A program made the position numbers and the translations under genes. Shown here piece after piece: positions 1 through 64,000 of a stretch of 64,000 nt of DNA (position 1 is the first letter of the stretch; each line of letters opens with the position of its first letter). The notes under the pieces were generated by a model, which searched no databases, was not told the origin of the DNA, and saw only the letters and a list, made by a program, of their open reading frames with translations. The DNA comes from Strix aluco. Lineage: Eukaryota > Chordata > Aves > Strigiformes > Strigidae. The DNA is taken from the NCBI RefSeq assembly GCF_031877795.1, contig NC_133934.1, positions 26,601,716-26,665,715 on the forward strand, in the 5' to 3' direction.

Positions 1-379
1 GGCTCTGTGAAGGCACCCCAGGGATGAGGGCGCACAGGAAAATACCAAGCCAAAAGCTCAAGTTGTGGGCTGTGGAGCCTGCTCGCTTTATTTTGTCTTG
101 GGATTCGGCAAGGTTAGCTGTCGTGGAAGGGTGGCTATCTCATTAAACTGTGCACAAAACATGTAGGTGCGTTATCAGTAATTAACAGCAAAGGAAGTAA
201 TTCCGAGTGGTGTCAGCTGCCCTGAGCTATTCTCTATAGGAAGCTTTCTAGAAACCCTATCTTGGAGACCCCGGGACAACAACAGGTAGGTAGCACAAGT
301 ACTTCTCTCTCCTTTTAGACTCATCAGTAAACCCATTCCTATTTCAGGCTTTGGCTGAAGACAGCGTAAGAAACGCCTG

Positions 380-1040
380 TGAGTTTCACGCCCTTCATTC
401 CGCAGGCCGGGCCTGACCCCTCGCTCTCTTCGCGCGGCGCCGCCCCTTGCTACCGGCCGCTTCACACCCTCCGCCGCTCCCCACCGCCCTCCGCCCGCCA
501 CGCTGGGCGGGGCCCGGCCCGGGAGGGCAGCCAATGGCAGCGCGCCGGATCACCGGGGCGGCTCCCAGTACCCAATCGGAGGAGGGCGCTGCGGGCCGCT
601 CCGCAAAGGGACCGTGCGGGGAGCGGGAAGTCTTCGTGCTGTAGGGAGGAGGGCGGCGGCGAGCGGTCTCCTGCCATGTCCCGCCGTGCCCGCGTTCTGG
701 GTAGGCCTGTTGCTGCGCCCTTTTGGGAGATGCTGGCGCTGCTCGCCCAGGAGCCAGGTATGGAGTGGCTGGAGCTGGGCCTTGCTGGGCAAGCAGTCCC
801 CTTCTCACGTCGCAGCCGAGGAACAGCGTGTAGGGCGGTGGCGCACCCCGGCGGCTCCCGGCAGCGCGGGGAGCACCGCACGGTGGCTGGTAAGTGGGGA
901 CCATGCTCTGTGGGAGGGGCTGCCAGCACATACGGCCGTGGGAGCTCGATGCCTGCCCTGCACTCTCCTGTGACCGGGGGCTGGCCTCTGGCTCTGGGCG
1001 GGGGGCAGGCATATCGCTGGTGACGGTGGCTCCCGCAGGG
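380..1040. promoter_or_regulatory. CpG-island promoter of the recombinase-like gene
   Basis: This stretch is sharply richer in G, C and CpG than the AT-rich flanks. It carries a GC box (GGGCGG, 505-510) and two CCAAT motifs (531-535 and 572-576) about 100-145 bases upstream of the ATG at 676. No TATA box is evident, so a TATA-less housekeeping-type promoter with start sites around 580-660 is likely (inference). The island also covers the first coding exon and its splice donor at 889/890. Its symmetry leaves open a divergent transcript to the left, but no spliced gene on the minus strand could be supported. Confidence 0.7.
676..889 (+). CDS. Recombinase-like gene, coding exon 1
   Basis: It encodes 71 residues plus one base, rich in Arg, Ala and Gly, with a central hydrophobic stretch (FWEMLALLAQEP). 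The donor is CTG|GTAAGT at 889/890, a near-consensus site. A second good donor, CAG|GTATGG at 757/758, is in the same phase and would shorten the protein by 44 residues. The segment resembles no family I know and may have been acquired from the CpG island when the element was captured. The 5'UTR probably starts between about 580 and 660. Confidence 0.6.
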
Positions 1041-2428
1041 CAGCGCTTCTTTTGTTTTGCTTGAGTTCTTGTGTGAGGCTGGAGCTCTTGGTGGGAGGCT
1101 TTGAGTGAGTTCCCTTCCTGGGCTGGAACATACACAGCCTTCTGGCAGGAGCGTGCTGTATGCCCTTCACAGTTGTAACTTCTGTAAGCCATACCAGGAA
1201 GACTTAATTTTAAAACTACTTTCTGCTTGTCCTTTCTGTTACTACTCCACAAACTTGTAAATTCCCAGAGTGTTACCAGATCGAGTGCCTGAAATGGGCC
1301 TGGTTTGTTGTTTGTAGTTTCCCATTTGAAAAATATCTCAGCTCTTTAACAGCTGTGGGTGTAGCTGTGTGTGACTTGTCTTTTAATCAGATAAACTAGC
1401 AGAGCATTGTCTAGGGGTGTATTGCAGTGAGGAACACTGTCTTTGTTGCTGTTTAGGTGGCATGCTTGTGCATGTTATCAGCAATGTGCTAACATGATTC
1501 CTCTCTTGTAGGAAGGGATTTTAGTTGTCCTCGGAAACATTCCTTGGGACCTCGGCCTCTGAAGACTTTGTCGTTGCTGGAGTGCTCAGGGGATAGTAGG
1601 CTTTGGCAAGCCTACCTTGAAGGACTGAAGAAATTCCTTGTCTTTAGGAAAAGCATGGGAATGCCTGCAGCCTGGCCAATTCCAGAGGAACAAGTTAGGG
1701 GTTTTTTGGCTGTGGAATCCCTTTATTCATCCTCAAAGACACTGATGTATATGGCAGCACTGTCTTACTTATCAAAACTGACCGGTAACCCTGATCCTCT
1801 GGAAGATCCTATAACCCGTTGCATGGTGATAGGGTTGAAACGTCGAGCGGGCATCCTGAGGGATAAAGACTTGCCTATAACAATTGAGATGTTGCGATCT
1901 CTCTTAGGAGTTCTGGAGTCTGTATGCATAACTTATTATGAATGCTTACTGTTTCGTGCATTATTTACTGTAGCTTTTTTTGGGGCTTTTCGAATAGGAG
2001 AGATGGTGGTGAAGCACTGTAATGTAGTGCAGCCGGAGCTGCTGTACCTGAGTGACCTCCAGCTGATGGAGAGGAGAGTGGTGTTTTGTCTGCATAACTC
2101 TCCTGTGAGTGAGGAGAGACATGTCATCAGCCTTGGGCTGTCTGGAGAGCCGTGGGTGTGCCCTGTTCTGGCCCTCCAGAGCTATGTGGCAGTTCGTTCA
2201 CAGCTGGAAGGGCCACTCTTTATGCACTCAGATAATAGGACTGTAACGAAGAGGGAGTTCCTGACAGTTCTCCGATGGGCCCTGCGGCTGCTGGGGCTGT
2301 GCCCAGAGCAGTATGGTGTGAATTCCTTCTGGCTGGGGACGGCTGTTACTGCTGCCCGCTGTGGATATCCGGGGGAAGACATCACTCGCCTGGTGAGATG
2401 GCCCTGTATGATCCCAGAGAAATCATAG
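676..2428 (+). CDS. Tyrosine recombinase-like (integrase-fold) protein, probable domesticated mobile-element gene; joined 676-889, 1512-2428
   Basis: Two exons join in frame (phase 1/1) to give 376 codons. The ATG at 676 has G at -3. The first in-frame ATG of exon 2 would cut into the fold, so the exon 1 start is preferred. Residues 1-72 are basic, low-complexity and CpG-encoded. Residues about 102-183 resemble the helical SAM-like DNA-binding domain of phage integrases. Residues about 190-370 resemble the catalytic domain of DIRS/XerD-type tyrosine recombinases: the arm-I box with its arginine (AFRIGE, Arg232), a CPVLAL...GPLF block, and a C-terminal block ending in LVRW. The usual HxxR is NSFW (Asn342, Trp345), and the chain stops 8 residues after the RW (arginine-tryptophan) pair, so the nucleophilic tyrosine is absent. 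An inactive, DNA-binding-capable domesticated protein is inferred; function unknown. An AATAAA follows at 2707. The reading frame is fully open, unlike the CR1 relics in this window. Confidence 0.72.
1512..2428 (+). CDS. Recombinase-like gene, coding exon 2 (integrase domain)
   Basis: The acceptor is a pyrimidine-rich tract ending in CTCTTGTAG at 1511. The exon supplies the last two bases of a glycine codon and then 304 codons to a TAG at 2426-2428. All of the recognisable integrase fold lies in this single uninterrupted exon, as expected for an intronless mobile-element ORF placed behind a host promoter and exon 1. Arg232 is encoded at 1991-1993, Asn342 at 2321-2323 and Trp345 at 2330-2332. 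Confidence 0.7.
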
Positions 2429-2706
2429 CCATGGAGACTGGGGGAAAATAGAAGCTAATGAATTACCATCTTTCCGTAGAGTTGACTTTGAACTGTACAG
2501 TTTCTAGTCTTTGGCAGTAATTTAGTATTAACATCTGTAAGGAATTTTCTATCTCACAGTGGGGTGATCTCTGAATTTCACTCATAGTTGCTGCTTGTGC
2601 TGTCTGTAATGTTGAGGGTGGGGAAATGTCAAACCTGCTATGCATGGACCTTGTCTGTCTTGACAGAATGAGTCTGCAGACAGTTCTATCTCGTTTAGTG
2701 TGAGTT

Positions 2707-2712
2707 AATAAA
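2707..2712 (+). terminator. Poly(A) signal of the recombinase-like gene
   Basis: A canonical AATAAA lies 279 bases after the stop codon, followed by a T/GT-rich stretch at about 2713-2760. This gives a compact 3'UTR and supports a complete transcription unit. Confidence 0.6.
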
Positions 2713-3342
2713 TGTTTTCTTTTTAAAAACAGTCTGTCTGCTAGTAGTATTGTTCTTTACCCAGAAGAAACTGTAGTCTTGGCTTTGAGAGCAATGAATG
2801 TCAAGCCGGCTCTGAAGTTCTGAAGGAAAACTCTTGAGACTTTAAGGTAATCATTGTAAAACAGGAGGTGGTTAAATTGTAGTATCTTTTGGTGTAGCTG
2901 TACACTTTTTAACACTAATCTGTGTCACTAAGGTCAAAAGGGAAATATAAGATACATTATTAGCTCAATAACAGACAACAAAGGATGAGCTTTTTGAAAC
3001 ATTGATAATCGCAAGATGTTCAAAGTGGTATCTTGTACTGTTTAAATGGGGGACAGCAGCTTTTCTATTCAACAAACTCTGCCTCTGAAAATATTTAATT
3101 TAATCCTCTAGACCCAATTCCCTCTGAGCATAATTAGCCTAATCAGTATTTAAATAACAAAAATAGTGCACGGTTCACTTAACAGCTAATGATTTCCTTA
3201 GGATGTGATACTTGCTGTCCTTAATTCAACCTGCTTTTTTTTTCCTGAATTTTAAGTTACTTTTTAAAATTGAGGAGTTTTCAACCATAATCATAAAGTA
3301 CAACGGCTTGAGTACTTCTAATTTTGTAATTATAGCATTTGT

Positions 3343-3360
3343 AGTGGAATATATTCCACT
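3343..3360. repeat. Perfect 18-base palindrome
   Basis: AGTGGAATATATTCCACT reads the same on both strands. Its right half is followed at once by a partial second copy (GTGGTGGAATATATT, 3363-3377). No family or function is recognised. Confidence 0.6.
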
Positions 3361-6300
3361 TTGTGGTGGAATATATTTTTCGCCCAATGACTGGACTGGG
3401 AAGGGAGTTGGCGAGTCAGTCCTCTGGCTGAGAGCTGTGGTGAGCAAGCCTTTGGATCACCCTTACTACTATCACTGCTCCAAACCTGGACCATGATTAT
3501 TGCTAAACAAGCTAGTTTTGTGTCTTACTCTGCCCTTTTTGAATAAAACTATGGGTTATAGAAGTGTGGGAGCTAGCTGAAATTTAATGCTGGCTTGATC
3601 TCTGTGTGGATAATTAGCCATTTGAGGCTTTTGATTAGTAGAAATTAACACTATGTAGGCCAGCACCAGTCTCTTTACTGAGAGAGTGGCATTGTGTTCA
3701 CTGTGGGAATTAACTACTGTGCAGCAAGACTTCTATGCTTATGACCATATCTGAGGTCTTTAACTGCAGTTCAGCTAAAAGCTGTCTTTTTCATTGTGCA
3801 GCTTTGTTCACTAGAAATGCTTGTTTGTATAGTAGTTTCTGTTTCTATGCATGAAATCTAAGTGTAAATAGAGCTAAGGCGTTGCAAACGTAGCATCTCC
3901 TCAGGAACTTATCCTGAGGTGCCCACCAGCTGCTGCTGCTGGTTAGGCTGAGCAGACACTTGGAACATACCTGCACAAGGCATTGCTTTGTGCCCTGTGG
4001 AAGCTTTGGTGGATTTCTGCTGTCCCCTGTGTATGTGATGGTATGTGATGTGTCTGCTCGCTGGCTTGTGCTGTACCCAGGCATGCCAGCTTCTAGCACT
4101 GTCTGTTCCTTGCTGTGGAAGGCCTATGTACTGGCTATATGGCATGGTTTTGGTAGCGGGGAGAGGGGGGACTGCAGGGGTGGCTTCTGTAGGAAGAGGT
4201 GAGGGGCTGCCCAGTTCATGTTTTTGTTTCCCAGTGCCCAAATATTTTAATTGGCAATAAATTACTTTTTCCCAAGTTGAGTCTGTTTTACCTCTGAGAG
4301 TAATTAAGTGATGTCCCTGTTTTTAGCCCTCTGTGCAAGTAGATCAAAGTAGCTGCACCAGCATTACAGACCTGAGACCTGGGAGAGACCAAAATGAACG
4401 CAGTACAAAACCAGCTCAGTGGATGTGCCTGACCATTTAACTCCCTGCTAGGACTCTCCTGTTTAATTAATTTCAGCAATAAATTGTGCTTCCCAAATGG
4501 GGAGACAGGAAAGCCTTGCAAATATTTTTAGAGTGTAAATGGATGTTCTAGTAAGACAAGACTAGCTGTATTAATGCTAGCACTGTTAATATATGTGCCG
4601 TTTTTAAAGCTTAGAGGTAAGTCTGTCTTCTGGGGAACCTGATATTTTTTTCAAATAAATGCCATGATGATTGCTCTACAATACTGGGAAAATGGTTGTC
4701 TGTCTTGTCTGTAATTTCTATGTCTGTGTGACACATGAAGCAGAAGAGAGAATGACCTTTGTTCTTGTTTCTAGCTACATTCTATAGCTGTAGCCAGAGA
4801 TTTTGGTTCTGTACCCCCCATGTGAAAGTAAAATCTAGGAACTAGCTGGAGAGATGATGAAGAATCAACTACATTTATTGACTTCACTGAGTTCTGATCG
4901 CAGCATTGAGAAGAAGAAATTTGTTTTTAAGGAACAGCCATCGCAGGGATAATTAGCTTTTTAAAAAGCCCTGTTTTGATAGGCTGGCACGTTCTTCGAT
5001 AACAGGGTTATAAATGCAGTGCTTGATCTATAATTACTTGTTGGAGCTATAGGTCTCTCTTTACATGGCAAATAAAACTGAGACAGTTGGTAAGTAAATG
5101 AGACCCGTTTTCTCCTGAATGTTAGGAGTTTTGCATCTCATCAGCTCAGAATCCTAAAATGGTTATCTCTAACAAATTAGTATTTGCAAGGTTTTTCCAT
5201 TTAGCTGTTTTAAATATTCTGAATAGAAGCAGAAGAGATATAGAAGGGTATTTACTTTAAAAAGCAAAATGGGGAATTATTTCAACTCACAATTCTTTCT
5301 TACCATGTTAATTAATGATTTCACACATTTTTATCATGTTAAGGGTGAAAGGCTAAGCATACTGACTCCAGAAGGAGCTAAATTACTCTTGTACTACTGA
5401 TCACTGTCTGCTGTGGGAATTTACTGTATTATGTGGAGATACTGGCAAATCATTATTCATGTGGAAGCTTGAACTCTTAAAATGTCTACAATTTATAATT
5501 GTTGAATTTAAGTAATTAGACTCTTTTCCAGAACAAAGGGGAAGTGATTAGTTGTACTTTTTATTAAGAAAACCCAAAACTTTCTTTGTACACCTGGTTG
5601 GTATGCATTTGATTCTATTCTGATTGTGATGCTTATATCAAATACATATTCCTTAAAATGACAGAAATAATGTTACCCATTAATTACTACAGTACTAATT
5701 AATGAAGTATAAAGTGTATGTACTTACACAGAGAAATTTTTAATTGTTGAAATTGTACCTCAGAGTACATGTTCCTGAAATGGATGAAATTTGCAAGAAA
5801 TGGCTTCTTTCCATATCTACTGAAAATTAATTGGGTAACTAAATCAGATATTTGTCAGGTTTCACACCAGGATCCGTGAATCCGTGAAGCTCTTGCTTGT
5901 AGAATGAAAGTATCCCCTGCTAGTCTGACTGCAGCATGCAGTGACCTTTGATAGTGAAGACCCAGGTCCAGAAAGCTAAGGATAAATAGGCATATGCCTT
6001 TAGATCTCTTAGGGTTTTCTTTTTAGTGTTTATATAGAGAATTTTTTGTGCTATGAGAAGTGCTGAGGAGACTTTTTGAGACAATCTGCAAATGCAAGCA
6101 ATTGCATCTCCCATGCTTTTGTTTCTTGTCTGCAAGTGGCACCTGGATGGGAAGTAGCTAGCAAAAGACAACCTTAAGGTTGAGGGGTTCCATTGATCTG
6201 TTACCTGAAGCATCCCCAAAGTGCCTTTTGGGTACCTAGAAGTCTTTGTCACCATGACTTCTTCCTTCTGCTTACTTGAACATATGTATTTCCATCAGTT

Positions 6301-9300
6301 GTCACATTTACTTGTACATTGAAGAGACTTCATCATCCTACCCCATAGCACCGACATTCTGCAGCAGCTCTAATAGCAGCACACTGGGCACACCATGCTG
6401 GCATTCTGTTTATCCTGCTCTGGCTTTCTGTTGATGAGTTTCATTTCATATTCTTAAGTCGTACCTCTTCAGGATGTTTGTAATTGCTAATGTTGCGAAC
6501 TTAGAAGCTGTATAGGCATTAAAAGTACATTTATTTTAAGGTATCTAAAGGAAAAGCAATGTTTTTCAATCCAGATAGGTGAAGAAAGCTCTGGTTTATG
6601 TGTTGTGATGCTGTGATGTACGTTTGAATAGAAGCATTAGCATAGTGCTGAATGTGTCAATTGCTACTGGCTCATTGAATCATCTTTTCCAATAAAATGG
6701 AGTGGCCATCTCATTCTCTGAGGCTCATTGTGTATTCACTGCAACATGTTGCTTAACCATACCAGTGTCTTATTTGCTACTTACATTGCCTTGAATTACT
6801 GGCAGAAGGGAAAGAGTTAAGAGAACTACATGTACCACAAATCCATGCTTTTTTCCTGAGGTATAGCTTCCCACCAAGAACAAATCAATTATCCATCAGA
6901 GTCCAGACCTGACTGTACCTCAGTCATTAATACCATTGGATTAGGAGCAGCTCTCTGAGATGGCAGTGTAATATGCTGCTTTTACTAGAGCCCAGCAGTA
7001 AAGCCAATATGGAATTTGTTGCTAAAATTGTTCCAAGTTCTAGCAAGGTTCTTACACTAGCACTTTTATACTAGATTGAGGAACTGGCTTTTGCACTTGT
7101 ATATACATTTCCCAAAAGCTATAACCACAGGATGATTGTAGGATAGTCTGTCTTCTCATAGTTATAAGCTAGTCCCTCTTTCCTTTTCCACAACATCTTG
7201 CTTCTGTTTCAGAATAAAACACCCTTCGTGCCTTTCCTTAAGCTAAAGGCAGCAGAGCAATTGGCAAAGATACTTCACAGCCCCCTGCCAATTGTTGGCA
7301 GGCAAGCAGCAAATGTTTTCCAAAACACACAAACCAACCAGGTGTAAGGTTATAGTAGCATTTTAATGTTGGAGCACACATTTTTTGGCCTTAACTGCTT
7401 TTATACCTCATATCACCTTCCACAGAACTTGAAACATAGCAGTTACTAAGCTTCTAAGATTCAGATCAATGTTATAGGATAACACTTCTAGGTGGGAAAT
7501 CCTTTGTCTTTATGGGCAAAATAAGTTTTTTCAGCCCAGTTAACCAAAGAAAAGAATGTTCCTTGGTGGTGACTCCCCATATTAACACTTGAATGTTTTT
7601 CCCTTGGAAGTACTAAACCTTCATTTCAATGCATTTGTTGTGGGTTGAAAAGAAGGAACCACTGCCTTGGCATTGGACAATGGCTTAGAATTTTGCAGTT
7701 GAAAACCAACAGTATGAATACAGCCTCCCTTAACTGATCTGCAGCTACTGTGCTCAGAGTAGCTGTCTTGGACAAGAGATGCTGTCTTTGGCTGATATGG
7801 TGGTGCTTTGTCCCCAAGATCTAAATGACTGTTGTGCCAGAACAAGCATAGTTGCAGAGTTTGAATAAAACTGAAGTTTTACTACTGTATTTTACTCAAG
7901 AGGAATTTTTTTTGCTCAGTCCATAGCATAGTGAAGCTGTGTTTATGCTAGGATATTCTAAAGAATGTCAGTACCTATATCCTATAAGATGTTTCAGTAG
8001 CTAAACCCATGATTTCTCTAAAGATCTTTTTCCCCTCGAAGAGATGAGTAGCTGCTGCTTGTCATATACTACAGGAATGTTTGTTCAGGCATAAATGCAT
8101 TGTAATAATTTAGAGTTGTGTCTTCCTCCATGTGGTTGCTCTGATATTTTTAAAGTGGGCAGCTCTGCAATATTTGTGAGGTTGGAAATGAGTTTTATTT
8201 GGTTTAGAAAAAAACTGGTCTTGGAGCGTTTTTGCCGAGGTGGGTATTTTGCGCTCTGAGTAAAGCAGTATTTTTGTTTTCTTCCTCAACATCTGGGAAC
8301 ATAGAGAAATCACCTGGGTAGATTGATATGTGTGATTAGATGGAGCAGTAACAATTAGGTAATGACAAATTTTGTGATCTAAATGTTATCTTAGTGTCTT
8401 TTTCAAAGAGATTTGTATTATGTAAGTAAAATTGTATACAAGACTGGTGAAGTAGCATGTATGAATACTGTTGTAGCAGTCATCTTGCAACTGGAGTCTA
8501 TGAATTCCTTAAACACAGTTAAAGTTTAGGTTGATACATTATGGTCTGCATTTTTTTTCTTGTCTTCATCATCTTTTGGCATCCTGCCTTTTCAGCCAGT
8601 TGCAGTGTATTAGTGCACAGTTACTTGTAGTATGTTGTAGGGATCTCTTAAACTCTGAGGAACTCAGGTAATGACACAGAAGTTTAGTTGTACCGTATTC
8701 TGTGTTGCAAGTTAGATGTGAGGTTATCAGGAAAGCAGATCTTTTCAGGGGATGCTAGACCCTCTATGCAGATACCCTTGTGAACCAGATGAGTTTCAGT
8801 AGTGTTTTAAAAGGATGTTTCCCCCCCTTTGAATTTTGGAGAGAGTGGAACTTTAGTTTTCAGTTAGTATCTAAACTGTTGCCCTTCAGTCATGCTTATT
8901 AAGATATCAGTTTAATCTCAGTTTTTTGTGATGTGCATGCAAGCTGAAGGAATTGCTTTCTGGGGAACCTAGAGCTGTCTTCAGCCTGCAGTGGTAGCTG
9001 GGGGCTTCCCTCTATTTCTGAAAGCTGAGGTAGTGTGCTGTCTTCCATGGCTCAAGAGTGATCACACAGAGGAAGATGCTTGAGTGCCTACACCCTTCTA
9101 ACAGGGTAGAAATATTTCTCCAACCCAGTTTGTTTTGCAGGATGAGTCTGCCTGTCGGAGCAAACATGTGATCTGGAACAGTGTCTAGGCCCAGAGGTTG
9201 TCTTTGTGTAGAGCACAGATCTTGTGATAAGCTATTCAAAGGCCTGATACAAAGATGGAAATGATCCCAACGGGAAAGAGCTGTATATAAAATAGCTCTC

Positions 9301-9395
9301 TGATAGCTAAAATTATAAAATAGCTTTGCTTTTAACCCTGCCAGATACTGAGTGCTTCTCAAGGATGGACAAAATACTGGTCAGCTTGCGAGCAT

Positions 9396-9447
9396 CCTGG
9401 TAAGAAAGGATGAATATGCTGCCTGGTGAGAAAGGATGAATATGCTG
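9396..9447. repeat. Two-copy tandem repeat, 26-base unit
   Basis: Units 9396-9421 and 9422-9447 differ at one position (taagaaagg versus tgagaaagg). This is a recent local duplication with no coding role apparent. Confidence 0.75.
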
Positions 9448-11737
9448 CATTTTAGATCACATTAAATAATAGAAGGGTTCTAGGGGCAAAATATTTCTCT
9501 ACTTAGGTGCTGGGAGGTGGTCAGCAGAGCTGCCTGTGTAAGTGGACCCAACTAAAATTTATATTCAGAAAAACTCACAACAGTAACAGGTACATTAGGA
9601 TATCCCATCTCTGGAAAATGTGGCTAATATTCTACATTATCTCATGACCTGACATTATGAATACTTCCTAATGTATTTCCTATCTTCCATGTGTACAACA
9701 GGGTGGAAGAAAATATGAATGAGTATGCTGGTTTCAGGTGGTAAGGGGATTTTTAGAGAGAAGGAAGGAGGAGGCAGTAGGTGGGTGAGAAAAAATGAGG
9801 CGGAGAGAAGCACACTGCATCTAAATGAAGTGCTGTATTCTCCTTCTCCAGAGCAGGCACAGTGAGGCTATTCTACTGGCAAGAAGAGCTGCTGTTACTC
9901 GTGCTGTTAAGACTTCAATTAATCTAAGGAGAGAAGTCTGACTCTGAAGAGTTAGTGTGCTGCTTGACCCCATCACAAGATAATATTCTGTAGCAAATGC
10001 TGCAAAGAATGTGAACGCAACAGCTTCTGGGGAGAAAAATTGGCAGGAAGACAAGTAGAAGCAGACTGTGAGACACTTCTTACAAACTGTGCTTAGAAAC
10101 CAATCTGTTCTTCTTTATTGTTCTCTGATGAAGGGATGGATTATAAATGGTACAGAAGGCCTTGAGGCCTGTGATAATACAGTATCTGTAGCTTTTCCAG
10201 TTGGAGGCTTAAAAACTTAATGCTTTTTATGCAAAAAAGGGTAAGAATCCATTCAAAAAAAATTCTGAAAATGTACATGTCAAAGCCTCAGGAGCAAATT
10301 GTTATTTTAGGCAGGAGAGGAAAGATTTGTTTAATTGAAAGAACAAAATTTTAAATGTTTTTAAACTTCTTTCCTGCTTTGCTTATAGTTTGGCTGAGAT
10401 AAATATCTAAAGTTGGAAGGTTTTAATATGAAAGAGGTCCCTCCAATGTCATCTCCACTTAAGTCTGTCCTTAGAGTGCATGCAAAGTCAAACTTCCCTT
10501 ACAGGGTAGTACACTGAATTAAGAATTTTTGATGTTGTCATGATAACAGCATGTGTGTTTCTCTAGAAACATAAAAAGTTACACGTCATGAGTGTACAAG
10601 CTCAGTGCACCAATGAACGGTCCGCTCTTGTCCCACTGAATGTAAGCATGAGCACTATGTTCTGCTCTGTTGATAGCCTATATGCATTCTTACAAAGTCA
10701 AATGTTTGAACAAAATATGTGAAAGCAGGGTTGGATACTGTGTCATGGGCCTTAACCACTCTCTGCATCAGCAGAAGTGGCCTGTGCTCTAAATATGGTT
10801 TCGTACTGTACAGTTGTTGACAATGATATATATTTGCTTGTCCTGAAACCCTCTCGTGACTGGTCTAATGTATGGTAGGCAGTTCTGAGAACCGGATTCA
10901 GCCACTAAGGGTTTTGTTCCTTCTGATTATCTTTTTTCTTTAAAAGAATATCTTGTCTCTGGTTGTCTTATATCAAATGTAAGGCAAATAATCAGCGAAA
11001 TTAGTCGAAGTGGATTAAAATGTGTTGTGATTTTTGTGTGATAAACAAAAATCGTCTTGAATAGCTAGGTAGATCAGTAGGCTGGCTAACAGGGCCATCT
11101 GCTGGCAGATGCACTCTGACGAGGTAACTGAGTTTTTCTGGGAACAGTCTAGTTCTGAGGGAGGTTAATGGCTTGATTCTAACTTCCAAATACCCGTCAC
11201 TCTTCTTAAATTATCTTTGTAAGCTGCTTCATACTTTATATTAATTCCTGAATTCGTAGTAGAACTTACTGTAAGGAGAACTGGTTAACTATAAATTTAA
11301 GCTCCATTCAAATGTTGAATGGGTGTTTGATTTGGCAATATTGTAGCCATAGATTACACCACAATTTAAAACTATATTCTGAGGAAGCATGGGTTTGTAG
11401 ATGAATCTTAGATCAATGAACAACGATTAATGTTAATACTCACTCTTCACACAAAATGTCTACATTAGGTACATCTTGATTAAAACTACAGATCAGATTT
11501 CTTGTTAACAAATGTAAAGAAGCCAAATGGTCTGGCATACTAAGATTGTTAAATTTCTTGTATCTTTAATATTGAAAAGGCTTTTGGATGTATTTTAGTT
11601 TTATTTTTACAAGCACTGTGTAATCAATTCAGCATTTCAAAGATAACAATCATGTTCTTGTATATGTGTGCTCATGTTTGCCTGTCTGTATGTCCAGTTT
11701 GTGGCAACTGTTGGATATATTTGATGACTGGAAATAT

Positions 11738-11769
11738 GATAGATCATAATTGAGAGGTTATGATCTATC
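11738..11769. repeat. Perfect 12-bp inverted repeat (hairpin)
   Basis: GATAGATCATAA and its exact reverse complement TTATGATCTATC are separated by 8 bases (ttgagagg). It is AT-rich, with no T-run or gene end beside it, so transcription termination is not suggested. It may be a remnant of a small transposon or chance. Confidence 0.6.
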
Positions 11770-13489
11770 CCTTTGCAAGTTTATAATGAATAATGTATTG
11801 ACTATATGTGTGTATAAGAATAAATTGAGTAAACAGCATGTAAGCATGCTTCTTGTTTTTGTCTTTTGAGAACCTGCAGTTTCCCTTCAAGATGATGTCA
11901 TTACAATAAAGGTGTAGGGTTCTTTAATGTAACTGATCTCATGCAAATTACAGTACATCAGTCTGCACTATTTGGCAGATGCGTATTGCTGGTGTAGCAG
12001 GTCACAAGATTGTCTCAAGCCTGTAGGAAAGCAAGCTTAGTCTTGCTTCCAGTAGTGTTTATGGCGACACACTTAATGCAGTACCCCTGGTCGCTCCTGT
12101 AATTACAGTAAGGGAAGCGAAGCAGTAGCTACTTGCTGACATAATAGCAATGGACGGTGGAGAACGCACTGATCTGACTGTATCCAGTATTCATCTTTCA
12201 TCTCTGAATTTTGTTGCCTCTAACAGCATATACCTTCTTCCCATAGAAAAAGCAGATTATTACATAATGCCTGTGGGCTGCTCTGACCTTTTTGACTTCT
12301 AAACTGTCTTCCATTTTTTTCCCATGTTGACAATTCAGCAAATGAAGTGATGGAGATGGATTTCATTACAGGTGCTTTGACTGAAATTATTTATTGCTTA
12401 CCTATTAAACCTGGCCATAAATGTCATTGATTTATAGACCCCACAAAAGCACAAACATCAGCCAGTGAGTGCCAGGAGTGCTACTATATAGAAATTATGT
12501 GTATGGAGGGATCAGCTGCCTCCTAGACAAAAGATGACATGAGTAAATCAACAGGATTTTATATTTTGTGTGGATCAGAACTATTCTGGACCAATTCTTT
12601 TTGCTGGTAGTTAATTCTATATTTTCACCTTTCTATTTTGGTGACTGTTTTCTGTTGCTTGTTCTAAAAGGATGGCAAAATGGGCTGCACTATGTAAGGA
12701 AGGGTGGATTGGACTACAGAAAGGAGGAAGTAATCTCTTGTCTGTGAGAAATTTATAAGAAAATGCCTGCAGTACTAGGAAACTAACTGGGCAACATGAG
12801 TAATATAGGCAGAGCTAATGAAGTTCTGACCATCAGGGTAGATGAGAGGCCAGGTGTGATAGTTACATGTTCATACTTCTCTCCTGTAAGTCTTTTGGCT
12901 AAATGCAAGAGCTGTCCAGTAACTGTGATTTGTAAAATCCTGTCAAGTTCACCTGGGAAAAATTGTACTGTAATGGGAAGTGACGTTTTATCTGCAGAGT
13001 CCAGTTTTGCTCCTGACTGACTGTGCTAAGTACTGGTCTCAGAGTTGCCTACACCAGTGGAAGTTCTTGTTTGCACAGCAATATTGGGCTACTGCAAATG
13101 TTGCCTGTGTTGTCTGGCTTTGGTGTAGCTGCATCTCTTCCATGTGGCACTACTTTGGTAGCTGAAAACATTGCTTTGTCAGCATGGGAGTAGGTAGACT
13201 CTGGGGTTTTTTGCTGTGTGACATCTTGGATGTGTGATGTACAGTGTGACTATACCAATTAAATTACTAAGGCAGATCAATTTTTTGTGAGGGTCCACAG
13301 CTTCCACTGAACTGGTTCTGAGCAAGATATTGCTGAACATAGGGGCAGTAAATCGTGGCCCACCAAAAAAAGGGTTCTTCGTAAATTGGTCAAAATCTTA
13401 CATTTGTAGTAAAAATTGCAATGGAATCTAGTTTTTCTACTGATACCCCATTCGTTTGTCTTCTCCCTAAGCATTAGCTTAAAAGCACG

Positions 13490-13727
13490 CAGCTCTCAGG
13501 TTACGGAGGGAGGGAGGGTTTGTTAGAGCCCCAGGCGGTGGCAGGGACAAAGACCATCGATCTGCTCTAGGACTGACAGCTGCTGAGGACTGAGCTGCTT
13601 CTAGCAGCTCGTCAGTGCCTCAGCATCCTTATGTTGCTGTGCAACTTGGGGTTTAGGGTTTTTTTGTTAGTTTTGGGTGGTGTTAAACGTTTTTGTGCCC
13701 TTGAGTGAACAGTTTTAAGGTGCAGAA
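13490..13727 (+). promoter_or_regulatory. CHRNA9 5' flank and probable 5'UTR
   Basis: A moderately GC-rich stretch directly upstream of the CHRNA9 start codon, with a G-rich run (GGGAGGGAGGG, about 13508) and an E-box CAGCTG at 13577-13582. E-boxes bind bHLH factors such as those active in hair cells, but a single copy is weak evidence. No TATA box is clear and the transcription start cannot be placed. Confidence 0.3.
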
Positions 13728-13797
13728 ATGAAGAGAAATAGCCTGTCCTCCTGTTCCATCTCTCTCTGGTTGCTGTTTACAGCAGTGATGCTTCAAG
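13728..13797 (+). CDS. CHRNA9: CHRNA9 exon 1 (signal peptide)
   Basis: The ATG at 13728 opens 23 codons with a hydrophobic core ([11 protein letters not shown]), then a donor CAAG|GTGAGA in phase 1. As in other nicotinic subunits, the first exon encodes only the signal peptide. Confidence 0.9.
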
Positions 13798-16700
13798 GTG
13801 AGAATACTGCTTGATAGCTAGATGTTGCATTGAGGTTTATTTTACTCAGGAGGTAGTGTCCTGATGTGTCTTACATGGTCTTTCATCTGTTTCGTTTTAC
13901 TTTGTCTCACTGATGCATAAACAAAATGAATGATCACGTACAGCCAGAACTTAAATGCTTTTTGTGAAGCTTTGATTTTTTAGGGTTTCTTTTTAATCGG
14001 GAAGGTTTGCTTTGAACTCTTATTAGTCTAGGAAGTCACTGTGAGTCACCAGAGAGTGATGTACACTAAAGCACTTGCTTCCTACAGAGTGCCAGCTGGC
14101 ACTTGTGCAAGTCTTGTGAGTGTTACTGTCCTTGCCTCTTGCTTGCAGAAATGTGTGACTATCTAAAGGTAATGTAGAGACTGCCTATGGAAACTGTGAT
14201 GAACAAACCAGTGTGGAACAGCAAAAGTGTCATTTAAAACCTAAAGTTTTAGTGAATTATCCTTAGTCATTAAGTCTAGATAGCAAGAAGCATCTTCAAA
14301 TACGTGGTTTGGGAAGGTGTTAGTGCAAGGATGTGTTCAAACATCATGCAATTGCCAATTTGTGAAGAAATCAGCTCAGACATTTTCCAGGTGGTAGTTA
14401 AAGAAAGTAAATTCTGAAAGTAGCATGAATCTATCAGTGCTGCATTTAGGGAGATATCACAAGGCATTAGTCTGGGAGCAGGTCTGACTTCAGACTTTGC
14501 TTTTAATTTTAGCTTGGCAGATGTGTGACTGTAAGTCAATAATCTCTATGCCTATGAAAGACTTCAGTAAAATAAAGGTAATGATATTTACCTTCAAAAA
14601 AGGCAGGAATCTCTGGCTGCAGAGGTGGGGTTTTTTTGAGTGGGTGTGAAAAGCTAGTTAGCTATTCATTTAGTACAGGTGAATGCTGTCCTTATTTGGT
14701 ATTCAGGTATACTTCTGTTTATGCACTAAGTTATATTCTACAGTATATGAATGATAAATACAGTTATAGCAAATACCTTCTTTCTATGGCTTCAAGAAGT
14801 ATCTTCTGATACTGCTCAGTGCTTAATCTGATGTACTGAACAAATCTGTTATCTAGCTGTAGAATCAGCAAAAGGAAAATATGCTCACATGCTGTTTAAT
14901 GAACTGTTTGAAGACTACTCAAATGCTCTAAGACCAGTGGAAGACACAGATAAAGTACTGAATGTCACCCTTCAGATCACATTGTCCCAAATTAAAGACA
15001 TGGTGAGTAAGAGTACAGTTCTGTTTTTCTAAAGATGTGCAGAAATGTACTGGCTGTAAACCTTTTATGTGGAGTAGGAGAAGCAACTTGCATTTTGTTG
15101 TGACAACTTCAGTAGTGCTTTCTCACCAGGGTCATGTTCTCCTTCATAGATTCTTATCTAATTGCAACACTAAGACTTCCATTATAAGACTGCAAACTTA
15201 CAGCTGCTGAATTGTTAAGACTTTTTTTGTAGTTTAGGTGTTGGTATTGCACCCTCCAGGCATTTTTTTCTGAGTTTTAAATAGAAAGAGCAAATGCTTT
15301 TTCTAACATGCAATTAATTTCTACATGAATGCCCTATTTTGGCCTTCAGTAATCTTTTTATACATTTGGTTCAGCCAGATATATTTTTAAGGCAAAAGAA
15401 AATGTGTCTGGAAGGGGAATGGAAAATCACTTTCATGACTTCTGAATTACAACTTCAAGGCCTCACCAAGCTTCCAGAGAATTTGTTAGACTGAATCTGT
15501 TAGCTGTGTGGTATTCTGAAGCTTGCAAAAGGAAATTCTTAAGATACTGGGAGCCTTAGACAACTATGATTAAAGCTAGGGGGAGGGTGCAGGGGGAAAG
15601 AAGGTTTAGACAAGAGAAAGTCCAGATAAATAAGCTCCCTGTACAGTGTATGGGCATATGTACCTGTCTGAGAAGTGCTCTTGTGGCCTGTCAGCATTCT
15701 GGCCTATTTTGGGCTCTGCTTTAAAGCTATACAACAAACGCTGTCTGCATCTAAGATGTGATTTTTGTCACCTTCAGCTAGAAATATTTCTACATTTTTA
15801 TGCAGGATGAAAGGAACCAAATTTTGTCAACTTACTTATGGATTCGACAAAGCTGGTATGATGCATACCTCAAATGGGACAAAGATAAATATGATGGGTT
15901 GGATTCTATCAGGATTCCGAGCAATTTGGTTTGGAGACCAGATATTGTCCTGTATAACAAGTGAGTGTGGCTGGAGAAAATTGGCTTGAATATTTGTCTG
16001 AGGGTGGGAGGTGGCTGGAGAAGGAATTGACCCACAGAATCTGAACTTTTGCCACTTTCCCTTACCTTAGCAAGGGGTATGTTTGTTGTCTTAACATTTG
16101 TTGTTGATCATCTAAATATTTTGCAATAAAGTCATAGACAGGATTTGCCAATTGATTATGCTACACAGCAAAGCTGTTCTGAACTTCTCTGCACTGGGAA
16201 TTGAATACCCTGGCAGTCTGAAGTGCTTTCTGCTGAGGCTGATGAAGAGCTCTGGAAGATTATCCACAGAAAAGTGGTACACAAAGGCTGCAATCCTTGT
16301 CTGCTCTCCCAGGCCAGTAGTGACCGGCAGATTATTTTCCTACTGTATCCTGTTTGAGTTCAAGTTTGAAGAAGCTATGGCCAGCAAATACAACATAGTT
16401 TAGCAGCACTGATTTTTGCCATTAATGGGCACTGGTACCTGCAAATAATAGATAATAGCAAGTTTCTACCAAAATTCAGTATAAATATAAATATGATTTC
16501 AGAAGCATGCCTTTAATGGTGTGAAACAAGGGTCTTCCCCCTTGTCACACCTTCCCTAGCCCACACTCTAGGTTGTTGCCTGTCAATCCTGACTGTCACT
16601 TTTTTGTCTTTTAGGGCTGATGATGACTTTTCAGAACCAGTGAATACTAATGTTGTGTTGAGATATGATGGAAAAATCACTTGGGATGCACCTGCTATCA

Positions 16701-19136
16701 CAAAGAGTTCATGTGTAGTGGATGTATCTTATTTTCCTTTTGACAGCCAGCAGTGCAATCTTACGTTTGGGTCCTGGACCTATAATGGTAATCAGGTAGA
16801 CATCATCAATTCTCTTGATAGTGGTGACCTCTCTGACTTCATAGAAGATGTGGAATGGGAGATTCATGGTATGCCAGCAGTTAAGAACGTCATCACTTAT
16901 GGCTGCTGCTCTGAGCCTTATCCAGATGTGACCTTCACACTGATTTTGAAAAGGAAGTCTTCTTTCTACATATTTAATCTGTTGCTTCCTTGCATTTTGA
17001 TCTCTTTCCTGGCCCCACTGGGATTCTATCTCCCTGCAGACTCTGGAGAAAAAGTGTCTCTGGGTGTTACAGTTCTTCTTGCTCTGACTGTGTTCCAGCT
17101 GATGGTTGCAGAGATCATGCCTCCCTCTGAAAATGTACCTCTGATAGGTGAGTTTTACATGCTTTGTCTTTAAACACGGCTTATTAATAGCAGGGCTGTA
17201 TGTCAGGGAAACGTTATGTAATTTGTGCAGTCTGGTAAGATAAAGGTGATGCATTTTTAAAACAGTGAAATATTTAAAATGTGCCTGGAATTTGTACAGG
17301 TATGCTGCAGCTCTTTAAGGTCTTTTGTGTTTATTTTAAATTATATGTTAGCTGCTATTTTGTATTTACTAAATATAGTTAGACATTTAGAATTATTTTA
17401 TCACATCTTGTAAAGGATTTTAGAACCAGCATATGAAGTGTAAGCAAGAGTTGTAAGCACAAGGTCAGACTCTTTCAAGATATGTTTCTGTTAAGATCCA
17501 GATGGTTGGGTGGCCTGGCTGGGACACTCAGGGTTGTCTTAATATCTGTCAATTGTTACATTGAACTGCAATGCCTGGCAATGCAGTATGCTGAATTTTA
17601 ATTTAGACCTGAGTTCAGAAGAGCTGATCTGCAGTGAAAGAGTGGTGTCCTGTCTGCCATCTGCCAGGACTGGCCAGCCCCTTGGGGCAGGAGCTTGCCT
17701 GGCTGTCCTGGTGGGAGTTCTGGAGGACCAGGAACACAGTTGCCTCCACACTGGCTTCCAGCTTCGTTAAGATAATTCAGATCTCATTATTTTTATTCTT
17801 GTTATTGCTGTGTATATAAAAAACTACATGGCTTAACTGAGACAAAACACTGGTTAATGAATAGGACTGTTGAATGCATTTCCCACACCAGCAGCAACTA
17901 TTCCTGCCTAGAATATGTGCTTGCTGGACCTTCCCTTCCCTTCCCTCCTATGGCACTGTCTAAATTAAGGAGCTAGGACCTAGCTTCAGTCTGCTTTCTC
18001 TATTCCCCTGCTCTCCCTCACCATCCTTTGCAACCCTTATGAAAACTGGGGTCACATCACGCTTGTCTGTGCTGCATCGTGTCATTGATGCCAGCCTGCG
18101 TGAATGCAAAGATCCATCTGCTGGCGTGGAGTGCGTCAATAGCTCCAACAAAGCGTTATCATCACTTTTGTTAATACATCAGGAAATGGGATTTCTAATG
18201 TGCCACGTGGAGCCATCAACATTGTGATTTTGAAGACACCACGAAAAGAGCAAGGCTCCTGATAAAAATTTTTTAAGCTGCTTTCTGAATGGGTGTATCT
18301 TGAGAAATCAGAGATTTTGGCTTGCAAATATTTACCATCCTAATACAATAGTCACTCAGCTGATAAAGGCATGCCAGTAATGAGTATGAGATTTTACTTT
18401 AATGGCTTTAATTTTTGTTTTTAAATGATAAATTAAGTGACATCTAAGTACAGAGAATCAGGGTGATTAAAAATTGGTTTCACTTGCATTTATGTTTAGC
18501 ACTATGTTGTCACATTGTTATTTCTGCATTGAAGTTTGTTATTAGGGTAGCATCTTTAGTATGATTTTATTCTGTGTTCCAGGGAAGTATTACATAGCGA
18601 CTATGACCATGATCACAGCTTCCACTGCATTGACGATCATTATAATGAATCTCCATCACTGTGGCTCAGAAGCAAAGCCTGTTCCGCAATGGGCCAGGGT
18701 GGTTATTTTGGACTACATGTCAAAAATCTTTTTTGTTTATGATGTGGGTGAAAATTGCACAAGTCCGAAAAGAGAGAAGGAAGAACGTAAGTTAGAGTGG
18801 GATGATGGGTGTCAGAAGAGTCACAAAGAGGTAAGGAGTCACCTTTCCAATAGGAATGATGACTGTGGTCTTAAGGAGAAGCTCAATGGAAATTTGAATA
18901 AAAGCTATGGAGTTCATGGTGAAAATGTTAGGGAGACTGTTAATTGCTGTTCCTGTTACAAAATGCTGATTAAGAACATTGAGTATATTGCTAATTGTGT
19001 CCGAGACCATAAAGCAAACCGGGCCAAAGGAATTGAGTGGAAAAAAGTCGCAAAAGTAATGGACAGGTTTTTCATGTGGATTTTTTTTATCATGGTGTTT
19101 TTTATGAGTGTGCTGATCATTGGGAAAGCAGCTTAA
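13728..19136 (+). CDS. CHRNA9: Neuronal acetylcholine receptor subunit alpha-9; five exons, 483 aa
   Basis: The five exons (13728-13797, 14863-15002, 15806-15960, 16615-17147, 18583-19136) all have GT-AG borders and join in frame to 483 residues, close to the 479 of the human protein. The product is a subunit of the ligand-gated cation channel (alpha9 or alpha9/alpha10 pentamers) mediating efferent cholinergic inhibition of inner-ear hair cells. Residues 1-23 form a signal peptide. The extracellular domain carries the Cys-loop (Cys155-Cys169, 13 residues between), an NLT glycosylation site at 170, and the vicinal cysteine pair 219-220 that defines alpha subunits. TM1 is about 239-262, TM2 267-289, TM3 301-324 and TM4 461-481. 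The long, variable TM3-TM4 cytoplasmic loop lies in the last exon. The tail-to-tail RBM47 neighbour matches vertebrate synteny. The frame is intact with no sign of decay. Confidence 0.97.
13798..14862 (+). other. CHRNA9 intron 1
   Basis: 1,065 bases between good splice sites. I see no further exon or repeat in it. Confidence 0.85.
14863..15002 (+). CDS. CHRNA9: CHRNA9 exon 2
   Basis: 140 bases, acceptor AGCTGTAG at 14862 and donor ATG|GTGAGT at 15002/15003. It encodes the N-terminal helix and first beta strands, including [20 protein letters not shown], which is characteristic of alpha9. Confidence 0.93.
15003..15805 (+). other. CHRNA9 intron 2
   Basis: 803 bases; nothing recognisable inside. 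Confidence 0.88.
15806..15960 (+). CDS. CHRNA9: CHRNA9 exon 3
   Basis: 155 bases, acceptor TTTATGCAG and donor AA|GTGAGT. It encodes the conserved YLWIRQSW and [11 protein letters not shown] segments of the ligand-binding domain, which contribute to the complementary face of the acetylcholine site. Confidence 0.95.
15961..16614 (+). other. CHRNA9 intron 3
   Basis: 654 bases; nothing recognisable inside. Confidence 0.88.
16615..17147 (+). CDS. CHRNA9: CHRNA9 exon 4 (Cys-loop, TM1, TM2)
   Basis: 533 bases, acceptor TGTCTTTTAG and donor ATAG|GTGAGT. It holds the Cys-loop, the vicinal cysteines, TM1 with its conserved proline, and the pore-lining TM2 ([19 protein letters not shown]). Confidence 0.97.
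17148..18582 (+). other. CHRNA9 intron 4
   Basis: 1,435 bases separating TM2 from TM3. It contains a short CCCTT-type run at about 17930-17948 and no other recognisable element. Confidence 0.88.
18583..19136 (+). CDS. CHRNA9: CHRNA9 exon 5 (TM3, cytoplasmic loop, TM4)
   Basis: The acceptor is TGTGTTCCAG and the stop is TAA at 19134-19136. It encodes TM3, about 130 residues of hydrophilic, Lys/Asn/Cys-rich cytoplasmic loop, the amphipathic pre-TM4 helix ([18 protein letters not shown]) and TM4. The loop is much less recognisable than the flanking segments, as is normal for this family. Confidence 0.95.
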
Positions 19137-19245
19137 CTGAAGATGAACACATTCATTTTGTAAATCTGAATATACTGGATTAGCTTGTTTCAGCAGAGTT
19201 CCAGGACAGGAGTGCTTTTGAGATCTTTGTCTTGTGTTCTGTAAC

Positions 19246-19251
19246 AATAAA
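19246..19251 (+). terminator. CHRNA9: CHRNA9 poly(A) signal
   Basis: AATAAA lies 110 bases after the stop codon and is followed by a T/G-rich stretch. This would give a very short 3'UTR; a later site is possible but none is obvious nearby. Confidence 0.6.
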
Positions 19252-19259
19252 CATATTGA

Positions 19260-21825
19260 TTCTGTACGCTGGGACAGCATGTTGAGGCACTGCTCAGCTG
19301 AGGGCTTTGCTAGTGACTGTCCTTGCCTTTTAGTACAGAGTGCAGCCCTGATGGAGGCTGCTGGGTAAGCACTCTGTGCTCCATCTTGATGGATGGTGGC
19401 CATGACTTCAGGCTGAGTGTAGCGGAGCATTGCAGTGATGGACAGCCTAGCAGGGAGTATGGTATTCACAGGGCTGCATCTCTGCACCTTGTAAGTTGAC
19501 CAGCCCTTTCTCTTCCCCGGAAAAAAAAAAAATAGTATTTGTGCCATGGTGGCAGTTCCTGGAAGTCATCCCTTCATGGCATTGCCTTATTTTTTCCTTT
19601 TTTAGCTTGTCTTCCTAACTTACCCTTTTGTTATGGCTCTTTCTGATCACTGTTCCTATCATTTCATAGGCTCTACATGTCTATCTGCTGTGCCTTTCAC
19701 TTCTAATACCATTGAGCTTCTTGAATATGATGGTTACCTTGATCATCTTCTTATTATTAATTATTATTCCCGCTGCTGAATATTACCCAATTGTCACCAT
19801 GGCTCCAGTAAGTCAGGTTCCCGGGATTTCTTCCTCACCCAGAGGGCCTCTCTTTCATTCTCTTGAGCCGAATAATAGGGAGGGCTTCTCCTGCCCTTCC
19901 CAGATGTCTCATTCCCCTGGGCATTTGCGCAAGATGGGCCTTTAAATGCTACTTGAGACTACTAAAATAGGAGGTTGTGACATTTGTCTCTGCTCATTTT
20001 ATTGACCTTAACCAATGTTCACCTCATGTATCCCTTGTCCACTCTTACATACTCTTTAATACATAAATTTTAAACTGTTTACAGTTGCTCTGTGCATTAC
20101 ATAGCACAAAAGCATGATCTTAGAGGCTTATTAAAGTAGTGCCATAATCAACACTACTTGTTCAACACCTTAATACTTACATGTATGTGAATGTGTTTGT
20201 CACTGACAACACCAAAAACCCCTCTTCTGTGTGTTACTTTCTGTTAACCCTCTCAGACTAATAGAGCTCTGGAAGATGTCTTTTGTAAAGTGAGAAGCTA
20301 GCACCCCAGGCATGCCCACGGCTGATAAATTGTTTTTACAAAGCACCCTGAACTTTGAAACCATGATATTCTAGATGCAGTAGGAGAGGCAGAATGACAC
20401 TGTAATGGATCCCAGTCAAAAGTTCATGTGATAAAGCTCAAGTTCATAATTGTTGCAGTTAATAGGAGCATACCTGGGAAGCTGTAACTTAAGGAGGAGA
20501 AGTCAAAATGACAAAGTGATGTTGTTGTTATGCCCAAATTTATTGGAAGAAAGGGAATTTTAATTATTATTATTATGTAAATGATACATTGAATTGCTAA
20601 TGGCAGGTTTTCTTTTGTATGTACAGTATTAATGCTGTAAGCTTATCTGGATTCTCATACATAATGCAAGCTTTAAAGTCCAGGTTCTAATGTAAAGCTA
20701 AACTGAGTGGCTAGCCAAGAATAAACTCAGTATGTGGAAAAAGTCTCAAGTGTGTTCCCTGTATATTATCAGTTCCCAGTCAACCGGAGTAACTTTGAAT
20801 AGCTCCTTTAGAAAACAAGCTGTTCACTTTCACTGTGCAGAAAAATGGTTGCACCTATTTGCCATGGAGTTCAGGGTTTGGCACTTACACTGTCTGTTTG
20901 AGGAAACTGATTTGTTCTTTGTTGTGGAAGAAAATACTGTTCCAAAAGCCTGGGGAGCGAAGTGTTTAAAGATAAGGGTAAAATATTCAGAACATGAGTC
21001 TTCAGCATGGAAAACTGATAACCAAGGGTTTGTCCAAGGCTTATAGGTGGCATAAAAAAAGAGTTACTGTTCACTGTCTCTTCCAGTGTAGGAACTGGGT
21101 GCATCAAATATACACAGTGCGTGACAATGGAGAAGTCTGTACAATATGTGAGAAGGCTGAGGAACACCTTGCAACAGGATTTGGGAGTGCTGAAAGTTTA
21201 TATGGATTTAGAGAAATGGGGGAAAATGTGAAAGAAAAATCTATTGGCATACTACTAAGTAGTCATGAAGTGTTGAAAGGTGGAGCAATATTTTAGTGAT
21301 TCATGACTCTGCTCTTTGGTTGTGCCCATGCTGTTCTGTTCAAAACAAACTGCAGAATGTGGGTATACAGTTGTGGGCTTCCCCTGTGTAAGGGAAAGTT
21401 TGCAGTCAGATGGATCATGGGCCTTTTTATCATGCTGGTGCTTCTCAGTATGCTGCACACTTGGATGGTGATGCTGAAATCATACTTTCCACTTCCCTAG
21501 CATGTTTTATGTGAAGATGTGATAGTACTAAAGAATTCTTTTCCTTACAAGAATATGATCTGAAAATTATTCCTAGCTATTTGAATTTATTAACTATTAG
21601 ATTTGCTTTTTTTATTATTTTCTGTTATCCCTTTCTTTGGATCACCAGGCATTCTTCCTTTATTTACATATCGTGAATCTTCATTTTGCTCTTGTAACAA
21701 ACTTTTCTGGTTTTAGTTCATAAGAGCCAGATCCAATAAAGAATGTGAGCAGCAGATGATGTAAGCAGGTAGGCGTTGGTACCTGAATTGTTATTGTCAA
21801 GCCTCGTGCTAGGGCCCTCAGATTC
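19260..21825. other. Intergenic, downstream of CHRNA9
   Basis: About 2.6 kb with no supported gene. The open frames here are short and resemble nothing known. A small ATT run sits at about 20562-20576. Confidence 0.5.
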
Positions 21826-21827
21826 AC

Positions 21828-23580
21828 ATAGAATCATAGAATCATTCAGGTTGGAAAAGACCCTTGAGATCATCAAGTCCAACCATCAGCCCTACTCTAC
21901 AAAGTTCTCCCCTACACCATATCCCCCAACATCTCATCTAAACGACCCTTAAAGACATCCAGGATGGTGACTCTACCACCTCCCTGGGCAGCCTATTCCA
22001 CTGTCTGACCACTCTTTCTGTGAAAAATTTTTTCCTAATGTCCAGTCTAAACCTCCCCTGTTGCAGTTTAAAGCCATTCCCCCTTGTTCTGTCACTAATC
22101 ACCTGTGAGAAGAGACCAGCACCAACCTCTCTACAGTGTCCTTTCAGGTAGTTGTAGAGAGTGATGAGGTCTCCCCTCAGCCTTCTCTTCCTCATACTGA
22201 ACAGTCCCAGCTCCCTCAATCGCTCCTCATAGGATTTGTTCTCCAGGCCCTTCACCAGCTTCATTGTCCTCCTCTGCACTCGCTCCAGCACCTTGGTACC
22301 TCTCTCATATTGAGGTGCCCAAAACTGGACACAATACTCAAGGTGTGTCCTCACCAGTGCAGAGTACAGGGGACTATCACCTCCCTACTTCTGCTGGTCA
22401 CACTATTTCTAATACAAGCCAGGATGTCGTTGGCTTTCTTGGCCACCTGGGCACACTGCTGGTTCATGTTCAGCCGACTATCAACCAACACCCCCAGGTC
22501 CCTCTCTGACTGGCAGCTCTCCAGCCACACCTCCCCAAGCCTGTAGCGATGCATGGGGTTGTTGTGGCCCAAGTGCAGGACCTGGCACTTGGCCTTGTTG
22601 AAGCTTATCCCGTTGATGTTGGCCCACTGATCCAATCTATCCAAGTCTCTCTGTAGAGCCTCCTTATCCTCATGCAGATCAACACTCCCGCTTAACTTGG
22701 TGTCATCTGCGAACTTACTGATGATACACTCTGTCCTTATCAAGATCATCAATAAAGATGTTAAACAGAAATGGTCCCAACACCGAGCCCTGAGGAACAC
22801 CACTTGTGATTGGCCGCCAGCTGGATTTAGCTCCACTGACCACCACTCTCTGGGACCGTCCATCCAGCCAGTGCTTGACCCAGCAGACCGTTCGCTCATC
22901 CAGGCCATGAGCAGCCAGTTTTTCTATGAGAGTCCTATGGGGAACTGTGTCGAATCCTTTGCAAAAATCCAGGTAAACAATAGCCACAGCTTTTCCCTCG
23001 TCCAATAGTCAGGTCATCTTGTCATAGAAGGAGACCAGGTTTGTCAGGCAGGACCTGCCTTTCATAAACCCATGCTGACTGGGCCTGATCCCCTGCTTGT
23101 CCATTATATGACTTTTAATGGCACTCAAGATGACCTGCTCCATGACCTTCCCTGGCACTGAGGTCAGACTGACAGGTCTATAGTTTCCTGGATCCTCCTT
23201 TCTGCCTCTCTTGTAGATGGGTGTTACATTTGCCACCCTCCAGTCCAATGGGACTTCCCCAGTTAGCCATGACTTCAGGTAAATCATGGAAAGCGGCTTG
23301 GCGAGCACATCTGCCAACTCTTTCAGCACCCTTGGGTGTAACCCATCCGGTCCCACAGACTTGTGTGCATCCAAGTGGTGTAGCAGGTCTCTGACCACTT
23401 CCTCTTTAATTGTGCTGACCTCAACCTGCTTCCCCTCCCCATCTCCCAGATCATGAGGCTGGGTGTCCAGGGAACAGCCAGTTCCACTGCTAAAGACTGA
23501 GGCAAAGTAGGTGTTGAGCACCTCAGCCTTTTCCTCATCCTTAGTTACCATATCTTTGGACTTGCTCATTTTCCAGGGTA
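21828..23580 (-). mobile_element. CR1 LINE, 5'-truncated copy A (antisense)
   Basis: On the minus strand this is the 3' part of a chicken-repeat-1 retrotransposon. It contains the end of the endonuclease/RT linker, most of the reverse transcriptase, the C-terminal region and a 3' terminus of ATTCTATG-type repeats (21828-21845). RT hallmarks are visible: [56 protein letters not shown] and the catalytic FADD box. The frame is broken at about 23007, again between 22908 and 22715, and near 22354, so it is dead. It is 5'-truncated near 23580 as most CR1 copies are. The 3' end differs from copies B and C, suggesting another subfamily. Confidence 0.93.
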
Positions 23581-23639
23581 AAAACACAATGTGATGCTGC
23601 GTGACCATGCTTCTGGTGACAAGGTTCATGCTACTGCAA

Positions 23640-26600
23640 CCATATAAGAGCTAGCTGATTTAAAGCTAGCTCAGGAGTTTCTAACTAAACTGTAGGGGCT
23701 GTAGTTTAAGTGTCCTTCCAAAGTCTTCTGTTCCGTTTGTATATCTCTGTATTTAGCGATTTCATTAAGAAAAAAATGGCTCAAAATCAATCAAGCATGT
23801 TAGCAGTCAGAACTCTATGTGACAACTCTAGTGCTGAGTGGAATGTTTAATTTAATTCCGTCTGTCCTGGACTCTTCTTCTTTCATTTGTCTCTCATGCT
23901 TAGATCCAGTAATCTTCTGAGGAAGATTAAATCCAGAGATGATGAATGACTATGATTATAGTAACAGAAAAATAACTATTTATGCACTTGTCTGAGTAAC
24001 TCTGCAGGCTTAACGTGAAGGCAGCAGGGTGACTTTATATTTACTGAGGACAATGATGCTGTAAAAACACTGTTTGAGATCTGTGTGCTACAGAGGCCTT
24101 TGAGGAATGAGCTGACAGATTTTTTTGTTGTACCATCTCTTAGCAGAGAGATCACCTGTCCCCTCTTGTATTGAGTCATTGCGGTGTTAAAATGAGAAGA
24201 AATATAAGCTATCTCCTGTGGTGCCTTCACTGTGCTTTCTTCCATCAGCAGGATTACAGAACTGAAGATGAAGTGTGATGGGATCTTGGGGTGTTGAGGT
24301 CCCAATGGTGCAGAAAGGTAGGAGATGACCTTAGCTACCCCAAGAAATCTGTTTCTGTTTGTGGAAATTGCAGCCTGAGGATTCAGGCTAAACCCAAAAG
24401 GGTCATCCTGGACAGTAAAGACATCTTGAAATAGAGAAGTGGGTTTTTGCATGTTTCAGGAATTCAGGTGTTACATTGTAAGTTACCTACATGTTTCATC
24501 CTCTGACTAACAAAGCTTTGTTCTCTGACCCTGCCAGAAGTATGGGAAGTGTCTGAGAATTGTTTCTCAAGAAGTGAAGGAGTGTAGCAAGAACTCCTGA
24601 TTGTGCATTTCTGTCCCAATTTGAGAAGCGTAAGACCTGTGATGTTAGGAGATGGGAGAAGGAGAGCATGGGATGAGAGGGCATTCCTTTCATTCTGTTT
24701 ATAAAACTGGGAAGAATCCATCTTTTCTTACAAACTTCTGTTACTCATTGACGAAAAGAATACATTGACTCTTGTTTTCATTCTTAAAATCTTTTAGTTG
24801 ATGACAGAATGTGGGACCAAAGGTGGCCTCTGGAGTTTGTGTGCAACCACCACTTTTGTACTTGCAGGCAAGGTGAGTAACCTAGAGCTCAATTAAAGGA
24901 GCAGAGGAAGCTGAACATCTCTTCTCACTGATTCTGAAGTCCACTAGAAAAGAGAAATCTCTCTTCTTTGTTAGAGACAAGTCCAGCTGTGTGGAAAGGA
25001 CAAGAGGTAGCAGAGTAGTTTATCTCCTTTGTGTTGTGCAACTTAGAGCTTCATTGTCTCCAGATACCTTTTAAGAACTCCTTTCTGCAAGGTGGCAGTG
25101 AACAATACTGGTTTTACGTTGCTTGCAGTAAGGAATAACTTGAGATTGAAAGTATCCAGCTTGGGTTTGTTCTTACATGTTTCTTTCTAAATACTTTTTG
25201 GGCATTTGATTCCTAGTCTGTAGTCCACAGACCACTGAAGGTCTGCAAGGCCAGGAATACATGGCAGTTGTTCCCTTGGGGTGCAGGGACTGACCTTGCA
25301 GCAGGCTAGTGGTGAACTAAATGATGCCATCCTTGGTCATGCAGGGTCCTGTGTTGCTTTGGCTGGCCATGACAGTGCTGCATCTCCAGGTGTAGTTCTA
25401 GCCATTGTGTTTGAGAAGACAATTAGGGGTATCTGCAGCAGGACAAAATCCACATATAACTGTTCAGGGAGGGATGTCAGTTGTTGAGGAGCATACCAGG
25501 GTGGAGTATGTGGTCTGTGCTTAATTCCAGAGGCAGTTTTTGCAGAGAACTCTTATGCCTTGGTCTGTTCTTGGGCACTAGATATCAATCTAGTGAACAT
25601 CCAGAAGACATAGATCAAGATTAAAAGAATGGCAGCTACAGTTTTAAAGAGGATTTTTCATTCTAGTTCCTGAAAATATTTATTTAAAAAGTGATTCAGT
25701 ACTATCTTCTAAGTAACCCACCTAGAATTATGGATTTTTCTAGGGAGCCAGTATTGTTGTTTGCTTCCTCTGCCATTCTGAGCATTTATCTTTACCAGGT
25801 TCTGTGTCTTATGACGTTCATACAGCTACTCACAACAAATTTTCGCTTCTGTTGCAAAGGAACTTGAAACGGATTTTTATATACCATTATTTTTATTCAT
25901 ATCACTCTTCACTGAAGAATATTTTATCTATGGTGTTGGGAGTTGCTGGGGACTGCACTCCACAAAGTCTGTTCTGCATTACCCTTTGGTTTGAAGAATG
26001 CATTGGTTTTGGTTACTCTGAATGCAGTGACAGAGCTGGCAAAGGAAGAATGTTGGAGCACAGAATAACATGGTTTTAAAGATTGCTTAAACGTAACCCA
26101 GATTATTGTAGGCACAGTGTCTCAGTGAATAAAATAGGTAAATTGGGATTCACTAGGTATTTGCTTGCTATGTGTCACCACTAACGGATAACTGATCAAT
26201 AGTGCTCTTAAATACTGTATAATAACACTGTATTTTCTTTTTGTTTGCTTGTGAATTCTCCATTAGCATGCTTAAGAACATGTTAGCAGGAAATTATTGA
26301 GCCAATATTATGTGAACAAATAAAGAATGATACTGTGATTAATGCATGCATCTGTATGGTTCTGTTGTTAGTGTGCCATAGGTAAGTAATAGATCTGGCT
26401 CTTTTCATTCTGTATTTTCAGTTCTAGCTGAACACTACCAAGCTGCTCACTGTATTTCAGTGGCAGGAGTGCCTTTTGTTAGTGTTTCACTGTAACAAAA
26501 ATGGACTCTAACTAGAAAGTTAGATAAATGTTAGTGTCATCTGGAGTAGCCTCCAGAGGTTAGAAAAACCCTTCACAGATAAAGCATTTTGCTAGAATGT

Positions 26601-29600
26601 GTAGTCTATGTTCACTGGTGATGAAAGTGATGATGTGACCTCTGTAGGGCCAAAGCTGGTTAGAGGAAGGCAGCAGACACATCTGTGTTGCAAAATAATG
26701 CTACATGGCTTTTGCAAAAGGAGGGTAAGGAAAGAGGGGAAAAACTAGCTAAAAATGAGGTAAAAGATGTGAAATTACCAAGAGTCTTGTTTATCAGCAC
26801 CTGTGAGTTAGTTCACTAGAGCATGTTCTTGCTGTTTCATAGCTACTTCCATTTCACATCCTATTCACTGGCCAGCCTGTGTCCAGGGGTGGACTGCAGC
26901 ATGTCAAATGCAGCTCCCACCCTGGGGCTGTATCGCAGCAGCAGGTCTGTTCTGGGGTAGGGGCTCAGTCAGGACAAGGGTGCTAGCTTATCCCGAGTCA
27001 TGATGGTGTGTCCAAGCTTGCACCAGCTTGTGAGTGAAAGGCGGGACCCTGAGAAGCCACTGCCACTACCTACTGGTGAACTAGTCCCACCTCATCCCTC
27101 TGCTCATTTCCCAAAGGTGTCTGGTGGCCCTTAGTATGAAGATTATCACGTATATGATTTGGAAGGTTGGCTTCCACTGGGCCACTTTATAGTTATAAAT
27201 TCCTTCTGGCACCCAAGTATATTCAAATAATTTTCTGCCAGCTCACCTGCTTTCTTGCAGGAAGTTGATAGATATGCTTCTGACATAGTTTAGAGCTGTT
27301 TAAATGTATTGTTGTGTCCTGCATGTTATGTCCACTTTTGTTCAGCATGTTAATGCACAAGGTGACTGCCAGTAAGATATCTGTGGTGAGTAAAACTTGT
27401 GTTGCTTTTATTCTAGTGTTTTTAGCACAGCTGGATACAGAATGGTGATCATGACACAATCTCTTTCCTCACATCTAAAGAATGGGAATTTTTCATAATG
27501 ACTTAACACTAACATCACAAACCCAAGGGTAAACTGGCCCCTCACACCCTTGCACTGAACCAGTAGAGTAGTGCAAGTGAGCCCAGGGGTCTGGTGTTCA
27601 GATATGGGCAAAACTTAATCACCTCCAGGTGGGCTGCCTTAGTTCTGCTTTTGAATGCCATGTTCACTACCCTGCAGAGGTTGTTTGAACTGTAACAAAG
27701 AGCATTTCTCAATGTCATGGTTCAAAGTGGAGTGAGCTGGACAAGTGCTTATTTGGCACAGCTCCACTGAGCATGAATTCTCAGCAGTGCTTCAAGCCAG
27801 CAAGTTTTGAGTCATTAGGAGCATTACAGTGGGACCCTCCGTTCCTGAGGCCTCATCAGCAAACCAGCCTGGAGGTCCTGCCTCAGGGGAGAGGAGGAGA
27901 GGTGAAGGGTGGTGGTGTGAATGAGTCCAGGACCCAGGTGTCTCTGCTGTAAAAGTCAGCACGTTGCAAAAAGCTCCTCCTGTGGAGATGGTTCCTCACC
28001 TAAATTCTGAGACCTCTAGGGGTCATACAAGTGCTGTTCAGTTGCTGGGGTGCTTCAAGGTAGTGCTTGTAGGCAATTTTTAATTTTTTTTTTTTTAAAA
28101 AAAAACAAAACGGAAAACTGCTCTTAACCCTAAATGTTGTGTTTTCTCCAAGGTGCCACAAGTGATGTAGACTTGCTGTCTCGTTAGCATGGTTGTTGCT
28201 GCTAATCTTTTACTGAGGTCTAGGTAAATGAAGAATTGTGTCCCATGGGCCAGTGGAAAGACTGCTCTTCTTCCCCAGAATCCATGCTTTAATTTACACT
28301 GTGATCCAGGGGCTAATAGTCCTACGAACAGAGCTGATTTGAGGTAGTCTGTTAGTCCTCAAAGTACTGCAGATTGAAGGCTTCGTGAGCAGTGGGGACT
28401 GCTTCTACATCTGGTCAGAACAGTCTGGTACGTTGCTGAGACCAAGAGAAAATGCCTGCTGAAGGCATTGGGTGCTATGGCAGGAGGAACTTGATCACTC
28501 AGCCAGGTCAGCAGAGATCTGTGAACTTAAGATTTCTGACCAAGTGGCCTGGAAAAGCAAAGGCTCTGTGCAAATGGATTTCTTCTATTGATCTTGCTCT
28601 TCTCTGAGTTCCTCAGCCCTTTTCCTCCTCTAGTCCTTGTATTCTGTTATGCCCCAGATTATGACCATACTCATTATATGAAACAACTTTAGCATCATGG
28701 TACTGTTGCCTTTGCCCCACAAATGTGTCTCCTTGAGTTCAGTAGTCACAGATGTTGCCTGGATAGGCCAACATCCCTGACATGGAAGAAAGAGGGAACA
28801 TTTGCTCTTACTATTACTTCACAACTAATCTTGTACTCTGCTCACTGCAAACACACATTAGTGTGAAAGGGGGTCCTCTCTATGCACGAGACTGTCTCCA
28901 CAGCCAGCTGACCTGAAGAGGGGGAAATCATGGCAGTTCTAGAGATGGCTTTCACTGCAAAAGGTAGACACATTGGTAAATGCAATTTGTAACACTTTTG
29001 GAGAAGGCAGAAGAAACAGTGTTCTGGCTGGTTCATTGTTGTAATCCAAGCCTGCACTTGTTCCCAGAGATGATGGTCACTCTCAAAATGCCAACTTAAA
29101 CTTCCACTGTTGCATCAGATTGCAGTCCTCTGGATGATTCCTGGACTGTGGAGACTGTGCAACTCTTATGAGGTAACAGATGTAATAGGGCTGTGCTGGA
29201 GGTTATTTGGTCCAGTTCAGGTGACCCACAGCACTTAAATTGCAGCCTGGTCCTTGCCTATGCTCTAACCTTCCTCCAGGACACTGTTTCCATTGCACCT
29301 GGTTCTGCTCCTCTGGAGCCCAGCTAGGCAAGTGATTCCTTCCCCTTCTTTCTTCATCCCGGAGAGACTCACACCTGTGTGTGGCAGACAGGAGGAGACA
29401 ATGTTGCTGAAAAGGCACAATGGCTTCAGACACTACCAGACTCTGTCATTGATCTGGATGTATTTGCTTGTATGATGATAGGGTCGGCTTGGGGAGCAGG
29501 ACTTCATCTTTGTGCAGCAGCAAAACATATGTCATGTTCATTTCCACTGCGCTGCAGCTGTGACTGTTACATTGCTATTTTGTAGCATGTATTTTCTTTA

Positions 29601-32445
29601 AAACCTAAAAACCACAAAGATAATTATTAACCAGATTTGTATGAGTATTGGCTTAAATCCATTAAATACATCAAGCCCTGCCTGTAGTGAAGGAGCATGG
29701 GACACTTACTGATTTCAGAAATTCCTGTCTGTGCAGGACATCTGAAAGGTTACAAGTGGTGAACTCAAAAGAAAGAAGTCTTACAGGGTTGCAGTGGGAC
29801 CTAAAATTGCAGATTTTACACATGGATGATGGGGCTTTATCACAGACTGGAGAGAAACAATGGGCAGATTTGCAGTGGTTTGGCATCTAGTTTCAATGAG
29901 ATGCTTTAGGTTATTAAAAATGAGGCACTGAAATATCATTATAGCTCTGGGCCATGGTCCTCCTGCTGATAGTCTTGCTGGGATTGAGGCCTACTGTTGT
30001 GGCTTGCCTAGCAGCAAGCAAGCACCCTGTGTTTTTCTTGCAGGATGTGTGAATAAATTGCTCTCGATGGGGAGGAATACAAGATAGAACAGAGTGATAC
30101 AGGGGTTTTTTTATTGCTTGGTATGTTTAGTGGGGAAGCTTAGCTAGGACAGTGTGTATTATTAGTGATTTCTCTATTACTTCTACTTAATGACTGTATT
30201 TTATTTTTGTCAAAATTGAGCATTTCTTGAAAAGTTTAGAGATGACACTTGTAGAAATAGAGCACAGTGCTAGAATAGCTGCTTTGGCTAAGCTCTGGAT
30301 CCTGCCTAGGCTTCTGGCACCTGTGGGTGCTTCATGTCCTGGGAACAGGATGACTGCTTTGGAGGTGTCCCCAAGGTGTGTTGGGCTTACCTACAGCTCT
30401 GCAGTTCTCATGTCTTGACCTTCAGGTGCACCCAGGTGTTATTGCTGGATAAACAGGCAATTTGAATTACAGAGATAAAGATTTCTCTTAAAATTAATTA
30501 AATCTGCAGGGAAAAGGAATAGAGAATTACTTTAATCCAGGTAGGGCTGGGGGGAGGAGTAGTGGGGGGTATGCTCAACAACAGAATTCATTACTCTTTA
30601 CCTGGTACATGAGCATCCCCTCTTTTTATCACTCCTATGCATTATGCTGTCTCACTGCAAGTAATATCTCTCCAGAGACTGACTTTATAACAAGTAATTC
30701 ACCTAACTGCATGCTATTGAGAGAAAAGGGTTTCATTCTGGTACTGAGCTAGAAGTTCCAAGGTTCACTGCAAAACTGGGTGAAAAAGTATCTTATCAGG
30801 GATCTATACAGTCACTTGTAATTTGCTCTTGTTCCCTTAAATACCATCCAACAACTCTAGATCCCACATGAAATAAGTGGGTTCAGTTTTATGACATCAG
30901 CCTCTAACAGCTATGTGATGTTTTGCAAACCTCCTCCTGTGGGAAGAGCAATGCTACTTCCTTTCGCTGCAGTCAGTGGCTGTAGCACAGCCTAGATTCT
31001 CTCTTGGATTTTCTGCTTCAACCTTGCTGAGTTAGATGCCAGAGGTTTATTATATGCTTTCTATCTGGGTTAAATTTTTTGCCCTCTGAATCTACTAATT
31101 GCCGTTTGTAAATTTTTCCGGTGGTAAAGGTCACAAAGATAACTTGGCCCCTATAACTTAACCTCTTGGTGCACCTCAGGTTATGAAAGGCAGTGTTGAA
31201 GTCTGCTGATTAAATTAATTGCTCTTCTGAGGTTTCATCATAAAGAAAGACTATTTTGCCTTTGTAGTTCACTTCCATCCAATTTTTGTATGACATCTCA
31301 GACTTGGGTTAGGAACCTCTAATTTTATTCACTGGAGTGCAATCAGATGGTAGAAACAGCTTTGCCAGATGTAAACCTAAACCTGAACTATAGTTGCACA
31401 GGTGCCTTCCCCTGCTTCATGAGCCTGGAAACTATGCTGTTACTTTTGTGTTTTCCTCTACCCTTTCTGCCTTTGCTAGGAACATCTCCAGACTGATGAC
31501 ATTGGAGCAAAGCCAGAGAATAAGACAATGGTGTGGTGGTGCCTAGAGCTACACCAGCCAGCACTGAGTGTCCACTCTACCCCTGCAGAAAACTTGCTCA
31601 TGAAAGTGGGTGTTTGTGAGGGTCAGGTTTGCTTTTCAAAGCCCACCTGTGTACAAATAGGGGATCCAGTGCCCCAAACCAACCTGTTCCTGTTTGAGGG
31701 AACCAGAAGCAGTTGGCACCAGGGTATCCTCATAGGAAACTGGGGTCAGTGTGCTCCTTCCATCTGGCACTCCTGGTTTAGCCTTTGCTCCCTTGCACTG
31801 AAATACATGGGGCTGTCTCTGCTGCTCTTCCTGGAAGTCACAGTGGCAGAGTCCAGAAGCGCAGGTAGAGCTGAGTTAATCTCAAATCCTGCAGAATGCC
31901 CTTTTGTGTGAGCTGTTGGGAGCATGTGTATGGTGAGGATGTACAGAAGCAGCTGTTTGCCTCTGTCCTTTCTTCATGCTGTTTGCTTCAGCTCATCTTT
32001 GCCAAGGTGGTCCTACTGTGTTTTATCACTGGGGACAGCATTGCAAAGGTGGCATTGCAGCTTTTCTGGAGCTCTTGCAGGATAGTTGGTTGTGGTGGTG
32101 TTCTAGAGACTTTAAGTTTAGAAAGCTTTCCAGAGGAGCTGTAGCAGAGAAGACCACTACCTGCAGAGGCAATCAGCCCAGGAATGTGTGCAAGCCTCAG
32201 CTATCTCTTCTTTATGCTCCTGGGTACCTACAGACTGGCATTGCAGCCTTGCCTTTCTTGTCAGGAGCATCTCCAAGGCAGCTGTAGCAAAGCCACCATG
32301 CTACCTGTAAAACGTAGCTTATGAGTTTAAAACTAGGCAGTGAAGTACATTTATGGCTATAAAAATCATGAGGCAAGATGCAATCCATTACATTAGAGTC
32401 CTGAAATGCTTATGAGGGTTCATCAAAAATAAGTAACAATGTGAA
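23640..32445. other. Intergenic, between CR1 copies A and B
   Basis: About 8.8 kb of CHRNA9-RBM47 spacer. No gene, RNA or mobile element could be supported. A T-run then A-run lies at about 28087-28106. Open frames are short and lack family resemblance. Confidence 0.45.
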
Positions 32446-32450
32446 TTTTT

Positions 32451-33630
32451 TCATAGAATCATAGAATTGCATGGGTTGAAAGGGACCTTAAAGATCATCT
32501 AGTTCCAACTGCCCTGTCATGGTCAGGGACACCTTCCAACTAGATCAGGTTGCTCAAAGTCCCATCCAACCTGGCCTGGAACATGTCCAGGGAGGGGGCA
32601 GCCACCACGTCTCTGGGCAACCTGTTCCAGTGTCTCGTCACCCTCACAGTAAAGAATATCTTCCTTACACCTAACCTAAATCTATCCCCTTTCAGTTTAA
32701 AGCCATTACCCCTTGTCCTATCACTACAAGCCCTTGTCAAAAGTCCCTCCCCATCTTTCCTGTAGCCCTCTTTAAGTACTGGAAGGCTGCTGTAAGGTGT
32801 CCCCAGAGCCTTCTCTTCTCCAGGCTGAACAACCCCAACTCTCTCAGCCTGCCCTTATAGGGGAGGTGCTCCAGCCCCCTGATCATCTTTGTGGCCTCCT
32901 CTGGACTCACTCCAACAGGTCCTTATGCTGGGGGCCCCAGAGCTGGACACAGTACTGCAGGTGGGCTCTCATGAGAGCAGAGCAGAGTGGGAGAATCACT
33001 TCCCTTGACCTGCTGGCCACGCTTCTCTTGATGCAGCCCAGGATACAGTTGGCTTTCTGGGCTGCAGACACACGTTGCTGGGTCTTGTTGAGCTTCTTGT
33101 CAACCAGCACTCCCAAATCCTCCTCCTCAGGGCTGCTCTCAATCCACTCATCGTCCAGCCTGTATTTGTGCTTGGGATTGCCCCAATCCATGTGCAAGAC
33201 TTTGCACTTGGCATTGTGGAACTTCATGGGGTTCACACGGGCCCACCTCTCAAGCATGTCCAGGTCCCTCTGGATGACATCCCTTCCCTCCAGTGTGTTG
33301 ACAGCACCACACGGCTTGGTGTTGTCAGCAAACTTGCTGAGGGTGCACTCCATCCCACTGTCCATGTCACCAACAAAGATGTTAAACAGCGCTGGTCCCA
33401 ATACTGACCCCTGAGGAACGCCACTCATCACTGCTCTCCACTGGGACATCAAGCTGTTGACTGCATCTGCAACCATCCAGCCAATTCCTTATCTACTGAG
33501 TGGTCCATCTGTCATATCCATGTCTCTCCAGTTTAGAGACAAGGATGTCATGTGGGACAGTGTCAGATGCTTTGCACAAGTCCAGATAGATGATGTCAGT
33601 TGCCCTTCCCTTATCCACCAGTGCTGTGGA
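32451..33630 (-). mobile_element. CR1 LINE, 5'-truncated copy B (antisense)
   Basis: The minus strand carries RT and C-terminal CR1 sequence, from a [22 protein letters not shown] region near 33630 to the ATTCTATG-type 3' end at 32451-32467. A frame break lies near 33480. The long remaining frame (33476-32907) shows [16 protein letters not shown], but its active-site box reads FADN instead of FADD, so the last catalytic aspartate is lost. The tail shares the pattern of copy C. Confidence 0.93.
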
Positions 33631-33699
33631 GGCTGCTTTCCTCTCTGCAAGTCCAGGCCTGTGGGGGTTATGCAGAGCCTATGAAGGAATAATGTAGGC

Positions 33700-36600
33700 T
33701 GTAACATCTGTGTCCTGTTGTACTGGGGAAAAGCTCATTTTAGCTGTCAGCCTCTTTGCTGGAATATGTTTTAGCACAGAATATGAATGCAATGATTAAA
33801 TGTACCTTAAAGCAGCTTTTCAGGCAGTGTGTGGTGGAAGCTAGGGTGGCTTTAGAAAAAAAGGGTCTCCAAACAAGATCTAACAGCAACATTCAAAATT
33901 ATTCTTAAAAAAAATGCATTTGCCTACCTTCACTTTCCAGAACATCCAGTCCTCATGTCTTCTTTTTTACTCATTTCATATAATTTTTCCTAAAGCCCAA
34001 CTCTTCACAGCTCCTCTGCTCCTTCATTTCCCAACTTGGAAATCATTTGCAGCATGTCCTTTGTGCATGATCTCAGGTAGATGAGATGCCCAACTGAAGC
34101 CAGGCCTCATTTCACCTTGTGCACAGGACAGACTGGGTACATGAGCCATACTATGCCCTGTATGTCCATTACATATGCTCCATTTCTGCTGGCTGTCAGG
34201 CTATATTCCTAACCAGTATAGTGTTCAGGCATGATCTGAATAGCCTGAATACCTATGGCAACCCCTGGCACAGAAGATGCCATCTACCTGCCAATGCAAA
34301 TCGCTTTCTGCAATAGCGTGTATGTTGTAAGCTTTAATTGTTCCTGTGGGCAGAATGTGGCTGCTATTTCTCCATATGCTAATCTTGAATTGCCTTGTGG
34401 AAAGTAGCTATTTCATCCATAACTCCTTCCTTAAAATCAATGGCAACAAATACCACCATTTCAAAAGTATTCTAGATGAGATTTTCAAGGGCACATTGCT
34501 CTAAACTGAGGTTAGTATCTCAAAAAAATGTTTTTGTTCAAGCACCAGAATGAGGGCTAAATCTTCAGAGTTGTGGAGCAGCCACTGCTGGATGGGTCAG
34601 CATGTCAGAATGAAACACTGATCATCTACCACTTTGTCTCTAAAGGTGAATGCTCCTTCCCACCTTCCCCACAATGAGACATTGTTCTTCTACGTTTCAG
34701 GCCCAGGAAAGTCATGTATAGTTTAAATGGAAGCAAATATGTGACAAAGTAAGGGGAACATACAAAGTACCTATGCAAAATAAAAAGGATGGCTGATTGA
34801 GCTGCCTTCAGTTTGATTTGAGAGAGTACTTGGCAGAGATATCTGTTGACAGGTACTAAATAAACAGAAAATAATGCTCACCTGCAGAAATCCCCTGAAC
34901 TGGAAGAGGCTGGAGGAGTGCTTGGGCACAGTAGATTAATTTGTTCTGTTCTTTTTCTTCCCTGGCTATTGACTTCTGCCGTTGCTGGAGAATAAATCTT
35001 GAGCTAAATGCATCCTGCATCAGACTCAGCACAGCTGCCCGTAAGTTCTGACTGTGTACCTGCTAAAGAGATGGAAAGATCTTCCCGGGGAATTTATGAA
35101 TTCTCTGTTAGGCTGTAAATGGTGTAGAAGCAAATAGATACCATCACTCTGCTTCTTCTACACCATTCATCTTGCACTACTTTGAAACAACATCTTCTCT
35201 CTTGACATTCCTTGTAGTAGCAAGTTAAGTAAATTCAAGCTACTTTGCAGTTTGGGCTGAGCAAGTGTAGAAATGAAAGAATTTAAAGTAGGTAGAGTTG
35301 TCTCTCTTCTGGCAAAAACCCCACATACTATGTTGGACCAGAACAGCCATTGCATGAGGCTCCTTATAGCAGGAGTGTCCAACCAAAAATCAAAATTTCA
35401 CGCGAGTGGTCACTTTGACAACAGACCACTAGCAAGCTGTCATCCAACAGCTGCCAGGGTAAGTCTTCCTACCAAGTAGGGAGATGTTGGCAGCTCGAAC
35501 TCGCAAGACCCATCCCAGGAGCAGAGGTGAGGGGCCAGGGCTGCAGTATGGGGACCAATGCTACAGCTGCCCAACGCTGCACTGCTCGCTTGACACATGC
35601 GTGGTTGTTCTGCTTGGGATGCAGCTCAAGTGGGTGCCTCTGAACAGCTTTTTGGCAGAAATCTTATAATGGCTTGCCCAGCTTTATTATTTGCTAGTTC
35701 CTGTATCAGTTCATCCTTGACACTGATCCTTCTATGTCTATTTAAACATCTATTTCTAGATTTCATCAGTTTGAGCCTCACGTTTTTGAAAAAAATGTGC
35801 TTTCTCATGCCAGTCACTAGTTGTCCAAAAGTTGCTTTCTTACTAGAAAATTGTAATCTGCTTTATTTACCCTTCAGTTAGAGATATTTGCTCATTTGGA
35901 CCTGGCTCTCATTTTTGATCAATAGATCCTATAACAGCCATCAAAAGCTTTTGTTCTGTCTGATCAAAGCAGAAAAGTAAAATGTAGAGGATCATCTCTG
36001 TTTTCCTTAGCAGTCCTTTGCTTTTTGTGGAGGAGAGCCCTGTTCCTTGTCTGTTCTCTCTTCTCCATTCTTCCAAGCCTCATCTACTATTAAATCTTAT
36101 CTTTTGGGTTGCCATTATCTTCTTGGTACAAGCAAAGCCCTAATTACACTGAATTTCTGTATTAAAAACACCAAGCAGCAGTGCCTTAGCCAGTCTGCCA
36201 TATCTGGAGTGAAGCAGCTGCTTGCATAAAGCTGCCCTTTGTTTCCCTTGTTGACCTCTTGCAGGTTTTTCCACTCTACCTTCACTTTTTTTTTCTTCCC
36301 CCTTCTGGTTTCATTAAAAGAGTAGCTTTCATCTTTTGTTTTGGGAGGTGTGTGTTCCCATGCGCACTCATGTGCTGGCCCTTTTGTACTGCTTTCACGT
36401 CAAACTTGACAGAAGTGGAAAACTTGCAGGGAACAAGACCTGAGACTTCTAAGCCCCATCTGACCCCATGACATTGTCCTGCCCATCACACCAGGGTTGT
36501 AATGTCAGGCTCCAAGGAAAAACATTCTGGGAGTGTATGTAGATACAATTTTGTCATATAATAAGTATACTCCCACCCCTTCTATTCACTATGGGATTTA

Positions 36601-39600
36601 AACCTTTTGGGGCTTATGGATTGACCCAACTAATAAACAGACAGGTAACAATTAATATAAAAAAAAAAAAAAAGACTGTTCTGGTAAGACTGGAATCAAC
36701 AATAGGAAAATACAGAGAGGCTTGAGGAAAGCTTGCCAAGCATAATTTATAACAATGCTTTTAAGTTTGTAATGAACTATCAGAAGGCTATTCTGAAATA
36801 TCTTTCTGACAGGCATGTTCTCTTTTTTTCCCACCATAACGTGTGGTGCCAGGATATTTTAGTAGTCTCTTCTTAAGGACTTGTCTTGAAATATCCAAAG
36901 TCATTGAGTTATGAGTATTTCAGATTATTATATGTGATTGCTCATCTTATACAGGTCATTTCAGGGTGTTCCTAAGTTTTGTCAAAGACAAATTTTAAAA
37001 TGCTTGGTAGACATTTTCCATGGTTGTGGTAAGATGAGAAGAAAATACTTCTGTGCAGGTGCAATCTGAGCTACACCAGTCAAATCAGACACGCAGAGGA
37101 GTGATGTTACAGGAAACTTGTTAACCTTTTGATTTTCATTAATTTTTTTGTCTGTTCCTTATTCAAAGGCAACGTAACCTCTGTGGACCACAACAGCCAG
37201 GTCAGCTCTCCCCACAGCTTTTGCTGTTTGCAGACGTGAAAACCCAATTCTCCAGTGAACTGAAGTCAAACCTCTTAAAGGTGAGGGAGTGATGGTGGTG
37301 CCTGTGGGAGCGCTGCCATCGGTTGGTAGGATCCTGAGAGGATGGCAGGAGAAAGCTGGGGGAAGCAGCAGTGGGGGCGGCACTGGCATGTGAAAGAGCT
37401 ATGGGTGCTTGATCCTCCTCTTGCTGATGGTGCTTGCTGCCAGCCCTACAGCCCTTCCAAAGCCTTGAGGAGATGTGTAACACCATTACGCAAGCAGCAG
37501 GAGAGAGGCAGGAAAGCAGATGAGGAGAGGCTAGTGGAGCAGACCCTGGGGGAAACACAGCTGGGCTGCTGGCAGGGAGCGTGAGGCCGCACTGGGCCCA
37601 GGAATTATCTTTGGAAAAAACCTACTCACAAGAATAAACGGGAGCAGATCTGCCAGTTCATAAAAATGGCTCATAGCAGGAAATATTTGGGCTGAGCGTC
37701 AGCAGCCTCACAGGAAGAGTCACAGTGCAGTTATAACAAGTGGCATTGCCCAATTTCATCTACAAGATGTTTTCTGTGCTGCAGGTGGGGCTTTTGCGTT
37801 GCTCAGCCATGCTCACCTGCCCAGGGCATTGCTAGTTGTGTGTTTCTCACGTGCTCCTGCCACTGTGCCCTCGCCATTGCGATGGAGGCAAGCTGAGACG
37901 GGAGCGGATGCCGGGCTGTTCCTGGGGAGCTCCCTTGGGCTGCACCGGTTCTCCCCTCTGCTCCTGCCTGTGCCAGTGCAGTGGTTCATGTGGGGACGTG
38001 GCAAACCGCATCAGGAAGCTGAGCCTGGTTAAACACAAACCCTCACTCTTCCCCTTCCGCTCGTCCCAGCTGGCAGGGGGTGGCAGGGCCAGCACCGGAG
38101 TGGCAGCAGCCCTTCTCCCAGGATGGTCACGGGTACTTGGGGTGCATGGCTTCCTGCTCTTGCTCTGGGCTGGTCAAAGCTGAGCCAGATCTGGTCTGGA
38201 AACCTGGATGTCATGCTCTTATAGCACCTGAGATGAAAAACCTGGCTTAGCCCATGCAGATACACAGCTAGCATGTCCCAGGGGATAGCAGCAGTACCTT
38301 TACAAAGGTACATTTCAACTTTAGCTGTTATCTTGCTTAGGCCAATGCTTCCATGGATTGAGCAGACTGTAGCAAAAAGCTGTTTAAATAGTCAGACTAA
38401 TGTTGCCCTAATGAATACTCTAATATGTGTGTTAGCATGTGGGAGTGAAGCCAAAGAGAAAAAAAAAAAAAGCAAAAAGCCACAGTTCTCAGAAATCAGC
38501 GGGCATGACACCCTCAGCGCTGGAGAAGACAATCTCCAGTGACTGGCACTCTGACAACAGCTATCGCACCCGTCAGTTGTTTGCAGGGCAGTTCTCTGTG
38601 CTAACAAGAAAATTGCAGTGTGTACCCTTGTGGGCAGGACAGACCATGCCAGGGATAATTCATGGACATGGGCTGCAGAGTTTCTTGCACATCTTCTGTT
38701 CCTCAGCTGACAATGCTGACTAACCATTGGCTCACCAAGGATGCTCCTCCACTCATAACCTAGCCTAAAGTGTCTCAGAGGCGTGGGCTGGCCTTGTCGC
38801 TGTGGGGACTACATGCTGCTCCCTGGGGATACTCCGACAGGAGGGAGGCACCGAGTTCATCCCAGCCTCTCCATGCCAGGGACATGATTCAGGCTGCTCA
38901 TAAAATAGTGGGGGCATGTTCCCAGTCCACGGTGGTGGCAACCCTATGCTACTGGCTGGGCTGAACTGGCTTCCTCTATCCCAGTACACCAGAGTGCCTG
39001 GCTCACCGGGCACCCAGCTTTCTTTTCAGAAGTTCATGGTATTGCGGAGGTGAAGCAAAAGTTGTAAAGCTTGCTGCTTTCCAGAGTGATACGGTGTTAA
39101 ATAACTTTCTAGCGACTTACATGTGGGTAATTGCTGCTGCTTTAGCTCAAAAAGCAGCTGGCTTTTGGAAAGTTGTTATTCATACTCTGGTTGCAAAAGC
39201 AAATGGTGGGCAATCCTCACCTGCATCTAGATGACATGTCCCTAAATGCCACAGCCAGGGAGAAAATAGTGAAGCTCACTGAGTGTTTTCAAGCTAGGGA
39301 AGGATATTTGGTCACAAACAGCTGTCCTGTCCCAGCCTTCCCTATGTTAAACCACTCTGTTGCTTTTTTTTTTCCTCTTGTGGGCAAATCATTTACTGTA
39401 ATTTAATGATCACAACCACATAAAATTCACTTCCTTGTGGTAAAAAAAAAAGATTAAATGTCTCAGTTTATCTTTCCACATAGGTCACATGGCCAGAGCT
39501 CATTGTAAAATGTTGTAAAACTAGTTTGAGGTGTACCCAGTGCCAAGTGCTGTACATTTCCGTATTCTCCCTCCCCTCCTATTGCTCACAAAGACGCCAC

Positions 39601-42600
39601 AGAAGACAAGGAAGTTTGCTTTTTCAGGGAGTGGATTTTTTAAAAAATAAATTTAAAGCAGCATTTATTATTCTTAAATCTAATCCTTTAAGACCTTGGT
39701 GCTGTCCTAGTCCCAACCCCAAAAAGAACAGCCCGAGAACTCATACAAAAGCCAAAATTTGGAACAGTCACTTAAAACAATCACTGTCTCAAAAACCCAC
39801 ACATGCAGTGAAATTAAGAAATGCTAGGTGAGCTCGGAAGAAGACCCTTGTTGAGCACATAGCCTCTTGTGCATATAGCAATGCAGTTCCCTGTGATTTT
39901 GGGGTATCTACGCACCCCTTGGGGTTGGGCTGGGGGCTCAGGCAAAGGTGAAGTGGCTGAACCTGGCAAAAACCCGCCTGCTAGGGACAGTGAGGAGATT
40001 GCTGGCTGGATTGGCGTTGTGTGAGAAAAGAGTGAAACCATGGGAAAAACACATTGCTAATTAGAGCATAACTATTATTTAAAGTGCAATTGGCAACATC
40101 CTTGTCAGAGTATGGATGCTGTCTGGTTTTAGGAAAAGCAAGTGACAGGTTCTGAATGAGCTTCCAGTAGTACCTATGGGGAAGAAAGAACCTTTTTCCT
40201 AAGCTGAGATGCACTTAATATTACACCTTTGATGCCTACCATAATGATGTCTGTAATCTTACTGGTGTTGATGATGGTGGTCACCTTGCTGGTACAGGAC
40301 TGCTCAGCATCAGAGCTGTTTAAAAAGCATCCCTCTTATTTTAATATTGAATACAAAACCATAACTTGATTTTAAGTCAGTTTGCATATCTGTATTTGAC
40401 TATTCCCATCTCTTGGAGAGGAACAGCTTTTCTTTGCTATATGTCATATTCCATATATTCCCTGGCAAAAGGTAAATAAGCTGTTGAACCCAGACTGACA
40501 GAATTATTTCTTCTATTTATTTCTGTTTTGTAGGATTCTGAGAAAAAAATCCTCATGGGGATGGAGTGGGAGGTCTCAGCCAGGTCAGCTTTGCTTACCG
40601 TCCTCACTGTCTGTGTGAGAGCAGGCAGAGGGCTGGGGGATCAGTTCTGGTTGTTTCCAGCCCATTCTCTTCCCCCATGTGTACTCTGGGGAGGGGTGGC
40701 TTCAAGGTGAATGCAGTATCTGTCAGCAGAAACAAGACCAGCCTCTCTGTACCTCTCCCTTCAGAGGTTCTAGGAGGAGAGAGGGGTGTGTATCCAATGC
40801 ACTCATGTCACTGCCCTTTTTGGTGAGCAAAAGAGAAAAGCAGGTATTTTTTTCTGCCTTTTGTGGGTGTTGCCTGACTTACCCAGCCAGTGTTCTCAGT
40901 TTGACAAGCTAATAGTGGGGAAAACCCCTGAATATGGCCAGGGGCATCAGTGAAGGAGACCTGCTTTGCACACATCCATGGGGGCAACTTCAGTGGGGAG
41001 AGACGTGTGTCTAAATTAAGGACACAAAACAACTTCTTCCCTGCCACAGGCTGACACCTGTACTCTCTGATCAGCTTTCCCACAGGCCAGGGCCTCAGGA
41101 TGCCACCCCATCATCGCAATTTCCCAGTTGGTCTGGATGATGTACGTCTCCACCAGTACCTCATCAAACATCTCACGACTCAGGCTGCAAGTCCGAGTCA
41201 GACATAATGCTCTTCCCCATCTTTCATTTTTGACATGTATACCAAGCCTAATGTACTTCACCTCGTGCTTCTTGGGGCTCATCTGCAACATGAGAGCCTT
41301 TGGGTGTGCTCCAGGGCCTTCTGCAGCACTGCAGGGCCAGGGGATGGCCAACAGCATTGCCAGAGAACGTATGTCTGCATGGGGTGTGCCACAGCCCTCT
41401 CAGGCTGTAGCACTCCATCATGTGGATGCAGTCTTTCTTTTGGAAGAGTTCACTGCCAATGGTTTGGGTGGTAGCAAGAAACTACCCAGCTGGTGGTAGT
41501 GGAGGGTTAGTGGAGGGCAAGCCTGGACTGCTTACATGATCCTAAAGGGCAAGGCTATTGGGCGTTTTCTTGCTTGGATATGACCTTGGTGACCTGATCA
41601 TTGATGAGGTGCTGGTGCTCCCCAACATTTTGTCTGTCAGAGCCCTCCTGAGTGCTCTGCCAAACTCTCGGCAGCTGCACTGTTGCTGCTTGGAGGATTG
41701 TAGGACAAGTGCCTCCACAGTGTTGCTTAAATGCCAGTGTCACACCTGCTGACTAGGATTGTGTCCCTCTGCATCCTGCACAAAGGCTGGTGAGCCAAGG
41801 GATCTGTCTGCCTGGAGTGAAGCCAAGCCTTGAGGAAATCCTTAGCTTATCCACGTGGCCAGGAAGCCTTTCTGCGAGGGACAGAAGCTGAAAAGTCAAA
41901 GACTAGAGAAACTAAGGATGCCTGGTGTATAGCTAGTGCATGCATAACAAGTAATCCCATGCTCTGTTGAGTGACTGCAAGACACCCAGGTACATATCCT
42001 ACAGATTTGTTACATGAGTGAGAACTGCTCATTGTAGTTATTGCTTCAAAGCTTTGGAACAAAGGAACTGCTCTAAGTGTAGGGTGGTTTGCCTCTGACC
42101 GATTTAAAGGCATCTCTCTCTCTGCTGGTTAGCTTGAGGTCACTCCTGTGGCTTGTGTAGGCTGTTTGCAGGGGTTTTTTTCATGCTTCAGGAAGATCTT
42201 CTGGCTCACCTGTGGCTTCCCGCTTCCTACCAGCTCACAGATCACAGCCAGTGGCTCAGCTAATGCCGAACTTCAGCGACATTGCAAAAACGTGCCAGGA
42301 CAGGCTCAAAGTGCAGCCTGGCTGGCAAAAATTACATGTGTGTGTTTGGAAAGAGGTAAAAAAAATGAACAAAACCATATGTTGTTTCAAAGTAAAACTA
42401 CAAGTGTGGGCAACCAGACCATGAAAAGTGACACAGCTTCCTTTAGTTATGACAACCACCCTACAAACCACCTGCATGCAGAAGTGCAGAACAGTCAGGG
42501 TGGGCACAAACCCACAACTCGTTTGTGATCTGACCTCTTCAAATGCCCTGGGGAAAGGTGGCTATGGGGAGCCCTGGGTGGTTGGAGGAGAAGCCCTGGG

Positions 42601-45270
42601 TCCTGCTGTGGGGCAAAGCATCGACCAGCATAGCCAGTTTAGGTAGAGACATCTGTCACTGTCTTGGGAAGACATGGCCATTCGGTGCACGTGGGACAAA
42701 CCTGAGCACATCTGAGCATTTTTCCCCATTAAGTTTTCTGGTGAAGACTTAGTCCTTGACTGCTCACCTCCCACATGCAGGATCTGTGGTTTTGCCCAAG
42801 TGAGGACTGTGAGGCAGAGCTTCTGTCTTATTTGATTAGGAAGAAGTGAACTCTAGTCCTGGTCTTCTGGATGGAGGAAAAAAATCTGGTCTAATTTATC
42901 AGCTTGAGAGGAAATACTTCATATGGAAGTACTTCTACAGTACCAAATTTCTAAAAGTTTCCATAGTCTCTTTGCTCTTTGGGATCTTGAACAATTATAA
43001 TTGCATGGCACAGCCTGCCTTTGTTCCAGGAGGGAAGGACCTGGGGCCACAAAACTGCATTTTTTTTATTCCCTAACTTGCAGCTTCTCCCTGCAACACC
43101 CCTCCGACCATTTTCTTGCCAGACAGGACTTGGCCCTGAAACTCAGTCCAGTGTGATTCAGCATTTAATTGACACACTGGAGCATAAAACCTGACTTTGC
43201 TGGCTTTTAGATGCACAGTAGAGGTAGTTTCTCTTGTTATGAGGTAGGTCTGGGGTTTATTTGTTTTACAGGTCAGCATGATGGCCCAGTTTTGTGGCTG
43301 ATAGGCATACAGGGAGCAAAGGGCTCAGCATGTGCTCAGAACCCAGTCAGCCCAGAGATGTTAGGGGTGTAACTCCAGCCACAGAAAAGGAGATGGGGTA
43401 CTGCATATACCTTTTCAGACATATCAAAGATGCATTTTGCATATACTTTGAGCTCTAGTGCTTATATAAATGAGATATTGCAATATCAGATTGGTGTTAA
43501 TCCACTTGAATTTCTTGTTAATCTGTATATAGTAGCTGTATCATAGTTGTGTTAATAGGTGGTGTTTCCTGAAGAAAGTCAAAGCTGGTTTTTAGCAACT
43601 TAGGTCGATACCAGCCAGGGAAGTTGCAGGTCTGCTCTTCAAGATCAGAAAGGCAATGGGGTCGACTTGGCAGCGTGTTAAGTTGTCACAGTGCCCAAGG
43701 CCTCAGCAGAGCTCCTGACGTTCCCAAGGCAGCAAGGTCATCTTGAAAGCACAGTTGCATTTCTGTGGCATTGTTTATGTTAATATCCCGAGAATGACTT
43801 GCATATTTCAACTTTACCATAGATTAATCATTAATTAAGATCTTACAAAACTGAAGTCAGAAACCAGCGGTCTAAGAAAACAAAAAAATTATCTAGTAAA
43901 ATGTCTGTGTAGAAAAAGCTGCATAGATTCATTTTAATCTTGGGTAGCTTGAATAAAGGGAAGGGGGAAAAAGCCAGAAACACGTTTCAGTGGGGCACAG
44001 TTCTTCACCTTATTTGGAAAATGTTGCTTTTTGTGAAGGGCATGCCTCATGTCTGAACACCAGTAAAGGGCTGTGTTTTGCTGGTGGTTACTTGCTTCTT
44101 TCTCATGAGAGAAGGAACTTGGTGGACCTCTAGCGAGTGGAAAGGTCAGCAATGAATTGAGGAGAAGACATTAGTCTTCTTGTGTGACTTGATGATTTGT
44201 CTGACAGGTGAGTTTCCTATTGTGGCTATATCTCCTTGAAAGCTGTTTTTAGCATCATGTTGATGACCCATTCTCTGAGCAAGATAGATTGACCTGAAAT
44301 GATTTCTGGGCCACACAGACTCCCAAACCAAACCTGCAATGTTTATACAGGGAAAACAGGCAAAATTAGGTGACTCTATCCCCATCCCCAAATCCTGCAA
44401 AAAAATTTTAAAAATGTATTTTCTTTCCATTTCTGTGCACAAAAAAAGATTAAGGAAACCTCTCATGATTAATATCCTTCAGGAAAACCAAGGCATGTTG
44501 GCATAAAGTGCCTTGTCCTAATTGCATTATGAAAAATGATGCTAGAGGTAGGAAGTTACAGACACTTTTTGCTTTCTTATGAGGGACATAGAAGCTCATG
44601 CAGTATTTATTCTTGTCTCCTTCTCTTTTGGATTATTTACTAGCGCTAGTCCCTGCCTTGGTGGCCAACACCTCTCCCATCTCTCTGCTGTGCCTCAGTT
44701 TACCTCTGCTCCCTCACATTGCTCTTCTCCCCAGACTTGGTATTTGCAGCAAATTTTCCCCAGGTGGACTTACACCAGGGAAACAGCCAGGCATTCTGAA
44801 GGACTGCAAATACTGCCAAGAGGTACAGCTTAGCTTTCTGTGTGTTTGAAGGGTGGAGCATGCTGAGATGAAAATGACATGCCAGTCCACAGCACTTCTG
44901 CCCTGCAGCGATGACATGCAACAGAGCTACAGGAGTTTTGTGCACTGGGTGGATGGAAAGCATGGAGGGGTGCCAGCTTCAGCTTCACTGGATGTGAAAA
45001 GAGATTTAGGCTGATCAGAGGCTGCTGGAAGAATGGGGAGATGCCCAGTAGGCCTGCTGGGAAGGTCCCTGTCCTCTGCAGGTGGTGGGGTAGGGGAGCC
45101 AGTGGGCCAGTGCATCTCCCCTCCCTGCAGGAGCCTGTGGGGATGTTGGCTGCGGCGCCCCGCTCCCCTCCTGCCCCAAACACCCTCTCTCCAGCTCAGA
45201 GGGGAGCACAGCTTTGGCAGAGTGGCTAAACCTGGCAGTGGGATGTGGCAATGAAATAACAGTCTCCATT
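33700..45270. other. Intergenic, between CR1 copy B and RBM47
   Basis: About 11.6 kb. GC content rises in patches (37.3-38.2, 40.6-41.8, 44.6-45.3 kb), with open frames on both strands at each patch but no recognisable protein. An A-run sits at 36659-36673. No gene is supported. Confidence 0.45.
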
Positions 45271-47848
45271 TTTAAAGAATGCTTTATTCACTACATCCTA
45301 GAAATGTACCGTAAATGGAGCAAGAACTAAAACTCAGAGGCTTCTGACAGTACAGAGAACAGAGATACAATAAAACACCTAAAATATCAGCTCTTTTGAG
45401 AATAAGGCACACTAGTTTTGTTTTGTTTTTTTTAATATATTTTTTTTTCTTTGAATAGTTTGTTCTTAACCTAAAGATGTTCACATTTCAAGTTATCAGA
45501 CTTACCTCAGTAGTAGTGTACATGAAATGGTTTAGAAGCAAGTGTAAAAGACAGGCCATGGGCGGAAGGCTCAGCTGCCTGCATCCCCAGGTGCTGCCTG
45601 CGTTCCTGGGTGCTGCCGGCTCCTGCCTGCTCCTGCTGTAGCGCAGGCAGCACCCACCGGTGGCCTGGGGTGCCTCGGGGTTTGCCCTCGTTGGCTCCTT
45701 TCTTTCCCTGCACCTCTATGAGTGGCAGGACCCTCATCCTGTTGGTGGGGAAAGGATGAGTGGGAAGGGAGCTATCACCCTTCATCCCTCCTCTGTGGGT
45801 CGGTCGTGGCCTCGTGCTGGAAGGGGGCCAGCAGAGACCCAAACAACTAGACTGCATTTTCCCGACCCCAGGGGTGTTTGTGCAGGGCCCACGGATCCAC
45901 AGCGGCATTTAGTGTTGAGCCATGTAAGGCCTTAGCCAGAGGGCCGGAGGAGAGAGCACCGGCCTCCATGTTGGGGCTTCCCCTGTGGGGCTTTGCCCAA
46001 ATCACCTCTTCTCACCCTACAAAGGGGCAGGGCCTCAGGGCTAAGGTCTGGGTGCACTTTCAGAGTGCAGGGACAGACAATAAAAGTCTCCCAGGATGGG
46101 GCGCGGAGGGGCAGAGTCCGACCTAATGGTTAACCTCACAGTGCTTTCGCTAACAGGTCGACAGGGTTAAGGAGAGCTCAGCTTGGCTGAGCAAGAGCAC
46201 CTGAAAAACAACCCCTCAATTTTGAGGCAAGGAAAAAAAAAGTGTATTAAAAGGTCACTTAACTGAGCTGGGCGTGGTCTGGAAGCGGTTCAGTTGTCAA
46301 AATATACTCAATATGAAACCCCTTTGGTTGGTACTTATACCACAAAAAGTAAAGGAACATTGTTTACTCACTCCCTGCTTCACACCTCATGTCACTGGAG
46401 CTGTGTTTGCAGGGCTGATGCACTTCATACAATGGGCAAGATATTTCTTTACCGTTTTACTATATTTTACATTCACTGCACTACTAAATAAAAGCCTTTA
46501 AACAGGCCACAAAACACTGCAATAATATATTTACTTCTTAATAAAACAAACTTTTTTATAACATTGCAATAAAACGTTTTTGTTTTGTGACAAACCACAT
46601 ACCATGTAAATTTGCAACATAAAATGACTTTTAAAATGTATATTAAAAGATATTTACAAGCTCTATGTCTTAAAATCATCAGGTCTAACTGCTCCCGCCC
46701 CTGATGTGCATGTACAACTCCAGTTGCGGAGAAGGGGAATTAAGCGTGGAAGGGAGGGCGGGAGGGAGGCTAGACCTGTTTCACTAATTCCAGTATCACT
46801 ACCACCCCTAGTACCTCAGAAATTTCTCATGGAACATGATGGAGCGATGGGTAAGTAATGCTGCACATCCTCTCAGCGAGCGCGCACCTCCTCTTGCCGA
46901 CGGCAGCATACATTCTCAGTCACTACAACATATACTTCAAAGAATAAAATATAGAGCGTTGAAAAAGAGCCTAGGCTTTATACTGGATGAAGATCTAACT
47001 CAAGACACCTCGCATGAAATATCGGCTACTTGTTTCTGCACGTGCTCCAACTACAAGTAGCTTCAATAAATAGAAAATCCAGTTGTTAAGGAAAACTCAG
47101 AGCCTTTCCTTTACTTAACACAAGCCTGCAAATCACACTGTGAAGAGGTTTGTGTGAGGAGGCTTTTTTTCTCTTTCTCCCAAAAAGGCAATATTAGTTA
47201 CTTCTGATTTCAAATAAGAACGAGCAGATTGTATTAATGCCAGCACAAAAATTCAGAGGTCTTGCACATTTTTCAAATTGCACTTTCCAGTATAATTTTT
47301 TTTAAATAAGATACTTGTTGTTTTTTTCTTTAAAAAAAATCTAAGGTATGTATTCTTTAAATATTGAATATATTCTTCAAAATATATTGTTAAAAGTTTC
47401 CCTAGCTGCTCAGGTGTGCTTTTTAATATATAGCTGATATATTATTAAAGGCACTACAAAATAGACATCTCTGGAGTGCAGAAGTTACTAAAAAATAACC
47501 TTCATACCACAAATATATTGAAAATATAACTGCTAAAAAAAAAAAAAAAGACCCTATGCAACCCCACTAGGATGCGTATAAATGCACGTCAGCGGTGGGC
47601 TGGATGCATTGAGGTCCTTTAGAAATGTATGAATACAGGCATGTTAAATTTTAAAAATAGCCTAAAAAAGTTAGTGAAAACTTCAAGCGTAGAAAATATT
47701 TCAAACATGGTTTTCTATGACATTCTTCACTTTCTGCATCAGTTTACCAAGCCCAAACGTTTACTCTTTCGCAGACGGTTCTTTCTTCATAAATAGTAAA
47801 GTGTTCCTTCAGTGTGTGTTTCTCTGCCCCCCTCCTCTGCCGACAGTC
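45265..47848 (-). other. RBM47: Probable RBM47 3'UTR
   Basis: It extends from the stop codon to the AATAAA at 45283-45288. The first half (46.2-47.8 kb) is strongly AT-rich with several ATTTA motifs on the minus strand, as in regulated 3'UTRs. The distal part (45.5-46.15 kb) is GC-rich, an abrupt change that may mean the real 3' end lies earlier. Confidence 0.45.
45283..45288 (-). terminator. RBM47: Candidate RBM47 poly(A) signal
   Basis: TTTATT on the plus strand is AATAAA on the minus strand, about 2.56 kb after the RBM47 stop codon. It is the only canonical signal I found on that strand across the putative 3'UTR. Variant ATTAAA signals occur at 45431-45436 and 47422-47427 and could give shorter forms. 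Confidence 0.45.
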
Positions 47849-48106
47849 TCAGTACGTCTGGTAGACATCATGGATGGGGACCTGGATGGTGGCGGCCGGG
47901 AACGCTGGGGGGATGTAGCCGGCGTATCCCCCGTAGGCAGCGGCGGCTGCAGCAGCGGCAGCTGCAGCATTCTTCTGTAGCGTGGCTATTGTTGCTGTTG
48001 CCGCAGCGGGTGCTGCGAACGGCACGTAACTTGTCCCGTAAATCCCAGCGGCGGGGATCCGCTGCACATTGGGGGCCATGGTGTACACCGGCGTGATGGG
48101 GCGGCC
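47849..48106 (-). CDS. RBM47: RBM47 coding exon 4 (C-terminus)
   Basis: 258 bases, acceptor TTGCTTCCAG. It encodes [18 protein letters not shown], a second run of about 11 alanines, then [20 protein letters not shown] and VYQTY with TGA at 47851-47849. The alanine tract is longer than I recall for the human protein. Confidence 0.95.
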
Positions 48107-51100
48107 CTGGAAGCAAAGCATTGGGTTCAGACCTCTATAAAAGTGCTTAAATTACTGTAACACTTTGTTTCCACCCCCTGAATTGCAAACCCCCTAGAAG
48201 GGGAGGTGATAACGGGAGGGTAGGCAGCGTGTGCCCTGTTGGTTGTGAGTTACGCTGTCATGGGGGACTGTTCCCTCTGTCCCAGATTTGGTACCCCATA
48301 GGGGGAGAGCAGCTGTCTGAAGTGCAGATGTCTAAGACAGGTCAGATGTACTGCAGGGCTGTTGGGCACCACAATATCCTCTACAGCACCTCCTGAATGG
48401 GAGCAGGGCAAGAGACCGGGCTTTCCCTGGCCCTGGGTATGCAGAGCAGGACGTATGGGAAGCGGGATGTGCGGGAAGTGGGATGTGTGGGAAGCAGGGA
48501 TTACGTGCTGAACTCACCTGGAAGGGGGGAGGCGTTGAGACAGCTGGTATTACAGCTGCGGCTGCAGCTGCTGCGGCAGCTGCCGCGCTGGCTGGGTCCT
48601 GCTGGACAGCTATAGGGTTGATGATGTGCTCGACAGTGTGGATTTTGCCGTCTTCCATCATCTTGGCCGGCGGTGCGGCCTGAAACATGGAGTACTGGGC
48701 ACCAATGGCAGGGATGGCCACTAGGAGAGACCAGACACATCAGGTGCATTAGGAGAGGGTCTCCAGGACCTCATCTCAAAGAGCCCTCCCTCATGGCTGC
48801 GCCAGCTCTCCCACAGCAGTCCTGCACTGCTCTCATCAGGGCAGGTAGCCCTGTGTGCTGGCAGGGGACCTGGGACACCATGGCTGATGCACAGTGCTGG
48901 GCTCGGTGCTGCCTGCTCTGCCCAGCATTTTCCCCCATGCTCCTGGCATGGGTGTTCCAGGGCTAGAGCCCTGCTGAGGACTGGGAACTGAGGCCTGGAT
49001 TTACACAGCCCCTTCTGACCACCACTGTCCTCGCCCCTGGCCAAGAGTGTGGCCTGAGCACAGGGATGGGTGAGAGTGCATATTGTCCTGGTGGGGTCCC
49101 TGCTCCAGCTGTTGAGATCAAGGGATGTGTAGCTACCATAGACAGAGCTGCTCTGGGAAAGAGTGTGGTTTGTACTTCAGAAGTTGCAGGCAGCAACTGG
49201 TCCAGTCTATATGCGATCCTTTGGCCAACCCTGCAAAATATCAACTCATTGACTATTATGCATTTCCCAGGACTGATTCAGCTAACTATGTTTTATCCCA
49301 TCTCTCTGCTACAGGATCAATCTATTTAATGACACCAAAAAAAAAAAAAAAATTGCTCTTTAGAGAATACTCCCTCATGCCAAAATTGGAAAATGCAAAA
49401 TAATTAGAGCTAAGGTCTTTCAGACAAAGGGAAAACGCTCTGGTCAGAATGATGGTGTTCAGAGATGGTGAATTTGTACATGGTCCAAAATGGAGCTTCG
49501 TGGCACTGCTTAGGGAAGAAATGTGCTTTGCTGAACACTCCCAATAAACACAATAATTGGACATGAGCCGGCAGTGTACACCCACAGCCCAGAAAGCCAA
49601 CTGCATCCTGGGGTGCATCAAAAGAAGTGTGGCCAGCAGGTTGAGGAAGGTGGTTCTCCCCCTCTACTCCACTCTCGTGAGAGCCCACCTGCAGCACTGT
49701 GTTCAGCTCTGGGGTCCACAGCACAAAACGGACATGCAGCTGCTCAAGTGGTCCAGAGGAGGGCCACAAAAATGATCAGAGGGCTGGAGCACTTCTCCTG
49801 TGAGGAAAGGCTGAGAGAGTTGGGGTTGTTCAGTCTGGAGAAGAGAAGTGTCCGAGGAGATCTTATAGTGGCCTTTCAGTACTTAAAGGGGGCTACAGGA
49901 AAGATGGGGAGGGACTCTTTATCAGAGAGTCTAGCGATAGGATGAGGGGTAATGGTTTTAAAGTAAAAAAGGGTAGATTTAGATGAGATGCAAGGAAGAA
50001 ATTCTTCACTGTGAGGGTGGTGAGACACTGGAACAGGTTGCCCAGATAAGTTGTGGCTGCCCCCTCCCTGGAAGTGTTCAAGGCCAGGTTGGACGGGGCT
50101 TTGAGCAACCTGGTTTAGTGGAAGGTGTCCCTGCCCATGACAGGGTTTGGACTAGATGATCTTTAAAGGTCCCTTCCAACCCAAACCATTCTATGATGCT
50201 ATGATTTCCATCATTGCCTCATAGTGCACACTTCAGCATTCAGCTTGTGAACCTTCAGCAGTAAGGATATTCACAAGGTGAACAGAGTAATCAATAAATG
50301 ATGGACTAAGAGGTGATGTTGGCATCTGTGGGAGGTGCAGCCAGTAAGTCAGAAATGAAGCCAAATATGCACACGGGTTTCTTTCACTGGGATGAAACTT
50401 TGCAATGTGGAAGTGTGCAATTCTGCCTGTAGGAAGGACAGGTGCCAGCAAGCAGTACTCTTGTTTTGATCTGAGAGACTGCAACAAGGGATCTGATCGG
50501 ATATCTTTCAGGCAAAGGTGTTTCCAATGCCAGTGGACTACCACTATTTCCTCATGCAGAGACCTCCACCTGTGAGCTTTTCCAGTTTTCCTTCTACACC
50601 AAGTCCACCTGGTCAGCTCAAACCAGCTTTATCACTGGTTTAAATAACCTGGATAATAATTTCTCACCAAAGCAAAGGCAGAGAGCTCGTGCTCCATTCT
50701 GCAGTAACTTCTGGCAGAAAAGCAGTAACAGGCATCTGTGATTTTGGGGTGACCTCTTAGGAGTTTTCTAACCATTTTCAAAGAAATGAGCTTCAAAGTT
50801 GTTCTAAACAGTAGGACACTTTGCAGAGTTGGTACATGTCTATTCCTCTGTTCTGGTAATGTGCTTTCAGAGCCATACCCTTTTAATAACAGAGGAAAGT
50901 CTCGCCTGTGGTACCTCTTACTAGATCATCTGATCTGGTTGGGGAAAACAGGTCAGGTGCTTCTGTGCTCAGAGGCTGTGCTGGAACCATATGAGAGGGG
51001 AAGACCCGACAAAGAAGTCTGAATCTCAACATGCTTCAAGCATAGAAACATTTAGACTTGAGCTTCAGGCTTTTGTTTGGCAGTTGAATGAATTACAGAC

Positions 51101-54100
51101 TAATAGGCGTGCATTTCAAAGCCCACTTTTCAAGCATCCTTTAGTAATACCTGGAATTCCTAAAGTATCTTTACAAACATGCATAGCAGTATTTTCTGAT
51201 TGTGAGTGGGCAGTTTTCTCAGGAAGTCTGATCTTCCTTTGGAAATGGCTCTAATCTTAACAGCCTTCTTTTGTCTCTGGAATTCTTCTCAGATTCTCAT
51301 CCAGCTGTTATGAAGAAGTCTTCACAGCCTTCATTAGATGCAAGCTGTAGTTTGGAACGTGTTTTGGGAAACCACTGTAGGTCCATTATTAAACACCACT
51401 TAGGTCCTGCAGTTATAATTTATTTGGAGAGAGGAATGGGGAGAACACCTGAGGACTTCTGCAAGAGGACTTTCTCCCATCACCTGCAAGGACCTTCTTC
51501 CTCAGGCTGCTTTTCCAAATAAAAATCTTTCCAAACAGGATCTTGAGGAATTGCAGGGCTTCAGCCTTCATCCCGTTCACCTGGGAAGGGCAAGGGCTGG
51601 ATATTAAGCTGAGGATGTGGCAGAAGGTGGCAATCCCTGCCCTGGCCCTTTTGGGTGGGCACCCTGCAGCCCAGCAGAGCTGAGAGCTCTCCTGTAGGCG
51701 CTGCATAATGGCAAGCTGGACCCTGAGGGCTCCTTCCATTGCTCCATCTCCATGCTGCTGCTGGGGACGGAGGAGCTTGCCTCAGCGATGGACTTTCTTG
51801 CAATGGGAAAGCCCCAGGTGCTTTTCCCAGCCTTGTAACACTGGAGAAAACAAACTAAGCAAGGGAGAGGTCTGGCCTGGCTGGAAATCTGGGGTGGGAA
51901 TCTCCCAGGCTGAAATTAGCATTGAAGAAATCAAAAGAGAGGAAGATTACTCTTAGTCACCATGCTCTAGTGTGAATGACTAGATGGAGAGGAAAGTCCT
52001 CTTCCTCCTGAGAAGGTGCAGAAGGGGACAGGAGGAGTGAACACAGCTTCAGCCCCTTTTTTCTTTGGCCTGAAGAGCTCCCAGATGCTCACGTCCCCTG
52101 TCCCTCTGCATGCCTCTTGTTTGCAGAAAGCCTGGCTAGGGTCATGAGGCATCCGGCACAGGGGAGTGCTGAGCTCTGGCCCCAGGGCTGTCCCCACTGC
52201 TGCAGCCATGGGCTGGCCCTGGAGGGGTCCCCACATGCCTGACATGGGGCTTGGAGTGGGGCCTCACCCGCAACCTCTGCTTTCCTCCCCTCATTGCACA
52301 TACTAACCTGCACCAGGCTTAATGGCCACCGGATTGACTGCAGGTAGCTCCAGGTTGGGTACCAGCTCATATCCTTTCTCTTGCTGTTTTCCTTTGCCTT
52401 CGTGGTACCTGCTGTAGATGCCACGGCCGGCGGAGTATCCCCCCAGGTAGGAGCCCCTGGGGCCTGGGGCTCTGTTGCCAGCTGCACCTCGCCCTCTGCC
52501 TCGTATGCTGCCTGCTTATGATAACAACATAGAAGAGGATGGTGAATAACAGAGAGCGACAGCCCTGTGGGGAGCATGAACAGCCCCAGGCTGAGATCAA
52601 GAGGCATGTGCTTAGAAATGAGGCTGCTGAAGTTAGTTTGATCTGAGTCTTAGTGACTTTGCTTAGGAAAAGAGTTTGGCCTTAGAAGCACCCAGTAAGC
52701 CTAGGCAAGATTTCCTCTTGATGTTTCTGACCATACATTAATTGCTTATTTATACTGATGCAACTCTCGTGGCCAGTGTTATGGGTATAATGCACTCAGC
52801 AGAGAGAGGGGCTCCTCCAGGGTGATTTCTATGCAGTAGGAACAGCTTCTGCTCTCATCTGTCCTCCAGAGGAGACCCAGCCTCTCAGCTGGCCATGATG
52901 GGACCCTGCAGAGATGGCCTGAAGTTGTACCTGCCCTTTAACCAACCTTGTCCCACCATCGCATATGTTTTTACTAGCGTTGTTTGCTTTCTCTGCTATT
53001 TTATTAGTAATGTGAATATATCCCATCTCCAAAAATATTGCCTTTATTTGTCTTAGCGACTCCATGCACGTTATGATAGTACTTTGGACACTGCAGTATT
53101 AATGCACTCTACGATGGCCTAATTGAATATTTAGATTGTCAGTTAACTCCTTTATAGTTCATTTCAAGTACAAATCTGGAAATTGAGAAGAAGCTGAAAT
53201 TTTTGATCAACTAGGGTTAAAAATATTTCTTGGTTTATGTGGGTGCCTTAAGAATATATGCATGCTAAACTGCCTGTTATATGGAAATACTCATTGCATT
53301 TCAGGAAACTATAATTCCTGTAAGTACAGGATAATTGTAATTATAACACCAGTTATAGCTGCTAGGGTTTTTTATGAATAACTGATTTTTGGTTAATTTT
53401 TAATGACTGTAACAGATACCTAATTAAAGTATACATAGTAAAAGAATTATTTTGCACTCACATGATTCCTTCTGCTTGTAGTTCTCAAATGACTTTATAA
53501 AGGACACAGCACTACTGTCATTTTAACGCAGAGGACAAATAACACCTGGAGAGCTCCCAAGGCTTCTCCTGACATCCCTTCTTTTGGATGACCAGGTCAC
53601 CGTAGCCACACCTCCAGGAGAAGGCAAAGGGAGCACTCTGTCATAATCTCTAATACTGAGACTCTGGCTCTTTGGAAGGAGGCATCAGAAGCTGGAGTCC
53701 TTGGACTTGTTCAGACTTAGTACAGCACTCATAAAAACCAGATCGCTCTCTTCCCCATCCCATGCTTGGTCCATTAGCTCATTCTTAACCATATTTTTGA
53801 TGCCTCCCTCATACTAGCCTATACATTAGCAATTATTTATAGATAAATACACTCTGTATAGTCACAGATTAAAATGATACCAAACAGAAATATGACAAAA
53901 AGACATATAAAAGAGTGTTTAAGAAAAAAGTGCATAGCACCAGGTGTCCTTTGGCTCAGGGCAGACCTTGGGTCACACCAGCCTGAGCTCAAACCTGCCC
54001 ATTACATGCCCTAATTGTGCTTACTAACCTTTCACAAAGTAATCTCTGTTGGGCCCGATCAAGGCATTGTATGGATATCCATAATAAGCTAGTGTGTATG

Positions 54101-55157
54101 GATCACAAGAGTAAACATAATTAGGTTGCTGAGTTACTTCAGGCGTTGCTGCGGCCCCTCCTTTTGCTGCTTTCTGGTAGCGAGTATATTGCTCCTTGTC
54201 TACCGGCTTGGCCAAGGTAACCTCCAGGCACGAGCCTTCCAGTTCAACACCATTAAGGTTGTTCATGGCGTGAATGGCATCTTCCCTGGTTGTAAAGTGC
54301 ACAAAGGCGTAATCACGTATTTTTTTCACCCGCTCTACACAGCCAGGGTTAAACTGCCCAAAGACCTTTTTAATGGTGTCCTCTGTGGTCTCAATCATTA
54401 AATTCCTCACATAGAGGATTTTAACAGTCTCCATGACATCTTCATCCACATCTATCTCTGGTTCCGCCCAGTCAACAGCAATTTGGTGTCCCCACAGCTG
54501 GATCCTTCCCGGCATGAGTTTCCTCCTGGCCATTGCCGCTGCTCGATGGCTCTCATACTCCACGAAGGCGAAGCCTCTGTTCTTCATCTTGTCTGCAGCA
54601 CTGGCATACACGATGACATCCAGCACGCCTTCTGTCACCTTGGCAATCTCTTCCAGGATCTCCTCTCTCTTCTTCATCTTGGGAATGCCTCCAATGAAGA
54701 GCCGGCAGTTATCCACACTGCAGCACACACCCAGCAGCCTACCGGGGCGGATTTCATAGTTATTCAGCTCCCTGACAGCCCGCTTCGCCTCGTGCTTCTG
54801 CGTGTACATCACAAAGGCGTAGCCACGGTTCTTCCCATCAAAGTCCATCATCAGGCGCATTTCATAGATGCGGCCGACGGACTCAAACACAGGGACGAGC
54901 TCATCTTCATAGACGTCACGGGGGATTTTTCCCACAAAGACTTCGCAGCCGCGAGGAGGGTGCAGGCCCTCCCATCCAGGAGGAGGGCCACCGTACTTGC
55001 GTTGCCCGTTCTCCTGGATCATGCTATATCCAGTGCGCTCCATGAGGGCCAGCAGAGCTGCCTCATTGGGCGCACCGGCAACACCTTCAGGGACTTTCGT
55101 GGTAGCCACATTGGAGGAATCGTTGCTCATCCTTGCAGTGGAGTCCTCAGCAGTCAT
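47849..55157 (-). CDS. RBM47: RNA-binding motif protein 47; four coding exons, 598 aa
   Basis: Exons (minus strand) 55157-54029, 52514-52308, 48720-48518 and 48106-47849 join in frame to 598 residues; human RBM47 has about 593. The protein is nuclear and binds mRNA. It supports APOBEC1-dependent C-to-U editing in mammals and regulates alternative splicing and mRNA stability. RRM1 is about 71-149, RRM2 151-233 and RRM3 246-318, with clear RNP motifs such as [32 protein letters not shown] and LYVRNL/DYAFVHF. An RG-rich stretch (SIRGRGRG) and two polyalanine tracts follow. The protein ends in VYQTY. The start MTAEDST matches the family. The upstream 10 codons to the splice acceptor are open but are taken as 5'UTR. 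The locus is convergent with CHRNA9. Confidence 0.97.
48107..48517 (-). other. RBM47 intron 3
   Basis: 411 bases between exons 3 and 4; includes short GGGAAGTGGGATGTG-like repeats at about 48455-48500. No other feature. Confidence 0.85.
48518..48720 (-). CDS. RBM47: RBM47 coding exon 3 (first polyalanine tract)
   Basis: 203 bases, acceptor TCTCTCCTAG and donor TTCCAG|GTGAGT. It encodes [20 protein letters not shown], then a [20 protein letters not shown] segment, a run of about 11 alanines and VSTPPPFQ. Confidence 0.95.
48721..52307 (-). other. RBM47 intron 2
   Basis: About 3.6 kb. It contains the CR1 copy C and an A-run of about 17 bases at 49336-49352. Nothing else is recognised. Confidence 0.85.
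49562..50207 (+). mobile_element. CR1 LINE, 3' fragment C
   Basis: Plus-strand CR1 tail, antisense to RBM47. It begins in the MSRQCT...[17 protein letters not shown] region of the C-terminal RT segment and runs through the [16 protein letters not shown] block to the ATTCTATGATGCTATGATT terminus at 50188-50207. It is about 645 bases long, interrupted by frame shifts (e.g. near 49770) and non-functional. Its 3' end resembles copy B. Confidence 0.93.
52308..52514 (-). CDS. RBM47: RBM47 coding exon 2 (RG-rich segment)
   Basis: 207 bases, phase 1 at both ends. It encodes (A)[20 protein letters not shown] through NPVAIKPG. The acceptor is a tandem AAGCAG: using the first AG gives AGSIRG, as in the human protein, and the second removes one alanine. 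The donor is GCAG|GTTAGT. Because the exon is a multiple of three in matching phase, skipping it keeps the frame and would remove 69 residues. Confidence 0.93.
52515..54028 (-). other. RBM47 intron 1 (between coding exons 1 and 2)
   Basis: About 1.5 kb, AT-rich in its middle (53.0-53.5 kb). No exon or repeat recognised. Confidence 0.85.
54029..55157 (-). CDS. RBM47: RBM47 coding exon 1 (all three RRMs)
   Basis: The exon begins at 55188 (acceptor TTTGCCCAG), with 31 bases of 5'UTR before the ATG at 55157. It encodes 376 residues plus one base and ends at donor AAAG|GTTAGT (54029/54028). One large exon carrying all RRMs is typical of RBM47. Confidence 0.97.
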
Positions 55158-55188
55158 GGTGTCAAACTCATTCACAGCCTGATAAAGC

Positions 55189-58100
55189 CTGGGCAAAGGA
55201 AGAAGGAGGACACTTGTTAGAAGCTGTTAGCTAACACCAGAATCCCACCCCTCTCTTGTCTTCCTGTAGTTGTTCTGCGAGTTCATTTTCAAACTGGGAC
55301 TAAGGTTGCAGAAAAGCAGATGACAAGCCACACCAGCCTGAGTATTCATACTATAGGGGGAGCACATTCTGGATGTAGACACAGCCTCTCTTTGAGGTGG
55401 GCGGCTGAGGATCACCTGCCCATACCACCCCGGCACTGAGAGCTGCTGCCACAGGAGGCTGAAGTCTCATGAACAGATGCCACCAAGCACCTCAAAACCT
55501 CAAGACCCTGGGAAGGCTTGTCTCGTCTTTGAAAGGGTAGGAAGGAGCTGGCACAGAATTAGGAAAGGGAAGATACTGCCATGAAGCCAGCAGTTCCCAC
55601 CTCCAGAGCCCTTTCCTCCCTCTCAGTCGTTCCTCAGTTAATCCATCTACTCCTGAACAGCACAAGTGGCAGGTGCCACACTCCATGTCGAAAGATAGCA
55701 AATGCATGAGAAGCACCAGGCACGGTTTCCATCTGATAACAACCCCTCGCTCCTCTAGGCCTTCACAGTAACTGTTGAGTAGGAAATAATAAATACGCTT
55801 TAGCATCGGGGGGGGGACCAATTCTTGTTCTCCTGTGCAAAGGGAAATCTGGCAAGCTTCTGATTGCCTGCTGCTTGTGGTACAATGTCTGATGTTTTTG
55901 TTTCTTCTGTTATTACAACAGGACTTCACAAAAGCTGAAGAGAATCACTCCCTTATGACAGGAAACTTGCTTTAGAGCAAGAGGCCAGCACAGGCCTGCA
56001 AGCCAGCAAGAGGAAGGCAAATCTCAGAAACCTCATTCTGCATTTGAACACAGGCAGAGAGTAGGAAATGCAGACACACAGGAGGAGATGACCATGCTAA
56101 TGACCACAACTGCAAGACAGTGGGCTTCCTCTCTGAGCACAATTAAATAAGATACTTTGGGACTCTGAGAGAGTTAATTCATTGCATTTTAAAGCTGGAA
56201 AGGTCCATCAGATCATTAATGAGAGTGGTTGTATATGACATGGACCATTACATTTTCCTGCTATTTGCACATTGAGTCCTATAACATCTGAGTAAATCGT
56301 ATCTTCCAGAAGGACCCGGGTTTTAAGGAATCAAAGAGCCATAGACCCCACCACTTCCCTTTATGGCTTGTTCACTAATCACTCCCTCAGACAAGCAAGC
56401 TTGCTGTGTTTCTCATGAGAATTTGTCTGGCTTTTGCTTCCAGCTAAGATTACTTGTTAAACCATTCTCTGATAGACTAAAGAGTTTTTCAAGGCCTCTG
56501 CTTTTGCCTTATGATGATATTTAAGTTGTGTAATCAAGTCTTTTTAATAAAAGTTGCAGGCTGAACTCCGGAATTCCTTCACAATCAGTATTTTTTTCAC
56601 CTGAAATTGTTTTTGTGGCTCTTTTGACAGTTCTCTAGGCTTTCAGCCTTTTCCACCCTTGCTATATACAGGGATGAAGATCATCCCTTTTTCTTCTCCC
56701 CATGTCTCTGTATCACCAAGGCCTGTTTCTCCACACCTTCTCAGTAGCAAACCATGTGGAGTTTTTTGTCAATTCTAACCCCAAATCCTTTCGAGAAGCA
56801 CCACTTGCTGGGGTTATGTCCCATGCAGCAGGCATGCCTTGCGTTTGTTACTCCTAAATGCCACAACCTTGTGTTCATCCCTATCCCATGCCTTTTGAAT
56901 AGATCCCACCTACTGAGTGCTACATGTTGGCTCCTTCTCATTGTTTTTTACAACTCTATCAGCCTTTGCATCATCCATCGTTTCATTTGCCATGATTTGC
57001 ATTCATGACCAGTTTGTTGATGGAACTGTCAAAAAACACTGGCCTCTGTAGGAAACTCTGCAAATCACTATAAGAAATGCCCCAATCTGGGTTTGACAGG
57101 ATTGTTTTCCAAAAAAAGGACAAAGCTTCAGCTACATTTATTTATTCTATGTAGTTGTGTTATTCAGTGGGACACAGGTTTCTCTCTGTCCCACAAAAAC
57201 TGTGATATATACCCTTTGTTAGAATGATTTGGCCATTTTCAATGCATTGGTTGCCATGCAGGTAGGTCTTTCACTAGTACAGTAGGCGCAAGTCCACAGA
57301 AATATGGGCGCAAAATTTAGGCACCTAAGTCTGATTTGTGTGTTCCACAAAACCCATTTAAATCCTAGTAATCTTAGCACCTCAGATTTTTTTCAGTAAA
57401 TCTCTGCTGCCCAGAATTGTGCTGGTCTGTATCAAGAGATGCCTCTGCAGCAGCCAGGGCAAACACCACTGTGCCTGGTTCAGCTCCTAAATGTGTTTAG
57501 GATTGGGAAACCAGACCTCTGAGCTTTGATCTGTGGTAGGACCTGATCCTGAAGGTGTGTTTGGGCCATGGGTGTTACATGCTAATGCTTCTGAGTCATT
57601 TTAATTTAAAAGTATGGAGAGCAGAGTGGGAGGCAGAGAAGGTAGAAGTAACAGTGATGCTGGTGCCCAGGCATACTTTAGAAAACATAATTTCTCTGAA
57701 GCCAGGTCTTTCATGGAAGTGCATCAGTTTTGATAGCTTCTTGCTTTAAAATGTTGATGAACACGTTTCTCTCAGATTCAAATGTTCCCCCTTTTAAATG
57801 TGTCACATTTTCATTTTACACCTGGGAATTATTTGACATAATTAAAAAAATTAAGGCAGAGAAAAACATTTTCATTTTTCACTTGACAATTTGTTCCTAA
57901 AAATGTGACTTCACCTTTCCCTGAATGAAAGAAAAGCTTGTTAAACACTTTATTGGGGAATAATCATTACCTTTACATGGGCCACCTGTTGGCAAGTGAA
58001 TTACTTATTGCCTCAGGTTTGGGTAGAAATTTAGAAATAAGTCATTACCATTAGTTTTAGGTCAACTTACAAAAGAAAAGTCTCTGTATTCTGTCATCTG

Positions 58101-61100
58101 CAGGGCTCAGTTGCTGGGGCTACAGTCTAGAAAGCTACAGATGGGCACCGGGAGAGAGGAGAGATGGAGCAAAGCTTCCCCAGCCCACCAGAAACCAGCT
58201 GGTAATTCGGTGTCTGTCCAGGAACGGGCATGTTCTCCAGCACTTTGCATTGCACCAGCAGGATGATTTCTAGTATTGGAAGTTGTACTTGAAGCTGCTG
58301 CTAAGTGCTGATTGGCCACCTTTGCTGCAAGCACTACCATACACTGTTTATGATACTGAATAATTAAAAATTCTTTGTGAACCTGAAATGCACTTATCCC
58401 TATGTAATTTATTGTGAATCAGGATTCATGATCAAATGTGTTTAATTTTTTTCTGTGCAGGTCCATAGAGCTGGGTTTCATAAGTATATACTACTTAAGA
58501 CAATTATAGAGCCCGTGTAGTCCTACTTGAGGTAGCTAAATACATACTTAACAACATTCATTGCCACATGACACAATGAACACCTTCATAAAGTTCAGAT
58601 ATCATCTACCTTGATGAGAAAAAACACAGGAGTGTCTGGTCTGAGAGTTCTCTCCTCCTGTTATTACTGACTTAGAAAATGGGCTGCCAACACAACCGAA
58701 CCTTTTCATGTGAAAAGCAATCACTCTCAAGAAAATTGTTTTCAAAAATACCTGTTTCCAAAGTGTTCAACCCTACTTGTGCATTTTTTTTAGTCTACAG
58801 TAAACTGGTCATGAAAACTCGCTACCATGTATTGTGGGTGTACACAAGGCATGAGCTAATACTGTGTGTTTAGTGGCCTTAATAAAGTCAGACTGATTTC
58901 AGTACATCCACCAAGTGTGATTAATGCTAGAAGAGGCAAAAATTTAAGCTACATTAAAATGTAGTGTCTTGTGAAATGCAAGGGCTTCATTTCTAGTCTG
59001 TGAGGAGGAAGGTACACCTGATCTTGATGGCAAAGATTCATAAAAGAGAGACAGACAAAAAATATTAATTGCTAATGAGAAAGGTTGTGCTCTGGAGATA
59101 ACTAAGTTTTAAATTATTAATTATCAGGACTGAAACAAGACTGGCTTCTTTTCTCCTCAGAAAAAGGTAAAGCCTGCTTGATTGTTCAACATCACATTAG
59201 ATGGATGCTAACTGCTGCCAGCCCACCAGGAGCCAGGCTTGTGAGCCCTTTGGTTTAGCGTCTCTGCTCTAAGAACTCTCCCTCACACAGGTGAACTCTC
59301 AGACATACACGTTTCACTGAAACCATTCAAATTTCACTTCCCCTTGCTTACGAAACTCCTTCCCTGCTGCCAACTGGGAGGTGTAAATAGTTCTTTCCCT
59401 AAACATTAATTACCTTCTTTTTAACCTATCTTTCTTCACATCACATCTCGAATATTAAATGGAAAAGTTACTGTGTTGGCAGTGACTGACCTAAAGCATA
59501 CTGTGAGCAGGCTGATATTAACTCAGGCAGATCTTTTATCAAATAGAAATACCACAGCTTGATTAACAATGAGGGGCCAAAGGCTGATGTCCCTTGTGCC
59601 AGGGCACAGGCAGCTCAGGGCCCCAGCGAGAAAGTGATGCCCACAGTCCGTATAGCATCTTATCCCTGGGCTTCTCCAGCACTAGGCAGTGCCTTGTGAA
59701 GTTATGCATCCACCTGCACCTCTGTTGATCCTTCAGCTGTACAACAGGCTTTTACAAACACAGGGACACAGCCCGTGTCCTTGTGACGGCAACCATGTGT
59801 CCACTTCACTCACATGCTCCTATAAAATGGGATTGTTTATGTTTGCACTTAATTCATCCCCCCAGTTTTGTGTTACATAAATTTAGTGGCATCATGTGTC
59901 CTTCTGCAGGTGACACAGCCGCCAGCAGTCACACAGCATGGGAATGGGAGAGCCCAGGGAGACCCGCTGGCTGTGTGATAAATGGAGGGAGGAGGGGAAG
60001 GGACACCCGTGCCCCACCTGCAGACCTGGACCGTACAAACTCCTGCTGAGCTGACATGGCATGCCCTCACAGACACCTCATGGCCGCCTGCTTGCTTCAA
60101 GAAACCACCACAGTTTTGCATTTTAAGCCACAGCTGCTGCAGAAGGAAGGTCGTTTGCCGAAATTTTAACTAAATAAACCCTGTTGACAGATGGAAATAA
60201 CAGCTACTGGTTTAAATGTGACCTTCCTAGTCTTTTAGTTGAAATAATAAGGGCAAACGGTAATCCTGCTGCTGATGTTGAGCAGCAGCTCTGGAAGTAT
60301 GGCTGGCATTAAAGCTCTTTATTTTTAAAAGCTGACTCTTCTCACATGGCAACTTTAGATACATAAAATTTATATAACAACAACAACAGCTTACTAAGAA
60401 CAACTGTGTAACTCTATCACAAACATGAGATATCCGCAGAAATGCTCTTGCTGAAAACACAGTTTGCCTGTTTACAGATTTATCAGCTGAACAGAAAACC
60501 ACATCAATTAATGTAGTGGCTTGAGCGTTGCTTCAAATGTAATGTGCAAGTTATCTCCTCTTTTAAAGATAACTATAGTATCATTATACATCAGTTTTCT
60601 TTCTCTTGGCAAGGCTGTCACTCCTTTCCTATGATTTATTTGCATAAATGATCTGAACAAAGCCAGTGTCTTTGGGGCTGTTTACTGTCTGAGCCATGGC
60701 GTGCCTGACTGCAGGACCTGCAGCTGCAGCCACGGCAGGGAGCTGGCATGCAAGGTGCTCCTTCCCAAACTAATGGCAAAATAGAAAGTCCCACCTCTTT
60801 TTAAGAACCTGCCTAACACAGCCACTGGCCCCACAAGTGCTCGTTGCCATCCCATGTACTTCCTGGCAAAAGGCTTCATCCTCTGTTTGCAATCAGCTTA
60901 GGAGACATCCTGCTGGAAGCAGCGTCCTTGGCTCTTCTCCATGTACAGTGCAGACAGAGGCCAGGCAGGCAGCAGGTGCAGTGAAAAAAGGGTCTGATAT
61001 TTGGTGAAAAATATGTGCAGAGACTTAGCCTGACTCCAAATTAATTTATATGTCAAGTGTCAAAGGCTAGTCCTCAATGTGGTTTTCAACAGGAGTTGGA

Positions 61101-64000
61101 CCATAGCTCTCTTACCTGCTGTTGCTAATGAAATGCAAACATCTGACACTGAATATTGTGGTGGGTCAGTGCAAGAGACAGTGCAGCATTTCAGCACAGC
61201 TTTTTGACTAAGGACCTTTTCTGAAAGACTTTCATACAGGAAACGGAAAGTTACTAGGGATGCTTGATATCTTCAGAATTTTAACAAAAAAAGCAATATT
61301 TGAGGCCAACAGGCCGTGACAATGTCTGCAGTGTGTCAGACACATTGCTTTACCTGCAGCTGAACTGGGTGAAGAAGTTGCCCCAGGCTACATTAAATGG
61401 CGGATTTTCTTAATCTGGACCATTTTGGCAAAACTCTGTGGAGAAAGTGGTGAACTGTCAGCAGACCTGAAGGGGCAGGAACATTGGCTGGCAAGACACT
61501 TGATGAGTTGCTTGTGATGAGCAGTTTGGGAGAGTAATCTCATAGATCAGATCAGCACTAGTTACTGACGACATGTCTGTCTGCTCTGCAAGTTATCCTG
61601 TTGCCAGCACCGCTAAAGCACTGCATATTCTCACCATCATGCACATGCCTGAATTAAGGCAATCAAACTTGTCCATCTCCAGATAAGGTCACCTGAGAGA
61701 AACCTTCTGGCTCAGGTGCTGCATGGGACCCAAGGAGATGCACATGCAGCAGCATTTGCTGCACCACATCATTTCCCATATATGTTCAGGCATGAACATG
61801 TACAGCAGTGGCTCTCTGCCCACTAGAAGTACTATACTTAAATGTAGAGAGAAACAGTGGAAAGTACCTAAGGGGTAGGATAAGACTGGCCTACTAAATC
61901 CCCAGGCTAGATGCTGAAATTCCCACTTCTGCTAATGGTGACACTCGGCATCCTGACCTAGGGCCTATCACCAGGGGTCTGTCCACTGATTTCAATGGAA
62001 GAGTTCATATTTCAAGCTTAAACTTCAATTTTATTCTGGTCAGTTAGTCATGTTCTCCTTGTATGGGGCAAGTTAATATTCTGGGCCTGAAAAGTAGTTT
62101 TCAGGGTGGAGCTACTGCAGAGGGGGTCTGTACACAAATCTCAGTTGCTTAAATTCATCCTAAGTGACCTAAGCACGTTAAAAATGGTTGGTTCCATTTA
62201 AAACACACAAAAAACTGTTAGCTTCATCTTTTGATTGTGTTCTTTTCAAAGAAGGAACATAAAGAAACAGAAAATTAAGGGTGATCTTTCCAGCAGTACT
62301 CAGCATCTAGCACTACTCCCCCTGACATCAGTTATAAAACTCTAATGGCTTCTATAGGGATATATTTAAGACAGCAATGTGCACTATTGAAAATCCTGCC
62401 TTAAAAGTCTTCCAGGGACTGGTTATGTCCTCCAGGAACCAATCAAAAGCAATGTATCTGGCTAAAAAAACCAACAAAATTACTATAAATCTGTTCTTCT
62501 ACTTCTTGCTCCTATTTAGGAGGAAAGCACCTGAAATTATTCTGTAAATTAAAATCCTGGAATTTCCCAGGTTAAAATTTGAATGTTAGTTAGATAAATG
62601 AACACCAAATTTGTACAGTCAACAATTGGCTATAACTTCAGGCTAGCATTTGAAGGTTAAACTTCTTATTTTCATCACTATCATTAAGAACAATAACAAT
62701 CACAGATCTAATTCTCTTAGCCATATTATACCAGTTCCCTTAGCCATATTAATCTTACCTCACAGCAATTTTATATACAATTTATAAAATGGAGCTGAAA
62801 TTATAATGCCTCTACAAAATAAGGTCACCTTGTATTGTGCAAACTTCCTGCCTATTCTGTTATCAACCGTCTCTGTATCCTTCTAAGGCATATTTAAGTT
62901 GGAGTGTGATCCTGCAAAGGCTGTCAAAGGTTCCGCTTGCATTATCTATAAGCCCTATCAGTGCACAGCAGTGAACATTCCCAGGATTGAGGTCCCTCAA
63001 CGACCTGACCTCTTGGCCTAGAAACTGCAAAAATATTATTCAATGAGATATCAATGATGATATCTCAAATAATAAAGTGAGAAAACTTTCCTGAGCCTGG
63101 CAATTTACCTCTTGTCACTGCTTTTTGATGATCACAAGTGGAAATTCTGTTCATGCATATATGGTTTTCCCATGGCAAGAGTGAAGCAATGCTGATGATA
63201 AAGTTATTGATGTGCCAAAGCACCACCAACACCTAGAGTATCCTACCAACACAGTTGTTATTTTCCCTGCTTCTTCAATGTGAATTCTGGCAATGCAATG
63301 CAATGAGTGTTTCTTGAGTGTTTTTATGCTACTGCAGTGCCAAACCAACCATCTCAGCTTAACCACTTCTGAAGGAAGTTTGGGTAAGTGAAAACCAGTC
63401 TCCTCCCTTATTTTATAATGCACTTTGCTGCAAGTCATTCAGAACTTTGTCCCAACAACTTGTGTAACCCATGTGTTGTACTGTTTGCCCCAGCTCTATC
63501 TTTTTAACCCAGTCCAACTCAAAATAATTCTGTAACTCTCAGATGTTTTGATACAACGAGTAGCTGGCTGAGGCTGAAGTTATTATCCTGCAAGATATTG
63601 AAGCCGCATGTTGAGGAAAGCTGAGAAGATGAGAGATGGGTTGTGTAATTGTTCTTATCAGCTTTCCAAATCAGGAAACAGCACAACCCTTCCCTTCTTC
63701 CCAAATTCCCATATTTCAATCTAGTCAACAAAGTCTATTATTACCATGGTCAGACGGGAAAATGCGTGACATATAAAGTTCAATGTAGTCACTGGGTATG
63801 TAACAAGTCTTTCCTATTCTGCATGAGCTGTAGTTGATGGGAAACTTTTTGTGGTGTTAGTTTACCGTGTTTAACACAGTTAAACAGTGTTCTCTGTATA
63901 GATGCTGGCACAGGTAAGTGTGTCCTCCTCATTAACTGTCTGCTTTAAAAAGCATTCTTTCTAGGAAAGGAAGAAGTGTTTCATTCAGTGTGGACTAGGA
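55189..64000 (-). other. RBM47 upstream intron / 5' region
   Basis: It starts at the acceptor that precedes the first coding exon (AG at 55189-55190), so at least one non-coding 5' exon lies further upstream on the minus strand, inside or beyond this stretch. No CpG island or obvious 5'UTR exon could be placed. A C-run of 9 G on the plus strand (55809-55817) and a hairpin at 63035-63073 are the only structures noted. Confidence 0.6.
63035..63073. repeat. Interrupted inverted repeat (hairpin)
   Basis: ATTATT-caa-TGAGATATCA pairs with TGATATCTCA-AATAAT across a 4-base loop (atga). It forms 16 base pairs with a 3-base bulge. AT-rich; no family recognised. Confidence 0.55.

Follow-up and report, generated by a model that had tools for sequence, protein, structure and literature searches.

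At the edge of the window analysed here, a 64,000-nt stretch of the 1.41-Gb genome of the owl Strix aluco (C4:26601716-26665715), lies a two-exon gene, termed gene A. We regard it as probably a product of domestication, a host gene derived from the tyrosine recombinase (YR) of a DIRS-order retrotransposon, reverse transcriptase (RT)-bearing and perhaps Ngaro-like, that landed between RHOH and CHRNA9. A sequence-only reading of this DNA had proposed an undescribed domesticated recombinase upstream of CHRNA9. Domestication and the recombinase fold both stand, whilst three corrections are required: the protein is catalytically dead, it is truncated at its C-terminus, and the gene is one of a head-to-head pair. 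The word undescribed holds within the reach of the literature searches; among the matches listed from the open-licence literature, neither a YR gene at RHOH/CHRNA9 nor a sauropsid YR domestication was found, and searches with six of the many LOC names of the family found no papers.

Gene A occupies positions 676-889 and 1512-2428 of the forward strand of the window, and its spliced product comprises 376 aa plus a stop. The promoter region (401-900, forward strand) is a CpG island with a GC content of 0.74 and an observed/expected CpG ratio of 0.84, within which CCAAT boxes at 531 and 572 and GC boxes (GGGCGG) at 505, 556 and 651 can be read on the same strand. Coding exon 1 (676-889, forward), with its ATG at 676, splices in frame to exon 2, and is composed of an N-terminal motif, PFWEMLALLAQEPGMEWL, and a variable linker. 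The motif is common to bird, crocodile, turtle, gecko and snake rows, and the exon as a whole has, as far as can be seen, no recombinase ancestry. A phase-1 GT...AG intron is predicted at 890-1511 of the forward strand, bounded by the donor GGCTG/GTAAGT, which places the end of exon 1 at 889, and by the acceptor TCTTGTAG/G, which starts exon 2 at 1512 and maintains the frame. The resulting junction, VAG-RDFSCPRKH, has its counterpart in annotated bird proteins, for example P0006 (VAG-REFSCPQKH). The reading frame also accommodates another donor, GT at 758, of the same phase as that at 889, which would leave a possible short exon 1 at 676-757 (forward strand); its use may yield a linker-less form such as those predicted for P0003 and P0010. 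Isoform labels do occur in the annotation names of gene A relatives, although as hints of transcription and splicing in this family they are only suggestive. Exon 2 (1512-2428, forward strand, stop at 2426-2428) encodes core-binding and catalytic-type YR domains, and a putative poly(A) signal, AATAAA, lies at 2707-2712 on the same strand. The earlier description of a CpG island with CCAAT and GC boxes, a coding first exon with a donor and phase-matched acceptor (889/1512), a 376-residue product, one uninterrupted exon running in frame to its stop and a nearby AATAAA is thus borne out.

The 311-codon frame of exon 2 was equalled in none of 2000 dinucleotide-Markov sequences built from a 2-kb stretch of the window (1001-3000), in which the longest frame averaged 109 codons. 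However, the maximum among these sequences was 308 codons, and other frames of 316 and 400 codons exist in the window, so that frame length is weak evidence. Gene status was therefore decided by 67 homologues, the distant P0069 being set aside. Under simulated random substitution, the frame remained open in 163 of 1000 trials at 0.05 substitutions per site and in 57 of 1000 at 0.1, falling to 2 of 1000 at both 0.2 and 0.3 and to 0 of 1000 at 0.5.

Relatives of the gene were recovered with the 304-aa exon-2 protein, which gave 68 protein matches, and with an 11-row sauropsid profile, which gave 75, the single remote addition being P0205. Every organism-named match derives from a bird, crocodile, turtle or squamate. 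Due to the homologue searches scoring only word-sharing candidates (the best 8000 for the 11-row profile), mammals and amphibians are missing from the match lists only, rather than being proven absent. Identity to the exon-2 protein is 77-90 % for named bird A proteins, 53-61 % for named full-length proteins of the second bird copy, B (up to 64 % for partial B proteins), 62 % for crocodile, 53-59 % for turtles, 42-44 % for geckos and 42 % for snake; P0069, an ENA entry, is a complete recombinase with 29 % identity. In 17 hand-picked full-length rows, with truncated B rows left out, the core spans 290-294 aa at a mean identity of 0.57, compared with 15-84 aa and 0.22 for the linker. Most relatives are annotated as 'uncharacterized protein' or 'hypothetical protein', whereas at least two bear a recombinase label: P0010 ('putative tyrosine recombinase') and P0021 ('Tyr recombinase domain-contai...'), the latter a prediction that looks chimeric, its tail being unrelated. 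Zebra finch has a predicted member (P0012), and the bar-tailed godwit annotation names its A protein as an isoform of a 'rho-related gtp-binding protein'. The snake Erythrolamprus reginae harbours two close copies, P0067 and P0191, with an identical longest-contig value, which suggests a separate snake duplication.

In the owl, the genes are arranged in the order RHOH-like frame, B, A and CHRNA9. The first of these is a Ras-family frame of 191 aa (C4:26575485-26576060), some 23 kb before B, which from its sequence we take to be RHOH. CHRNA9 is represented by a stop-to-stop frame over its large exon (16517-17173 of the window, forward strand), for which the best match in the PDB is the nicotinic alpha-9 subunit (1.7e-72) and which also matches Pfam Neur_chan. 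The same neighbour is encountered in cobra, where protein P0204 starts as the family gene and runs on as CHRNA9; the CHRNA9 part is 66 % identical to the window exon over 187 positions by BLASTP. Most simply, P0204 is a gene-prediction fusion of neighbours, and because this model joins both, the family gene adjoins CHRNA9 in the snake too. Owl and cobra, the two species whose loci were seen, therefore carry the gene at the same place, and the syntenic relative that the sequence-only reading had called for beside CHRNA9 does exist. Further along the window, a 400-codon RRM-rich frame (54024-55226, reverse strand), for which the PDB matches are related RRM proteins, is presumably RBM47, completing the CHRNA9-RBM47 neighbourhood, whilst broken open pieces at 21938-23650 and 32540-33488 (reverse strand) presumably resemble CR1-type reverse transcriptase, in line with the broken CR1 copies noted in the sequence-only reading.

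The fold of the protein was reached indirectly. Pfam and NCBIfam scans of the gene A product assigned no family, and neither the single protein nor the sauropsid profile found a meaningful match among PDB sequences. A chain of profiles, however, leads from A4 to A5 (hhalign E 2.5e-35) and from A5 to Cre (E 1.3e-9), and a structure model also supports the fold, although modelling from sauropsid rows alone is too poor to stand on its own. By this route gene A displays the Cre/Xer-like architecture of a YR, with a core-binding helical domain and a catalytic domain that has a beta-hairpin, and the integrase-type fold previously ascribed to exon 2 is upheld.

The active site was assessed in an alignment (A6) of 45 of 84 sauropsid-type proteins, chosen for length and spread, and 16 complete YRs. 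Of the active-enzyme set R-K-H-R-H/W-Y, the complete enzymes retain the first Arg and the Lys in 15 of 16 rows each, and the His, second Arg, Trp and Tyr in all 16. The sauropsid family departs from this set: the first Arg is present in 35/45 rows, His in 40/45 and Trp-III in 33/45, but the second Arg survives in 1/45 (replaced by Trp in 42/45), Tyr in 0/45 and Lys in 0/45, the Lys column lying in a variable hairpin and being alignment-dependent. In the owl gene A protein the His column holds Asn, as it does in Tyto. The single row with Arg at the second-Arg column is the gull A protein, P0005, which is still without the Tyr. As the sauropsid proteins end just past a GRW-like block, the Tyr helix and everything beyond it are missing. 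Judged by these residues and by its early end, the gene A product has a dead catalytic site and a truncated C-terminus.

Immediately upstream of the window lies gene B (C4:26598780-26599658, reverse strand; L007, L009:1763-3297), a second intact copy 62 % identical to A. The two are positioned head-to-head with their ATGs about 2.1 kb apart, and B has its own CpG island and its own exon 1 carrying the same FW motif. Alignment of A and B is possible only in exon 2 (70 % over 833 bp) and in 59 bp of exon 1, and the B protein is identical to a Strix uralensis protein at 302 of 304 aligned residues. A whole-genome search with the gene A protein scored five candidates and yielded three matches: A itself, B, and a stop-containing relict about 60 residues long at C1:132001022-132001201 (reverse strand; L008, L012:4523-4699; E 7.9e-4). 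The relict is nearest to B and is perhaps a decayed duplicate or retrocopy.

Comparison of A with B gave a dN of about 0.28 and a dS of about 0.96-1.12, with a dN/dS of 0.24-0.29 across four methods, a codon bootstrap range of 0.17-0.36 and 0 of 500 replicates at or above 1. By quarters the ratio is 0.36, 0.31, 0.23 and 0.11, the last being saturated, as its dS is 2.4. There is purifying selection between A and B, a single paralogue pair. In a 54-row tree, drawn with a midpoint root and with long branches flagged, all sauropsid rows group together (100/99) at the end of a long branch. Within this group the A and B rows of birds are sisters (95/90), which dates the duplication after the bird-crocodile split; crocodile is represented by a single row, and the order of crocodile, turtle and squamate rows is not settled in this tree. 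In gull and great tit, A and B are seemingly on one contig, to judge from an equal longest-contig value and, in gull, from consecutive LOC numbers. Several B proteins of passerines and parrots (P0041, P0046-P0049 and P0192-P0194) diverge or end straight after HSFWLG, and in some of them the first Arg is gone, a hint that B is still being lost or is less constrained in some birds, or that the gene models are poor. The median core net charge is +14 in 16 complete YRs, +6.5 in 18 A proteins, +1 in 7 reptile proteins and -1 in 19 B proteins.

With regard to the parental element, a search of genome contigs with A5 identified five loci, two of which (L001 and L002) contain a gag-like frame, called by eye and without a Pfam match, an RVT_1 frame that also matches an RNase H-type domain weakly (E 0.03-0.04), and an overlapping frame for the YR. 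The combination of gag-like, RT and overlapping YR frames constitutes a DIRS-order layout. The two loci come from MAGs labelled 'Gammaproteobacteria bacterium AqS3' and endosymbiont of Escarpia laminata; we take the former to be sponge-associated and the latter host to be a tubeworm, and the loci themselves are probably animal host DNA binned with symbionts. No methyltransferase match was obtained in the six L001/L002 frames scanned. The lack of a methyltransferase is a criterion for Ngaro-like elements, alongside split direct repeats and the RT/RH phylogeny, and loci without such a match would fit that type. Subgroups of the DIRS order are used here as in sections of PMC6681497.

In BLASTP comparisons, six family members scored 45-107 bits against a panel of 12 complete A5-type and RT-linked YRs, two of which (P0206 and P0207) sit behind the RVT_1 frames of L002 and L001, respectively. 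Thus the nearest YR relatives found include RT-linked ones, the flanks having been seen for these two. When P0069 was searched against the 1.41-Gb owl genome, the only matches were A and B (two matches at E ≤ 0.001, seven candidates scored). Neither the RT nor the gag of L001/L002 matched the window better than E 0.67, so the locus is at most derived from a DIRS/Ngaro-order element. Viral contig searches with P0001 and A5 returned nothing usable. Excerpts of PMC9004415 report pre-amniote DIRS and Ngaro fossils in human, consistent with a donor of DIRS or Ngaro type having been around. We infer a parental element that would be DIRS-order and RT-bearing, and maybe Ngaro-like; its insertion into the RHOH-CHRNA9 interval would date to the sauropsid ancestor or before.

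An origin from a different class of element, in which gene A is another Crypton-derived DUF3504 gene, a missed sibling of KCTD1, KIAA1958, ZMYM and QRICH1 or of the ATF7IP Crypton, is improbable. Both fold type and kind of fate are alike, and DIRS elements and Cryptons have YRs that are akin to each other (parts of PMC5753468 and PMC6681497), but at E ≤ 1 neither the 23 sauropsid members of A1 nor its P0069 matched DUF3504 (PF12012), nor did P0030 or P0032, and the 19 PF12012 matches in the owl genome all lie off C4. Moreover, the six family members that reach 45-107 bits with complete YRs do not exceed 24.6 bits with owl frames that underlie DUF3504 matches, a comparison that comprises five frames of the 19 matches (L023 just 96 aa, L022 part-masked) and includes no Crypton element. 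On the C4 result and the low scores to these five frames, a Crypton-derived identity was rejected. Far harder to sustain is the notion of a decaying retrotransposon remnant, or a recent insertion, with a frame open by chance and no function. A dead catalytic site, the lost C-terminus, a family without demonstrated function and, on another chromosome, a B-like fragment carrying a stop all speak for such a remnant; against this, related open frames extend from owl to snake (although lists of predicted proteins are biased towards intact frames), A-B dN/dS is about 0.25, random substitution rarely leaves the frame open (2/1000 at 0.2 and 0/1000 at 0.5 per site), the place beside CHRNA9 is common to owl and cobra, and P0069 matches A and B only in the owl genome. 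A recent retrotransposon was likewise rejected, there being no RT or gag match better than E 0.67 in the window and no P0069 match other than A and B. That the recombinase is still active in some species is scarcely credible: the gull P0005 does have Arg at the second-Arg column, yet catalytic Tyr and Lys are found in 0 of 45 sauropsid rows (the Lys column being alignment-dependent), and activity was rejected on this count.

Returning to a domesticated DIRS-order YR, the loss of cutting residues from a gene that is nonetheless retained in birds, crocodiles, turtles, lizards and snakes suggests a non-cutting job, and the protein may work without cutting DNA, as a DNA/chromatin or protein adaptor. 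The core-binding and emptied catalytic domains would act as a DNA- or chromatin-docking body, whilst partner recruitment would fall to the conserved helix motif of exon 1 (FWxMLALLAREPGMEWL), as in other dead recombinase-fold proteins. Because the median core charge is +6.5 in A and -1 in B, A, with its basic core, would be the likelier DNA binder, and B, about neutral, would more likely be a protein-protein partner. Should the same domesticated gene instead serve as a purely protein-protein scaffold with no nucleic-acid contact, which is a minority possibility to be taken seriously, the loss of positive charge, greatest in B, would be accounted for, as would the missing C-terminus, the loss of which would take away the helix used in recombinase tetramers. 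A proteins, however, retain a median pI of 9.1, and the first Arg and the His persist in 35 and 40 of 45 rows, respectively; in active enzymes these two residues engage the scissile phosphate (text portions of PMC10516654). More of a long shot is a sauropsid restriction pair, in which non-cutting A and B subunits mix or compete with an incoming DIRS/Ngaro recombinase and so block integration. If true, it would help to explain both why DIRS/Ngaro elements reportedly go undetected in birds (sections of PMC5753468 and PMC7786948) and why P0069 matches only A and B; yet geckos and snakes have the gene whilst the lizard Anolis is DIRS-rich (according to part of PMC3266345), and positive charge has been lost.

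In the sections of PMC3212892 and PMC4495291 consulted, known vertebrate genes from transposon YRs are Crypton-derived, and the DIRS-order domestications encountered are gag-derived and mammalian. If correct, the reading favoured here would be an independent event in which the YR of an RT-bearing element became a host gene retained by birds, crocodile, turtles and squamates and doubled in birds. It would add a lineage-restricted gene pair at a well-mapped locus, and another independent case of the recombinase fold being retained after catalysis was lost. The closest parallels are the YRs of L001/L002 and A5, which are homologous to the family across the core-binding and catalytic domains, but have a near complete catalytic set in 16 rows and, in L001/L002, an adjoining RT.

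Dead recombinase-fold DNA binders include the yeast kinetochore protein Ndc10 and QRICH1/Zincore. Entries for both gave weak fold matches to one helical domain of a low-confidence model, the matched Zincore chain being QRICH1 to judge from its residue numbers; the likeness is that of a weak fold match, with no sequence kinship shown. MrpR/YopR of phage SPbeta, a repressor whose recombinase function is lost (excerpts of PMC10516654), differs from the sauropsid family in being a phage protein with Lys and Tyr retained, and is taken as an independent origin. The Crypton YR domestications listed in passages of PMC3212892, namely KCTD1, KIAA1958, ZMYM2/3/4, QRICH1 and WOC, together with an intronic Crypton in ATF7IP, are similarly host genes from a transposon YR with the catalytic tetrad mostly lost. 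Unlike these, the sauropsid family has no DUF3504 match, has as its best relatives found the A5-type and two RT-linked YRs, is without the Tyr part, is sited at CHRNA9 and has named hits in sauropsids only. LAP2alpha (TMPO) and ZNF451-L2a, described in part of PMC4495291 as domesticated DIRS1-like gag in mammals, resemble the owl gene as host exons from a DIRS-order retrotransposon in a single large exon; in those mammalian cases the element contributed its gag ORF, whereas the owl gene would derive from the YR ORF, in sauropsids.
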